64,000 nt of DNA from Calycina herbarum (Eukaryota > Ascomycota > Leotiomycetes > Helotiales > Pezizellaceae), in contig LLEY01000065.1 in assembly GCA_001414485.1 (NCBI GenBank), positions 186,001 through 250,000 on the forward strand. Direction: 5' to 3'. Below the pieces are notes generated by a model. That model made no database searches. It was not told where the DNA came from and saw nothing but the letters and a program-made list of their open reading frames with translations. Shown here piece after piece: positions 1 to 64,000 of the stretch (its first letter is position 1; each line of letters begins with the position of its first letter). The position numbers and the translations under genes were made by a program.

Positions 1-1
1 G

Positions 2-580
2 TCGGAAGCTTCTTATCGAAACATCATCTCCGAATCCAAGCGAGTCCTCAAGCCAGGTGGATACTTGGAGACCGCAATCCTAGATCTCGACATGTTGAAT
101 ATGGGAAATCGTTCCCGTCGTGCAGTCCGAGGCTTGAAAGTCCAAATGCAAGTCGCAAACTCCTCCATCTCCCTCTCCTCCGCATCCGACACCGTCCTCC
201 GTCTCATCGGCAAACGAGGCTTCGTCGATGTAAAAACCTGCAACGTCGGTATCCCTGTCGCCTCGGCGATCCCTTCTCCATCTTCCTCCCAAGTAGCCGG
301 GACCAAGAAAGAAGAGCTAAGTCTCGCGGACATGATGAAAGACGATTCTCAAGTCGGCGATGAGGGGATTACTAAGATGGTTGCTAAGGTTGGACGATGG
401 TGGTGGATGAGGTGTTATGAGGTTGGTGTGATGCCAAGGGAAGATTTGGTGGGTGAACGGAGTGTTTTCACGGATGCGCAACTTGTGGAGGAGTGCGAGA
501 AGTGGAAGAGCAGTTTTAAACTTGTGGTTGCTTATGCGCAGAAACCGGATGTTGGGAGGAGGAGGACTGCTAGCGTTTAG
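2..580 (+). CDS. SAM-dependent methyltransferase, C-terminal part (5' end outside window)
   Basis: The frame is open from base 2 to a TAG at 578-580, giving about 192 residues of a protein whose start lies upstream. Near the window edge it reads KRVLKPGGYLE, the hallmark late-Rossmann segment of class I S-adenosylmethionine-dependent methyltransferases, so the SAM-binding core (GxGxG) must be upstream. The downstream part has a basic, Trp-rich segment (GRWWWMRCYE) and a charged helix near the end. The fold assignment follows from that motif; substrate and pathway cannot be told. The codon pattern is clean, with no stop or frameshift in the visible part. An internal TTG or ATG is not a credible start because coding continues to the window edge. 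Confidence 0.75.
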   Translation, partial: SEASYRNIISESKRVLKPGGYLETAILDLDMLNMGNRSRRAVRGLKVQMQVANSSISLSSASDTVLRLIGKRGFVDVKTCNVGIPVASAIPSPSSSQVAGTKKEELSLADMMKDDSQVGDEGITKMVAKVGRWWWMRCYEVGVMPREDLVGERSVFTDAQLVEECEKWKSSFKLVVAYAQKPDVGRRRTASV

Positions 581-3500
581 CTTGCTTTCCTCTCTCATCT
601 TGACTTCTTGGTTGTCTGCAGGGAGCCAATATTTCCTTGGTCTGATTTATCTTCTCTTTTTTTTTGCGTTTTCCTTTTTTTTGGATTGAAGTTGCTTATG
701 AGCGTGCATAGCGTGGAGCTTCCTTTTCTTTTTTCTGTTTATTTCTTTTACTGTTCGATTCTCCATTACTTATATTCTTGTTCCGTCATCGTCACATATA
801 TCTTCAAGGCGCGAGCCTGGGACAAACCAAAACAGTCGGAAGGTGTCACAGGGTTTGGCATTTCATCATCTATTTGCGATCTGGTTATTGCTTGTTTATT
901 AATATATATTTTTGGATTTGGGGAGAGAGCCACTTGGGAGGAGAGTTACTTGGCTGGTCTGGTTGGCTTAAATTTGAGTGGAAAGTGTTATTGATGATGA
1001 GATATGAAGCGCAGCGAAGCGATGAGATACCCCACTTTGCAAGCGAGGAATTGTTTTTGGACTTTTTTTGTATGTGTGTGGATACTGGTTAAGGATTTAA
1101 TGGAATATAAATATGAATCTTGAGATTTTTCTAGTCTATTTGAATGTGCATTGTGTGAGGTGTGTGTGGTTTTGGCGTTCTTTCTTTTGGGTGGCTCCCT
1201 TTGAAGAATGACGACGACCACGAATGCGACCTCTGTTTCCGTGGATGGAAAGATGCGACGAGGTACATTTCAAGTGGGAATTTCTTCAAGTTGGCGGGTT
1301 GGGAGGAAGATACGATGGGGTACCTAGTGTACACTGCCCACTATTTGGCAGACGGGATATCGGGAGGAAGGCGCGATCGTGACGAGACAAGTTCTAAAAG
1401 AAGAAAATACCACGATATCAAAAGCTAGATAAAAATAAATTCAGATCTGTAAAGAGTCAAATGACAATTCCGTGAATATAAATGCTAGATTATGACTAGA
1501 CTCACTTTCCTTCAAACCCACTGCTACCTAGACCCCTCTAATATTTCCCTCTCACCTCTTTACCTCTTATTATCCCCCTCTACCCACACCTCCATCCTGG
1601 TATCCATCTCAGAATCAAACTACAGGAAGATTAAGCAGTATAAAGGATCTCTATTCTCTCTCAAGGAAGGCCAATCCCAACATAACAATCCTTCTTACCT
1701 GGTGTCTCTTCTCGTCTACGCTGTGCAGCCTCTGACCAATTTTTAGGTACTGATATCCGCTCAATTGTAATATTTACTTAAGCCCCTCATGACATTCTAG
1801 TTGGAAGCACTGACGCCCGAACTAATTTGAACGAAACGAGAGCTTCGACAACATATTGGAATTAGACGACAAATGTCTCCCCAAACCTCGGCAGCCTTTA
1901 CCTGCATCGTGATATTTCCTCACTCCAATCATCCAGAGCCAACGGGACAAAACGGTTTCCATACTTCGTAGTGTCAACATGAAGACAGGACACAGGTGTC
2001 GTCTTCATAGCTCTGGGTGACTGTTGTGTAGTAACATATTCTGGGCGAGGGGGTGGATAGTTAGAACAACCCATTTACAGTTCATCCACCAGACATAACA
2101 ACCTTTCTTCAGATCTCCTCAGCCTCCCCTGCCACCAAAAAAGAACCTTATAAAACCCCTCCTCCCCCGAAGATGACTAGCCACGGAATAACTGGATGAA
2201 TCCAACGACGAATCTACTCCCTCTCTCTCACCAAACCTATCCACTCTGTCTTTTTCCTCACCAGAGGACTAGAAATCCCACTCCGCATTTTCCTCGAGAA
2301 CTTATCACCCTTTTCGCCTTCAACCCCCAAAATTCGAATGCGAACTGTTAAAATACTTCGACGATAGAAAGAATATTGACAGCGCACTTAAAAACGACAA
2401 CAGAACTCCATCTTAACAAGAACCAGCCACGAACAGAAATACGTCCAGCTATCTCGCCCTAGGGAGCTTCGTTCTGTAAAAAGCAGGGTCAAACCGATGA
2501 GACATCAACATGGCGGCAAGCACAACTCTAGCCATATCAAGCTTTTGAGAGTTGTGTGACAGGATTGTAACAAGGTAGCTTAGATAGTAAGTAGGTAGAT
2601 GTTTATATCAACGAGTTTCCATTTCACCTCTGTATAACACTCTTCCTTCTTTTTTTACTAGCCCTTTCTAATTCCACATCCACATCCCTTTCTCCCTTTC
2701 TCCCTTTCTCCCTTCTCAACCTTTCATAAATACCCCCTCCTTCCCCCTTAACACACCACAATATTCTATCAAGCATCAACTATGATCCATGTACTTATTG
2801 CGAAACCCTCCTTGTCTTCCTCAGTTCCCTCATTCCCACTCTCCTCTCCTCTCCAATTCTCCAAAAAAAAAAAAAAAAACATAAACGCGTAACCTCGCTT
2901 ACCAAACCGTTCATGAGATCAAACACTAATGCAGAATACGTAGAGACCCTGAATACCAGAGTTTTGTAAAAATCACAATTCCACATCGCGCCATACTTCC
3001 TCCCTCTCCTCTCTCTACCCACAATTCCACCCATAATTCCCAACCCCCTTCCACACTCTCCCATCCCACTCTCCCCTCCTCACTCTCCCATCCTGACTTC
3101 CTTTCCACCAACTTCACCCCTGATCATTGACTCTTCGCAAGTTCACGAACTTTGAGAAAGTTGAGAAAGGGATTCGACAGCAGAGTAAAAAGCGACGACA
3201 AATCCCCCTCCTTATACCCCCCTCCTTATACTCCCTAAAAAATTATGCCTCGAAAGCTGGTCTTGTAAAGCTGTAGCCTAGTGCTTCCTACAAGCGAGGG
3301 TGACGAGGAGGGAATAGGGGATGGCACGATGACTGCAGTGACCAACATGCTGCCAGAACACCCAGTGATAACATGTCAGAAAGCATTTCTCTTGGTGGAT
3401 AAGAGATTCAAGACGGTAGTGAATATTTATCTTCGTAAAAGTAACCCAACTCCACCTTCTCAGGCGTTCTCTGCTTCGCCTATCGTATTATCATTTATTG

Positions 3501-3581
3501 GTACTGTATGTATATATGTATCCATTTCACAAAATATCCTCAATGCTCATTTTCTTCGGCACCCCTCCACCTCCTCGGCTC
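581..3581. other. Intergenic region between convergent genes
   Basis: About 3 kb without a supported gene. The ORFs here are short, lack recognisable domains and lie in biased sequence: pyrimidine-rich blocks near 2640-2760 and 3000-3110 and a run of about 17 A near 2863. It lies between the 3' ends of the methyltransferase gene and the minus-strand gene at 3582-4493. An unannotated noncoding transcript or long UTR is possible. Confidence 0.5.
2686..2714. repeat. Pyrimidine simple repeat (CCCTTTCT)n
   Basis: Three and a half tandem copies of an 8-nt unit CCCTTTCT, within a longer pyrimidine-rich tract. Pyrimidine tracts like this are common in fungal promoters and UTRs. No gene is confidently attached to it here. 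Confidence 0.7.
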
Positions 3582-4493
3582 TCACAAAATATCACCCCCA
3601 TCCCCCTCATCCCACTCATCCCCAACCCCAGCATCAGTCGTCTGCAGTTCGCAAGGAACAGCTTCCAGTGCCCCAGCAACCGCACCGCTCCCAACATCAC
3701 AAGTACCATGTCCATCATCACCCCCACCTAAAAGCCGCCTATCAACCACCCCAGGTCCTTGCTTCTGCAAAATCCACCCCATCATCTCCTCAAACCCATA
3801 TTCAGAGTGCCCCGGAAGAGGACTCGTCGGAGGAGGGCAATAGACAGGAACATCGGCCATCCGTACGCACCCCTTTCCCTCTTCCTCTTCCTCTTCGGAT
3901 TTAAAATCCATCTCTTCCTCCGCTTCCCCTTTAACAAGGACCCCACGGACCCCAACCCCATCTACTTCCTTCCCCCCACCATCTCCCCCCAAATCAAAAT
4001 CCAGATTCATCAAATCCAAAACAAGCACCCGCTCAGGCCTTCCATGCCCCCACGAATACCCCACGCCCCCCTCCGGAATCGGAATCACAACCTCCCTCTC
4101 ATACCTCCACTCCATCTTCAGTGTGCCATCATCCCTCAGCTCCGGCCACCAATACTCGATTCTCCCCGTTGCTTTCCTCAACGCATCAAGGAACATGCAT
4201 CGTCGGTTTGGGTTAGAGAGGACTGAGGATGTGTAGTCAAGATATTTGAGGACGGGGACGAGTTCCTCTGATGGGTCTGGTGTTTGATGGCGGTAGTATG
4301 GATGGTTCGTGTGATGATATCTTGGGGGATGGTAGATTGGGTACGGTCCGAGATGCGGTTGTTCGGAACATGGTAGGTCTGAGTATGAGAGTTCTGGGTC
4401 TTGGTTCCATGGTTCGGATGAGGGTTCGTCTGGTTCCGGGGAGACAGGGCGGTTTGCCCAGTTATTCTTTCGCCAACCACGTTTTCTGGTCAT
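3582..4493 (-). CDS. Hypothetical protein, acidic and Gly/Pro-rich, 303 aa
   Basis: Single-exon frame from ATG at 4493 to TGA at 3582-3584. I do not recognise the family. The N-terminus is basic (MTRKRGWRKNNW) and is followed by a Pro/His/Tyr-rich disordered stretch (about residues 15-75). A compact segment at about 75-155 contains YLDYTSSVLSNPNRRCMFLDAL and a Trp pair (YWWPELRDDGTLKMEW) and looks folded. The C-terminal third is acidic (a run of Glu around residue 200) and glycine-rich. No signal peptide or membrane segment. The folded middle suggests a real gene. The 3' third could instead be read-through of an unrecognised intron. Confidence 0.5.
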   Translation of the reverse strand: MTRKRGWRKNNWANRPVSPEPDEPSSEPWNQDPELSYSDLPCSEQPHLGPYPIYHPPRYHHTNHPYYRHQTPDPSEELVPVLKYLDYTSSVLSNPNRRCMFLDALRKATGRIEYWWPELRDDGTLKMEWRYEREVVIPIPEGGVGYSWGHGRPERVLVLDLMNLDFDLGGDGGGKEVDGVGVRGVLVKGEAEEEMDFKSEEEEEEGKGCVRMADVPVYCPPPTSPLPGHSEYGFEEMMGWILQKQGPGVVDRRLLGGGDDGHGTCDVGSGAVAGALEAVPCELQTTDAGVGDEWDEGDGGDIL

Positions 4494-4871
4494 GATGTGT
4501 TTTGGCCATCTTACTAGTCGATCCAGGGGAAGGGGATGGGGATTTATATGAAATTATCTTTGAATTGTTGGGAGAGGCGTGTCGATTGGAAATGGATAAA
4601 GTTCGAACAATCCGGTGTTGTGGACAAAGGGATGATGTTTCGGATTGTAATGTGTCGAAATCTATCGGCTCGCTTGATATATCCAGAGTCGTCTTGAAAT
4701 GTCTTTTGAATGAGATGGGGTAGTTGCTTCCTAGGACTTGCCACGGGTATCTCGACCAACAATGGCGAGTATTCTTAGAGTCGGTGGGAATTGAAGTGTT
4801 GGCCATTATCTTCTCCAGCCCCATTGTTCATTAATTCCTTTTCGTAGTCGTTAGAAATAGAATCTCATCTT

Positions 4872-7104
4872 TCAACCAGCACCATCCCAACCCCATTCTT
4901 TGATTAATTGCCTGACGCGATAATCTGTGGCCCAGCCCAGATCCCTCTCAATACCCCTCAACAAGTCCACCACCACCCTTCTCTCACCATCTTCTAGCAA
5001 ACACTGGCCTGCCACAAACAAAGCCTGAACTTGATGGATCCTCACACTACCTTCGGGTCTTCCCAAAGCGATTGCCACAATTTTATGACTTCTGTCTCGA
5101 ACTTCGTTTTCAATGGAGCGATAGGAGTTGAGTCGCATATGAACAGTAGAGCGTCTTTGTGTGGATTCGTGGGGTCGATTGATGATAAGAAGTATACGGG
5201 CCATGTGGTAAGCTTGCATCGTTGAAGCACACATTGGCATACTATACCAAATCTCGTCGAAAATAGCCCTCGCTTCGTCCCTTCCAGGTCTTCTAGGTAA
5301 CACAGCACAAGGTTTGAAAGTGTCAGGCAACCCCTGATACCAAACCTCAAGCTCTTTCTCCAATTCCTTCCATCTCACCAGTATAACCATTGTGTTGATG
5401 CCAATCAAGCCATTTGGACTCGCGGGGTTTTGTGGAAATACATGGTCCACAGAATCGCCAGAGGCGCAAAAATTAACGATTTTAGACATCAACCAGATCA
5501 GTGCATTTGAGATCATGTCTTCACGCATGGCTATTTGACGCTCCGGGTAGTGGGAGTCTTCTGTGTTGCTTGGCTGGACAAACCCATTCTCGTCAAGATG
5601 CAATCCCGCTGTCTTCCAAAGGCCAAGGTCGTAGGTGTTGAGTCTTGTTTGGCTCTCATTGATGAAAGCGGCTAGAAAATCTTGTCTAGCGAAGTTCCAG
5701 AATGTAGCTTTCCGAGCTCTGGATGGTTTGATATGTTGCGATACCGCGCCCGGGCTTGTGGGAGACTGAACGGGCATCATGCCCTCTTTCTCTGCGAGAT
5801 CAAACAACGATTTGGTTCCACTCAAGTGGCGAGCCCAAGCACTATTGGCATTATCTAGAAATTCGTACACACATAAAATGGCTGTAGCTGCAAGAGTTTC
5901 GTCTGCATTGTAAGCTGAAACTGATCTGGAGATGCGCCGCCTCTTGTTCCCCGAAGACGTACGTTGACTCTGGGCAGATGATGATCTTCCATGCGGGCTA
6001 AGAGTCTCATCGCCCGTCATTGGTGTCATTGGGGCGTCTTGGTTTCCAGAGTGTAATAATTCCTCCATCAATCGAGATATAGCTCGATCATAGTACTTGG
6101 CACCGATGTATGCCCAGTCTACGGTCTCTGGGTTTGGATAGACTTCCATGTCGGACTGTCTTCCTGCGATCCCTCCCACGATGGCCTTTCTTCCCCGCAC
6201 GCGACCAAGTTGTTTTGCAGCATATGCGCATGCTGAGTGCCGAACGAGAGGATTGGATATGGCATCGACGGGAAGATGGTGTGAGAAATAGCATCCCAAA
6301 TCAAACAAATCCATCCATTGTCCTGTGGTTTCCCCAAAATGACGAAGGAGAAAAGCTTCCTCGTGGTCTACTATGGCCGTTGACTCCGAATGCGGAGGTG
6401 GAATAGAATAGGAATTGGTCAAATTGGGGTCAATCTGTGGTGATGATACACTGCTAGACCGATCGGGACCTGTTGGGTTCAATATAAAATTCAGATTATT
6501 TGACGCGTGGGGCGAAGGTTGCTGCTCTGGGGGAGGTGGAAGTGGTCGCAGGTACTGAAGATTGCTTGTAGCCGCCACCGAAAGGGCTTCTAGTCCGGAC
6601 GCCCCTTCAAGATTCCCCGGGAAATATGAGTTTTGAGGACGTTCTTGTATTGGTACCACCATTGGAGCCACCGGACTTTGTACATGTTGGAATTCGGGTT
6701 CGGGAGTTGGTTCCATATTGAAGGGGTCTATGATGTTGTGAAAGGTGATTTCCTTGGGGATGTCGACCCAGACGCTGTTGTTGTCGAAAGTATTTCGATA
6801 GGTATAGAATCCCCCCAGTTTGCTATTTCCGTCTTCCACCTCGCCCGCGGTCCCATTCATGGACGCATTCTGCTGATGTCGAAAAGCAATTCCTTCACTT
6901 GGCTGGCACTCTCTCGACCCCTTCTTGCATTGGCCGCAGATGGGCTTCGTTTCGTCGCATTTTAGTTTACGACTGCGACAAGTGATACTATTCGCATACA
7001 AGATGTTAGCATTTGTATCTACCAATGATTTCCGAGAAAGAGGAGGGGCATGGGGAAGAAAAAAATGAGGTGGTTGTCTCTTACCATCCCGTACGAGACC
7101 TCAT
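4872..7104 (-). CDS. Zn2Cys6 fungal transcription factor, 711 aa, two exons
   Basis: Nuclear regulator with an N-terminal Zn2Cys6 cluster and a large fungal-specific regulatory domain. The main exon (6987-4872) reads CRSRKLKCDETKPICGQC after its splice site, which lacks the first cysteine of the cluster. A 20-nt first exon (7104-7085: ATG AGG TCT CGT ACG GGA TG) joined across a 97-nt intron (donor GTAAGA, branch GCTAACA, acceptor AATAG) supplies it. The product starts MRSRTGCITCRSRKLKC, giving the full six-cysteine pattern C-x2-C-x6-C-x5-C-x2-C-x6-C. The upstream frame is closed by TAG, so this ATG is the natural start. The middle (about 70-200) is Pro/Ser/Gln-rich. The region from about 200 on (HEEAFLLRHFGETTGQWMDL) resembles the Fungal_trans_2 type. 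Target genes unknown. Confidence 0.85.
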
Positions 7105-8029
7105 TGCCTTTGCATGGCGATATTTGTTACCGGAGCGGAATCGGACTCGTACTTTGCATGGTCGCTATGCGAAGGAGGCTGCAAGTCTGGCGGGAGAAGG
7201 GAGGGGATGCGATGTTCACGATGTCAAGATTTTGAGAGATTTCTGGTGTTGAGGAGCAAAAGTTGAGTTGAGGTTGGGGAAGGGGATGGGTCTGGCCTTG
7301 AACCATGGGCCTAGCCTAGTTTTCGTTACCCTTTCGCCATGCCATCCATGCCTGTACTAGTAGTGCTGTGGTGGCCTGCGGGGAAGGGGAAAGCTTGCTT
7401 TTGGGGCCGGGGTAAGAAGAAGGAGTCTATTTTGGGTGCTTTCGGGCTTTCGGGGGTGTGGAGGGGAAATGAACGCCTGAGATCTTCCCCAGCAACATCA
7501 CCCTCTTCTTTCTTCACCAAGATCTCGATATCAATCGGGTACAACACGAGGCTGCCATATCCAGATGACGACGTTTGTTTTTCTATTTTCTGCTTATATT
7601 GACTTTCCCCCCGCATTCAACGCGTTTCATTTTCATTTCCAGCTAAGGTCTCTTAGTGGGGATCCAAGTTGCTAAAACGTGTAAAAAGCCCGAGATGTGG
7701 AACCATTTCCCTGGACTGAGAGAGGACCTGCAGAAGTAGAAGTACCGGTACTCGAACTGATACTCGTTCTTGTGCTTGTATAATCCATCGATTCACTATA
7801 GGATTTCCTATTTGGGATTTCCTCTGTTGTCATTGCTTCAAGATCTCCACACCGCCCCCACTATCGTTTCAAGTGCAAGTCAATTGGGACAGGTACTCGT
7901 AAGTTCCGTCGAGAGCTATAGCTCTCTACCCCACAGACCATTCTTTCTCTCCTCTTCTCGATTTCCCCCTTCTATCGCATCTACTCGTACATCTGCAACT
8001 CTGGATAGTTGCACATTGACAGCATCGCG
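7105..8029. promoter_or_regulatory. Divergent intergenic region between the Zn2Cys6 gene and the large gene
   Basis: 925 bp separate two divergently transcribed starts (7104 minus, 8030 plus), so both promoters must lie here. The short ORFs on both strands (for example 7339-7602) have no recognisable product. I see no clear TATA box or defined operator. Confidence 0.45.
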
Positions 8030-11000
8030 ATGGAATCATCCGAGTCCCTCTCACAGTGCAGAGCACTGAATATTTCCGATGAGAAGCGTTGTGAACAGAC
8101 GGCCACCTCTACGAATGGCCTCTTCTGCCCCTTCCACTCCAAGCAATGTCAAGGTTCGTACCTGCAGAAACCCCTTCGCAATATACAAGAGAAGCGGCAG
8201 CAAATTCTCTCCATACCTTTCCATTGTTCCAACTATCTAGGTTAATTTGAAATTGTTCCAATCGTTTGGGATAATTCACTTCAATTCTCCTAGAAAGCTG
8301 GAACAATGAGCGAGGGGGGCAGGTAGGAACGAACCTGAAATATTTCTGCTGCTCTTATTGTCCATCGGGAGCCATTGCAGAACCCCCCAGCTCCCTAGTG
8401 TTGTGGAAAAGCACTGACGAGGAAAACAAGGTCTATACAGAGGTTATAAAACCCGAAATGCCAGACTCGACAGGCTTGATGCCTCTCCCCCACCTTATCT
8501 CGCGCAGACGAAAACACCTCTCGTAAACCAGACCTTCGAAGATGTGGACACAAAGGAGTTATGCCAGGAGCTGCACGCCCATTTGTTCCTCAAATTCCAA
8601 TTGCTGGACCGAGTGATTCGGGCTCGGAAGTTACACCATAGTCGATTCTTCTCTATGGATATGGATTATGGGCACGAGAAGTTCATTTCTACTCTGTAGG
8701 TCCAAAAGGCTACAGTTACAAGAGCCCTAGAACGTTTAGAACGGAGAACTACTGAGGTAATATACTTGTCCTTCCCATAAAACTCAGAGACATATATTAA
8801 CTCGATAACAGGTCGTACACAAGAAAGAACAATGGCTCAATTGGGTCCGGGAATGCCAGAATACCGAAGAAGAAAACCGGGAGAAGGAACAAAAGAAGGT
8901 CAAGATGGAAGCGGCACTATGGAAACGACATTACAAAGCAACTCAACAACGAATGAAGGTCTTTCGAGAAAAGGAAGACAAGTTTCGACAGGACAAATTC
9001 TTGGAGGCTGTATACAAGGAGAGGCTGGTTGAACGAGAAGCGGCTGGAGAGGACTCGGAAGAAGACTGGGATCCTATCGAAGAGGTGTTGGAAGACTCGA
9101 GGGGCAATTACATTGGTATGTTCAGATCTGGGGGGATATGGATCTACAATTGGTCACTGGGGGAATTTTTGCTAACATTCTCACAGATCTTATCAAGCAC
9201 TTCCTTTGGATGGAGTCTCTAGAAGATTCCCACCACGACAGCAAATCCGCCGAAAACGACGCCATGCAAATTTCTTCTGAATCCGAGCTATCTGGTTCTG
9301 CTAAAACTCCGACACCCAAAAAGAACGGAGCAGCAAAGTCGAAGCCTCCTAAAGAAAGAGTGCCTGACAAAAGTCTCATCGAGACCAAAGATGAGATGGT
9401 TGAAAGGCTCCGAATTGGGACTGATTACGACTATTCCAAGTCAGGGGGATTCTTGGTTGGCTCAATTCAGCGCCCGGTCGTCGAAACCAAGACGGTGACT
9501 TATTCGGAAAACGGAATCACACACTTGCTTCATGATATCAATGAGATCAAGCACTTGCTTTTCTGCCGTCTTTTACTGGGATACGCGACACTATTGCCGG
9601 CGGCTCTTCGAGCCAACAATATTGAAGAGTTCCTCGCTGATCCAGAGGTTACCGGTTCTGCCTTGAGAGATGTTTGTCTTAAAATGGAAAACCCGGGCTT
9701 GCAGGAAATTCGCGATGCTTGCGCAGATTTGTTCCGCACTGAAGAACAAGAAGAGGCGGACACCCACATGGGAGGCGTTGATGACCAAGATAATGACGAA
9801 GAGTCCTCCGAACGCAAATTCAAATGGCCAAAACGAGCGGGCGATCTACCAGATAAATGGGTTTCCAAACGCGAGAAAGCCAAGGCTGAAAAAGCAGCAA
9901 AAGGAGAAGCCATGGGCGTGCCAAATATTGGACAACACTTTGGCGTTGGTAGTGCGGCGATAGACTTTGGCAACATGCAGACAGCCCCAACCCAGAAGAA
10001 GATCAGAGTCAAGATTTGTGGGCGAACCATCTGGAATTATCCGAGCGACAAGGCGTTGTCAAGGGGCGGTTGGTTACAATTTTGCATCATTGCTCGGGAT
10101 AGCAGGTTAGAGGATGTGGTTGCCCTTTGTCGACATTGGGATGAGTTTTTCGAGTTGAATATTCTGGCTCTATGGGGCTATTTCCCTGGTCAGAATTGGG
10201 TTGAGTGGATTGGGGGTCAACCTAGACAGCAGATGCTTCAGCTAGTATGTCATTTTCCTATCACCAGTGCGTATTCGGACAAGGACTAATCTTCGTGTAT
10301 AGGGATTCATCACATATTACGAGAGTATGAACCCAGACGCAGCAGAACTTACAAAGAAATTTCAAACCGGCAGCCGACAAAAAAATGTACAACGCTCTCA
10401 TGCAGCCTTTGAAGCTCGAAATATCATGTGTGCCCACATTAAACGCGACCAAGTCAGCCGGCGATTGATCCAGTACCTCTCCATGGAAACCCATCAACTT
10501 CTTATTCTCGTTCGTGATGCAGAGACCGGTGAAATCCTCATCAAACCTCCAGAGGACGAACGCTGGATCCACCGTTCGAAGAGCGGCCTTGGAAGAGCCT
10601 CCAAGAATGAATGGAAAGTCGTCACTAGTGTTGGACCAAGGTTTTTCGAGCAGATGGATCGTCACCGAGATTGGCACTTTGATTTCAAAGAATACTACGA
10701 TGTCTACGTCTGGGAACTCGAGCCCGGGAATCCCTTTCCCTCTCTCTATAACATCGTTCAAAGTACTCTGTACAAAGCCCATCGCTGCAAAATCGGAACT
10801 GATCTCTATCGCCCCGAGCAAAGTGTCTTGAAAACTCTTTGTCGGGAAAAGGAAACGATGAGAGTTAGGGATATCAGACCTGACGATGTGGATGTCCAAT
10901 CGATCTGGGACGAGATCTCGGATAAGAGATCAAGATTCTTCTATGGGGAGGTCCCAGATTTGTTGAAGCAATCTGAGGACTTAGAAGCAAAGAGGGCTAG

Positions 11001-12855
11001 CGCACCCGAGGACGATCCTGCACTTCTTCCAGACAATATGTTTCCGAAGCACCTTTTCTACAATGACGCCGATGCTGCTGGGGATGCGATTCTGTTTCCG
11101 GAGGAGTTGGAAGATAAGACTTTGGACCCGTCCCAGATTTCCAAGATTTCGCCGCTCAAAGTTTGGGAAGATCAGGGGTACTCGATGCCTGGGTTTGTTG
11201 AGGGTCTGGATATGTTGGATTCTGATTGGGATAGTGAAGGGTATAAGGAGGATAGGAATGATGAAAATGACTGGGAAGACGCTGAAGATAGTGATGATGA
11301 TATTGCCATGGAAGGTGGGAATGATTCGGAAGCTTTGAAGTTGGCTGGGAAAAGCGATAAAGAAATCTTCTTGTCTTTTTTCCCGGAGTGGCAATGGGAC
11401 GTCATGTCTCAAGTTGCGGAACAGCGAAGGGATATTCGTCCAAGAGAGGATCCGTATGTGAAATTTTCCTTCTTCCAGACTCATGTTGTTGGAGGTCAGG
11501 AGGGCCCGTTTGCTCCTCGCAACTCCTTGATTTGACGAGGACAATATATGCTAACATTTCGCAGTGCTCGTATGCAAGATGATTTTATGCGCTTCATGGA
11601 TAAAGATAAATCTCGAGGTATGTACCATTCCCTCTCCCCTCGCCATTTTCTATCCTCATCTAACATCTAACTCCCTCCCCAGTATTCAAAGAAGTCTGGC
11701 ATAAAGCAGACCTAGAACCTCATGCACAAGAACGATATATCGAGATGCGCTCGATGGCCAAAAAATCCCTCCGGTTTCTCAGGAAAACCAACATGACAGA
11801 AGAAGACTCCGACCGCTTCATCGCCATGAAACTTATTGTGGATATGAAAGTCCCCGCCGAGGATCAAAAAGACGTCTCGAAAGCCCTTGCCAAAATTCTA
11901 CCTTTTTTCTCAAAGGATTTTTTGAATTCTGAGAAGGGGGTGGAATTTAGAGACTCGATGTTGTTTAAGCAGGAAGAGAGGGCTAAGACGATCCCAGATT
12001 GTCGAACGGCGGTATCCACTAAATACCGACCCAAGGAGTTTTGGAAGGAATTTGATGAGGAGGAGAAGAAGATGCAGCATGTTGAGAATTTGGAGGTTTT
12101 GCCCGAGGAGTGGGATTTGAAGATCCGTCCTATTGTTGCATCTCGTATGTTCCCTCTTCCCTTGTCCCCTCGCCTTGTCCCATCATCCCTTTCAAACCAC
12201 CCCGCCCGCTTCATTCTAGCTAACCTTGCGCAACGCAGTCTACAAAGCAGGCGTCCTCCGCACCCGACCTGATGACTACTTCTCAGGTCAAGCACTCTCC
12301 CTCACCGAGCCTTCTCGTCCTGGAATCAGGGATCTGTTTATAGACTACCGTTCTCAAAGTCCTAAGCCTTCGGACGTCGCGCATATGGAGGATCCTCATA
12401 CAGTCAAAGATCTCCGTGTCCATGCCGCGGCCTTTGCGAAAAAACATCCTAACGCGAGATTCTCGCTCTTGCGACTCTGGAGTTCAGCCTACTTCTACCC
12501 CCTCATGATCGGACCGGATAATCATGATAGTACGGCTTTTAGGGACCTCATTGGACGACGGTATATTTGGATGTTTGTCCCTAAGGATATGGGCTGTTCG
12601 AAATTTTCTATGCATTATACTGCTAAAACACGGATTATTCCATATGAGAATACTTTCTTTAAGGGAAGTGTTGTGACGAAGAGGGATAAGTATTTGGTTA
12701 TGGGTAAGGATGAGGGGAACTGTAAGAGGCTTACTGCTGCTGCTGTTTTTGCGGCGGAGTGTAAACCTTGGAGGCAGGAGGTTGATCTTTGGAAGAGTTT
12801 TTTGAATGTGGATGAGAAGTTTTTGAAGGGGTTGAAGGAGAAGTGGTATGCTTGA
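8030..12855 (+). CDS. Large conserved fungal protein, eight exons, interrupted by a premature TAG at codon 131
   Basis: Exons I infer: 8030-8153, 8431-8756, 8812-9115, 9187-10244, 10303-11453, 11565-11617, 11683-12144, 12239-12855. Together they are 4,095 nt and in phase throughout. Introns are 55-277 nt with fungal donors and branch points. The N-terminus has a Cys/His cluster (C-x9-C-x12-C-x2-H-x3-C, ending FCPFHSKQC) that could bind zinc. A YRGYKTRNARLDRLD helix and coiled coil follow, then long acidic and basic linkers and a folded C-terminal half (WSSAYFYPLMIGPDNHD, RRYIWMFVPKDMGCSKFSMHY). I do not recognise a named family. The exon-2 frame hits TAG at 8697-8699 but continues as plausible coding (VQKATVTRALERLERR) to the next donor. 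The TAG therefore looks like a CAG-to-TAG nonsense change, or a base error, in an otherwise intact gene. Confidence 0.7.
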
Positions 12856-14115
12856 AGGGTGAGAGGTGGAGAGAAGAATCTATGCTGGGGGTTGCGATCC
12901 AGTTCTTGGCTTGGGGGTGTTTGAATTGAGTGGAGTGTGAATGGGCGTGTATTGTGTTTTATGGGAAGTTCGTTGGATTGGATTACTGAGGGTGATGGGA
13001 GGTGTTTGGATGGAGGGGGGAGAGGTGTTGAATATGAAATCTTGTGAGTTTATGAGTTTGTGGGTGTAGAGTATAGTGAGTACTGTACAATATACGAACT
13101 TTGTACACTGTCCCTTGCTGGGTTTCGAATCGTCAGTAATCTTAGATCAATCATCATCTCTCTTGTCAGTGGGTGTCCGAGGGCAGCTGATGTATTTGGT
13201 GCCTGGTGAGTATATCTAATCCTCAGGTGAAGGGGGGTGGGAGGATTGATATTGGTCATTGAGGTATTGAGTCAGTGAGTGTGATTTTCAAGTAAGTTTC
13301 ACTTGCTCTGGTGGCCAAATTATTAACTTTAAATCTTCAATTTTTCTGGAGTATATTCATGTCTTGACGGAAGGAGATTTCCGCTGTTTGATCCTTTGTA
13401 TTTATTATCGCAGTTACCCAATTTCCTGGTCGCTCTTTATACTGTACTGACGGGTGATCTCATTTTTCCTTCGCTAATTCTACAATCGAGGCAGGAACTA
13501 GGGACTACACCTTCCCGAGTTTCTGACAACAGAATTTGCTTACGCCAATTTTGACATCCGAAGTATCAGAAGTATTCTCTCTTACGACACTTCGTCATCT
13601 CGATTGATCGTTTCCAATTTGCTCCAATTTTTTTTTGGCAATATTGAGAGAAGGAGGTTGTTTTTGTTTTGCTAGTGTTAAGTTACGGGTATATCGTTCT
13701 TGCTAAGGACGCTAAGTTCTGACAGTGGAATTTCTTTTGCTGATTTAGAGTACCGAATTATGATACTTCAATTGACATTTCCCTAGTTTAGCGCTAATTT
13801 GCTTTCGTAGGGCTATAATTCTTGTGTTAGTATTGGGAATATGATGGGATAATGGGTTTGTAAGACTAGGCGCTAGTGTGGAGGGGAGAGTATATTAATC
13901 CAACTCCCCGTGGTTCTGAATTTCTCATCAAACATCAACTTGAGTCTTCAACCCTCACTTTTATAAAGAAGCCACTCTTCGCTGCAAGTCAAGTCTCTCA
14001 AACCTCAACACATCCTGTTTCGACCTTCACCTTTCACCTAAAGTCCTTTGAACCTCACCTTCGTAACGAAACCAATTTCTGACGTTTCATCCTTCACCAA
14101 ACCGAAATTTTCACC
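12856..14115. other. Intergenic region
   Basis: About 1.26 kb with no supported gene. The 69-aa minus-strand ORF at 13050-13259 has no recognisable features. The block from about 13870 to 14115 is pyrimidine- and CA-rich and leads into an ATG at 14116. It is probably the 5' UTR of that gene; the ORF at 13876-14082 reads like translated UTR. Confidence 0.5.
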
Positions 14116-15124
14116 ATGAAGCTCGCTGTCATGAGATTTCACTCGGCTGTGTGGTTTATGGCTATGTTTGGCGGTCCTTTTATGAGCTTTGTACTCTCTG
14201 GATCAGTGCCCGCCAAAAGGCAAATCGACACTCTTTCGCCGTACGTTGCTGTCAAAGGTTCCACAAGCTGACTGGAATTCCGGATCATGCTACCGAAGAA
14301 GAGGCCTCTGACGCCGATTACTTCGCCTTCACCTAAGCAAATATTATTGCATCCGGGGTGGGGCGGTGGTACGGGGAATGGTTCAACAAAACCGCTGAAA
14401 ACCCTCCGGAAGAAGGGGAATGGCAGGCTTTTGCGATTAAATATTTCAAGACCCGGGATTTTAGATGTGGGCCTCGCATGCCGGAATGTGAGAACATTCC
14501 AGATTTCTGGCGTATTTTGGACTTATATAAAGGAGAACCTCGAGCGGAAGCTCGACGTGTGTACTTTGTGAGCCAATTCTTCAAAGTGGATCATCACCAC
14601 GACCAGCAGTTTCAGGTAACTCTCCATGGCCCCCCTTCTTTCCAAAATAGAAACTAAGCAGAGATCTAACCTTAAAATAGACGGAGCTTACAGAAGCAAT
14701 GCATGAGCTTGTTGCGCTTGCTCCATGGATTGTAAGAGCTGGCACATTCCAGCAAGATCCAAGCGATACGGCAAAATGCGAGATAATTACTTCTGTCGCT
14801 AAAAGCCTCATTAGCGAGATTGTCAACCTTGCTACACCTTTCCTTACTGGTGCTCTCGGCCCTTTAGAAGAGGAAGGAGGCTCCCTTGCAAGGGCAATGA
14901 TTACATTAAAGGCGGCAGGCAAATTGAACGACAAAGATATTCCGATGAAGTGGCACCCGGTGAATATTGCTATCAACACCGGTATAGCCTTGATCTCGCC
15001 CCAGATCGCGGCTCTCGCAGCTGAAGCAACCTCCTCTTCCTTCCTTCTTTTTCCACCAATACCATGTCCGAAGCTACTCGTAGCAACAAGGGTGGAAAAG
15101 GAAAAACACCTGCTAGTCCAATAG
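14116..15124 (+). pseudogene. Putative secreted or membrane-anchored hypothetical protein, damaged
   Basis: ATG at 14116 starts MKLAVMRFHSAVWFMAMF, a hydrophobic leader like a signal peptide or anchor. Downstream the best coding frame runs from about 14250 through RWYGEWFNKTAENPPEEGEW to a clean intron (14616-14680, CAG|GTAACT to AAAATAG) and an exon from 14681 (TELTEAMHELVALAPW) to a stop at 15124. The leader frame and this frame do not connect without a frameshift or an unrecognised intron near 14250. The second frame also has an in-frame TAA at 14334-14336 (FAFT-stop-ANIIAS) explainable by CAA-to-TAA. The C-terminal end overlaps the next gene's start at 15064 in another frame, so the true 3' end may be shorter. 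Family not recognised. Confidence 0.45.
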
Positions 15125-15546
15125 CTAGCAAAACCCCTGGTAGTTCGTCTCGAACTGTTCCAGGACTTCCACAAGTAGACAGTACTCCGGTCTCCCCTGC
15201 GATAAGCGAGCCTCTAATGGACGAAAACGCTCGCTTACGGGCCGAAGTCCAGTCGCTACAAGCACTTTTAGACCGTAACACTCTGTTAAAAAAGCACAAA
15301 ATGGAGGTAAACCTACTATATGGGACCACCTGCATTCTATGAACTTCGTCCAAACTGCCGCTTCGACCAACCCATTTTGTATTGTACGTTACCCGTTTTG
15401 GAATTACCAATCTTGCCGTAAACGAATACTGATTTTGAAATAGGATTTTTCAGGCGATTACCCGGATCTCAATTTGCCAAATACGCAGGGATTAGTCAAG
15501 GTCCTTGGTCAACTGCTCGAGCTGCTAACAGATAGAACGAAACTCA
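15064..15546 (+). pseudogene. 5' part of a coiled-coil gene split by a LINE insertion
   Basis: ATG at 15064 starts MSEATRSNKGGKGKTPAS, a Ser/Pro-rich disordered N-terminus followed by a short coiled coil (ENARLRAEVQSLQALLDRN). After a frame change near 15307 coding resumes (GPPAFYELRPNCRFDQPILY). It then passes an intron (about 15379-15443, GTACGT to AAATAG) and continues as FSGDYPDLNLPNTQGLVKVLGQ up to the LINE at 15547. Removing the LINE and one target-site copy joins this frame directly to LMFYDMYHNNFTTPS at 21282 onward. The gene is therefore a split copy. The coiled-coil N-terminus suggests oligomerisation, but no function is recognised. Confidence 0.55.
15530..15546. repeat. Left target-site duplication of the LINE (17 bp)
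   Basis: The sequence agatagaacgaaactca is present once here and once, identically, at 21270-21286. It flanks the element exactly, as expected for target-primed reverse transcription. Confidence 0.9.
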
Positions 15547-18500
15547 ATGCACCTTTTTTCGCAGATTGAAATTTTTGTTCTAAAAAGCTCAATCTCTCTT
15601 ACTTCCGCTCAATAAGCTAAATTCCTTCCATAGAGTCTCTCTTAGGAGGGCCTCCGTCCTCGCCTACGCCTCTGGGAAGGGGCATAAGGAGGGGGGGGGG
15701 GTTCGCCCGATTCCCTCTATCCCGAACATCCAACAACACTTCGTCTCCAAGACCACCAGAGCTCTCGAACGTGGAGCTATAGCCTAAACCTTCTTTGGAG
15801 GGATTAGAGAAGCTATAGACCACCACCTTAGCACTGCTCTCGATAGCGCCCCTCTAGAACTCTTGCCCTTCCTCTAAGCCTTTTACACTTAAGTAGCTGA
15901 CCTTAGCCTTTCTTTCCACTAGGCATTTACTAAAGAGACCTTACCTCCACTTCCTTTAGCCCTTAACACTCACTTAGAGTGTAGGGACGCCTCTACGCCC
16001 TCGTCGACTCCCTCCTCCTCTCTAGGCCCTATAAGGAAAATTTCATACGCATAGACTATAAGGAATACCTTAGTGTCTAAAAACAAAGCCAAAGCTATAA
16101 GTATAACAATAACAATAACAATAACAACTATATCACCTCTCTCTTCCGCCGCCTTTAAGCTATAGAAGAATAAGAGAACACCGGCTAAATCTAACCTTAG
16201 AGTCTTTGTCCGACTCCCCTAGGACTCTCCTAACAGGAACCACTCTGCTTAAGCTATCTTCCTTATACTTTACGACCTAAAAATAGGCTATAAAGAGCTA
16301 GTATAAGAAGTACTCTCGGTTAAATCTAGTTTCGCCATTGTCTCTAAAGACAAAGAAGTTCTAGATACTCTTTTAATAATAAAGAGAGCCTATATCTAAA
16401 CTCTATTTACTACAGCTAAAATAGAGGTCTTATAAGACTAGGTAGTATACTATATAATAGGTATACCTCGAAGTATAGAAACTGTCTAGATTAGCGAAGA
16501 AGGAGCGATTCTTTTAACCCTTATCTCTACTATAGCCGAAGTAGTAGCTATAGTAATAAAGGAACGAATTAGAATAGTACCTATAAAAGTTAATATAGCC
16601 GCTAGCTCTCTCTTAAACGAGCTGTTTTACACTACCTAGATCGCCTTCTTTAAGGAAGAGGACGTAAGAGGTCCTTCTACTATCCTAGATATAACGTCAC
16701 TCCTAGGTAGTAGAGCCTTCCTTAAGCGTCTCTTTAAAGTCTCTACTATAATTCAGTGCTTAAAGTACTAGAAGTGGTATAACTTACGAAACTACGGTAA
16801 AAATCAACGATACTGCCTATGCGGTAGTATAAAACACTTAGAAGCCTTCTACCTAAGGTGTATAAAGCACTCTTAATATAAATTAAAATACCTATACTAT
16901 AACAGCTCTTACGCCTTAGACAACCCTGCGTACCAACTCCGGCTAAAAGCCTCTAGACCCCCGTCTTTAATAGAGAATAAGAGATCTATATAATAAGTAT
17001 ATAACGAGATTCGCCTAAGAAAAGAGGAAGACTCGCCTTATAGTAACGTAGATACTGAAATAAGCTGCTCTACTACTCCTACTCTCCTATTAAACTTACT
17101 ATAACTAAGTAGAGAGGCTCCTATAAGCGTCTCTTCCTTACTTTCGAACCCCTCTTCTTAACTAGGGAGCTTAGACCCTTACCCCTCTCCTTTATAAGTA
17201 GACGAGGACCTTTTAAGTAATACTGTCTTTAAGTCTTATAAATTAACATATATAAGTCTAGTAAGTACTAAGAGCTAGTAATCTAACTAGCCTACTCTAG
17301 ACAAATAGATATAGTTCTTATCTAAGAACTATATATCTACTAGAAGGAGATTAACTATTAAATTATAAGATAATACCTAAACTATACCTGCTTTATACCT
17401 ATATATAACTAGAACGTTAACTCTTCTAGAGTCCTTACTTTTGTATAAAAGAGAGCGGGGATTCTCTTAAGTTAATAATTACCGACTATATCCTTACTTA
17501 AATGCTAAGACCTTGTTTATATCGAGATTACTTCCTCTTAAGGCTCTCTACTTTATATACTTAACGTATATAACGCCTCCCTAGATACTAAGGGAGTAGA
17601 AGAGGCTGTTAACTATGTTCTTAGCTTAGTATATATTCTTATAACTAATACTCTAATAGCTAGCGACTTTAACCTAAAGAGCTAACTCTAGTAGCCGGAC
17701 TTCCTAGGGTAGGAAAGTATATAGTCCTCCTCGTTTATTAACTAGATAGAGGACAGAGGGCTACAGCTCTCTACCACTCCTAGTACGCGAACTTATAACC
17801 TCGGCAATACCCTTAACCTAGCCTTCTGCTCTAATAACCTCTACTAGAGAGGGGCTACTACTAAGGTTAACCTTATATTTAAGTATAGCTCTAACTACTT
17901 CCTACTTCTTACTTGACTTCTATATATAGGAAACTTAACTATAAAGGACCCCCCTCTTAAGCTTAGCTCTCTTAACGTTAAAACCTTTAAGACAACTATT
18001 TAAGGAAAGCTTGAAACTTAATAGCTTTATAAACTTATAGAGCAACTAGACTCGGACTTGCTAAAGGCCCTAGTAGGATTTATTACTAAGAGTGTATATA
18101 GCGTATATCTTAGCAGCGCTAAGCGAGGGCTCGGACACGGGTTTAGACACCCCTGGTAGAATAAGAAGTGCTAGACGGCGGCTATCGAGGCAAGGTAGGC
18201 ACAAAGGCTTAACGCGAGTATACGAGCCTTGAAGACTCTTTATAAGAGTCTAAGATAGGAAATCTGGAAGGTAAAGAGAGAATACTTCTATACCCTAGTC
18301 GATAAAGCTACGAAGAGTAAAGATATATTTAAAATCTGTAAGTGGCACTAGAGTACTAGAATCTACAAGTCTCCCCCTCTAAGAGACTTGGTAGGCTAAC
18401 TAGGCTTCTCTATCTAAGAGAAGCAGAAGATCCTAGTATAAGAGCTACTTATAAACAAGGCCGAAGTTAGGGATATTCCACTTAATACTCTAACTACCTC

Positions 18501-21269
18501 TACTTAGTCCCTTCTCTAGGCAGTTCTTATACTACGCGAGGTCGAGGAATCGATCCTTAGGAAAGCTTCTACCGTGCTAGGAGAAGACGAGCTAGTAACA
18601 GGAGTCCTTAAAGCAGCCTAGCTATAGATCTTATATCTTGTCCTCTCCTTATTCAAAGGCTATATAGAGGCAGGTTTCTACCTAAAGATCTTTTATACTA
18701 CTATCGTCGCTATTATCCCAAAGCCTAATAAGAAAGACAAGTCGTCCCCCTAAGTATATCGCCTAATTACCTTACTCTTAGTCCTTAGAAAGGGGCTTAA
18801 AAGGCTCCTTATAAAGAGAGCCTCTTAGATAGCTATTAAGTACTCTGTTCTAGGGTAAAACCAGTTTAGAGCTCTTCTCTTAAGAGCTGCTATAGACCTT
18901 ACTACCTGCTTTACCTTTGATATTAAGTTAGCTCTTATAGATAAACATAAAGCCTCTCTCCTTATACTTGATATTAAAGGGGCCTTTAACATAGTACTTC
19001 CTAGTCGCCTAATTAAAAGGCTAAGAGAGTAAGGTTAGCTGGATTACTTTGTTAAATAGGCTACCTCTTTCTTAACTAATAGACTAGTAAAAGTAAAACT
19101 AGATAAGGAAATAGGAGCTTCTACTCTACTTTAATATAGGCTTCCTTAAGGCTCGCCTATCTCGCCTATTCTCTTTATACTTTATATCCAGCCCCTCTTT
19201 AGCTTAGGGGTTAGCTCTCTTCCGGTATTATAGAGATTCGGTTACGTAGACGATATTAGATTACTTACTTTTAAGCTCTTAAAGGCAGGGAACATTAAGG
19301 CTCTTATAAAGCAGGTGGCTAGCGCTCTAGAGTGGGGTATAGACGAGGGTATTACTTTTGACGCTAAGAAGTTAGAACTTATATACTTCTCTTATAAAAG
19401 GAAGTAAAAAGGGAGAGGTATTCGGCCCCCTCCCTCTATTATAGTTGAAGAGAAGATAATAGAACCTACGTAAGAGCTTAGGTGGCTTAGTATCTTCTTT
19501 AATCTCTGCCTTACGTTCTATAGCTACGTTAAAAGAATAACGAGTAAGGCTATACTTATAGCTAATACTCTTTAAGGAATAACAAATATAATAAGAGGCT
19601 TACCTTCTTATCTGCTTAAGTAAGTTACTACTGCTTCTATCCTCTCGATTGCCTACTTTAGACACGAGGCCTGGTACCCTAGTTGAATAAGAGAGGAAAT
19701 AGGCTAAGTAGGCTCTATAAATAACCGGATCAGCCGCTACCTAACTCTCTTAGATAGAGTAGTATTAAAGTGTACTAGGATCATCCTCCTAGTCTATAAG
19801 ACTACCTCTACCTCGGCACTCCTTATAGAATCTAGCCTCTAAGCTGCTAAAATCGCTCTTATAGTAAAAAGTAGAGTATTTAAAGCTAGAACTCGCTGAC
19901 TTAACTCGGCTCACCTGCTTAAACGATGTATAAATAACCCTTACTTAAAGGCTAGGCTTATTTACTGCTCTTCTAAACCTCTCTCTCTTTTAAAAGAAAT
20001 CGACCTAATATAAGACCCCTTATAGAATAGAGGGTTTAACCGGTAGGCCCGCCTTCTCGAGGTAGCAGGTCTAAGCCCTAGTAGTAATAAGGACTCCTAT
20101 AAAGCTGAATTCCTTGAATTCCTTACCTCTGTCTCGTCTATAGACCTGGTTATATTTACCGACGGCTCTCGCTTAGATAACAAAAGTACTAGTAGTAGCG
20201 TATATCTTATAAGAGGAGGGGTTGTTCTAAATATAAGGCTCTTCCCCTTTAGTAAAACATTAGAGATATATAACGTAGAAGCTAAAGCTGCCTTATATAG
20301 TCTAGAACTAGCCCTAGACTCCCCTTTCTAGGCCTCGGCTACGAAGTACTAGATTTGCCTCGACAACCCCGAAGCTATACTATAACTAACCTACCAGTCT
20401 TATAGCACGTTATAAGAGACCTTTAATAAGGTATATAGCTTTACTTAGCTATACCCGGGGAAGATTCAAATAAGGTAGTGCTCTAGTTATATAGGAATCC
20501 GCGGTAACGAAATAGCTAATAAAGCTATAGGAAAAGCAGCTTAAACACCCCTTTCTAGTTCCTCTCTACTTTATACTACTATACTTAAGAGAGAGGTTAA
20601 AGAGATAGGGATTAGGCTTGTAAATCAGCTCTAGTAGACAACGCTCCTAGATACCTATAAAAACCTAGGACTTACTTCCTAGCTTTTAAAACCTAAGACT
20701 CTCCAGCTACTAAGAGAGGTCCTAGCTTAGCTAATTACAGCTCGAACTAGACATAGAGACTTTATAGTATATTACCTCCGCTTCTTCTACCTCGATACGT
20801 TACTAGAATTAGGGAATTATAGGTATAAAAGAGCGAAAACACAATTCTACCTACTCTACTATAGGCTAGCAAACAACAAAGACCTAAGGCTATTAGCTAA
20901 GGCGGAGGGAAACCCTTAACTTCTTTTTAGACCTAGCTACGAGGAACTCTTTAGTAAGATCTACGCTAAAACCAAGTTCTTTATAAAAATCTGTCTTTCG
21001 AGATAGCTTAACTCTCTTTTCCTTTCTTTTCTCTTTACTTATATATCTTCTTTATCTTTCCCTAATTCTATAAACTAATTAAGGATAAGGGCTGTTCCGA
21101 AAGTAGAGCTTCTCTTTAAACTATCTCTTGTAAATTAGCTCACTCGTTTACTATCCCTGTAGCCTAGGGCACCCCCCTAGCGTTATTTGCCCTCTTTTGG
21201 GACACTTTTAGGATTTAGCCTACGCGAGCTATTCTCCGCTTGACGTTAAATAGAAATAAATAAATAAAT
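15547..21269 (+). mobile_element. RIP-degraded LINE (Tad-like non-LTR retrotransposon), 5.7 kb
   Basis: Bounded by a perfect 17-bp target duplication and ending at its 3' side in a (TAAA)n-like tail (about 21246-21269), as non-LTR elements do. The plus-strand frames are broken by many TAG/TAA codons but keep the order of a two-ORF element. An ORF1 zinc-knuckle remnant (YCLCGSIKHLEAFYLRC) lies near 16807-16860. Reverse transcriptase signatures follow: LILDIKGAFN (about 18970), GSPISPILFILY (about 19150) and the active-site YVDDIRLLTF (about 19240). RNase H remnants are TDGSRLDNKS (about 20160) and IGIRGNEIANKA (about 20500). Endonuclease remnants lie between about 17300 and 18000. CA and TG dinucleotides are strikingly scarce and TA abundant, so most stops look like former CAG, CAA or TGG codons. 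It cannot encode working proteins. Confidence 0.9.
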
Positions 21270-21286
21270 AGATAGAACGAAACTCA
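21270..21286. repeat. Right target-site duplication of the LINE (17 bp)
   Basis: Identical copy of the 17-bp sequence at 15530-15546. The interrupted host reading frame resumes from this point. Confidence 0.9.
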
Positions 21287-21410
21287 TGTTCTATGACATG
21301 TACCATAACAACTTCACAACGCCGTCCATCACTCATCATTTAATTGAAAATCAGAACTGGGATAATATTATAGACAAGATTGATGCAGCAATAGACACAA
21401 GAAAAGAGTA
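21287..21410 (+). pseudogene. Continuation of the split coiled-coil gene after the LINE
   Basis: The host frame resumes as MFYDMYHNNFTTPS and HHLIENQNWDNIIDKIDA, ending at a likely donor (AGAAAAGA|GTAAGTTT) near 21410. What follows (21410-21800) holds short conflicting ORFs on both strands. I cannot assign its exons with confidence. Confidence 0.5.
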
Positions 21411-21809
21411 AGTTTTGTTATTTCATCCGGTGTTGGTGTAGCTAGAGAACTAACTTTTCGAAAGGCCGATGATCAAGAACATCTTCTTGCATGCCCTAGG
21501 AGAAGCCGTGTCGCAGGACCATAGCTTTATAACTTGTGTATTTCTCGATTCTGTCTGCAACGCCAACCAATCCGATCCAAAATTCAAACATAATGAATGG
21601 AGCGATACAGTTATCTGTCTGTTTCCGGACCTATTTGGTGGCAGAATGAGATGCTCGGCGCTCAGGCCTCTCTCATGGCACTCAGTACACACCTGCCCTT
21701 GTAGTCCCCCCACCTCATTTGTCCTCCAACAACACCAATATCCCAGAATATCTATCTAGTGGAACCGTAGCATTACAAAGCAGTAAGTTAGCATCAGCAA
21801 TCAGGCATC

Positions 21810-22952
21810 ATGTCGACGACGCCTCCGAAGCCTCCTCCTCGGCCTACGACGCCTGCTCCTCGGCCTGTACACAGGCCACTATCATGAACACAGCACCAAT
21901 GCGTTCCAGGATGCAACCCCACTTGTCAATGGTTTAGACATGCTACGACAGGAAACTAAGTTCGATTTTCAAATACGAGATCTCATGCGCGATGCAGTGA
22001 GGCATTACCTCCAGTTTCACAACAAACCGGCCACAGTTCCCTTCGATGAGTGGGGAACACTCGACTTTATCGCTTTTCACGCGCCGGTATGTATATTTCC
22101 AAATGGTAAACAAGACGATATTACTGCGGGTCGGTTGCGTTGGAACAATGCCGAATTCCCTGCCATCTGTGGTGATTTCCGAGGGGACGAAACTGTAGAT
22201 TTCATGAAGGCGGCGGGCTTGCCCGTTGGAAGCCCCCACCTCGGCAAGGCATTCAGAGAAGATGTGGTACCACGCGTAAGAATCTTCCCATTCTCTTTTG
22301 TAAGTCTGCTTGCTGACAAACTCTCATGCAGCAATTTCAATACATCAATCTTCCTCCAGTTTCAACTTATCTTGGACTATGTAAACTGAACTATCGCTGG
22401 CCAAACCACAAAAGAGTCTCGATATGGCCCTGGACGTGGGGGGATTTGTTTGTATATATTAAGGAAGGTGCAGATCGTGACTGTGATGCTATAGATCAAA
22501 TCGCTTCAAACATGACTCTAGAGGAGGCAAATCGGTGGTTCTGTTTTGGGGGCGCTGAGGCTGCAAGTGTAAGTGCTTTACCACTCTTTCCCCCACAACA
22601 ATAACCCTACATTGTTGCATAGTTGGTTCTACGTGAAAAGGTTCCGAGATTCTCAAACTGTGAAATTCCGCACTCACGATATACATCCCTAAATGAATCA
22701 TCTAAAGCAAAGGCTAATAACATGTTTTAGGCCAGAAGCAGACTAAAGACTTCTCTTTCTTTACCACTATCACACCCGACGGCCAAATGGATGAACTATA
22801 ACATTCTCGACCATTGTGTTGAATGGGAAAACACGTATGAAGGGAAAGGATACGCTGATTACGAATGGTACAAGGACTTTGGAACTCCAGGAGCGAGAAA
22901 ACTCGCTCTCCCTGATAACCTGCCACCGCCCTATAATGTTTCTACGACATAA
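21810..22952 (+). CDS. Hypothetical protein, three or more exons, possibly frameshifted near its N-terminus
   Basis: ATG at 21810 opens a Pro-rich leader (MSTTPPKPPPRPTTPAPRP). Near 21860 coding shifts frame into HYHEHSTNAFQDATPLVNG. It then runs cleanly through MLRQETKFDFQIRDLMRDAV (from 21940) to a donor at about 22276 (CGC|GTAAGA). Further exons are about 22332-22568 (QFQYINLPPVSTYLGLCKLN, ending GGAEAAS|GTAAGT) and about 22730-22952 (ARSRLKTSLSLPLSHPTAKW, stop TAA at 22950-22952). The body is Trp/Tyr-rich and looks globular. No signal peptide, membrane segment or known motif is seen. It may be a separate gene or the 3' end of the LINE-split gene upstream. Confidence 0.5.
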
Positions 22953-24088
22953 ATGAGAGGGGCAGGAATGTCAGATTGTGATGTGGTAGCCTTATCATTG
23001 GGTGTAGCTGGGGTTGCTTGGCTTTTAAGAAGTGTATAAGTTCGTTCAGATAAATTAGATTATGAAAGATGAGAGGTAGAATAATTATGTGCCAATTTTT
23101 TCGTGGTGATAACCTTGTTCCCTTTCTCTAAGCAAGTGAACTTAATACATGGAATATTTCTATTATTAAAAGTAGAATAGACTAAATACTTGTTTACTAG
23201 AATTAAGTTGGTTAGCAGAAACAATTATAGTAGATAATTAGAAAATGAAAATAATAGAAGAAGAGTTACTAGAATATGAAATTCAGCTTAGTATTACGTT
23301 TATCTTATATAATTCAGTAACTATTCTCTTGTATATATTATTTACTAATAGACTTAAAGAATAGAGAGAAGAAAAAGTGTTGAAAATTATTTAGTCTTAG
23401 AATAGAAGAACTTATAAGAGATATTACTAGTAGGTTTATTAAACTCCTTTATTTCTTCTATTTTATTTAAAGAATAGAAATTAATATATAAAGTTACTAA
23501 GAGCTTTGTAAATAGGAATAAGAAGTCTTATTAAATAAGTAAAATTACTAAAAGCTTATTAAAGACGACGAAGACATCGTAAAGAACTAGTACTAGTAAC
23601 CTTTCTAGATTAATTAATATCTTCTATTTATATTAAGAGAATATTAAGAAATATAGTATTATAGAAAGAGTGTATAAAAAGAATAGGGAAAGTCTAAAGA
23701 TAATAGTACTTATAAGTCTTTTAGAGTATTTTACTTATTCTATGTATATCAAAGTAATTTAAAATATAAAGAAGGAAAACAGAGCTAACTAAAAGAATAG
23801 AAGAAGCTTAGAAAAGAGATTTTTCTAAGCTTCTACTTATATCTTAATTTCTCTCTTTATTTTAGAGAAATATCACTTTTTCCAGTAACTTATCAAGCTA
23901 TATAATAGCATTTCATGGCTTATTATCTTCTAAAATAGCAAGAGCTCTATGTCAGCAATTGGAAACGTTCTTATACTTCTAAAGTTCAAGATATCTTTTA
24001 CAATAATAGTAATACAAAACAATATACAATCCAGCGCACTATCTCTATTGACAATCCCCTCTATCCCCGGGTTTAAACCTCTCTCTCT
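22953..24088. other. AT-rich, RIP-like gene-free stretch
   Basis: About 1.1 kb. From about 23040 the sequence is very AT-rich, poor in CA/TG and without ORFs. It resembles the decayed transposons elsewhere in the window. A small inverted repeat (agaagcttagaaaag / ttttctaagcttct) sits at about 23805-23842. I could not find matching termini or target duplications, so the element class is open. Confidence 0.5.
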
Positions 24089-24896
24089 CTATTCATCCGC
24101 TATTTTCTGAAGAAAAATCTCTCTACTTCCGTCCTGCGTCAATGTGGTGTGGACCGGAGTTGCTGTTTTGCCCTTCGTATCCTTAAGACGCTTCAACGTC
24201 CACGAGTGGAGTTGCCGAACCGAGAAATTATTTCTAGGAGGGTTTTCCAAGATTGCTATGAGAGCATGCGAGAATGACTTTCGGCCTGGTCCATGGGTCG
24301 CGAGATCAAAGCCACAAGCCGAAAGGACTTCGGTGACGGCGCCGGTTTCTTGGATTGTGCCCGAAGCACCGCTGGTAACTGCAGAATTGCAGCAATCATA
24401 TATGAGGAGGGTGTCGGAGGTGGATTTCTCGAATATGGCTTGGATCGGTGCGCTCGAGAATATCGTAGTGTCTTTGAGAAGATTTCTATTATAAAGATTA
24501 GTTGGCTATCTTTCAAAATGGAGTTTCTGTGACTTACGCCGCCCACATCAACGTGTTGCCTGGTTTGGTCAAGCCGCCGTGCCCGGTGTATATGAAGATC
24601 CAGAGGATCTCTGGCCCCTCGTGGCCGGTCATCTCTTCTTTAAGGAGATCCGTTAGATCCTTTTGGGGCTCTTCGTCCCCCATTTGATAATGCATGAACC
24701 TGCTGCAGCGGTATTGCTTCCTAAAGAGGGTTTCCAAGGCATTGATTTCATCGTCGTGGTCGAGGTCTTCGTAGATCCAATTCGCGACGAACACGTTTAT
24801 TTCTTTGTATACCCTTGGGCCCGTCTTTTCCAACTCGGCCTTGAGCCGCTCGATTTCTTCTTGCATACGTGCAATCTCCTGTGGGGTTTGATCCAT
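24089..24896 (-). CDS. Caspase-like (peptidase C14 type) single-domain protein, 251 aa
   Basis: Exon 1 is 24896-24538 and exon 2 is 24485-24089. The 52-nt intron has donor GTAAGT, branch CCAACTAAT and acceptor AATAG; spliced length is 756 nt, in phase. The N-terminus (MDQTPQEIARMQEEIERLKA) is a short coiled coil. The core carries both expected catalytic signatures of the caspase fold: a beta-strand then His in LWIFIYTGHGG, and Cys in LLIYDCCNS. A typical later segment ETGAVTEVLSACGF follows. Length fits a stand-alone p20-like domain without NLR or WD40 extension. A second copy lies at 63457 in opposite orientation, with the intron in the same position and the same branch sequence. The 5' flank is also shared between the copies. 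In fungi such domains occur as effectors of NLR proteins; that role here is inference. Confidence 0.75.
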
Positions 24897-27540
24897 GTTG
24901 AAAGAAGCGAGGAATTGCAGCGAGAGAAATGGTGTAATGGGGTTTGGATCTCGAGGAAAGATGCCAGAAATTGGGATACCAAGAGGTGTCGCAGTAGAGA
25001 ATATGCGGCTTGTTGTTGGTTGTGAACTGGCGGCGGCGGCGAAGATTGACAACAGCAGTGTGCGAATTTTTATCAACGGTACAGCACGGACACACTCAAT
25101 TCCTACCATCAAGGTAGTAAACGACAAGGAAATACATTTCAAGAGTCAAAAGGGCCAATTGCCTCTATGGCTTGACTCCCCGACTAATTTCACCGCCAAA
25201 TTATTCCCTTCTCCCCAAGTATATATATATATAGCTTCACAAAAGTCCTCAAGTTACTTCCTCATAATAGAGTCATAGTTCTCTTGAAGGACCAGACACA
25301 ATTCAAGTTATTTGCAAACCGCACAGCAATACTTTCTATTACATACAAGGAAATCGAGCTGACAACATCCGATAATAGGACTAACAAGATAGCATACATG
25401 AAGTTAACCAATTCTCCTATCCTCACTACGAGCACCAATGGAAAATAATATAGTGGATAAAGCCCAACTAGGAAAGTGCGAGGTTTACGCGAGAGCCGGA
25501 AGCGTACAACGAAACTTGCAACCACGACGAATCGAAAATTTTAGTAATGTATTTAAGAGGTGGATACGAGTAGAAGGCCAGAATCTGAAATCCGTGTATA
25601 CAACACTCCTGACACCTCTCGGAACACAAGGCGCAAAGTCCGGGCCAGCAAACTACAGCCTTGCCATACTCAAGCCCAAGAATTCCGGCAACAAGACAGA
25701 GACCGTTCCATCGCCCTCTACAGGCACCACACATAATAACATGTACGCCACTGATGGGGTTGCAGATGTCGCCCACCGCAAATATTACTTCGATTCTACA
25801 ATCTCGAGTATCTTGCAACCCCCTGAGCGCAGAAGAGCAATTGGGATTCCTTTGGTGTGGCGAGTAGAATATCTTCCCTCTTCCCACTGAACCACCTACA
25901 ATTATGTATCAAGAACATCTCGATTCCATTGTCTTAGCGGGCCGTGACTACTACTGGCAAGGGCAGCAGGGGGCTTACGACCTCGACACATTGAAGATAT
26001 ACGGTCTCGATGCTTTTAGAGAAGTGGTTATGGCAGTTGCGCGACGAAGACAATTGAAGGTGGGCACTACCAACGTGGAAAAGAAGACTCAATTAACAAA
26101 CATGGCAGAATAACAACCAAGACAACATCGGGATCACTGGAATGAAGCCTCCAGCCTGTCAGCCTTCACACGAAAGCTTATAGGCAGGAATCTATAAACC
26201 CCCAACCCTATTTACGTCGAGGCGCCGCCCATTTCACACCAATGCAGCAACATCGTCTTCCCGGCACCCAGATACCTCCAGCCGATGGTCCCCCCAAACA
26301 ACATATTTCCCAAGACCACCAAAGAGGCGATAGGCGATAAGCATAGAGGCTGTGCTGACGATATTCTGCAAGAACACAGATGATTGACCAAACGAATTTC
26401 AAGAGAATGAGCCCGGCTGCTCCGTGCGGAATGAGGAAAGGATTGAAAATAACACACTACGGGTCCGATTTACGATATGCGAAGTGTTTGCGAATAATGT
26501 AATAGAGGAACAAAGACTATCATCGAAGATTCATCAAACCGTCCAGCGAAACGCCCTCTGAGTCCACGAGGCACCCCCAGCACCCCCAGCACCCCCTACC
26601 AAGAACTACCACAAGAAGCAAAAAAAGACGGAAGAGGCAAATCATACGGATACAAATGCAGGCACTACACAAAATCTTGACTACGGCGTCTCAACAAATC
26701 CGTGGTGTCCAGCCTGGCCGGCACCTGACCTCGAGCCTTACACTGGTGATGAGGGGCTATGATCAAGAGCTGCACCATAAATTGCGATCGTCCTGTTGCA
26801 AAAACTAAAAGCTTGAACGATTTTTTTTCTTCTCCCTAGGCTGAGAACTTGGTATTGGACACAGAAATCCAGCGAGAAGATTCAGAGGAGGATGGACAAT
26901 GTGCGGCCAAGGAAAGCAGGATTCAAAGCCAAGGAACGCGAGCAACTAACTATTGAACATCCTGTCAAATTCAGTGCCTCCAGAGGTATTCTATTCAAGT
27001 GACGACGGCATCATCTTGACCCAAGATCAGCACGCAAAGGACCCCAAAGTCGTGATCGGAGAGCAAGATTCCGAGACCACCAGAAGCGGATACATCTCCC
27101 AACGAGTCGTGGGACTTGGAGCAAGCATTTGACGGTGAGGGAATCATCAACCTCCATCGCCCCTTCCCTGCCACACGTTTGGGCGTCCAGACTGATGCTG
27201 GACGTCCCATTCCGTGTGAGTGACTTGGTCGAGGGAGATGGGATCAGCGACGACGAATATAATATATAATTGAAACACCAGTATGATTGAATGGACACTT
27301 GGAATGATGTGGTAGGATAACTTGGTCTGCATGCATGGTGGCAGCAACTTGCTACCTCCTTACATCAATAATCGCATTATCCCAGCCCTCGACCTTGGAT
27401 CCACTTGGATATTGTTGGTGGCATCAACCAGTTGTGATCCTAAGGTACGTTTGTCAATTCAAATTATCTTTTGTGCCGTTCTGGAATCGGAACAACTAAA
27501 TACCGAAATACCGTAATCCCGATGATATCCGATTTTACCC
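24897..27540. repeat. Left arm of a diverged inverted segmental duplication
   Basis: This segment is recognisably similar, in reverse complement, to about 61180-63456. Landmarks on one strand here match the other strand there. The block with GGTGGCAGCAACTT (27340s) matches the reverse complement near 61390. AAGTCRCTCACAC-type sequence and an HTEW frame (27180-27240) match about 61540. A frame containing SRVNLALSQ-like residues at about 25470-25500 matches about 62810. The frame with GLDAFREVVMAVARRR (plus strand, about 26010) matches a minus-strand copy near 62060. The ORFs inside are short and mutually incompatible. I read the arm as decayed coding sequence plus the conserved 5' flank of the caspase-like gene. 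Confidence 0.6.
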
Positions 27541-27878
27541 AGGCTCTACGTCTCCCTAACTAAATAAGGCTCTCTATTCACATTGTATAATGAGAAGGTG
27601 AAAGATTTAATGCTGTTTCACATCGCTTTAAACTTGTGGTTTGAACATGCTATAAAGGGATAGCTCAAAGGCTCTATGAGCACCCTCTCAAATATTCTTT
27701 GTAAAGTTCTTTACAATTTCCAAGCTATTTTTTGCAATTGTTTATCTCTCCAGTGCTGCCTTCCCCATGACCTTGGGAGAACGCACTCGGAATCATACCT
27801 AATACTTGATCTTTTCCTTCCTCGTTTCTCGAAAAAGTATGCTAGATTCTCCTCTTCCATTTGTACTCGTCACTATGA
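27541..27878. other. Short intergenic stretch
   Basis: About 340 bp between the inverted-duplication arm and the 3' end of the minus-strand gene at 27879. Nothing recognisable; mixed composition, no coding frame with support. Confidence 0.4.
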
Positions 27879-28589
27879 TCACCGGAGATAAGTTTGTTCG
27901 GGATGTCCATCCTCTGCATACCGGTGATGAAAAGGGTTGCCTCCTTGTTTTCGGAGGGGGTATGTCCAAGATTGTTGTTGTTGTATTTCATGTTGATGGT
28001 TGCTACTCATCCCTGACAACTGGGAATTTTGGATTTCCTGGGGATTTGAGAAGTGAATGCGATTTTGGTGTTTTGGGAGATTTCTTTGCATTTCTGTGTT
28101 TTGGGACAGGAGACGGGTGTTGGTGTACTTGAAAACTTGGGGGGTAGGTGACCAGTCTGGTTCGTTTATTGTTGTCTGTCTCGCCTGGAACTCTGGTTGA
28201 GGTGGATACATCACCATAATTTGAGGTGGTTGTGATGGGTGTTTGCAAATGTTTCTTGTTGTTTTTGTCCACTCCGGCTGGTTTGGCATCGTTTCTCTTG
28301 TCTCCTCTTTATTTGCATTGTTTTCAGCGGGTGTCGGTGTTCGGGAAATCATTTGTTCAACGGGGAATGCGTTTGGAGGTTGATGTGGTGGACTGTGTTG
28401 GAGAGAAGGGTATGGAGACGAGTATGGGAACATGCTGTGGGGTCGAAATTGATATTCTTGGTACATCTTTTCTAGGGTACAAAGTTCTGGGGTTTGGAAA
28501 TTCTGTTCTTCCTCGGATTCCCCGTTGCCTCCCTGTTGTGCTGGTGGAGGTCGAGATGCGGATGCTTTTTGGGGTGCTTGAGGATCCAT
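27879..28589 (-). CDS. Pro/Gln/Asn-rich disordered hypothetical protein, 236 aa
   Basis: Single open frame from ATG at 28589 to TGA at 27879-27881. The product starts MDPQAPQKASASRPPPAQQG. It is rich in Pro, Gln, Asn, His and Ser throughout, with no Cys cluster, signal peptide or membrane segment. A short predicted helix (CTLEKMYQEYQF) lies near residue 40. It belongs to a run of minus-strand small genes whose products start MSS or MDP and are disordered at the N-terminus. Function unknown. Overlapping plus-strand ORFs are hydrophobic and Cys-rich, typical of antisense shadows of a polar protein. Confidence 0.5.
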   Translation of the reverse strand: MDPQAPQKASASRPPPAQQGGNGESEEEQNFQTPELCTLEKMYQEYQFRPHSMFPYSSPYPSLQHSPPHQPPNAFPVEQMISRTPTPAENNANKEETRETMPNQPEWTKTTRNICKHPSQPPQIMVMYPPQPEFQARQTTINEPDWSPTPQVFKYTNTRLLSQNTEMQRNLPKHQNRIHFSNPQEIQNSQLSGMSSNHQHEIQQQQSWTYPLRKQGGNPFHHRYAEDGHPEQTYLR

Positions 28590-29197
28590 GGCTTTTTACG
28601 CTTTCAGGATTTTGCTTTGAAGATCAAATTGGTCTTTTCTTCGTTCTCCTGGTTTTCCACTTGCTCTCACTTCTTTCTCGCTCCTTGCTCGTTGGTTCTT
28701 GGTACTTTTTTACGAGTGGTCTGCACTGATATTTATACATCCTCTCTGTACTCTGGAGGTACGAGGTACTTTCTAGTTTCTAGGTGATGGTTCACGGGTA
28801 TTGTGGTCTTATATTCCGGACTTCCGGACTTCGTAATTGAAGTATTGGACTGGGAGTAGTGATCCGGTCTCAGATCTGATGTTGTGTTGATGTGAGTTGT
28901 TCCCTTTCCACACTCTCGAGGTACAGGCTTCTTTCGAGGTTTTAGGCGATGGTTCACCTGTCTTGCGGTTATACATTCAAAACTTTGAACCGGAAACTTA
29001 TTGGACTCGGAGGAGGGACCCGGTTCTAGATTTGAGTTTTTGCTGGGACCTCTTTGTTTTGTGAGACTGACCCCGAGATTGAAATCGGAAACAGAAGATT
29101 TCTTAGTATATGGAAAAGATTAAAGAAAATTGTCGAAGGAGCTAGAAAATTCGGGTTTTTTTGAGGTGGCCTGCAAATTGACAGAGGAATATTATTG
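28590..29197. other. Intergenic region with a near-duplicate motif
   Basis: About 600 bp without a supported gene. Two similar blocks occur about 170 bp apart: GAGGTACGAGGTACTTTCTAG at about 28756 and GAGGTACAGGCTTCTTTCGAG near 28918. Each is followed by a TAGGYGATGGTTCAC segment. They look like a short internal duplication in the promoter of the minus-strand gene at 28589. Confidence 0.45.
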
Positions 29198-29200
29198 CGA

Positions 29201-29919
29201 CTATTTCTGGGTAGCCTACGAATAGCACCGAAAATTGTTAATATGGGTTTTAGAGCTATTCGTGGGTAACCTAGAAATAGAACGAAAAATAAAACAACGT
29301 GACTTGGAATCTGCTGCAATTCGTGGGTAACCCATGAATAGCACTATAAATGTCTATTTAATTCTGGAAGGCCGTAGCTTCCTGGGGAACTTATAAATAG
29401 TTGTAAGTAATTTTGAAACTGCGGGAGAGGTATGTTTTTGCTATGTGTTGGTAATGGCTGATTACAACTGGAAGTGAGGATAGATTCTCGAAACCCCTGT
29501 CTATTCGTAGGTAACCTGAGAATAGACCGAGCAAATGCGATAGAGGTGTTGCGACTATCCCTGGGTAACCCACGACTAGTCATGGAAATAAAATGCAATG
29601 CTTAGGTTCTATTCTGGTTGGTGGATACTCCATGAATAGTACCAAGAATAGGAACAATTTCTACGAATTCACAGGCATTTGTAATTAACTCTTCATTAGC
29701 ACTAATGAGGGAACCAGATTTCTTTGTTATTGTTTGGTAACCTACAACTAGCATACGAAAAAAGAATGTTCGCGACTTTGGAGAGATTTATGCATCACCC
29801 AGAGTAGCAGAACTGGACAAAAGGTTTTTACTACAAGTAATGCGGCTATTTGTAGGTCACTTACCAATAAATTGAGGGTTTATGAATGCGCGACTATCGA
29901 TACGTAACCTACAAATCGC
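29201..29919. repeat. Array of about ten imperfect palindromic (hairpin) units
   Basis: Units of about 25-31 nt recur at 29201-29225, 29255-29280, 29316-29342, 29377-29400, 29500-29526, 29551-29581, 29609-29639, 29727-29752, 29842-29870 and 29888-29919. Each has a left arm like CTATTCGT, a centre GGTAACC or GGGTAACC, and a right arm like ACGAATAG, so each can fold on itself. Spacing is irregular (about 30-130 nt) and the spacers are unrelated. Several units show compensating arm changes, for example CTATTC with GAATAG and GACTA with TAGTC. No gene overlaps convincingly. This is not a CRISPR array and not a simple tandem repeat. Confidence 0.75.
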
Positions 29920-30193
29920 ATAACAACGTAACAAATATTGATTTTCCATGCATTTATATGCCGCCAAGTCTTAAAGAAAAGATATAAATTCTCTTCGTAT
30001 GAGGTATTTCATTTACATTTTCGCTAACCCTCCCTCCTTTTTCTTTCCTATAGCTTGAACAAAGTAAACAAAGTAAACAAAGAATTTTATGAACAACCCC
30101 ATTCTTATCCAGACAACTCCTGAGAAATGAAGTTAAAGAAATGGGGCACATTTCCCACATAGCATTAATGAGTACCACCAAATTATTCGAATC

Positions 30194-30463
30194 ATGTCTT
30201 CCGAAAACCCCCCACATTCAAAACCCCACTCCCAGGAATCTCCAGAAAAAGGAGAATCCAAGCCAAAACAAGAAGTTTCGAATGCAAGCAAAGAACCTCC
30301 TTGTACGCCCGAGAAATTGTTTCTAGAAAGCCAGTTGTGGGGTTCTAGCGAGATGACTTGGGTTTCACGGACCCAATGTAAATCAACCACTGGATCTGGT
30401 GCTGGAAAGGATGCTATGACTGGTGGTAAAAGTCCTGGGGAGGAAGAGCCAAAGCAGGGTTGA
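30194..30463 (+). CDS. Small disordered hypothetical protein, 89 aa
   Basis: ATG at 30194, stop at 30461-30463. The product starts MSSENPPHSKPHSQESPEKG and is Ser/Pro/Lys/Glu-rich and polar throughout. The start resembles those of neighbouring small genes (MSSSQTNNNP at 32772 and MASKQSSSQG at 37418). There is no signal peptide, membrane segment or conserved motif. It is short and low-complexity, so a chance ORF cannot be excluded. Confidence 0.35.
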   Translation: MSSENPPHSKPHSQESPEKGESKPKQEVSNASKEPPCTPEKLFLESQLWGSSEMTWVSRTQCKSTTGSGAGKDAMTGGKSPGEEEPKQG

Positions 30464-31012
30464 ATGTAATTGTTTGGTTCGTGCTCTTCAACCACAAGTC
30501 AGGTTCAGAACTTTGTGTACTTGACGGATTTTTGAATTTTCCACCCCCCACCGCCCACCCCCCATCCCCTAAATTACAAATAAACTTCATCTCTTCCCAG
30601 AATTAACAATAAATCTTTCTCTTGATAACTCCCTTCATCCACAGACTTGTATGCTAGCCTATCATCGACCTCATCTCTTCACTTAAAGCTCTTTAGTTCT
30701 CCCAAACGTCGCATACTCTAACTAGGAATCTATTTACCTCACATTGAGCTCAACGAATTGATAGCTCGTTTGGTATTAAGTGAGGCTAGAGGCTAGAGGC
30801 TATTGATTTGAGATCATAAGTAGAAGAAAGTCAAATGTCAATATTGAATTTACTTACTCGCTAACGTGATACCATCCTCAACTAATCTCACTTCCCAAGA
30901 ACAGATTATTTTGAGCTAGCAAAGCAATCCAGCACCCTGCTACCAGAAATCAAAATCGAAAATCCTCCACTCCATACCCTAGCCAACCATCAAATGACTC
31001 TCGCTGAAAGAT
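30464..31012. other. Intergenic region
   Basis: About 550 bp between the convergent ends of the 30194 and 31013 genes. It includes a C-rich block (about 30541-30570) and otherwise nothing recognisable. Confidence 0.4.
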
Positions 31013-31954
31013 CTAGCTTTGCCTTTTAGTGCTCCGTTCCCTGTTTTCGTATTCCGTCATATATTCTGCCGCCATCTCAAGATAAATGCCTTCCTCTGCC
31101 TTAGCCTGAGCCTCAGAATCCTCTTCCGAGTCTCTGGAATCATTTCTCCCTTTTGATTGTGCTCCTTTGGGCTTTCCTGGGCGCAAAACAGAAATCAAAG
31201 CTGCGCGTTCTTTTTCGAAGTTCTCGATTTCGATTATCAATCGGCCATTCGTTTTTTAGGATGAGAACAGCGGTGGAGGCCCTGAGTCCTGGGCTACTAA
31301 AGCTTCCCATTCTCCCTTCAAGTTGCTAGTTCGTGTCCGCAGTCGCTCCATTTCATCAACAACTCTTGTGTCGGTATCTTGGTACTCCTGGAGTTGATTG
31401 GCCGCTTCTTGTTCTTCTGATCTTTCGATACTGGGACGGATTTCAGTAACGTGTTTTTTTGTTATTGCCCTCTTTTCACCCATTAACCTCTTTACGGTCA
31501 CTCCGTAGTACGTTGACCATCTTTCGACAAAAACTTTCAAGAGCGCATCTTTGATGTCACGGACTTCCTCCTCGACCTCAAAAACCGCTTCCAGACGTCG
31601 AATGCGAAGTTCCATTTTTGTTATCAAGTCCAGGTTCAGGCGTTTGAAGTCATCCCGCAATTCCTTCGGTGTATCCTCTTGGATTTCATTCGCTATTTCC
31701 TTTGCTTTTGCATTTCCAGCATTGATATCCTTTGTTGTATCGGGTCTAGCATGCAGTTGCTTCAAATCACCAAGCAATTCCACCAGTGTATCGGTATTGC
31801 CATTGAACTTCGTCTCCTGTTCTTGGGGTTTTTGGGGCATGGCGTCTTTTGGGATGTTATGTTTTGTGAAGGAAGAGAAGGCGGTTAGATTGGTGATGAT
31901 TGATGAGGACATTGTTGTCATGTGCTGGGAGGATGCGTTTCGTATGGAAAGCAC
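31013..31954 (-). CDS. Coiled-coil protein with an in-frame TAA dividing it (232 + about 80 residues)
   Basis: From ATG at 31954 the frame encodes a Lys/Glu-rich, helix-forming protein. The core begins TDTLVELLGDLKQLHARPDT and continues with heptads (MELRIRRLEAVFEVEEEVRD). It ends at TAA 31256-31258, but the same frame runs on without interruption (KTNGRLIIEIENFEKERAAL) to a final stop at 31013. This suggests a longer ancestral product, with TAA replacing CAA. The core is clearly related to the gene at 33719: DTLVELLGDLKQL there reads DSLVQMLAELKLM. A later Met at about residue 39 could be the start. No membrane or signal sequence. Probably an oligomeric scaffold; the role is unknown. Confidence 0.55.
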
Positions 31955-32334
31955 TTTGTAAAGTGCATATTTCGTGCCATTCAGATAGGCTTAAAGCTCT
32001 CTCCTTCCTTCCCATGTGAATAGATTAGTAGGATCTGAATAATTACTATCCCCCCCAACAAATGAACCAAAAGATAGCCTTGGCAAATCAATACATCATG
32101 AACTGATTTGAATGGGTTCTAAGTAACTGAACTAAATTAAGATAAGTTGAATAAAATGATACCTCCATTGGGACTAACAGTGATTGGGAACTTGGGAGCA
32201 CGAAATATTTAGGTATTATTGTTATCAACTTCAATTCCTAGAATTGAATATGCCAAGGGCAGAAAGGCAACCGAACAACCCCCTTATCCTCAACCAAGAA
32301 TAAAGGACCACCCCTGCGTGTCGCTTTCAAAGAA
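31955..32334. other. Intergenic region
   Basis: About 380 bp upstream of the coiled-coil gene and downstream of the next minus-strand gene. No coding frame or defined regulatory motif was recognised. Confidence 0.4.
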
Positions 32335-32772
32335 TCAAGAGTTGAACTCAGTTGCTTGTCTCAGCTCAAGCTTTGAAAATCCCGAGTTCCCCGCTTCCCC
32401 TCCTTTCTTTCCTCCCAATTCTACCTTGCGTTCTGAGGTGATAACGTCCTGGGAGTTGCGGGGATTAAATGTAAATTCAGCAACCATTCCACGCTCCGAT
32501 TGCTCCGAGTCGATCTTAGAGGGGATCTGAGCTTCGAATTGTTTGATGGCGGCTTTGTTTTGGGGATAGTGTTGCTTGATGTCAGCCATCAATCCTTGTA
32601 CTATCTCAAGGGACTTTGACAGTTCGCGACTGAGGGCATGGAGTTTGGGATACATAAACATCAGTTCGGATTGATTAACGGAGATGGTCTTCTTGTAGTC
32701 TTGGAATGCCTCTTCGAAGGTCTGAGGAAATGGGGAGGTGATTGGGTTGTTGTTGGTTTGAGAAGAAGACAT
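32335..32772 (-). CDS. Small helical hypothetical protein, 145 aa
   Basis: ATG at 32772 and stop at 32335-32337. The disordered start MSSSQTNNNPITSPFPQ precedes a helical central region (SELMFMYPKLHALSRELSKS and IVQGLMADIKQHYPQNKAAI). The tail is polar and contains GKKGGEAGNSGFSKLELRQ. No signal peptide, no membrane segment and no Cys. It lies in the same strand and style as the coiled-coil genes on either side. I do not recognise the family. Confidence 0.5.
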   Translation of the reverse strand: MSSSQTNNNPITSPFPQTFEEAFQDYKKTISVNQSELMFMYPKLHALSRELSKSLEIVQGLMADIKQHYPQNKAAIKQFEAQIPSKIDSEQSERGMVAEFTFNPRNSQDVITSERKVELGGKKGGEAGNSGFSKLELRQATEFNS

Positions 32773-33718
32773 AGTGATTTGCTAGGGTGAGGTGTTTTGT
32801 ATGGTGTTATGTTTGTTGAAACGGTGTGCTTGGAATTGTAAGTAGGTTTGAAGTACGAATTTGGTTCTGCTTGAGAACTGACCCCAACCTGACTTATATA
32901 GATTTTATATCTGTTGTAGGCTGTGTGTATGTGAATGAAATCTTTGTTTAGGACTGAATAAGTTCAAATACTTATGACCCCGCCTACCAAAGCACCAGCT
33001 GAATCAAGACATCTCTGGAAGAATCACTCGATATACTAGGACCAACCTCACAAATAGATTGATAGGAGAGGAACAAAATGTGTGATTAGGGGCTTTTCAG
33101 GGCTGAATCACAAATGTTGGTCTTGATCACTCATATACTCCAGGAAATTCCGAATAAACAAAATCAATAGAACGCATAACATTCTTTGTTACTCACCCTG
33201 GATAATTCTGCCTCAAACACTCGAATCTTTGCTCCATCTATGTATTCCCGGTGACACTTGCTACTCGCATCTCGGCTTATCCCTCTTCAAGGTTGTAAAC
33301 AGTTTGGTTGCAAAAGTTGGTGAGAATTTAAAGGTATTGCAAGGTTTAAAGAGCTAACGCTATACCTCATGTAAAGTATCTAAGGCTTGGATATCTGGAA
33401 ATTGGGTTTCTACAATTTTGGTGGCCCGTTTTGAGAACTTGAATATGTGAGTTTTACAAGCCAGACTTCCTTCCGTTGGTATTAGTTAAACATACTTCAA
33501 GCTCAACCATCTTGAATTCCTCACTTCACAAGCATATGATGACTGTAAGTAGTAAACAGATTGATTCGACTACTCCTTAACCTAGGGCCCATATCCATTC
33601 CAGACATCATCGTCCCAAATCAATCTGCGACTATTTGGAGGTTGGCCCATATCCCCCCGAGCCTCAGTTTTTCCATCAAAGATGTCAAATATCTCCCTTG
33701 ACTACCCCTTACTTCACA
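32773..33718. other. Intergenic region
   Basis: About 950 bp, AT-leaning, with only short unsupported ORFs. It contains the presumed promoter of the 32335-32772 gene and the 3' flank of the 33719 gene. Confidence 0.4.
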
Positions 33719-34216
33719 TCAAAAATCAATCCTCCGTTGTCCTGGGTAATTGCGGTTTTCATCGGAGATATCCGCTCGTTCACCCTCTTCCGATGCCATG
33801 GCTGTTGGAGAGGCAACAAAAGAAGTTGAAGGGGTGGGGGCGGCTGAAATACTATCGAGAGGGCTAACAGCAGCTGAAAAAGCACGAAGACTTAGGAGCC
33901 GGGCTTGAATGATTTCTAATCCTTCAGAAAATGTGTCCATTCCGGCATGCATGAGGTCTAATTCAGCATTTACCTGTTCTGCCGTATCTTTGTATCTTTG
34001 TTGCTGTTGGTTGGCTTCAGCTTCTAGTCGTTTAAGTTGAAGTTGAATTTTGTTTTGGAGAGCGGAATTCATAACCTTGAAGTCAGCCACGAACTCTGCT
34101 AGCGCCTCTTTGTAGTCTTGAATTCCGTCGTGTGCTTGTTTCGCCTTGGAAGCTTCCGCAATGATATTTTCTGGGGTCTCAGGCTTCGTTTGCATTAGCT
34201 TTAACTCAGCTAGCAT
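33719..34216 (-). CDS. Coiled-coil protein, paralogue of the 31-kb gene; 5' end unresolved
   Basis: The ATG at 34216 gives 165 aa, but coding-like sequence extends in frame upstream to a TAG near 34397 (QRLQESKDSLVQ just before MLAELKLMQTKPETPENI). The real protein is therefore probably longer, or has lost its start. The segment aligns by eye with the 31013-31954 gene: SLVQMLAELKLMQTKPETPE against TLVELLGDLKQLHARPDTTK, and later QLQLKRLEAE against ELRIRRLEAV. The rest is Gln/Lys-rich coiled coil (ANQQQQRYKDTAEQVNAEL) followed by a Ser/Ala/Pro-rich tail. The two genes are about 2.5 kb apart on one strand, which suggests local duplication. Confidence 0.55.
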   Translation of the reverse strand: MLAELKLMQTKPETPENIIAEASKAKQAHDGIQDYKEALAEFVADFKVMNSALQNKIQLQLKRLEAEANQQQQRYKDTAEQVNAELDLMHAGMDTFSEGLEIIQARLLSLRAFSAAVSPLDSISAAPTPSTSFVASPTAMASEEGERADISDENRNYPGQRRIDF

Positions 34217-34652
34217 TTGGACTAGTGAGTCCTTGCTTTCCTGAAGCCTTTGAGAGCCAAACTCTTGATGTTGTTGGGGGTTCTCTTTTGTAACCGCTTT
34301 TGTAATGTTGTTCTCCGCTTCTCGTTGAGGGGAAGTGGCTGATTTGTTCCTGACTAGAGGTGATGAAGCTTCCCAGAATACCCCTCGTTGCTTGAACTAT
34401 ATTTCAAGCCATGCGGGAGCCGTCCGAATTTTTATTTATGGTCCCTCTCGAGTTCGGTGTTGTTTTGGGTTTCATTTTCAGCTTGAATGCATGCATCAGT
34501 AGTTGATTTTCACTGTTTGTTTATCTTAGTATGGTTGCTAAGTGCAATGTAGAAATATGATGGTTTGGTAGGATGTGTGGCATATGGAGTGCAAAGTTGG
34601 GTATAGTGTTCAAGACGAACCGAAATACTTGCTTAAATAAACATCTTGGGTA

Positions 34653-35160
34653 CAGTGAGTTGTGAATTAAGCTTCCTTTTTGACACTTTTTTTGTAAACC
34701 GTGCTTTTTTCTTTGGTTTTTTCCTTATTTATTTTAGAAAACAGAAAACTAAAGTACTCTTTAAGATATAAGACCTAGCTAGAAAGAACTGCTATATCTT
34801 CTTATACCTCCTCTCTATTTATTACTATATCTAAGCAAGTATAACAAGAATAAACTTAGTAATAGTTAATTATTAAAAAACCCCCTTTTTGCAAGAAAGA
34901 TTTTCACACCCCTGTAAAGTTGAGTAGTCTCTACTAAGACCCTATAAAAATTTAGACATATAAAAGTGTCTGTTTTCTTCCTAAAAAGTTTATAGAGTAA
35001 GAAACGGGGTATAGAGCTCTTATTAGCTGTTCTTAGGGATATAATAACATACGTTATTATTAAGTTAAGAGGGAAAGAGTATCTAGGAAATAAGAAAAAT
35101 TCTAAAAACGCACGGTTTATAAAATATCGTTAAAAGGGAAGCTTAATTCGCAACTCACTG
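34653..35160. mobile_element. MITE with long terminal inverted repeats and TA duplication (Tc1/mariner-like)
   Basis: The left end CAGTGAGTTGTGAATTAAGC is inverted at the right end (GCTTAATTCGCAACTCACTG). Similarity continues inward for about 60 bp, through GTAAACCGTGC and its right-hand partner GCACGGTTTAT. A TA dinucleotide sits at each boundary (34651-34652 and 35161-35162), the target duplication of Tc1/mariner-type elements. The 508-bp interior is AT-rich, has no ORF and shows the same TA enrichment as the RIP-degraded elements. It is therefore a non-autonomous derivative. Confidence 0.8.
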
Positions 35161-35162
35161 TA

Positions 35163-35496
35163 CCTTGGGCTGGTCAAACCAAGTTTTATGAATATTAAGG
35201 TTTTTAATTGAATGTTTCTAAAACTTTATGACTGTTCCTCTGTGTCAATTGCTGGTTAAACCACCCCCCGCAGCAATCAAATATCCTCTTGTACAGGAGT
35301 TTGTGAGTAATACAGGATAGAGTCTTACTTTATGAATAATCGGTAGAACTACCAGTCGGTACCTACTATATTATTGTTGAATCTTCAACTAACTTGTTAA
35401 TTCTTACCAAGATATATCGGTCAACGAATCAAGATTATTGGGAACAAATTAAATTTTCAAACAGGAACGCTCCTACCATTTGATCCCAACTGGGCT
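35163..35496. other. Intergenic stretch right of the MITE
   Basis: About 330 bp of AT-rich sequence between the MITE and the end of the next minus-strand gene. Nothing recognised. Confidence 0.4.
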
Positions 35497-36610
35497 TTAG
35501 CAAATAAATGAATCATACACTCTACTAAGTATCTCTACCACCTCCCAACCATAACCTTCACACGCGGCTTTCAGGTGCTCTCCATCCAATTCATTCTCTG
35601 GCTCTCCGATCTTTGCAACATCTAATAAAGCTCTCAACAGGCTCTTGATGAGAAATAGTGCTTTAGCCACAAGTTCCTTCGCTTTTTTGATTGGTGTATA
35701 GATGAAATAAGGTCTTCAATTCTCGACGTTCCTTCTCGGTACTTCGCCAAACATGAAGAGAGAGCTAGGGGCAGTTGGGTTTGTCTTTGTAAGAAGGGTG
35801 CAAGGAGGTCGAGGTGATCAGACATTCTGAAAAGGTGGAGACGGTCATTTGATTTGGGCTTACTCTTTGTTGGTGGATACTCGTAAACTTCTCGTACTGG
35901 GTCATTTCCTGTCATTTCGGCTTCGGTAAACCCGCATACTTCTTGGGTGTCGAATAGGTCGATGTCGCAATATGCTTGTTTCAAATACAACAAACTGTTT
36001 CTTGTGTCCAATACAACGCCCTCTAAGCTAGAAATGACGTCGTCCATATCTCTGTCCTCCATAGACTCGTCCTCTTGAGATTTACGCTTCTCGGTTTCAT
36101 CTCTGTTCTCATTGACTGCTACGTACTTGCAGTTTTCGGTTCCAAACAATTTATCACTTAAATTATAGGTTGATAAATCGTCTAGCTTAGCATTGAGTTC
36201 CGAATTCTCTGCCTCGATTTGGACGATTCGGTCCTCGCGAGACTGTAGGAGACGTTCGTATTCCGCAATAACCTCATCCTTTTCCGCAAGTCGTTGTGTT
36301 AAGTTGTCTATATAGCTTTGCAGAGATGTTCCCTGAATTGAGGCGGTTGCGCAAGAATCATTGCAATAAGCTACTTCTTTCCACAAATCATAAGAATACA
36401 TATTTGAACCACAATAATATATTCACAAACTCCGTCCTCCGAAACCAACATTTCCAGTTTCACTCCTGCCAAAACTAACAAGATACACTCTGAGCCCTCT
36501 TTCCCCTGGAATTCTTCGAGTTCTTCCTTGGCAGCACTGGACTCCGATAGAGCTTGGTGGAGTCGTCCTACTACTACAAAGTCGATTTCCGTCTCCTTCC
36601 CGACCCTCAA
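35497..36610 (-). pseudogene. Coiled-coil protein, at least two exons, frameshifted near the 3' end
   Basis: Coding runs on the minus strand from a segment at 36610-36485 (EIDFVVVGRLHQALSESSAA), across a probable intron, into 36380-35720 (SYIDNLTQRLAEKDEVIAEY, a strong coiled coil), then TQEVCGFTEAEMTGNDPVRE and SDHLDLLAPFLQRQ. The annotated frame stops at 35634, but from about 35705 the +1 frame continues convincingly (KKAKELVAKALFLIKSLLRA) to TAA at 35497-35499. An A6 run lies at the switch, so a one-base indel is likely. The 5' end is also unclear: coding-like sequence goes on to about 36790 without an in-frame ATG, while a neighbouring frame has MSSKSPDSPKSPANY at 36747. Family unknown. 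Confidence 0.5.
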
Positions 36611-36800
36611 GACTCCACCACTCTTGGGGGTTGCTGGGTTGTTGTCAGGGGGTACGGGGAGGTTTTTGTCCCCTTCTTCTGCGCTATTTTTCTTTTTTTG
36701 CAGTAGTTTGCTGGGGATTTGGGAGAATCCGGAGATTTGGATGACATTGATGAGGCTCAGAATGTTTGTTGGAAGATACTTTGGAAGTCATGGTGGGTGA

Positions 36801-37166
36801 AACGGGATGTGAAATTTTCTTATGTGCCTTTTTATCAAGTTAATGCTTACTTTATCAAGAGCAACTATCTAGGAAATTGAGGGTAGAGATCGGGAAGAGA
36901 AGCTAGGATATATAGCACACAGTTGATAGCAAACCATTCTTCAGCCCTCGTACACGAAGCTTGGCACGGTATCAAATCACATTGAAAATTAAAAAGCAGT
37001 TTGCTAGAGTTTACAGGGTGGTTCTGTGAGATTGTCGTGGACAGTTTTCCAGAAAAGCAGGTGGCAAATACGCAATCAGATTTCCAAACCATTGGAGGTT
37101 GTCTCGAGAACTCAAAACTCACACAAAGTGATATGTTTTCCTCAAACCTCGACACTAAGGTCCCCT
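36801..37166. other. Intergenic region
   Basis: About 370 bp between the 35.5-36.8 kb coding region and the small gene at 37167. Nothing recognised. Confidence 0.35.
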
Positions 37167-37418
37167 CTACTTCTTCTCTGATCGAGTCTCCTCGGGAGTT
37201 TGGCCAAATTTCTTCGTCCTTTCTAGAACCTCAGCGTGAAGCTTGATCAATCTTTCTAGATCAACCGCATTCTTTTTGTTCCCGTCATTTGACACGCCGG
37301 AGCTAGAAAGGGTTGCAGAAGCTTCGTCTCGCTTGTTTCTTTCAGCTTGGGCTGGATTTTGCATTTCCGTATTTTGAGGGGGTTTCGAACCTTGACTGGA
37401 GGATTGTTTGGAAGCCAT
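37167..37418 (-). CDS. Small disordered/helical hypothetical protein, 83 aa
   Basis: I choose ATG at 37418 (MASKQSSSQGSKPPQNTEMQ) over the upstream ATG at 37610. The upstream extension is Arg/Ser-rich and reads like 5' UTR, while the shorter start resembles the small neighbours. The product is polar, with one charged amphipathic helix (DLERLIKLHAEVLERTKKFG), and ends EETRSEKK. No signal peptide or membrane segment. Function unknown. Confidence 0.45.
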   Translation of the reverse strand: MASKQSSSQGSKPPQNTEMQNPAQAERNKRDEASATLSSSGVSNDGNKKNAVDLERLIKLHAEVLERTKKFGQTPEETRSEKK

Positions 37419-38100
37419 GATGGTTTGTCTTGTCTCCGTGGAGTAAAGGGTTGGATGAGAATATGGTATTCGACTTGAGGTACGTTTTCGGGAACCTTTG
37501 GAATGGAATGCACGAGTTTCAATTCTTGAAATATGAAAGCTAATAGCTGGAACGAGGGCTAGGGATTCGAAATACTTATAGCGCGAGCTCTCTAGCAAAC
37601 GTGAAACCATTTGATACAGCTAAAATAGCGCTATTGTGATTGCGACCTCGTCACAAGAGTGTACTATGCAGAAAGCAAACTAATTGCTACGGCGAATTAT
37701 AGTGATTGTACGTTATTCTTTCCTGAAAGCGGAACCTAACTGTATTAAGCGCATTGAAGGGCGGGCATGGCAATTGTTCATTTTAAGCCGAAGTTGCTGG
37801 CAAATCTTTCTCACAAGTTGGGTTTGCTGCAACTTAAACAGTACCGATGAACTTGACAGGCAATCAAGCAACCGGGACCTATCATTTGGAGTAGTACGAA
37901 ATGGTATACTTAATTCGCAAATTTTTGAACAGACCATTTATAGGGTATTAATTTATCCATAGTTTAGAATTATTAAGCTAATTCAACAAAGTATAGACTA
38001 GAAACTACAAAAAATTACGAAGAATTTTCTAATACGAGCTCCTTCAATCTAAGCTAAAACTAAGAATATATACAACTAAGAAGAAACTTCCATCAATTTT
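37419..38100. other. Intergenic, increasingly AT-rich
   Basis: About 680 bp without a supported gene. From about 37900 the sequence is AT-rich and may be decayed repeat downstream of the tannase remnant. Confidence 0.4.
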
Positions 38101-39596
38101 TCAACGAAAATTAAACGCAAACGAATCCCTCTCCAGCAGCGGCATCCCCCGTTCCATTCCAAGCTTGTCTTTTGAGATACTACTAACAATCTTCTTCCCC
38201 TCCAGATCCGCCTCGGTAGAAGCAGCCAAAGTCTCCGGTGAAGTTCCTTTTTCCACCCAACTACGCATCGCATCGAAAGTTGTAGCTGGATAGGCACCGG
38301 CTCCCCCAAAACAGTGGTCTAGACCATGGGAAAGGAAGACTCTGTAATAATCTTGTACTGAGGGATCGAGAGCGGTGACGGCATCGTAGTAATGGGTCGT
38401 TGAGTTGTACGGGTTTATGAGATCAGCCTGTTTTATTTTGTTAGTACTAAAAACCATGGGGGCAGTTGATGCTTGAGTGTGGGTAAGCATACCAAGCCAT
38501 GATCCAACGATCTTCCCGCCTCGATCACGGAAAGCTATCAAATGGAGCTCGTTTGTATCGATTGGACTAAACTACTAAATTGAAGAATGCCACAGCTTCT
38601 CGTACTGTTGACGTTTCATAGTCGACAAATCTGCCGCAGCGTTCTTGAGAGTAAACAATTTCATCCAGTCGGAGCCAAGTTCAAATCTAAGCGCTGAGCA
38701 AGTGCCGTTTGTGGTACACGTCGTACCTGCGATCGAAATTTTTCCCGTTGCAGCACTGGGAGATAAAGCAGATCCTCTACCAATGCCGTGCCACGCAAAA
38801 GAAACGGCAAGTTTGGTTGAACCGCTCCCTATATAAGTGGCCCTATTAGTACGATGCCAATGAGAAGATTTCAAGAATGTACATGTACACACAAGTTACT
38901 TGGAAAATATTAGCGGCTGCTGACGAAATCTTTCTCATAGATCCCGCATCTGTACAATTGATAGAAGTACCAACGAGATTCTGGGGTTTAAAATCACAAG
39001 TATCGGGATTAGTGATGATCCCGTCAACAACCCCATCGTTGCTATCACATGCCGAAATAGCCGCGGCATTGAGCGCCTCAAATTCGCATGGAGCGGGATA
39101 TTCTCCCATCTCATACATGAGTAGAATAGGGAAATAATCCCCAAAGAAAAGACCGTTGAAATTGATAGCCGGAGCGGAGGCAGCAATCCCATCATAAGCC
39201 TCCGGATATCATATTATGATCGAGGTCCTACCGCCGTTTCTTTTCCCGAGGAGGGCCGAAGATCGATCCAGCCGCTTCTCGTACACGAGGTTACGAGTGT
39301 ACCGGTACCCCCCCTCTTCAACACTCCTAGACAGCGCAGCGTCACCCAACAAGCAACATCCCCTGGCGACCACCCTGAGAACAACCACTAAAGTAGGAGA
39401 AAGCTGGAGGTTGACCGTAGTAACTTTCCACAATGGCCTTGCAAATGATTGATGTATCATTTAGCGAGGTCGACATGAGATTTTGGAGGAGATAAAGGTT
39501 GACGTTTCCGGGGCTGATAAGTTCCCAATTGACAGGAGAGAGATAGGCTTCGATCTGGGTACACTGCCTTTTGCAAGTAACGTGCGAAAACAGTTA
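38101..39596 (-). pseudogene. Tannase/feruloyl esterase family gene, 5'-truncated and multiply broken
   Basis: Homology signals follow the family order on the minus strand: [20 protein letters not shown] (about 39520), the nucleophile motif [12 protein letters not shown] (about 39380), EAYDGIAASAPAINF (about 39185), CEFEALNAAAISACDSNDGV (about 39080), IAFRDRGGK (about 38530), then HGLADLINP and DHCFGGAGAYP (about 38300). Known members are secreted serine esterases acting on galloyl or feruloyl esters. Damage includes an insert of about 140 bp right after GMLL (about 39205-39345), adjacent TAG TAG codons near 38576 and a frameshift before HGLAD near 38500. The 5' part is lost where the Fot1-like element begins. 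Two probable ancestral introns remain (near 38840-38895 and 38415-38485). Not functional. Confidence 0.8.
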
Positions 39597-41906
39597 ACGT
39601 GGTTTATCAGGGCCCGGATCATATCAGGAACCGGATCAATTTTAGCGAATTCCCAACCCCCTTCCTTTACAACGCGTTTTTTCTGCTATATATTATGTCA
39701 GTTATTCTATAAGAATCAAAAATCATTCTAGCTATCGAGGCTATTCGAACATCTAAAAAGCTAAGCCGTCGGAAGGCTGCAAAGCTCTACAGAGTGTCCT
39801 TTTCTATACTAAACGGTAGAATAAACGGCTGAACTACTCTCCCTAAGCGACGGATAGTAAACGTCAAATTGTCTAAGCTAGAAGAGGAAGTAATTGTTCG
39901 GAATATACTTGATCTAGATTCGAGAGGGTTTGCACCCCGGCTAGGTAGCGTAGAAGATATAGCGAATTATATACTCGAATCGCGAGGGGGAAAACGCGTC
40001 GGCAAGCTCTAGGCACATTGATTTATACAACGATAACCAGCCCTTAAGACGCGTTTTAATCGCGTTTATGATTTCTAAAGGGCCTTATGCGAAGATTCTA
40101 AGCTAATTAGCTCGTGGTTCCGACTGGTTGAAAATATAAGGGTAAAATACAGTGTTTTAGACTACGACTTTTATAACTTCGACAAAACCAGGTTTATAAT
40201 AGGTGTAATTTGCCTTATAATAGTTATAATCTATATAGATCGACGTAGCAGAGGTAAGGCAGTTCAGCTAGGGAATCGGGAATAGGCTATAGCGATTGCT
40301 TATATTAATAGTAAAGGCTAGAGTGTCCCTCTATTTCTAGTGGTTTAGTGTTACGAATCACGTTATACGTGGTAAGTAGTCTAGACGGCGCTCTGATAGA
40401 ATAAGGCACGATATCTAGGAAATAGAAGGTAATACCGGAGAGAATTAGTAATATAAAGGCATTTAGGTATTCCAGGATCTTACTATTAAATAACCGTTGG
40501 AAGTCACGTAATAGATCCCCTTAGATCCTATAAGAGATCTATAGAGATCTAGGGATCTAGGCTTATATAAGGATCTAGATAGTACGAAGGGTTCTATATA
40601 TACTAGTATATCTACTACCTAGATAGGAGCTTTATACTTAACTTTAGTTATTAATCTTATTATCTTATTTAATATCTTTAATATAAGTAACAAGTTTACT
40701 TCTAAGTAAATAACCCGGCGTATCTGTACTTCTTACCTATATACTAACCTTCGAGACTTAATCACCTTTGTTTAGTTCGTATAGAGTTTCGTTATATTTA
40801 GAGTAAGAACTACCTTTTAAATTAGTATATAGACGGCGGCCTTCTACTCGACTAGGTTATTAAACCGACAAGTAACAGATAGATAAATAATAAGACAGGT
40901 CTAGAATAGCTGAAACACTTTGATAAATATACTACTACTCGTATAAAGAGTCTATATTAAATACTAGTATTAGATAGGTATAAGAGTTACGAATCGGCCG
41001 AGTTCTAAGAGTACTATAAGATATATAATATTATAACTCTTAGACTACCTTATTCGTTCTATCTAACCTAGTTACTTAATATTAGATGCTTTAGTATATT
41101 AAAGCAGGTATATAGTTGATAGATTAAGACGTTTATTAAAGCTTATATTAACTATATTACGAAGGTAGAGTTCTTTCTAGTCTTTATAGTAGTATATAAG
41201 GAATCTATAATAGCCTAAAGCGCTTAGGCTGGATTCTATAGAGCTGGCTTAGTGCTCTTTAACCTATAAGTAGTGCTTTTAAAGCTTAATATAAAGTTAC
41301 GAACTCTAACTTCTTCTAGACCCTCTACTGCTAATACTAATCCTTAGGTCTCCTAGACCTCTTCTAATCTAACTAAAGCTCTTTTATAAATAACACTTGT
41401 TTAAAATCGAATTACCTGTTATTAAAGGAGCTTGCTAACTCTACTCTTCGAGACAGTTGCTATATTAGCTAAGAGTATAGAGTAAATAGCTTATAAGATA
41501 ACTCTTCTATCTACTAAGGTACGTACTCTTTAAGCAACTAACGAAGCCTTAAGTAAACGCTGTAGAGCTAAAAAGGCTCGTGTCTATTAAGAGGGTATAC
41601 TTATAGTAGAGGATATATAGGATATTATAGCCTAGAAGGATATAGATAAGCAGATACGATGCGACGTATATACAGCGAGAGGTAGTTGTAAAGAGGGTTA
41701 ACTATCTAGGTAATACTATAGAATCTATAGAAAAGCTAGTTATAATATATAAACTTGTTAAGAGGCTGTAGATATATCTAGTTCCTCGGATTCCGAGTAG
41801 TTTTAGTTAATTTAATATATTATAGTTGATTTATTAATATTCTAAGTTTAATACTAAGGAAAACTAATCCGGTTTCTAATATAATCCGGGTTCTAATAAA
41901 CCACGT
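39597..41906 (+). mobile_element. Fot1/pogo-type DNA transposon, RIP-degraded, with a nested solo LTR
   Basis: The termini are inverted repeats of about 50 bp beginning ACGTGGTTTATCAGGGCCCG on the left. The right copy differs mainly by C-to-T/G-to-A changes. TA target duplications lie at 39595-39596 and 41907-41908. The plus strand keeps a recognisable DDE_1 (Fot1-like) transposase: a helix-turn-helix start (SKKLSRRKAAKLYRVS), LKTRFNRVYDF, the catalytic-region remnant YDFYNFDKTRF (the family usually has FDETGF, so Glu to Lys fits G-to-A), GLE-stop-LKHFDKY and YRAGLVLFNL. Many TAG/TAA codons interrupt it. Without the nested LTR the element is about 1.86 kb, close to the size of Fot1-class elements. 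Confidence 0.9.
40349..40796. mobile_element. Solo LTR nested in the Fot1-like element
   Basis: The 448-bp insert starts TGTTACGAATCACG and ends CGTTATA. It is flanked by a 5-bp duplication TTTAG at 40344-40348 and 40797-40801. Removing the insert and one TTTAG restores continuous transposase coding from PLFLVV straight into the downstream GGLL and TSNR segments. TG at the 5' end, near-CA at the 3' end and a 5-bp duplication are features of LTR retrotransposons. The family (gypsy or copia) cannot be told. It is TA-rich like its host element. Confidence 0.8.
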
Positions 41907-41908
41907 TA

Positions 41909-42168
41909 GAATAATTATATTTATTCTTTAAGACTATTTAGAAAAATCTAGAATTTTAGTTATAGTTCTTTTAACATTTTTAGAATAATTAAATTTCTTT
42001 TATTATTAAAAAGGCTTGAACTTTCTAGTAATACCAACTTCTTTGTTTTTATTCTATTACTCTAATTATTTAGAATATTAAAGTCAAAAAAGAAGAGATA
42101 AGACAACTTTACTTTATATTCTATGTTTTGAAATATAAATAGTCTAGTAAGTTCTTTTGAATTTCTTT
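41909..42168. other. AT-rich spacer between transposons
   Basis: About 260 bp, strongly AT-rich with no ORF, between the Fot1-like element and the hAT-like MITE. Probably older RIP-degraded repeat. It does not contain the missing 5' end of the tannase gene. Confidence 0.5.
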
Positions 42169-42176
42169 ATTCTTCT

Positions 42177-42648
42177 CAGACTTGGGCACCGATACTTTTA
42201 TATCGATAATCAGCTCTCGATATAAATCAATACCTTTTTACTCTAATACGATTAGTACGATATATCGTCAGTAAAAAAGAGACGATTATTAATATATATC
42301 GGCTTTTTTAAGCTAGTGGCTCTACATAGTAAATACAAATTATATGATATAATCTACTCTTTTTTCCTAAAAGATAATTTTCTTTTATATAAATGTTATA
42401 TTAATAAATCTATATTAATTACTTTAAGAGAGCTAAGCACTTACCTATATTATAGTATTATATTAATAAAAAGCATGTAACCTTGCTTAAAGTCAAGCCT
42501 ATAGATTCTATTGGCTATCGGCACGGATTTACTATTTAACGATCACATAACTCGATATATCGATATATCATCAGTTAAGTTCTACTCGATACGATAATCG
42601 TCAGAGACCCCCTCGATATTTTATCGATAGTATCAGTGCCCAAGTCTG
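42177..42648. mobile_element. hAT-type MITE, 472 bp
   Basis: The terminal inverted repeats begin CAGACTTGGGCACCGATACT (left) and CAGACTTGGGCACTGATACT (reverse complement of the right end). A perfect 8-bp duplication ATTCTTCT lies immediately outside (42169-42176 and 42649-42656). An 8-bp duplication with CAG-starting termini is typical of hAT elements. The interior has repeated TATATCGAT-like palindromes and no transposase frame, so it is non-autonomous. Confidence 0.85.
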
Positions 42649-43023
42649 ATTCTTCTAGAAGAATAGAAGAATTAAAAAAGATAAGATAAAAGAGAAAGAA
42701 CAGAGTCAAGTAAAGAGATTTGAGATAATTCTAGAATGTAATTGTCTTAGAATTGCTAAGATAATAGAGGGAGGGTGTACGCAGAGTAAAGCCCGGGATT
42801 CTCATATGGGGGTGATTGACGACCTGTAGAGAACACAGATATAATTCTTAGGAAAACATGATGCACAGGGCAAGTCCTGGGTAACAGGAGACAAAGTAAA
42901 AGCCACCACGAAAACTTGTCAGATACGAAAGTTCGGTAATAAAAGAACGGTATCAAACCCCACCAAAGGACGCACCAAAGGACGCACCAAAGGACGAGCT
43001 AGAATTCGAGCTTACCTTACTGT

Positions 43024-44127
43024 TCAGTCGTTCCCGTAGACTATCGACCGCGGCCACGCTAGAAGTCCCTCCCATTCGACTCCTAAAAATAGTTCCACGG
43101 CGCCCAAGAGAAACTGCCCTGAAGTACCTACCGCCCACCAGTTCCTGCATCGATGGAGGAGCACTGCAAAGTATGCGAGCACTACAATCGCTTCAGGTCG
43201 ACGCTCATCTAGAAGAACTGCAAGTTCCGCCGAAACAATCACAGCCCAAGAAGTTACCGTGCGAGGGTTTGGGCTCTCGGGGTTCTCATCTGCTGAAATC
43301 CATGTTGTATAAACCCAGGACAACGACTTGATTGCCTTTTTGATGACTTCTACTTCATGTGGACGCAACCCAGGTGATTGACCAACAGCCAGACTGAGCT
43401 TTTCCAATTGTTGAACGACTTCATCGGTATATTCTGGTTTCTCTTGTCTTTCCACATCAAGCAGTGGCTGGAGATCGGAACTTTTAATGAACTCCCACCG
43501 CCCATCGAAAATGGTTCGTACGCCTTGTAACAATCTGATGGATTGCACGAGCTGGTCCAGAAACCCCTCCAACTCGTTTGCTGGTGTGGCAAATATGTCG
43601 AAGAAGAAATGAAGCGCCAAAACTCCAGAAAATAGGAATACAGCAAGCACATTCTCATCGTTGATATCGACAATGGTTTGGTTGTACAGCCTGAGCGCAT
43701 TGATCTGCAGCCTGTTCGCTTCCTCGCGATAGAATTGACATTTTTTGGGTTTCTGAATACTGAGATGGAGGGCTGAAATTCCAAGGAGTTCGTACAGAAG
43801 AAAGGGAGCACCTAATGCCCGACGAAGAAGGGCAGGGGAGAATTCCTTGGCCACGAAGAAAGTTTCTCCGGACTCCTCCCAATAGTGGTAAAAGAGCTCT
43901 AGGTGGACAATGTTGACATATTCGCCTAGTATAGGCGCTGGTAGAAGGGGTGAGTTATCGTTGAGAGCGCTGGGGCTCATCGATGAGTTGCCTGATGGAG
44001 ACTGCGATACATTGCTAGGGCTGGGGCTGGCGGGATTGGACGTTATTGCTGGCGTCGTTGTTGGATATGAACACTCCCCTAAGGGGGCAGTTGTGCAGTT
44101 TTCACATTTTGGTTTTGATTCATCACA
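43024..44127 (-). CDS. Zn2Cys6-type regulator (UPC2/sterol-uptake-control-like), zinc cluster incomplete
   Basis: The exon runs from an acceptor (CTATAG|TGTGATG) at 44127 to TGA at 43024-43026, 367 residues. It begins CDESKPKCENCTTAPLGECS, the second half of a Zn2Cys6 cluster. A Ser/Pro linker follows, then a regulatory domain (LGEYVNIVHLELFYHYWEES to GLLAWPRSIVY) that resembles the C-terminal part of sterol uptake control type regulators. The upstream sequence that should carry the first Cys pair reads MIRRRHTK then EPDITTRL, where CITC would be expected. I find no splice giving an intact C-x2-C. An unrecognised first exon or a broken DNA-binding domain are both possible. Use of the internal ATG at 43980 would lack the cluster entirely. 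Confidence 0.6.
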   Translation of the reverse strand, partial: CDESKPKCENCTTAPLGECSYPTTTPAITSNPASPSPSNVSQSPSGNSSMSPSALNDNSPLLPAPILGEYVNIVHLELFYHYWEESGETFFVAKEFSPALLRRALGAPFLLYELLGISALHLSIQKPKKCQFYREEANRLQINALRLYNQTIVDINDENVLAVFLFSGVLALHFFFDIFATPANELEGFLDQLVQSIRLLQGVRTIFDGRWEFIKSSDLQPLLDVERQEKPEYTDEVVQQLEKLSLAVGQSPGLRPHEVEVIKKAIKSLSWVYTTWISADENPESPNPRTVTSWAVIVSAELAVLLDERRPEAIVVLAYFAVLLHRCRNWWAVGTSGQFLLGAVELFLGVEWEGLLAWPRSIVYGND

Positions 44128-45509
44128 CTATAGGTATATTGAGTGTCAGAATGTGATAGACGGGTTGTGATATCCGGTTCCAGAAATGGTTTTGTGTGAC
44201 GTCGTCGGATCATTGAGAGTAGTTCCTCAGGCCAAACACTATCGGTTATGAATGATTTATTGTTGTACAAAGGTCATCGAGAGTTGTTGGAAAGCAGAGG
44301 GCTGGTGTGGATGAGTTCAATCGTCAATTTTAGACTCTACGTGCTCTGCGTGTAGAAACGTGATTTCGCAAACTATTTTTTTTAATCTAAGTTCCAGTAG
44401 GCAATTTCCAAAAAAGTTGAATTTGGTTACAGGTGTTGTTAGCCCAAAGACACGAAGATGAAAAGATTATGTCACGTGACCCGATGCTTTTTTATAGCCT
44501 CACCTGCCTTATTAGGAACATGTTCGAGACGTTCCAGGGCAATTAAAAATATTGTTCGAAAAATGTTGGTATGACTTGGTGGTCATTAGCGTGATGCAAA
44601 AAGAGTATATTATCGTTCGTGCATACCGAGTAAAGTTAGCTACTCTATTTACTTAAATAGAACTTAAGCGAGAAGGTCACGTGAAGTGCTATTCACTCTT
44701 GAATATACCGACAAAAAAGTTTAGAAGAATGAGAAAGGGTATTTCTCGATTGTCCTAACCTTTTTGACAATATCCGTGTTTGTTCTATAACATGGGTGTT
44801 CTCGAAGCAAAGCACAGGGTTCTTACACGTAAAGTTCACAACAGTCTGTTTGAGTGCATGACCGAACCTTTTTATCAATCTTACTTGTCCTTCTCGGGAC
44901 GTAGAGCTTCCACAATGAAGAACAATCATGTCACGAGACTTCTCTCATCTGAAACTTCTACCTGGCGGGGAACACTTCGGCGGCTCGTAAATGCCTCGCT
45001 AAACCCCTGTTTGAAAGCAAAACATTTGATCGCCATCTGATCAAACGCGATCCGTCCCAAATCCATCTCTTCAGACGAGAACCATCCCATGCGAAGATCT
45101 CGGTCTCTCTGCCGAGGGCAACCCTAACCGCTCTCGCCTTGCTTCATGACGTTAATGTGAGCCTTTCATTGGTGGCAAATTCGCGATTGCTCTCAACCTT
45201 GGAGACGAGCAAGTATTACAGCTCAAAACGAAAATCTCCGATCTCCTGTACTGGTTTGGTGGGGATGATTTCGGGGTGGTTAAGGCTTGGGATTAAGCAT
45301 ATATTTAAGGTGTTCCCTTGATCCATTTAAGTTTGGTAACCATTCACATTCGTCTTCTGTTTTCTTCGATTCTTTCCGCCCGGTCATTCTTTTCACCTCA
45401 CAGCTGTGCTGTTGCCGATCTTTATAATTGTTCTTTTATTACAATTTTTGCAAATAATCGAACAAGAAACATTCATTCATCGGTCTATCTTAAATCATCA
45501 ACCTTCATC
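44128..45509. other. Intergenic region, with remnant first exon of the regulator and CACGTG sites
   Basis: About 1.4 kb. The proximal part (44160-44220) carries the degenerate first-exon-like frame of the minus-strand regulator. Two CACGTG elements occur, one inside a perfect GTCACGTGAC palindrome at 44471-44480 and one at 44688-44693. Short ORFs at 44693-45040 and 45139-45321 have no recognisable product. The right end holds the promoter and 5' UTR of the secreted protein gene. Confidence 0.45.
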
Positions 45510-46065
45510 ATGCATTTCTCCAGCTCTCTTTTCGCCATCGTCCTTTCCCTCACTTCGACCGTCATTTGCGCGCCAATTGAAGCTCGTGCGTTGACTGTCA
45601 AGCCATACAATGATTTCTCTGTTTCTGGAGGTGTTGGGGGAAAAGCATTAGCCGAGGTCAACGCAAATTTCCCTGTGCGTATTCTAAACACCAAACCCCT
45701 CTACCAACCATCACTAATCCATGCTATAGGTTGGCACCGACCTCAAAGCTGTTTCTGCTGCAGACCTCAAGATTATCTCGGATGCCGCTCAAGTCAGTGA
45801 GCAAGCGGAAGTCGCAACTGGAGGTTTTAACGATGCTGTCGCTGCAGCAAGTGGAACTGCCGCAGCGGCCCTACAAGTCGGGAAGATAAAGAACAAGGTG
45901 TTGAAGTTGCAAACCGACGTTTTGCGTCTACAGATCCAGGCTGCGCAAGGAAAGACTGGATTGGATGCCCAAATCGCTACCCAACAGAAGAAATTGGATA
46001 CCAATGTTGCGTTGGATGTCAAGTCGGCTGGAGAGGCCAGTACTGCAATTGATTTTGCTGGTTAA
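45510..46065 (+). CDS. Small secreted protein, 166 aa, two exons
   Basis: Exon 1 is 45510-45674 and exon 2 is 45730-46065. The 55-nt intron runs from GTGCGT to TATAG, and spliced coding is 501 nt. The N-terminus MHFSSSLFAIVLSLTSTVIC with a following Ala-Pro is a good signal peptide. The mature part reads LTVKPYNDFSVSGGVGGKAL, then ISDAAQVSEQAEVATGGFND, LQVGKIKNKVLKLQTDVLRL and KKLDTNVALDVKSAGEA, a helical Ala/Lys/Asp-rich pattern without cysteines. I recognise this as the widespread ascomycete 'small secreted protein' type with a KPYxxF...ALAEV start and a KIKNKVLKL core. It probably acts outside the cell; its function is not established. It is an intact gene between damaged neighbours. Confidence 0.8.
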
Positions 46066-46236
46066 ATGTTGTGGGGGATGTGATTGAATAAGGAGGTTAT
46101 ATGGAAGGCGTGTGGTGGATTGGAATCTTTTGCTAGATATTCCAATTTATTTTAATTTCGACCACGCAAAGTCAGGATTGTTTCTCGGAACCGATGGTTA
46201 ACGGTAATGATAATCATATTGGACTGAGATTGTTTT

Positions 46237-49200
46237 CTATCTGAGCTCAGCTCGCCGTCTCCCATACAATATATAACAGAAAGCCAAACAGCAGATCAAG
46301 GTCAAAGGTGTTGTGTTCTCGAAAATTATGAATAGGAGAAGACCAAGCAGGAATTCAAGGTCAGGAGCTGCGAGACGATGGATCCATGATGCGCTAAATG
46401 CTCTTTGATCGCCTCCGACGTGGTATCCAGCGGGGGAAGAAGTCACATCAATCATATTGGGAGGCAAATTGCGGATCTCACGATGCCTCCAACCTCTATC
46501 GATGTAGATTCTTCTCTTTTGCCCTATTTCTCCCGCCCGCCAACGGTTATATTCCTGTTCATCGTAATCAGAAGACCAGCTTCTGCTTCTACCTCTGCGA
46601 CTCCTGCTCCTGCTTCTGCCCCTTCTCCGACCTTGATTTACACTGCTTCCTCTCACTCCCAATCTCTCGTGATCCTTTCTTTCTCTCAATCTCTCGTACT
46701 CCCTCGTCGCCTCCAATTTCTCATACTCTCTTCTTGCCTTCAGTCTCTCCAACTCCTTTGTCGCTTTCAATCTCTCGATCTCCCTTGTTGCTGCCAATCT
46801 ATCGTAACCACTTGCCAAATTCACCAACTCTTTCTTGTGTTCTATCCTCTCACTTCCCTCATTTCGGTCCCTCACCCTACGTGGTGCTCTGGGAACACAT
46901 ATCCCTGATGCGGCACTTGTTACAGAGCGAAGAGAAGCTGATTCAGACGCTGCCGGACTTCCCGTAAGATTATCTGTTACCAATCCGCCCGCTTGAAAGA
47001 ATCCGGCTATCCTATCCTCACTTGATTGGCTTACTGCAACAAAACTAGTCCACTTCCCGGCTATTGACCACTTCAACCCAATTCGCTCCGCTTCTTCCTC
47101 GATTTCCGCGTCAGATAACAGCTCTTCGGAACTTGCTCCCGAATATTTCCACCTCTGACCAGCCTCAAGATCAAGTATTGCAGCTTTGGCAGCCAGGTGA
47201 TAGATAGTAAATTGCTGAGTATAAGCATACCTAACTTTTATGTTCTTATAAATTACATCTCCTGAAACCGTAGTGGCCTTGAGGGTGACAACGCGTGGGG
47301 GGTTGATGCTTTCCTCAACAGAAGAAAGACTGTAGACCATTGGGAAGGATGCAAAGTATGAAGTCGACAAGGTGCTTGGATATATGCTGTTTGGTTGGAC
47401 TTAGATACAGCTTGTGGTTCAGGTATCAAAGGCGTAGCCCCCAGAACAACTTCAAAGTTCCATGGTGAACATCCGCCCTCGAGAATTCTGTCAACTTTTG
47501 CCAATAACTGTTCCGAGTTTTCGAAAGAAATTGACTCCCCAAATCCTCCGTATATTTTCTCAGCTCCTTCAACCAGTTTACAATCGCCCCTCTCTACAAA
47601 AGCGAGAGGAAAGAAACGAAGGGTGCCTTTGGAGTCTCTCACGGCCTTTGCAACAAAGTCATCCATTTCTGTGGTATTTCCGAACTCTCCATCAGCTAAA
47701 AGAATAACTTGAGCCGTAGTATTTATCCGTTGCACTACAATGTATTTCAGAACTGGGAGCAGCCTTTTGTCACCCAGATCGCTTTTCAAAGTAGAAACAT
47801 ACTGTTTGGCCGTAGTCATGTTCTCCAAAGAGTACTTTTTCGACATTCTCCATAGTGAGGTAAGCGTAGACCCAAAAGAATATATATTGAACTGACAATT
47901 CTGAGGAAGTCTGGCCAGGAAAAGTTTCATCACTTCTTGAATATTCCTCGTTTTACTTCTTAACATCATTTTCGATCTCTCAACGAGGAAAACGATCTCT
48001 CCTGCAGAGTTTTGGGTCGTAAAACTGTCTGGGAATAGCTCCCGGGGTCATATGTTTAGCATGATTGCCGGCCCACGAGATTGGTCGAACGAAGCATCCA
48101 GAAGAGCATGCGAAATCGTATTCCAGTTAAGAGTGAGAACGAAGTCCTTTTCCAATGTTGGTTTCTGGTCGAAAAAGCTTGCGTGAGCTTTTTCCAGGTC
48201 GTATTCCGCCGCCTCGATGGAAAATGCGAGATCGCTACACGTGTTTGAGAGCCCGACTTCTGAAGAGATACGATGGGTGTGACTCTCAATTTTGTTGATC
48301 AAAACGATTGAGACGATTTTGATGTTGATCTTCAAATTTCCTTCGATATGCATGGGAAGTGATCCGCTATTGTCGTTGTCGGGACGTTCTGGGCTTGCGG
48401 CATACTCATATTTCGGTACTACAGACGTCGGAATGGTAAATATGGCCGCGTCAAAGTTTGTTTTTAGCTGGCCTACATAAACAATTTCAACGACAACTGT
48501 GCTATCCTGGGCAACATTACCCAGCAGAATGTTGAATATTTCTGGAGAGTCCTCTTCAAAGAGTGCAGCAACACGCTCCTCTGCAATGGCTTCTCTATAT
48601 TCCGCTTTTGCCTCCGATTTTGGCTTAATCTTGCCGAATAGTCTATCGTCACCTACGGTGCACTGAAAGGATATGAGTGCGACATCATCGTAGAGCGGGA
48701 AAGTATAGTTCGCTTCCCTGATGCGACACAATGAGAGATTCCGGAACGTCTGTCAGAGTGTGGTTCGGTAAGCCGTTGAATTGATCTCGACGTCAACTGA
48801 AACATCCTCGATTGGTAAACAGCACAATTCCTCGTCCCCGCCAAAGTGAGGGAACTGGGAAAAGGTTTCATCGATACTGCCATTATCGCTTGGGGTGTGA
48901 TCATGTTCTCCTTTTACAATCTCCTCGGTAGCATGTTCTGCCACGCTCATATGGTAATTGGAGTAAACAGCTGCGCAGTTGAAATTTCCCATTATTTTGA
49001 GACCACTCGTTTGTTCATCTATGAGTTTGTGGGTTAGTGGACTACTGCTCGATGTTTTGTGTAAATAGGAAGCGATGCTGCTTACGAGAAATTATTCCCG
49101 TGTTTATATTAGCCGTAGCACTCCCCCCAACATTTAAGCTTCCTGTTGGCGCACCAACTTGTGCGGTATAACCGCCCTCGGCAGGAGTATCAGAGTTCAT
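46237..49200 (-). pseudogene. VIT and von Willebrand factor A domain protein with an N-terminal amyloid-type motif; two TGA codons and a frameshift
   Basis: Exon 1 (49200-49086) encodes MNSDTPAEGG followed by the motif QVGAPTGSLNVGGSATAN. It joins exon 2 at 48970 through a 115-nt intron (GTAAGC, branch ACTAAC, GCGCAG). A VIT domain follows (REANYTFPLYDDVALISFQC, FNILLGNVAQDSTVVVEIVY). The vWA domain starts at EIVFLVERSKMM, where the usual metal-site DxSxS is lost, and continues with FNIYSFGSTLTSLW. The C-terminal region has HLAAKAAILDLEAG, a charged coiled coil, an Arg/Ser-rich stretch and one or two membrane segments (LEFLLGLLLFIIF; LTLICCLAFCYIL). Coding is in frame across TGA at 48753-48755 and TGA at 48048-48050 (both possible CGA-to-TGA), then shifts frame near 47315. 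As it stands no full product can be made. Confidence 0.75.
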
Positions 49201-49736
49201 TTCTACGAACTCAGTGCGAACGATGAAAAGATTACGGCGAAAGAAAGTTAATCAGGCTACGATTCTTTCCAACTGCCAATCAATTTCTTCATAAATTGAG
49301 CTGAAATGCAGTCACCTCGGTGTGTCAAATTCGTTGAGTCTCAGTGGTTCGTTGAACTTCTGGGTGCATGATAATGTAAGCCCCCACGCCCACCTCTTCG
49401 TTAAACCATACCTGAATTAGATTGCTCCGCAACAATGTGCAAGGTGATTGGTATTCCACCCCACCATCCTAGGAGTTGTAAGGACCGTGGCACTCAACTC
49501 TGCACGAATACAGCGCCTTGCATGTGCTCCTCACCATGATGCAATAAGAATGACAGGTTATGAGTTAAACGCTACAGTGGTGAGAATTTGCGATCTCCTA
49601 CGAATTTCAGGACGTAAAAGTGGGCCCAGAAGCGAAAAATGAAATCTATGGTGTCAACAAAAGCTTAGATTTACATAGCTGGTGATTTCAAAAATAAGGC
49701 TCTGCGCTGCTAAAAATATCCCTCATCTGAACTCAT
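49201..49736. other. Intergenic region
   Basis: About 540 bp upstream of the VIT/vWA gene and downstream of the small motif gene. It presumably contains the VIT/vWA promoter. No recognisable coding frame or defined site. Confidence 0.4.
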
Positions 49737-50184
49737 TCATTCGCGACCATCCGCATCCCCAGCACGCCCGCGCTCAGCGTCCGTAGAACGAGCAGTATTC
49801 GCAGTATTAACCACGCCCTCTACTCCCAATTCTTCCGCTTCCACTTCTCCAGTCTTGTCACGAATGGTCTGCGATAGTCCCAAATCCTCCCCTTCGTAAG
49901 AATTTCCTATGTTTGCTTTGCCCTTAATCCCCTTCCCAATCTTGATACTTCCAGTCTGTGCCGCGATGGTTTGAGAGTTGTGTTGGGTTGGACCCCATCG
50001 AGAGTCGAGACGTCAATAGTTATTTCGAATCTAGTAAAGGGTCACCAAAAGATAGTTTAAAGGAGAAATGTACCTGTTGTATGGCTTTATTTCGTTCGGG
50101 TTCTTTTTGCTTCTCTCTTTCCCGCCTCTCGTCCAATGCCTTCTGTGCTGACAGTGTCATGACATTTGATTGCGTTGATGACAT
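49737..50184 (-). CDS. Small protein with two amyloid-type (HET-s-like) repeat motifs, 109 aa
   Basis: Exon 1 (50184-50074) encodes a charged helical N-terminus (MSSTQSNVMTLSAQKALDER, then a Lys/Glu/Arg run). It joins exon 2 (49955-49737) across a 118-nt intron (CAG|GTACAT to GGCACAG) in phase. At the junction the product reads QQTGSIKIGKGIKGKANIG, followed about 12 residues later by QTIRDKTGEVEAEELGVEG. These two units share a T-x-x-x-x-TG-x-[IV] pattern with each other. They also share it with the motif in the VIT/vWA first exon and the C-terminus of the gene at 50720. GKANIGNSYEG also resembles the end of HET-s repeat 2. The tail is acidic/polar. No domain other than the repeats; it could act as an adaptor or nucleus. 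The splice call is inferred. Confidence 0.55.
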
Positions 50185-50719
50185 GACGGAGTGATAATTT
50201 AGGCTTGAATGGTCTTGAAAATGGTTAAATTGTTTTCCAACGATATAAGATGGCTTTGGGCATGATGTTGCTGCCTTCTTGATTGACCCCGCTTATTAAC
50301 TACGATCAGCTCGGTTAAATTCAGTTTTGATAAATTGGTCCAGGAAGCTTTAGAGAAACACATGCTTTGGAATTCATCAGTAATACCGAGTTCTAAAATA
50401 GAGATTTCTTTATTTTTGGTAATAGGGAGAAGATAATAGCTCGTGGAGGTTATTCCATAGAACGTAGCCACGTGATACGACCGATAAACTTTAAATTTTA
50501 ATTAAGTTAGTCAAGCTATGATCTTAGTATCAATTTATTTAGTAAATTAACCAGATTTCTTTTTTCCCACTGTAGCAGCTTTGAAGGGTCACGTGCTGCA
50601 TATTATTCGTGACGTGGCTGTACATGGGGCGATCGTTCAACCAGGCTGGCTACACCTTAATCCAAGCAACCGCAGACCAATTTTACTCCTCCAATCTTTC
50701 AAGAGGAGTGCATGATTGT
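50185..50719. promoter_or_regulatory. Divergent promoter region of two motif-bearing genes, with two CACGTG sites
   Basis: 535 bp separate the starts of the minus-strand small repeat gene (50184) and the plus-strand effector-like gene (50720). Perfect CACGTG hexamers lie at 50469-50474 and 50590-50595. CACGTG is the classic bHLH binding site. A bHLH gene lies 2 kb to the right, but any link is inference. Co-expression of the divergent pair would be expected from the layout. Confidence 0.4.
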
Positions 50720-51790
50720 ATGCCAGAAAATATGGTACTGCTCTGACATATTTCAACAACGTTCACTAGTTACACTCATTGATGTATTCGTGGACAGGAC
50801 GGGGTCTCAGCCGCAGCATCTATCACCGCCCTTATTGGCACAGCAATCACATTGATACAACAAATCTAAAATGCACGAGAACATATGAAAAAAGTACCAA
50901 AGACACTCGAAAACGGCTCAAAACAACTCGAAGCTCTTGTTCAGTCACTCAACCTCGTAAAGGAGGAGGAAAGACTGTAGACACTTACTGTGAAACAGCA
51001 AGTGAGTGTTATCAAACAGATTTCCGAAGAGCTGAGCCAGGCTTTCGGGAGAATTCGAGTAGGACAATCGAAAAATTTAATCCGACGTATCTTTCACGCT
51101 CTCACATCCGCTGAGAAAGACGACAAAGAACTTGCAGAATCGACAGAGCCAGGGATGAACTTGGCCTGCGTATCTCTGTGACCTTGGTTGGGTTGGTGGT
51201 AAATCTAAAATATGGATTTCAGGTGGTATACGACGTTCTCAAAGAAACAAACCAAAAGGTAACTAAAATCTTGGGAAAAGATTTGGTTCTCGCGAATAGA
51301 CTTGCGGATCGATCGGAGACCGGTAATTTAACTCTTGGATCAATGGATGACATGCTGAATTGCGATTTAGCGGGGACGATGGCCCTCGATACAGCTGATA
51401 TCGAGGCACTTGGATTAACTGATCCCAAAATTACAGCGGTAACAAATTGTTATTCCTTGCTACATGAAAAATAGGACTAAGGTTTAACCAGTCACGGATC
51501 CCTATGTCGCAGCTCCGTATTGATAGACAGACGGGTGATATTAAGGTTGGAGGGAATGCTGATGATGCTGCAAACACCGTAATATCAGCAAAACAGGCCC
51601 AGGTTTGTAAAAGGATTTTGTTTGCCATTATTTCAGGTTACAATCGGTTGAGGCTCATAATGTCTAACTTGCATCCCAGAAAGGACCAACCCGCGGCACT
51701 TCCGCTACTATCGCCGGAAAGACCGGAAATATTGATATTGGGGCAGATGCGAAGGGGAGTCTAAACACCGGGATATCTACGTACTCTTGA
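50720..51790 (+). pseudogene. Fungal death-effector-like gene (SesA/HeLo-type N-domain) with two C-terminal amyloid-type repeats; two stops and a frameshift
   Basis: Inferred exons are 50720-50734 (MPENM), 50798-51438, 51492-51602 and 51680-51790, with introns of 63, 53 and 77 nt. The N-domain is a helical bundle starting GVSAAASITALIGTAITL and including KKVPKTLENGSKQLEALVQS and DELGLRISVTLVGLVVNL. It resembles the N-terminal domains of fungal NLR/STAND and HET-type proteins (SesA/HeLo-like). The last two exons each carry one motif, RIDRQTGDIKVGGNADD and ATIAGKTGNIDIGADAKG, the two-repeat layout of HET-s-type prion-forming regions. Damage: TAA at 50867-50869, TAG at 50978-50980 (CAG-to-TAG type) and a frame change at about 51139. 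The motif exons are intact. As sequenced, a full-length product is not expected. Confidence 0.7.
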
Positions 51791-53550
51791 TCCGTTTCCA
51801 AAATACGTATTGACGGATTTTGATGAAGGAGGGGAGGAGAGCGAAAGCTTTTCTTCTCCAACTTGTTCAGAAAAAGCATTATGTGAAAAGCATCCTTGCT
51901 GAGTTGGCCAATATACCAATAGATAAATACAAAATGGAAAAACTTGTGTAGTTTCAAAACCTGATATTCATTTTGTTGTGGGGGTGAAATGAGTTGGGTT
52001 TTACACCAATATGCATGATCTTCCCGATCTCTAGCAGGATGATTTTTGAACACGATCGTGAGAAATTTAGAAGCCAGCTGAAGTCACAGAAAGTCGAAAT
52101 TTTGCAACCCTGACCAAAAAGACTCTTATTTTGTGCGAATGTCATCATTAGAAGATGATTCGCTGAGTGGTTGAACGAATTTTGAAAAATGGGCTGATAA
52201 CAGGCATGAAATTACGCAAGTGCAACAACAATAAATTCAATGCGAAACGAGTCCAGTGGCCCATGAAGTGGTATCAAAATTCAAGACAGGCGGTGCGACC
52301 TCGTATGGCTCTCATTCGACGGGATGGCTGTCGGCTGCCATCTCTCCTGATCACTCCCGCGCCGAGATGTTGGCAAGGTAAGATCTCGGCTCCAAAGCGC
52401 TGGCGATCGACAGGGGCCCCGACAAGGGCCTCTTGATCGAAGCAGGTACATTCAATTGCGACCACTCATGATCGAAAATGGCTGCTTATGACCGGCATTG
52501 CAGTTGATAAAAAAAATCGAGAACGGTGCAAGGTGGCAGTGGTGGGTGCTTTAGGATTTCTCGACGAGACCGAGTTGAGACTCTTAAGCATGACGGCTCC
52601 CAGAATCTAGGGGTGGATTTTTCTGGCGCTCAATTGTTCAAATGCTCCCCTCCAACCCTCCATACCTTGTGTTTAAACCCCAAATTTTCAAATTTTCTAC
52701 TCCATTTTGAAGAGCAGTTCTACATCGTTTCTTCCCCTTTCGATGTAAACAACGCACTCGCTTCGGGCTAGCCTCGGCACCTCCAACGGCCCTTACGAAA
52801 GCTTCAACTCATCCCAAAAACCTCCCAAAAGACAAACATTCACAATTTTTTGAGTTATTTCATGGACGACACCTTTAAGCTACACGCTGTGATGTGTTGC
52901 GCAGATTCCTCCCTAGCTTCGAGCTCTCGGTGGCAGAACTGGTATGAGTATTCTTTCGGGTTGTTCCAAGCATCATCTTCACGTGCTGTGCTCCCAACTT
53001 ATGCTAATTATTCCTAGGTTCCATCAATTGATTTACAAAGGTCTAGCCAATAATATGAATTGGGCTTCAAAAAGATGTCTCCCAGCTCTCGGTCTGCAGG
53101 ATTTTGGGGGACTCGATGCTTCGAGGGCTTCCAGGTTAGCCAACCATGACCTGCTCGGATGGACTGGGGTCCGCGCCCCTGCCATACCTATGTGAAGGTT
53201 TGTACCACCAAACAGATCCATATCCATTTCGCCTCTTTTTTCACACATGTTCACCGGTGAATATCATCACAAGCAGAAAGAAGATAGTTCCAATTAATTG
53301 ACTTCCAATGAGATGCTGATGGGCATATTTTATTTCCCTTGCTCTTTTCGATCCCTTGAACAACTCACAATAGTGCCTCCACTTTCACAATGGCCACTGT
53401 TAACTCCTTGTCTAGAACAATCATGGAGATGGCGCAAAGAAGCCGAGGATTCAGCAGAAGAACCCAACAACCCACTAACAACGAAAACAGACCCAACCAC
53501 GCCTCCATGAGAACAATTTATGAAAAGTGATAACGATCGAGGTATGAAGT
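51791..53550. other. Intergenic region
   Basis: About 1.75 kb with only short ORFs of no recognisable product (for example 52167-52436 and 52944-53195). Composition is ordinary and not RIP-like, so it is probably plain intergenic DNA or remnants too diverged to recognise. Confidence 0.4.
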
Positions 53551-54528
53551 TTAGCCTCTGTGCCCGTTCAAGAGAATACTACCCCCATTTTGATTCATCC
53601 AAACCTCGTTGAGTTGCTTGTTTGTCCGTTTCAACCCCACATTCTCCTCCTCGACCTCCCGTTTGCCTTTCTCCAAATTTTCAATATGCTTTTTCGCCAA
53701 TGCAAGAACATCAGCTTTGCTAATCCTTTTTTCAGGGCGATCACCTCGTTCGGGTCCATTCATGTGATGTCCTACGAGGTCTGAGGGAATCGACGACAGC
53801 AGAAAATCAAACTGGTCATTGAGCCGTGTACGGTATTGTTTTTCGACCAAATTGTGCGAAGTCCTGTTGTTGTTTGCGGTTGCATTGCTCGAGCTGGGTG
53901 AAGATTCTGGAGAAGAGCTTTTGTTGAGGTAGCCGTTTCGCATTTGGTGTGAATTTCTTTTTCGTTGGCCCCGCTGTCTGCTCGTTCCGTTGTCATCATC
54001 TGAAGGGGAATTTTGAACCCTAGAAGTCGTCTTTCTCTTGTATGGCCCCGAAGAATCACCCCACTTGGCCTTTCGTGTCGGCTTGACGGCGGCCGATGAG
54101 GTTAAGCTCATTGACGAGCCCCGGGTCGGGTTACCGTTCGAAGACAACAGAGAAGAAATATCCTTCTCCTCCGAGTTTGCTTGTTGGGCGTGGGCATTTG
54201 CCTGAGTACCCACAAAAGGTTGCCTTGCAAGTTGACCATCACTTGGATTGCTCCAATCGTTTTCATTCCATGATGCTTGAGAACTTTGTTGCTGATGTAG
54301 CACGGTGTTTTGATGGTAAACGGGCAAAGGTCCCAAACCCTCGCCGGAATCAGTTGCCCTTTGATGATGAAAACTGTCTTCAAACCCACCCCAAGTGTTG
54401 AACGGAAGGTCGACCGGCGAGCTGAGGGGAGTTGCCACATAATTATCGACTGGCTGGCCTCCAGCAAACCAACAAGGAGCAGTAGGTGATTGTTCATGGC
54501 TGACATTTTGACTGGAGCTGAATTCCAC
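53551..54528 (-). CDS. bHLH transcription factor, 325 aa
   Basis: Single-exon frame from ATG at 54528 (MEFSSSQNVSHEQSPTAPCW) to a stop at 53551. The first two thirds are Ser/Gln/Asn-rich and disordered, with a basic patch (QRGQRKRNSHQMRNGY) before the DNA-binding domain. The bHLH spans about residues 217-290. The basic region HNLVEKQYRTRLNDQF has His, Glu and Arg in the positions used to contact CANNTG boxes. Helix 2 is KRISKADVLALAKKHIENLE, and a short leucine-zipper-like coil (EVEEENVGLKRTNKQLNEVW) follows. The loop is long, as in SREBP-related fungal bHLH proteins. It would act in the nucleus; targets are unknown, though CACGTG sites occur in nearby promoters. Confidence 0.85.
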   Translation of the reverse strand: MEFSSSQNVSHEQSPTAPCWFAGGQPVDNYVATPLSSPVDLPFNTWGGFEDSFHHQRATDSGEGLGPLPVYHQNTVLHQQQSSQASWNENDWSNPSDGQLARQPFVGTQANAHAQQANSEEKDISSLLSSNGNPTRGSSMSLTSSAAVKPTRKAKWGDSSGPYKRKTTSRVQNSPSDDDNGTSRQRGQRKRNSHQMRNGYLNKSSSPESSPSSSNATANNNRTSHNLVEKQYRTRLNDQFDFLLSSIPSDLVGHHMNGPERGDRPEKRISKADVLALAKKHIENLEKGKREVEEENVGLKRTNKQLNEVWMNQNGGSILLNGHRG

Positions 54529-56040
54529 AGAAGTTCGAACTATGTAACCCTCCGAGGTTACGAACGCATTCTATGTTTGCAATCAGCATTCTAGGTGCCG
54601 TCACCTATGTATCAGAAGCTTCACCTGGTGGTCATTGCTCTCTGCGACTTCAACATCTGGCCTCTCTTGGGGAACTTTGTGGTTGAGCTTCATTGCATCG
54701 GTGATTCGGTTGGCCTGGCTTATGGCATTGAGTGTGGTCCTACTCTTCCGCGATCTTGATACCTGTTGAGATATATAGATATTCAACAGAGCCTCGTCTG
54801 TCATCTCCGGGGAACACTCTTTTCTTCCGATTAGGTCGGGCTTTTGGGAAGCAGCGCCTAAGTTTGACGCCTTACTTTTCCGTCCATATCAGCTTCCAAG
54901 GATCCGCCTACAGGCAGCGTCACCAGCATGGAGCCAAATCGGGTGGATATCACTGCAACCACATAACAACAAGACACATCAAACCCAACCCCTGTTGAAA
55001 TAGCTCCCGGTAGCTTGGATTCACGATCAAAGACCAAATTCTCGATTGCCAGCTCCCCTTGCCAAGCCACCTTTGAGTATGCAGTCGCACAATATTGGAA
55101 ATCACGCGTGTTGAGAAGCACCTCACCAATCAGATTGAACTTGACCATGCCATCTCGAAGGTATATGCCGTTGTGTGTGGCCTATGAAATGCAATGTGCA
55201 AACACAATCCCGGAACCGCGCATATTTCGAACCGATATTCCAACGATTTCACACACGAACATCAGAAGAATTCATACATCTAGTCACGGTCAGTGCTAGG
55301 ATTGCAAAATACTTAGTTTGCTTGAGCTGAGAGGGGACGTAAGGTCACATGATTCTAGAAAGCCCGTGATAAGTATCCCCCCATATTCCCTCTAACTTTC
55401 CTAAATTTGCAGAAAAATTACAAGCCATTGACATTGAGTACGTATTAGACACGAATTTCATGGTGGGGCAAGGTCTCATTCAGGTTCCGGGCTAGCATGC
55501 TGTGTCGAGGAAGCAGTCATCTTCGAAAACTCTTCATCCGAAAAGCGCTACATCAAATTGTTTGCAAGGCGTGCACTCCAATTTTCTCGAGACTACTCTG
55601 CATCTTTCCGTCTCAGAAAAAGTATCTTTATGTCGTATCGTCTTCCATCCATCCCCCCCTTTTTTCAGCCAGAGAAATCTTCGAAATCTCCCCGAGCCGG
55701 CTTCGTTGGACCTTTTTGCATCATCAGCTCGCTGTCGTACGCACTCAACACCTATTTTGCTTTTGGTGGCAAAGCGAGGGGCTCGCCTACTTCTTCATTC
55801 CCCAGGCCTTCTCAGAGCTGGCGGGTTTCATTTCCGAAGAATAAAGCCAACTTGCTGATCATCGCAAGAAAAGCAAGTAAATTTATTGACAGAATCAAAA
55901 CCGCGACAAATAAGGCTGCCTTTTTTTGGTCCCTTGTTGGTGCGGGGTTGATATCATGTCGGTGGATGGCTGGCTGTGGTGTGTGTGCACGGGCCTATTT
56001 CTTCTTCAGGAGTTGAGAATCGAGGGTTCTTCCATCCATC
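54529..56040. other. Intergenic region with weak ORFs
   Basis: About 1.5 kb. The minus-strand ORF at 54858-55148 (MVKFNLIGEVLLNTRDFQYC, 96 aa) has globular-looking composition and in-frame sequence just upstream, and could be an exon of an unrecognised gene. The plus-strand ORFs at 55497-56016 overlap in three frames and are not convincing. Confidence 0.35.
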
Positions 56041-56546
56041 ATGTCACAATTCAAGCCTTTCCGTCCTACTCCGGATGTCATCGATCGAAGCCGCTGGTTC
56101 TCTGAATGGTGGTCAAAGTAAGCGGTGCTACTAGAAGATGGTGGGGGCTTCTCTGGGCACTTTTTTCGGCCGAATCGAGTCTGGGATGTTTATGGAGGGT
56201 TCCCGAGGAGGGTTACTTGTCTCAGCTCTGGATGCCGGTTGGTTTGTTTGTCTTCATCTGGCGGTGAGCCACCGGTGACGGGTCTGCGGCATGATTCGAG
56301 GGTATCGGGTGGGTGTTCGGCGTCGAAAATGAGCCGGGTGGCCGAGTTTCGTTGAGGAAGGTGGGTGAATATTTTTCTGTTGCTTCGTTGGAGTTTTCAT
56401 GTTTTAATTCTGTTGTTTCTAGGCCTGTTTTTTCCCCGCGAAAGTTCAAGGCAAAAGCAGGGACCGAAGCCGGGTGCTGGTCACGTGAACTGGCAGCCGA
56501 AAAAGGGGAGGGAGGTCAGAAGAGGGCAGAATCGATGAGCAAGTGA
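56041..56546 (+). CDS. Tentative small two-exon gene
   Basis: ATG at 56041 gives MSQFKPFRPTPDVIDRSRWF and SEWWS up to a good donor (TCAAA|GTAAGC, about 56117). An acceptor TTTCTAG near 56423 would continue in phase as PVFSPRKFKAKAGTEAGC to a stop at 56544-56546, giving about 66 residues. The first exon reads like a genuine protein start, while the second is less convincing. The intron would be about 305 nt, long for this genome. Product not recognised. Confidence 0.3.
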
Positions 56547-57222
56547 AACTCGGTTCATAAAGGATTGAGAGCCACAAGGTCTTCATTGGAGATATCTTGT
56601 ATCGCGAAAGGAACAAATGTTCAATTTTTGACATGGGGATAACGAGATTTGGAACAGGATTTCGTGTTGAAGGATTCCTATGGGACAAAATTGCCTTGCA
56701 GAGGCCAATTTTCCATGATAATCTCAGGATTACAAACATCACGACAAACCGAGGAGATTCAGTCGCCACTTCTGATAAGTGCAAAAGTTCGGAGCTTTCT
56801 ACAGTATGTTGATGACCTGTTATTTTTTTTATCAGTTCACGTCATGAGGTATAATCTACCTACTAATCCCCTCGGTTCTTTTATAATGAGAGTTCAAGGA
56901 GGGCAGAGGAACTTTTCTTTTTCTTTTTCCCTCCCCCTTACATTTTATCCTCGTTTTCTATAAATCTTGACAAGAAAGAGCTAATTACGAGTGTAAAATG
57001 GGCTTAAAGCGGGTAGTTGTGGCGGGGTAAATTTACCCCTCATTGAGTTACATAAACCTCCATTCCCACAAAACACCTCCATAAATACCTCTCATTGTTC
57101 TAATATCTAGCAACATTTAGTGCAGGTAGCGAAGAAGCCAAATCCATAGTTCTTGATTAACTTGAAATTGCTTGAACAACGTGAGCCACTGCTGCTTTTA
57201 CGCGCAATGCCACGATGTAACG

Positions 57223-57234
57223 GTCACGCGTGAC
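57223..57234. promoter_or_regulatory. Perfect 12-bp palindrome upstream of the modin-like gene
   Basis: GTCACGCGTGAC lies about 90 bp upstream of the ATG at 57324 and equals its own reverse complement. The position in the proximal promoter fits a dimeric regulator site. It resembles the GTCACGTGAC palindrome at 44471-44480 with CGCG in place of CG. The binding factor is unknown. Confidence 0.4.
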
Positions 57235-57323
57235 GCTGCTAAAAATACATTTCAGCTTTTCCACCTCAACGCTATCGCGAAATATCTCTCTGCTATTTTT
57301 GTATCTCCTCAACAATAACAATC

Positions 57324-59897
57324 ATGGATGCATCAACGATATCCGCTATCGCGGCGTTGGTGATTGCAATAATCGCAATGTTCATCGCCACTGCCCAAGC
57401 AACGCAGCAATATTTCATCACTGGACAAGGCATTCGCCTCTGCGATAGTGTAGTATTCGCCGATATGCCGGGTCAGGGTCGTCGCATATGGCAAGCATCA
57501 CAATTCAGATTCCGGGTCGTCTATTCAATACCCCAAATTAGCTTGCCAAATAATTTTTGGCCATCGAATTGGTCTGTGTCGCATAAAGATAGGAGACATT
57601 CCCTTCCGTTTTTGACAAATCGCAATTCAAGAGTGTCGCCGCAGCCGCAACCTTTGTTTGATAGTCCAAGAGAACATGTAATAGTGGTTGAACCGAGATG
57701 GGAGCTTGGTAGAGAAAGTCAAGCTGATACGGATAGTGAAAGGATTGAGAGAGCGTGGTCCGAAAAAGCGAGCTATTCTTTGAGGAGACTGTTTAGTTCA
57801 ATGCGCTGGAAAGTGAGGATATGGCTTCATGATTGCCTGCGGCGGCGTTTGAAGTTCAACCGGCAACCAGAAACACAGAAGGGCGTCGGTCTACGAACTG
57901 GGGAAGCTGCGTGGGTATCCTTCTGCAAGATCATATATTATTCTTGCCACGAAGACATTCGATATGATCTCGTTAAAAGGGATGTGGATCGATGTCCATC
58001 GGATCTCCCTACTGTGCCAATGCCAGTTTCGCTGCGAGATGTTGTTGCTATGGCTTTATCAGTTGGTATGCACTGTACTGAGGCTTCCTTTACAGCGCGT
58101 ACACTGTCTATGCAAGGTTCTGCCGGTATACTTGCAACATCTCAACATCCTGTTCTTGGACCTCTGCTTCATTTCACTCCCGGTGATACAAGCGTTCTTC
58201 ACGGTGTAGTTAGAACGGGTCATATCTCCACGGACTGGCTTTCAAGAACATGGGACTGGTGTATCGTTGCTGGAGAGTCTTTCCAGCATAGGGATAGAAG
58301 GAATGTGGAGAAAACCTCTGGTGTTTGGGTTCATCGTGTTCGATCATCTGGAGCCAAGAGTCAAGACGTGGTTTTGGGAGATAAAGACGGAGACAAGAAC
58401 AAGAGGCGATGGGCAGCTGTTAAAGAAGACGACAGTAGTCTCGTACCCGCAACACTTCCTTCTATTCAGAAAACCCTTGGCGAAAGAAAGGGATTACATG
58501 ATGGTCAATGGGAACTCATTTTTGATGGGCCTCCTCGTGTATTCTTTCAGTCCCCGCCAGCTACTGTCATTCCTAGTCGAGTGCCTGCTTCTGCTTCTGT
58601 TTCATCAGACAATAATTCGAACGAGCCCGCTAGTGAACAAAATAAACCTGGACCGAGTCTGAGCAAGCCAAGCCGACACGGAACATTTCAGTCAACTGTA
58701 GAAGACGCGAGCGATAACTCTGAAATCCATCTCCCAATGGAAACCTCCGATACGCCATCTGCAGTGCCATTTCTTCTGGCCAATTCCCCTACAGCTCCTC
58801 AAATCGGCGGTCCAACAAGTGAAGCGAACTTGAAGGCAAGGCAACGACAAGCGGAACGAAACGAAAGGGCAGCGAAAATTGCAAGGGATGAAGAAACAGC
58901 TAACAATCTTGAAAAAACGGGGAGAACTCAGACAGTATCAGGAGTTCGACTCATTGAATGGAGAAAAGAAGCGGCAGAGGGATCTTCTGGGCCCCAAAAA
59001 GCAGCAGAAAAAATCAAAGCGGAAACTCTGACGGAGGAAGAACAGGAAGCGCTTGATCGAGAAGCTCAACGAAAGAAAGACAGAGAAGCCCGGGACCAAC
59101 AACGCCGTCTTCGAAACAACGAACGTGGTCAGGCGGCTTATTTGTACGGAAAGATAAATTGGTTTTGGCTTTGCCAATCTGATATTATGCCGGGATTTTG
59201 GGCGACACCATGGCGTTCACTTGACGCATTAGATGACCGTACTTGCTCAGGCGCAGTTAAAATCGTCTTGAACGCTCTTCTAGGCTTTACAAATGGAAAC
59301 AGTCTGCGGTATGTCACAGATTGGAGAGGGTTTATCAATCCTGCAATGGATTGGATGTTGAATGGCAAGACAACATTTCCCGGTTATGCATATAATGCTC
59401 GTGATGGGGTTTATCCAGCAGTCAAGATCGATGTTTTTAAAGAGCCTATTCCAGCTCTCGAACTTTATTCTTCATACAATTATCAAGTCGCACGACGCCG
59501 AAGGTTCGATACCCAAACATGCCAGAACGAACTTCTGGAATTAATGAAGCTCGATGCTTGGCTGTCAATGTGTGGTAGAACCGATGAGATTCTCCATGGA
59601 CGAAATGATCTCATCAAACAGACACCTGCCATGGTCGAACTTCTCTTCGAAGAATTTACACTGGATTTTCTTAATTTAGACCAGGCGGATACAGAGGGAG
59701 GAATGCAAGAGAACCAGGAACTTGCTACGAATGTGATGGATTTCTTGCTCGATGAGGAGTTATCTGGTGCGGAACAAATGTATATTCTTGTAGCTACCTT
59801 AAGAGCTGCAAAAGTCGGGTTGTCGATTCTCGAGGGGGCTGATACTAGGCTGTTACAAGATATTCTTCGAGAAGATGTCCAAGTTCATATGGTGTAG
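57324..59897 (+). CDS. Modin-like membrane-anchored protein, 857 aa
   Basis: Long intact single-exon frame from ATG at 57324 to TAG at 59895-59897. The N-terminus (ISAIAALVIAIIAMFIATAQ) is one hydrophobic segment, likely a signal anchor, followed by YFITGQGIRLCDSVVF and a large globular part (LRDVVAMALSVGMHCTEASF, GHISTDWLSRTWDWC). The middle (about 400-500) is Ser/Pro-rich, about 500-600 is a highly charged coiled coil, and the last 260 residues are globular again (YLYGKINWFWLCQSDIMPGF). This order resembles ascomycete proteins annotated as 'modin', named after a Podospora suppressor of heterokaryon incompatibility; I recall the name, not a verified orthology. Notably it is fully intact beside broken incompatibility-like genes. 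Confidence 0.7.
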   Translation: MDASTISAIAALVIAIIAMFIATAQATQQYFITGQGIRLCDSVVFADMPGQGRRIWQASQFRFRVVYSIPQISLPNNFWPSNWSVSHKDRRHSLPFLTNRNSRVSPQPQPLFDSPREHVIVVEPRWELGRESQADTDSERIERAWSEKASYSLRRLFSSMRWKVRIWLHDCLRRRLKFNRQPETQKGVGLRTGEAAWVSFCKIIYYSCHEDIRYDLVKRDVDRCPSDLPTVPMPVSLRDVVAMALSVGMHCTEASFTARTLSMQGSAGILATSQHPVLGPLLHFTPGDTSVLHGVVRTGHISTDWLSRTWDWCIVAGESFQHRDRRNVEKTSGVWVHRVRSSGAKSQDVVLGDKDGDKNKRRWAAVKEDDSSLVPATLPSIQKTLGERKGLHDGQWELIFDGPPRVFFQSPPATVIPSRVPASASVSSDNNSNEPASEQNKPGPSLSKPSRHGTFQSTVEDASDNSEIHLPMETSDTPSAVPFLLANSPTAPQIGGPTSEANLKARQRQAERNERAAKIARDEETANNLEKTGRTQTVSGVRLIEWRKEAAEGSSGPQKAAEKIKAETLTEEEQEALDREAQRKKDREARDQQRRLRNNERGQAAYLYGKINWFWLCQSDIMPGFWATPWRSLDALDDRTCSGAVKIVLNALLGFTNGNSLRYVTDWRGFINPAMDWMLNGKTTFPGYAYNARDGVYPAVKIDVFKEPIPALELYSSYNYQVARRRRFDTQTCQNELLELMKLDAWLSMCGRTDEILHGRNDLIKQTPAMVELLFEEFTLDFLNLDQADTEGGMQENQELATNVMDFLLDEELSGAEQMYILVATLRAAKVGLSILEGADTRLLQDILREDVQVHMV

Positions 59898-61180
59898 GCT
59901 TAATAAGTCGTGGTCAAAATAAATATTTTAATAATGTATTACTTGGTTACTTGCTTGTGCGGCATGTTACAGAATCAGCTGTATCGAGAGAGAAAAACTT
60001 GTTGTTGATGTTTAGTTTGTATGGCATTATAACTCTTATACTCAGGGCGCGACACTTTGATTCTTTTGACGTGAGGTGTATATATCTTCAATCAATACCC
60101 CTCGTAGTGGATGGAAATGAAAAATCGAGAATTTGGTTTTTTTCAGAAGGGACTGGGTGCTACACAGGATCTAAGATGTGGAGTTGTCTATGATAGCTAT
60201 AAATATACTATTTTGTAGTAAAATTTATATCTTCTTTGGAAGCTTTGGAATATTAAAGTTCTCACTTTATACTTAAGATTATTTCTTTCTTATTCTTTTT
60301 CGTTTCGTTTTTAAGAAAATCTAGAGCATATAGTATAATAAGCTTTTTAATGTTTTTGATCAGTCTGTTCTTTTTCATATTTGGAAATATTTAAATTCTT
60401 TCTAGATTATCCCTCCTTTTCTTCTAAATTAAACCATTAGCTAACTATTATTTGCTTCTTATATTTGGATTATTTGTTTTTGTTTGTACTTTTCTTCTTT
60501 ATTTCTTAAAGATTAGCTAACTAGTAAAAAATCATTAACTATCATATTCTTCTAAAGCTTACTTTATTTGAAGTAAGTTTAGACTAACCTACCATTTTCA
60601 AAAGGAGTCGTGGAATAATATCAGCCTGCTCCTAGCAACTACTGTCATTCAAGCTGGAATTAGATTCTGCTCACAATATTGAGGTTTGAAGAGCACGCTT
60701 GAACAAATGTCCATTGCCGAATTATAACTGCGCAGAGTTTACAAGAAAGACAAAAACCTGCTGCTGTAGAATACATTTTTCCACTTCGCATTCAATCTAT
60801 AGAAAAGGTATAATATCCCTTTCTTCCTGTCAAATATGAACAAAGAAAGTTCCCAGCGCTCTTTTTCACCGTCGAATCTTGAACTACTGTGGAATCTCCC
60901 TTATTAATTTTTTCTAATTTTCAAAATCCCAAGCTCAGAAAAAGTGACCATCCACCACTGACCGACAGGAACATCAACGGGAAAACGAGGAGATGTGTTC
61001 TAACTCTCAGTAAAGTTACGCTACGACACAGGCTTGCGATAAAGGCACCAATGAAGAATGATACATCCTTTGATCTGCGCTGTTCTTCTTTGTTCAGCCT
61101 ACCAAATTCAAACACGACGTGAAAACTAGATAAATCTATAACCTTCTTATATACCATGTGAATAGCTGCATACCATTTAG
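59898..61180. other. Intergenic, partly AT-rich (RIP-like)
   Basis: About 1.3 kb. The block from about 60190 to 60600 is AT-rich and ORF-free like the decayed repeats elsewhere, and the rest is ordinary. ORFs at 60889-61122 (plus) and 60921-61307 (minus) overlap and neither is convincing. Confidence 0.4.
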
Positions 61181-63456
61181 TGTAGGAGGCAGGGTTAAAC
61201 CGGATATCAGCGGGATAGTGGGATACGGGATTTAGATTATCCGATTCCGGAACAGCACAAAAGAGAATTTTGAACAAACGTTGATACACCACGTTTGATG
61301 CCACCAACGAATATCCAAGTGGTTGTCAATAGTGGAGGGATGGGATAATATGACTATTCGTGTAAGGAGGTAGCAGCTTACGGTGGTAAGTTGCTGCCAC
61401 CTAGCATTTAAATCAGGTTATCCCTCCCCTCGACATTCTGTATGCATCATTCCAAGTGTGTATTTTACCATACCAATCTTCCAACCATATTCGTCGCCGC
61501 TGGTATTGTCCCAAAGGCTCTCGATCAAGTCGCTCACACAGAATGGAACTTTCAAAATTCATCTGGCCATTCAACCGTGTGATGGGGCGAGGACGAGGGA
61601 GGCTGATGCAATCGCACAAGCCCCTTCGTTGCGCGTATAAGCAATCCATCCCGCATTGTGGCCCTTTCATTTTTGTAAGCAGTTTCCTCCCCAACACCGG
61701 GTTCATTCTCTCGAAGTCCGTTTCTTCAGCAATCCGCGTTCTTGTAGAATGTCGCTTATTGTCCTGTCGGCCCCTGCTGTGGGCTCAAGAGGAATTATTT
61801 TTGGGGGGACGCTCGGCAAGAGAGGTATCTGGGTATCGGGATTGTTGTATTAGTGTAAAATCGGCGGAGCATCGAGCTAAAAAGGGTTGGATGATTATAG
61901 ATTCATGTCGAGAAGATCTTGTATGGCCGGTGATTCTCCTGCTTGTTGGGTCTCCTATTCTGCATGTTATTTGAATCCTCTTTTCCACGTTACGAATGCC
62001 TACCTTCAATTGTGGTGCGCAATCACCCCAAGCATCTTTCCAAAAGCATCCAGACCTTGGTTGTTTGGAATGTGCCGAGGTCGTTCTGCCTCTGCTGACC
62101 TTGTCAGTGGTAGCCATGGCGTTTTAAGACAGTTGGGTCGAGATTTTGTGGTTGGATCGGTAGGAAGAGGGAAGACATTTTAGTAGCCACAATACAGGTA
62201 TCTTATCTGATATTCTGCGTTCGAATCTTGCGGGGAGCTCGGAGTCCAGAATACTCGTGGTTGTCGGTCGATGTAGTCTTTGCCGTGGGCTTGGTCTGCA
62301 GCTTCATCAGTGGCATACCTGTGTTGTGGTGACTCTAGAGGACTCTAAAGGGCGATAGAACCGCTTGCCATCAAAATAGTTAGACTCGATTATCGCAAGG
62401 CTGTAATTTACAGCCTGTCGGAGGTCGGACTTTACGCCTTGTGTTATGGCTCTACTCGCTATAGCTGCTTCCCGCCCCCCTTCCCCCGTTTTACGTTCTA
62501 TTTAAGACCTTATCAGGAAATTATGGCCAGTCAAATTTGTAGTGTATTTTGCCATTTCACTGTATTCTGTCATTTCACCTCGCCGACTTTGATGCCCAGC
62601 CTTGCCACACTACACAAGCTTAGCCACTTTGGGTTCATGCTGCTATCCTTGCAAGTCTTCAAGTTCCTAGTAAGCAGCGGGCCTCCAAAAGCAAAGATTC
62701 TCTTCTGGGCTATTTAGTTAGCAAGATCATAGAGCCTATTCTGCGTTGTTAATTTTGACCCCTAATTTCTCTGCATATTTGCAAGTTCAGTTGTTCGCTT
62801 TGCGCTCTCGCGTAAACCTTGCACTTTCCCAATTAGGCTTCATTCACCAAATATCGCACAATCATTCCCATATTTCTCCCAATAGGTCGCTGGTAGTGGT
62901 ATTGGTTAGTTTTATGCAGCTGTGCTATCAGCACTATTACCCATTTATCTACAGTTCGATTTACTTTTTAGTTATTAGAAGCACATTGCCTTAAGATATG
63001 CGGTTTAAAAATGTCTTTGAAGAATGGTACCTGGTTCTCAAAATGTAGCCTGACTCTTTATAGATTAAGGAAGTAACTTAAGGACTTTTTCTAAGAGATG
63101 AAGGCACTTAAGGGGGTAAGTAAGATAGTAGCTGTGAAATTAGTCGAGGAGTCAAGCCAGAGAGAGCCAATTCCTCTTTTTTGGTCCTGGAATGCATGCA
63201 GCTTGTAGTTCAGCGGTATCAGGTCGGAATCGAGTATGTCCGTGCTGTACGGTGGGGAAAAATTCTCCCACTGCTCTCGTCAATTTTCGCCGCGACTCTG
63301 TTCCTAATTGCAAGCCCAATCTCTCCTTCGTGCAACCGCCATTTCTGCCTTACGGTACCATAATTTTCGCTCTTTCTATTGCTTACACGCGAAATCCGAA
63401 GTCCCCTGCATCATTTCTCGCAGTTTTCCTTGCGCGTCGCTCGACTTTGCTTGAAA
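61181..63456. repeat. Right arm of the inverted segmental duplication
   Basis: Reverse-complement relative of 24897-27540, with landmarks in mirrored order. Clear matches include the GGTGGCAGCAACTTAC block (about 61390), the SHTEWNFQNSSG frame (about 61530-61560), and the minus-strand GLDAF-containing frame near 62060. They also include the SRVNLALSQ frame (about 62810) and the flank GAGTATGTCCGTGCTGTACG just upstream of the caspase-like gene (about 63231-63250), matched in the left arm near 25080-25100. Identity looks moderate, with many small indels, so the duplication is not recent. No intact ORF other than the caspase-like gene. Confidence 0.6.
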
Positions 63457-64000
63457 ATGGACAGCATCGCAGCTGGAAGTTCTCAAAGCCAGGGGGAGGA
63501 GGTGACCTGTCTCAAAGACGAAATCGTGAGGCTTCAAGCCGAGTTGAAAAAGAAGAATTCGACCGACAATGGAGGCCCGGAGAAAAGAGTATATCGAGAG
63601 GTTCGCGTGCTCATCGCAAAGTGGGAGTTTGGCGATATTGATGTCGATGAGGAGATCAACGAGCTAAACCATGTTTTTACGAGAGATTGGGGTTTCGATG
63701 TCCAATATATCACCATTTGTGATGATGATTCGGCGGAAGATGTAGCGGAAAAGGTGGAGAAAAAGGTGGAAGGCCACCAGTCTTCCGATATCCTCTGGAT
63801 ATACTATTATGCTGGTCATGGGATATTAACGGAGGATGATAACAAGACACTGCTGTGGTGCCCGTAAGTCAGAGAAATTCCAAACATTGAAAGGATGGCC
63901 AACTAATTTCGATGAAAGAACAATAGATGACGACTTCCCCGAGATATCCAGCATACCGGTCCAGAAAATCTTCGAAAATTTGCCCTCGGATGCCATCCTC
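63457..64000 (+). CDS. Caspase-like (peptidase C14 type) protein, 3' end beyond window
   Basis: ATG at 63457 begins MDSIAAGSSQSQGEEVTCLK, then a coiled coil (DEIVRLQAELKKKN) and the caspase-like core up to the catalytic-His segment DILWIYYYAGHG. Exon 1 ends at 63863 (donor GTAAGT). The 55-nt intron has branch CCAACTAAT, and exon 2 begins at 63919 and reads PTIDDDFPEISSIPVQKIFE to the window edge. The intron sits at the same place as in the copy at 24089-24896, with the same branch sequence, so these are true paralogues. The Cys motif would lie beyond the window. The start is supported by alignment with MDQTPQE in the other copy. Confidence 0.75.

Follow-up and report, generated by a model that had tools for sequence, protein, structure and literature searches.

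A motif shared by three neighbouring genes of Calycina herbarum: a putative decayed amyloid-type locus with a VIT/vWA partner

Introduction

In fungal amyloid signalling, the receptor side is an NLR in the available parts of the works describing it (e.g., PMC9815663, PMC5485727), and a gene cluster of Calycina herbarum raises the question of whether the seeding motif can be carried by another kind of protein. The initial annotation of the window, the whole 64-kb stretch of DNA analysed here, recognised five short segments of one amyloid-type motif in three adjacent genes: one at the N-terminus of a VIT/vWA gene, two in a small gene and two at the C-terminus of a SesA/HeLo-like gene. On balance, and with modest confidence, the cluster is best explained as a decayed fungal cell-death locus of the amyloid (HET-s-like) type, whose motif is divergent and whose partner is a VIT/vWA protein rather than an NLR. 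A broader proposal, which we regard as possible rather than probable, is that it represents a class of fungal amyloid signalosome in which an MLKL/SesA-type death effector is fired by a VIT/vWA protein with a membrane tail, rather than by an NLR, through an N-terminal amyloid seed whose motif family is distinct from HRAM, PP, sigma and PUASM. If the VIT/vWA partner is true, an amyloid seed can be placed on another sensor scaffold, fungal VIT/vWA proteins are tied to cell death and one motif family is added. A search covering part of the literature returned no work joining the VIT domain with an amyloid motif, or with amyloid and HeLo in fungi, nor any joining inter-alpha-trypsin with heterokaryon incompatibility, and in the available part of PMC12881547 vWA appears only as a domain within an NLR cartoon.

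The features of the locus are as follows (ranks are those of the profile scan described in the next section).

46237..49018, minus strand: broken remainder of the VIT/vWA gene, with VIT and vWA domains, a charged stretch and a hydrophobic tail at the C-terminus; from Pfam and alignment with P0027
49019..49085, minus strand: 67-nt intron of consensus pattern (GTAAGC ... CTAAC ... TAG), leading in frame from motif exon to VIT exon
49086..49200, minus strand: 5' exon of the VIT/vWA gene, ATG at 49200, one motif copy QVGAPTGSLNVGGSATANINTGII at 49161-49090 (rank 3)
49737..50184, minus strand: small gene with motif copies, inferred exons 50184-50074 and 49955-49737, 118-nt GT-AG intron
49970-49899 (scan), minus strand: small gene copy 1, clear (rank 4)
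about 49868-49794, minus strand: small gene copy 2, weak, its alignment requiring an insertion
50732..51790, plus strand: SesA/HeLo/MLKL-like effector gene, broken; from P0005 homology and weak Pfam matches; inferred exons 50732-50734, 50798-51322, 51371-51438, 51492-51602 and 51680-51790
51323..51370, plus strand: probable intron within the effector domain (GTAATT...TTTAG)
51516..51587, plus strand: effector repeat r1 RIDRQTGDIKVGGNADDAANTVIS (rank 1)
51707..51778, plus strand: effector repeat r2 TIAGKTGNIDIGADAKGSLNTGIS, alone on the last exon (rank 2)

A motif common to three genes

The scan profile was built from the two repeats of P0005 alone, an intact metagenomic orthologue of the effector, and was run ungapped over 279 kb of the Calycina herbarum genome in six frames (554,734 positions). 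The four highest-scoring positions were effector r1 (39.1 bits), effector r2 (38.7), the VIT exon (22.4) and the small gene (18.9), against a best background of 14.9 bits. The chance of such scores, fitted on 150 Markov sequences of 64 kb each, was 0.0023 for the VIT exon and 0.011 for the small gene with this profile, and 0.0007 and 7e-6, respectively, with a four-repeat effector profile. In addition, the regular expression TG-x-[ILV]-x-[ILVA]-G matches the window five times in six frames (mean 0.8 and maximum 2 in 60 simulations). One of these matches, TGNLTLG at 51319, was discounted: most of it belongs to what is probably a retained intron in the effector, seen as a 13-residue insert with respect to P0005. 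In a comparison of the repeats at the DNA level, only r2 versus the small gene beat all 200 shuffles, and narrowly.

Judged from the sequence, the motif common to the three neighbouring genes is therefore real, as had been proposed. All five segments are present and four of them are strong; the fifth, small gene copy 2, does not appear among the listed top matches of the ungapped scans. Of the conserved T[IV] said to precede the motif, that of small gene copy 1 would be intronic under the splicing assumed in the earlier description.

The effector gene

P0005 (284 aa) aligns with the window effector at 58%, covering 99% of the query, and both C-terminal repeats are kept in it. The window gene itself has two in-frame stops (50867-50869 and 50978-50980) and one frame break near 51140. 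Its Pfam matches to PF17111, SesA and MLKL_N are weak, and in P0005 none of the three reaches its gathering score (MLKL_N 14.9, SesA 14.2 and PF17111 13.9 bits); SesA is the commonest, sub-threshold match in the effector family, reaching E 0.1 or lower in 8 of 11 relatives, with 2.2e-4 as the best value. When the P0005 model was compared by Foldseek, MLKL executioner domains had the top probability (1.00), with a TM of 0.67 by target and an E of 0.11 (rank 2 by E), and in a second structure list MLKL was again at the top (Z 12.2, rmsd 2.7, 120 aligned), yet tied with unrelated bundles. The HET-s HeLo chain was absent from the best 50 entries of either list, and when the effector family was searched by sequence against the PDB, four matches came up (E 0.02-0.94), none of them credible. 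These concordant, individually weak matches point, if faintly, to a SesA/HeLo/MLKL-type effector on the plus strand, and the two repeats at its C-terminus agree with the initial annotation.

The VIT/vWA gene and its motif exon

Both domains of the VIT/vWA gene exceed the Pfam cut-off (VIT, E 8.1e-24, 84.4 bits; VWA_3, E 4.5e-16, 59.7 bits). Its closest relative among those listed is P0027, which is 47% identical over 692 columns; a 52-sequence tree places the two as sisters with a support of 1.0, with the window gene on a long branch. Their C-terminal tails share 61.5% over 26 aa, and a tail of this kind was found only in P0027 among the 14 entries listed. In the window gene the vWA metal-site motif is altered to ERSKMM (DRSGSM in P0001, P0002 and P0027), and its frame is damaged by two in-frame stops, at 48755-48753 and 48050-48048, and by one frame break near 47380. 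This is the same number of stops and frame breaks as in the effector, a degree of damage on which the initial annotation had laid no stress.

The single motif copy of this gene, set against r1 and r2 of the effector, reproduces the one-versus-two layout that had been described. The exon that bears it can be joined to the VIT/vWA frame by an in-frame consensus intron, as proposed. One of only three occurrences of the strict intron pattern in both strands of the 64-kb window lies directly after the motif exon; this pattern was formulated after the intron had been seen, and a looser one occurs nine times. The position and frame of this intron argue against an unlikely alternative that nevertheless deserves weight, in which the effector, perhaps with the small gene, makes up an amyloid-type pair, the motif upstream of VIT is a stray duplicate exon from the same decaying cluster that only seems spliceable, and the adjoining VIT/vWA gene is unrelated. 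In favour of a stray exon, the small gene is evidence of motif copies spreading within the cluster, and the motif, predicted at the N-termini of VIT/vWA relatives, was found in the annotated N-terminus of none of the 120 listed, an outcome that amounts to half of the refutation set out in the initial annotation; 11 of the 120 start within the VIT domain or shortly ahead of it, too late to be informative. Likewise, P0027 begins at exactly the methionine just downstream of the putative exon junction, a start that also makes it uninformative on the motif exon.

The second VIT exon opens with a stretch containing 'TSGLKIM' that may be a weak second copy of the motif. It scores 7.6-14.0 bits where listed and takes fifth place in the window under two of the six profiles, and it was not counted because it is below the best background of the 279 kb (14.6).

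NLR genes in the genome

No NACHT or NB-ARC match was found within the 64-kb window, in agreement with a receptor-like partner other than an NLR; the initial interpretation as a whole is partly upheld. The nearest NACHT matches on the same contig, C342:174467 and C342:309307, are weak. Genome-wide there are at least 57 NACHT and at least 24 NB-ARC matches, and for known families the available part of PMC9815663 raises the suspicion that unlinked genes signal to each other, so that the true receptor of the effector could be an unlinked NLR and the local cluster a fragment. We consider this improbable: in the whole 68.8-Mb genome, a query with the effector C-terminus retrieved, at E up to 10, the two exons from which it came and, beyond the effector itself, the small gene alone (E 0.037), with no further motif copy, the sensitivity of this search being limited because three candidates were scored. 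A genome match of the small gene, in C34 (E 0.09), is an ORF without the motif.

Charge pairing and motif class

Between paired repeats, charges are opposite at all eight doubly charged positions and alike at none (two in the effector, three in P0005 and three in the small gene), a count over three repeat pairs of which those of the effector and P0005 are homologous. In r1 and r2 the opposite charges are at positions 10 and 16, and the same positions carry opposite charges between the repeats of P0005. Charge anticorrelation between repeats has been described for HRAM motifs (PMC4518210, in the part available). With G19 required, however, the window segments and P0005 have at best two or three of the six strict HRAM features (G19, hydrophobic residues at 5, 8, 10, 16 and 18, and K/R at 15). 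No Pfam family, the HET-s prion-domain model included, matches the small gene or the effector C-terminus at E up to 5, which for that model is a weak test, since only 38 of 155 HRAM proteins match it according to the same portion of PMC4518210. The cores of PP/RHIM (GxQxG), sigma (GxGxQF and GGTQN) and PUASM (FxGxGxQxxGxGxF), as given in the accessible parts of PMC9815663, PMC5485727 and PMC3321046, match no segment. Because these cores and most strict HRAM positions failed, 'HET-s-like' applies to the layout and the charge pairing of the cluster, not to membership of the family.

The same failures would fit a motif with a shared binding role unrelated to amyloid, or one that is duplicated sequence and has no common function. 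This is very improbable, in view of the two C-terminal copies on a SesA/MLKL-like protein with one N-terminal copy next door, as amyloid signalling predicts, and of the conserved positions of the opposite charges.

Proposed mechanism

In the decayed amyloid-type locus that we favour, the plus-strand gene would have encoded a helical-bundle effector of the SesA/HeLo/MLKL type, whose two C-terminal repeats of 21-24 residues would form two stacked rungs. The small gene would have borne one clear motif copy, perhaps two, and the 5' exon of the divergent VIT/vWA gene a single one. The VIT/vWA protein may sit on the membrane, given its hydrophobic C-terminal tail; its clustering would allow the N-terminal motif to form a template, which would convert the two effector repeats, so that the helical bundle attacks membranes. 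Amyloid folding, templating and the role of the VIT/vWA protein as receptor are all inferred. The VIT/vWA gene and the effector are both broken in the Calycina herbarum genome, and the locus is therefore probably inactive.

Comparison with known systems

The cluster resembles HET-S/NWD2 and other HRAM systems in its adjacent genes, with two C-terminal repeats on one side and one N-terminal copy on the other, in its probable helical-bundle effector and in the charge complementarity between repeats. It differs from HET-S/NWD2 in having a VIT/vWA partner instead of an NLR, and from HRAM in the T-G-x-I-x-I-G and N-T-G of its motif, although a distant Fusarium homologue, P0015, is nearer to HRAM, with segments that have four and three of the six features.

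The sigma cluster of Nectria haematococca (sesA, sesB and het-eN) is also composed of three clustered genes with one common motif, one of them SesA-type, and its receptor motif lay behind a 5' intron overlooked in annotation (PMC3321046, in the part available), as the putative receptor-side motif would in Calycina herbarum. The VIT exon, with GGSATANINT, even slightly resembles the sigma submotif B GGTQNINT; however, the segments have no sigma A or B core, and the window has no NLR match and no lipase family among the five families found in 29 ORFs. As for PP/RHIM systems (HELLP, SBP and PNT1), they share the hydrophobic-x-hydrophobic-G core beside an MLKL-like effector, whereas neither GxQxG nor [IV]Q[IV]G is present in any window segment.

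In bacterial vWA-MoxR ternary conflict systems, too, vWA proteins belong to immunity-like complexes (PMC7159879 and PMC8195603, in the portions available). The terms 'VIT domain' and 'amyloid' do not occur in the former, nor 'VIT' in the latter. In contrast to them, the window has no AAA family among the five found in 29 ORFs.

Finally, the VIT/vWA gene is like those of other fungi (Lophium, Mytilinidion, Cenococcum and others) in its VIT and vWA domains, both above the Pfam cut-off, and unlike them in its extra 5' motif exon, hydrophobic tail, long branch and altered metal site. Its sister, P0027, matches a bacterial sortase-target model of NCBIfam below the cut-off of that model.

Gene models and decay of the locus

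C342, the contig that carries the locus, is 325 kb long and belongs to a fungal assembly of 68.8 Mb in 379 contigs. The locus consists of a VIT/vWA gene, a small neighbouring gene and a SesA/HeLo/MLKL-like effector gene ending in two repeats (r1 and r2):

49200, minus strand: ATG of the VIT/vWA gene, with G at -3
49200-49086, minus strand: VIT/vWA exon 1, carrying the motif
49085-49019, minus strand: VIT/vWA intron of 67 nt (GTAAGC, CTAAC, TAG), followed by the VIT and vWA frames
48755-48753 and 48050-48048, minus strand: in-frame stops of the VIT/vWA gene, with a frame break near 47380
50184-49737, minus strand: small gene, predicted model with a 118-nt GT-AG intron and an in-frame junction
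50732-51790, plus strand: effector, five predicted exons, with r1 and r2 on separate exons

Both VIT and VWA_3 exceed the Pfam cut-offs in the VIT/vWA gene, and the effector is broken by two in-frame stops and one frame break; relatives of the broken genes include intact ones. That the VIT/vWA gene and the effector have both decayed is consistent with a pair that fell out of use jointly, or it could instead reflect decay of the region.

A motif shared by neighbouring genes

The initial annotation had aligned five segments of the three genes on one amyloid-type motif (TG-x-[IL/V]-x-[IV]-G, then N-T/I-G). A regular expression matched five times in the six frames of the window, against a simulated mean of 0.8 and a maximum of 2 (60 simulations); one of these matches lies in a probable intron and was discounted. 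A cleaner test was a profile built only from the two repeats of P0005, an intact metagenomic effector orthologue from outside the window. Over 554,734 positions in 279 kb of genome, it ranked r1, r2, the VIT exon and copy 1 of the small gene first (39.1, 38.7, 22.4 and 18.9 bits; next position, 14.9). The shared motif largely stands. For the VIT exon, a Markov null gave 0.0023 per 64 kb with this profile and 0.0007 with a four-repeat profile. Because the null maxima over 150 runs reached 21.5 and 21.3, respectively, the VIT match taken alone is good, not overwhelming, and it gains weight from its position directly beside the effector. In a protein search of the whole genome, the effector C-terminus retrieved its own two exons, the small gene (E 0.037) and nothing else; the reverse search with the small gene found r2 at E 0.099, alongside an unrelated ORF at 0.09, and the VIT exon matched only itself.

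Relation to known amyloid motifs

None of the segments contains the core patterns given for PP, sigma or PUASM, and they show only 2-3 of the six strict HRAM features, so the motif was filed in none of these families. Its likeness to an HRAM pair lies in the arrangement and the pairing of its copies, to which extent it is HET-s-like, and it is possibly a divergent HRAM branch. Across three pairs of repeats (window effector, P0005 and small gene), wherever both members carry a charge the signs differ, at 8 of 8 positions, and they agree at none. These eight are not independent of one another, the window effector and P0005 being homologous; the small gene's three charge pairs say little because its copies have opposite net charges (+4, -4). 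Charge anticorrelation between HRAM repeats is reported by Daskalov and colleagues (PMC4518210), whose list includes both recurrent effector pairs, at 7 and 13, in a numbering chosen here (G of the r2 NTG is 19); position 19 of r1 is V, not G. Residues 210-281 of P0015, an effector relative from Fusarium oxysporum, hold C-terminal segments closer to HRAM than those of the window, which may reflect motif replacement or divergence within one effector family.

The VIT/vWA gene as a proposed partner

A strict intron pattern, composed after the VIT intron had been seen, occurs three times in 2 x 64 kb (nine times in a looser form), and one occurrence starts right where the motif exon ends and keeps the reading frame. 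This consensus-type intron speaks for the motif proposed at the VIT/vWA N-terminus; against it, none of the 120 VIT relatives listed (of 1,519 matched) has the motif in its annotated N-terminus, where the top score is 9.8 bits. PP and RHIM cores are likewise absent from these 120 N-termini, and 11 of the 120 begin within the VIT domain or immediately ahead of it and are thus uninformative on the motif. There is a precedent in the sigma cluster, where an unannotated 5' intron caused the receptor's motif to be missed (PMC3321046).

With 47% identity over 692 columns, the metagenomic protein P0027 is the sister of the window VIT/vWA protein (support 1.0) in a tree that combined 50 of the 120 listed relatives with the window protein and its own-genome paralogue. 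It starts at a Met matching residue 48 of the window model. Introns are often missed in metagenomic gene calls, so P0027 neither confirms nor refutes the motif exon; alternatively, translation ancestrally began at this Met, and the exon is a later addition. The metal-site motif DRSGSM is kept in P0027, whose hydrophobic tail resembles that of the window protein; a strongly hydrophobic stretch within the last 200 residues occurs in 5 of 107 relatives of at least 800 aa, P0027 included.

For work on sequence, the part of the reading that concerns the effector is good. A role of the VIT/vWA protein as receptor is plausible, with a single broken locus as its basis. The remnant of an amyloid-type cell-death locus is the best explanation and somewhat the likelier one, the tie of MLKL with unrelated bundles in the structure list counting slightly against it.

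A second VIT gene of the genome (G000:C188:16816-17157; L003 4973-8449, minus strand; open 1158-aa frame) is a distant paralogue without the motif.

NLR genes and surroundings

The absence of an NLR from the window was borne out: no NACHT or NB-ARC was found at E up to 0.01 in a Pfam scan of 29 of the 40 ORFs of at least 150 aa, the other 11 being three VIT/vWA pieces, scanned separately, and eight overlapping frames that were left out. At least 57 NACHT and at least 24 NB-ARC matches occur genome-wide, none inside the window; on its contig the nearest, both to NACHT and both weak, lie at C342:174467 and C342:309307. Elsewhere (G000:C50:90526-91653), a NACHT match comes immediately after a SesA match and in-frame stops interrupt both; this locus is another decayed gene of cell-death type in the genome.

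Among the matches listed, the nearest named VIT relatives are from Lophium, Mytilinidion and Cenococcum. The block 40001-42000 is AT-rich (GC 0.319 vs 0.35-0.49 in the remaining 2-kb blocks of the window). Beside the VIT gene, 45511-46065 (plus strand) encodes a small protein with a signal-peptide-like start, its ORF split by a probable intron, and an ORF at 63364-63864 (plus strand), about 12 kb from the effector, has a Peptidase_C14 (caspase-like) match above the Pfam cut-off (E 3.7e-5).
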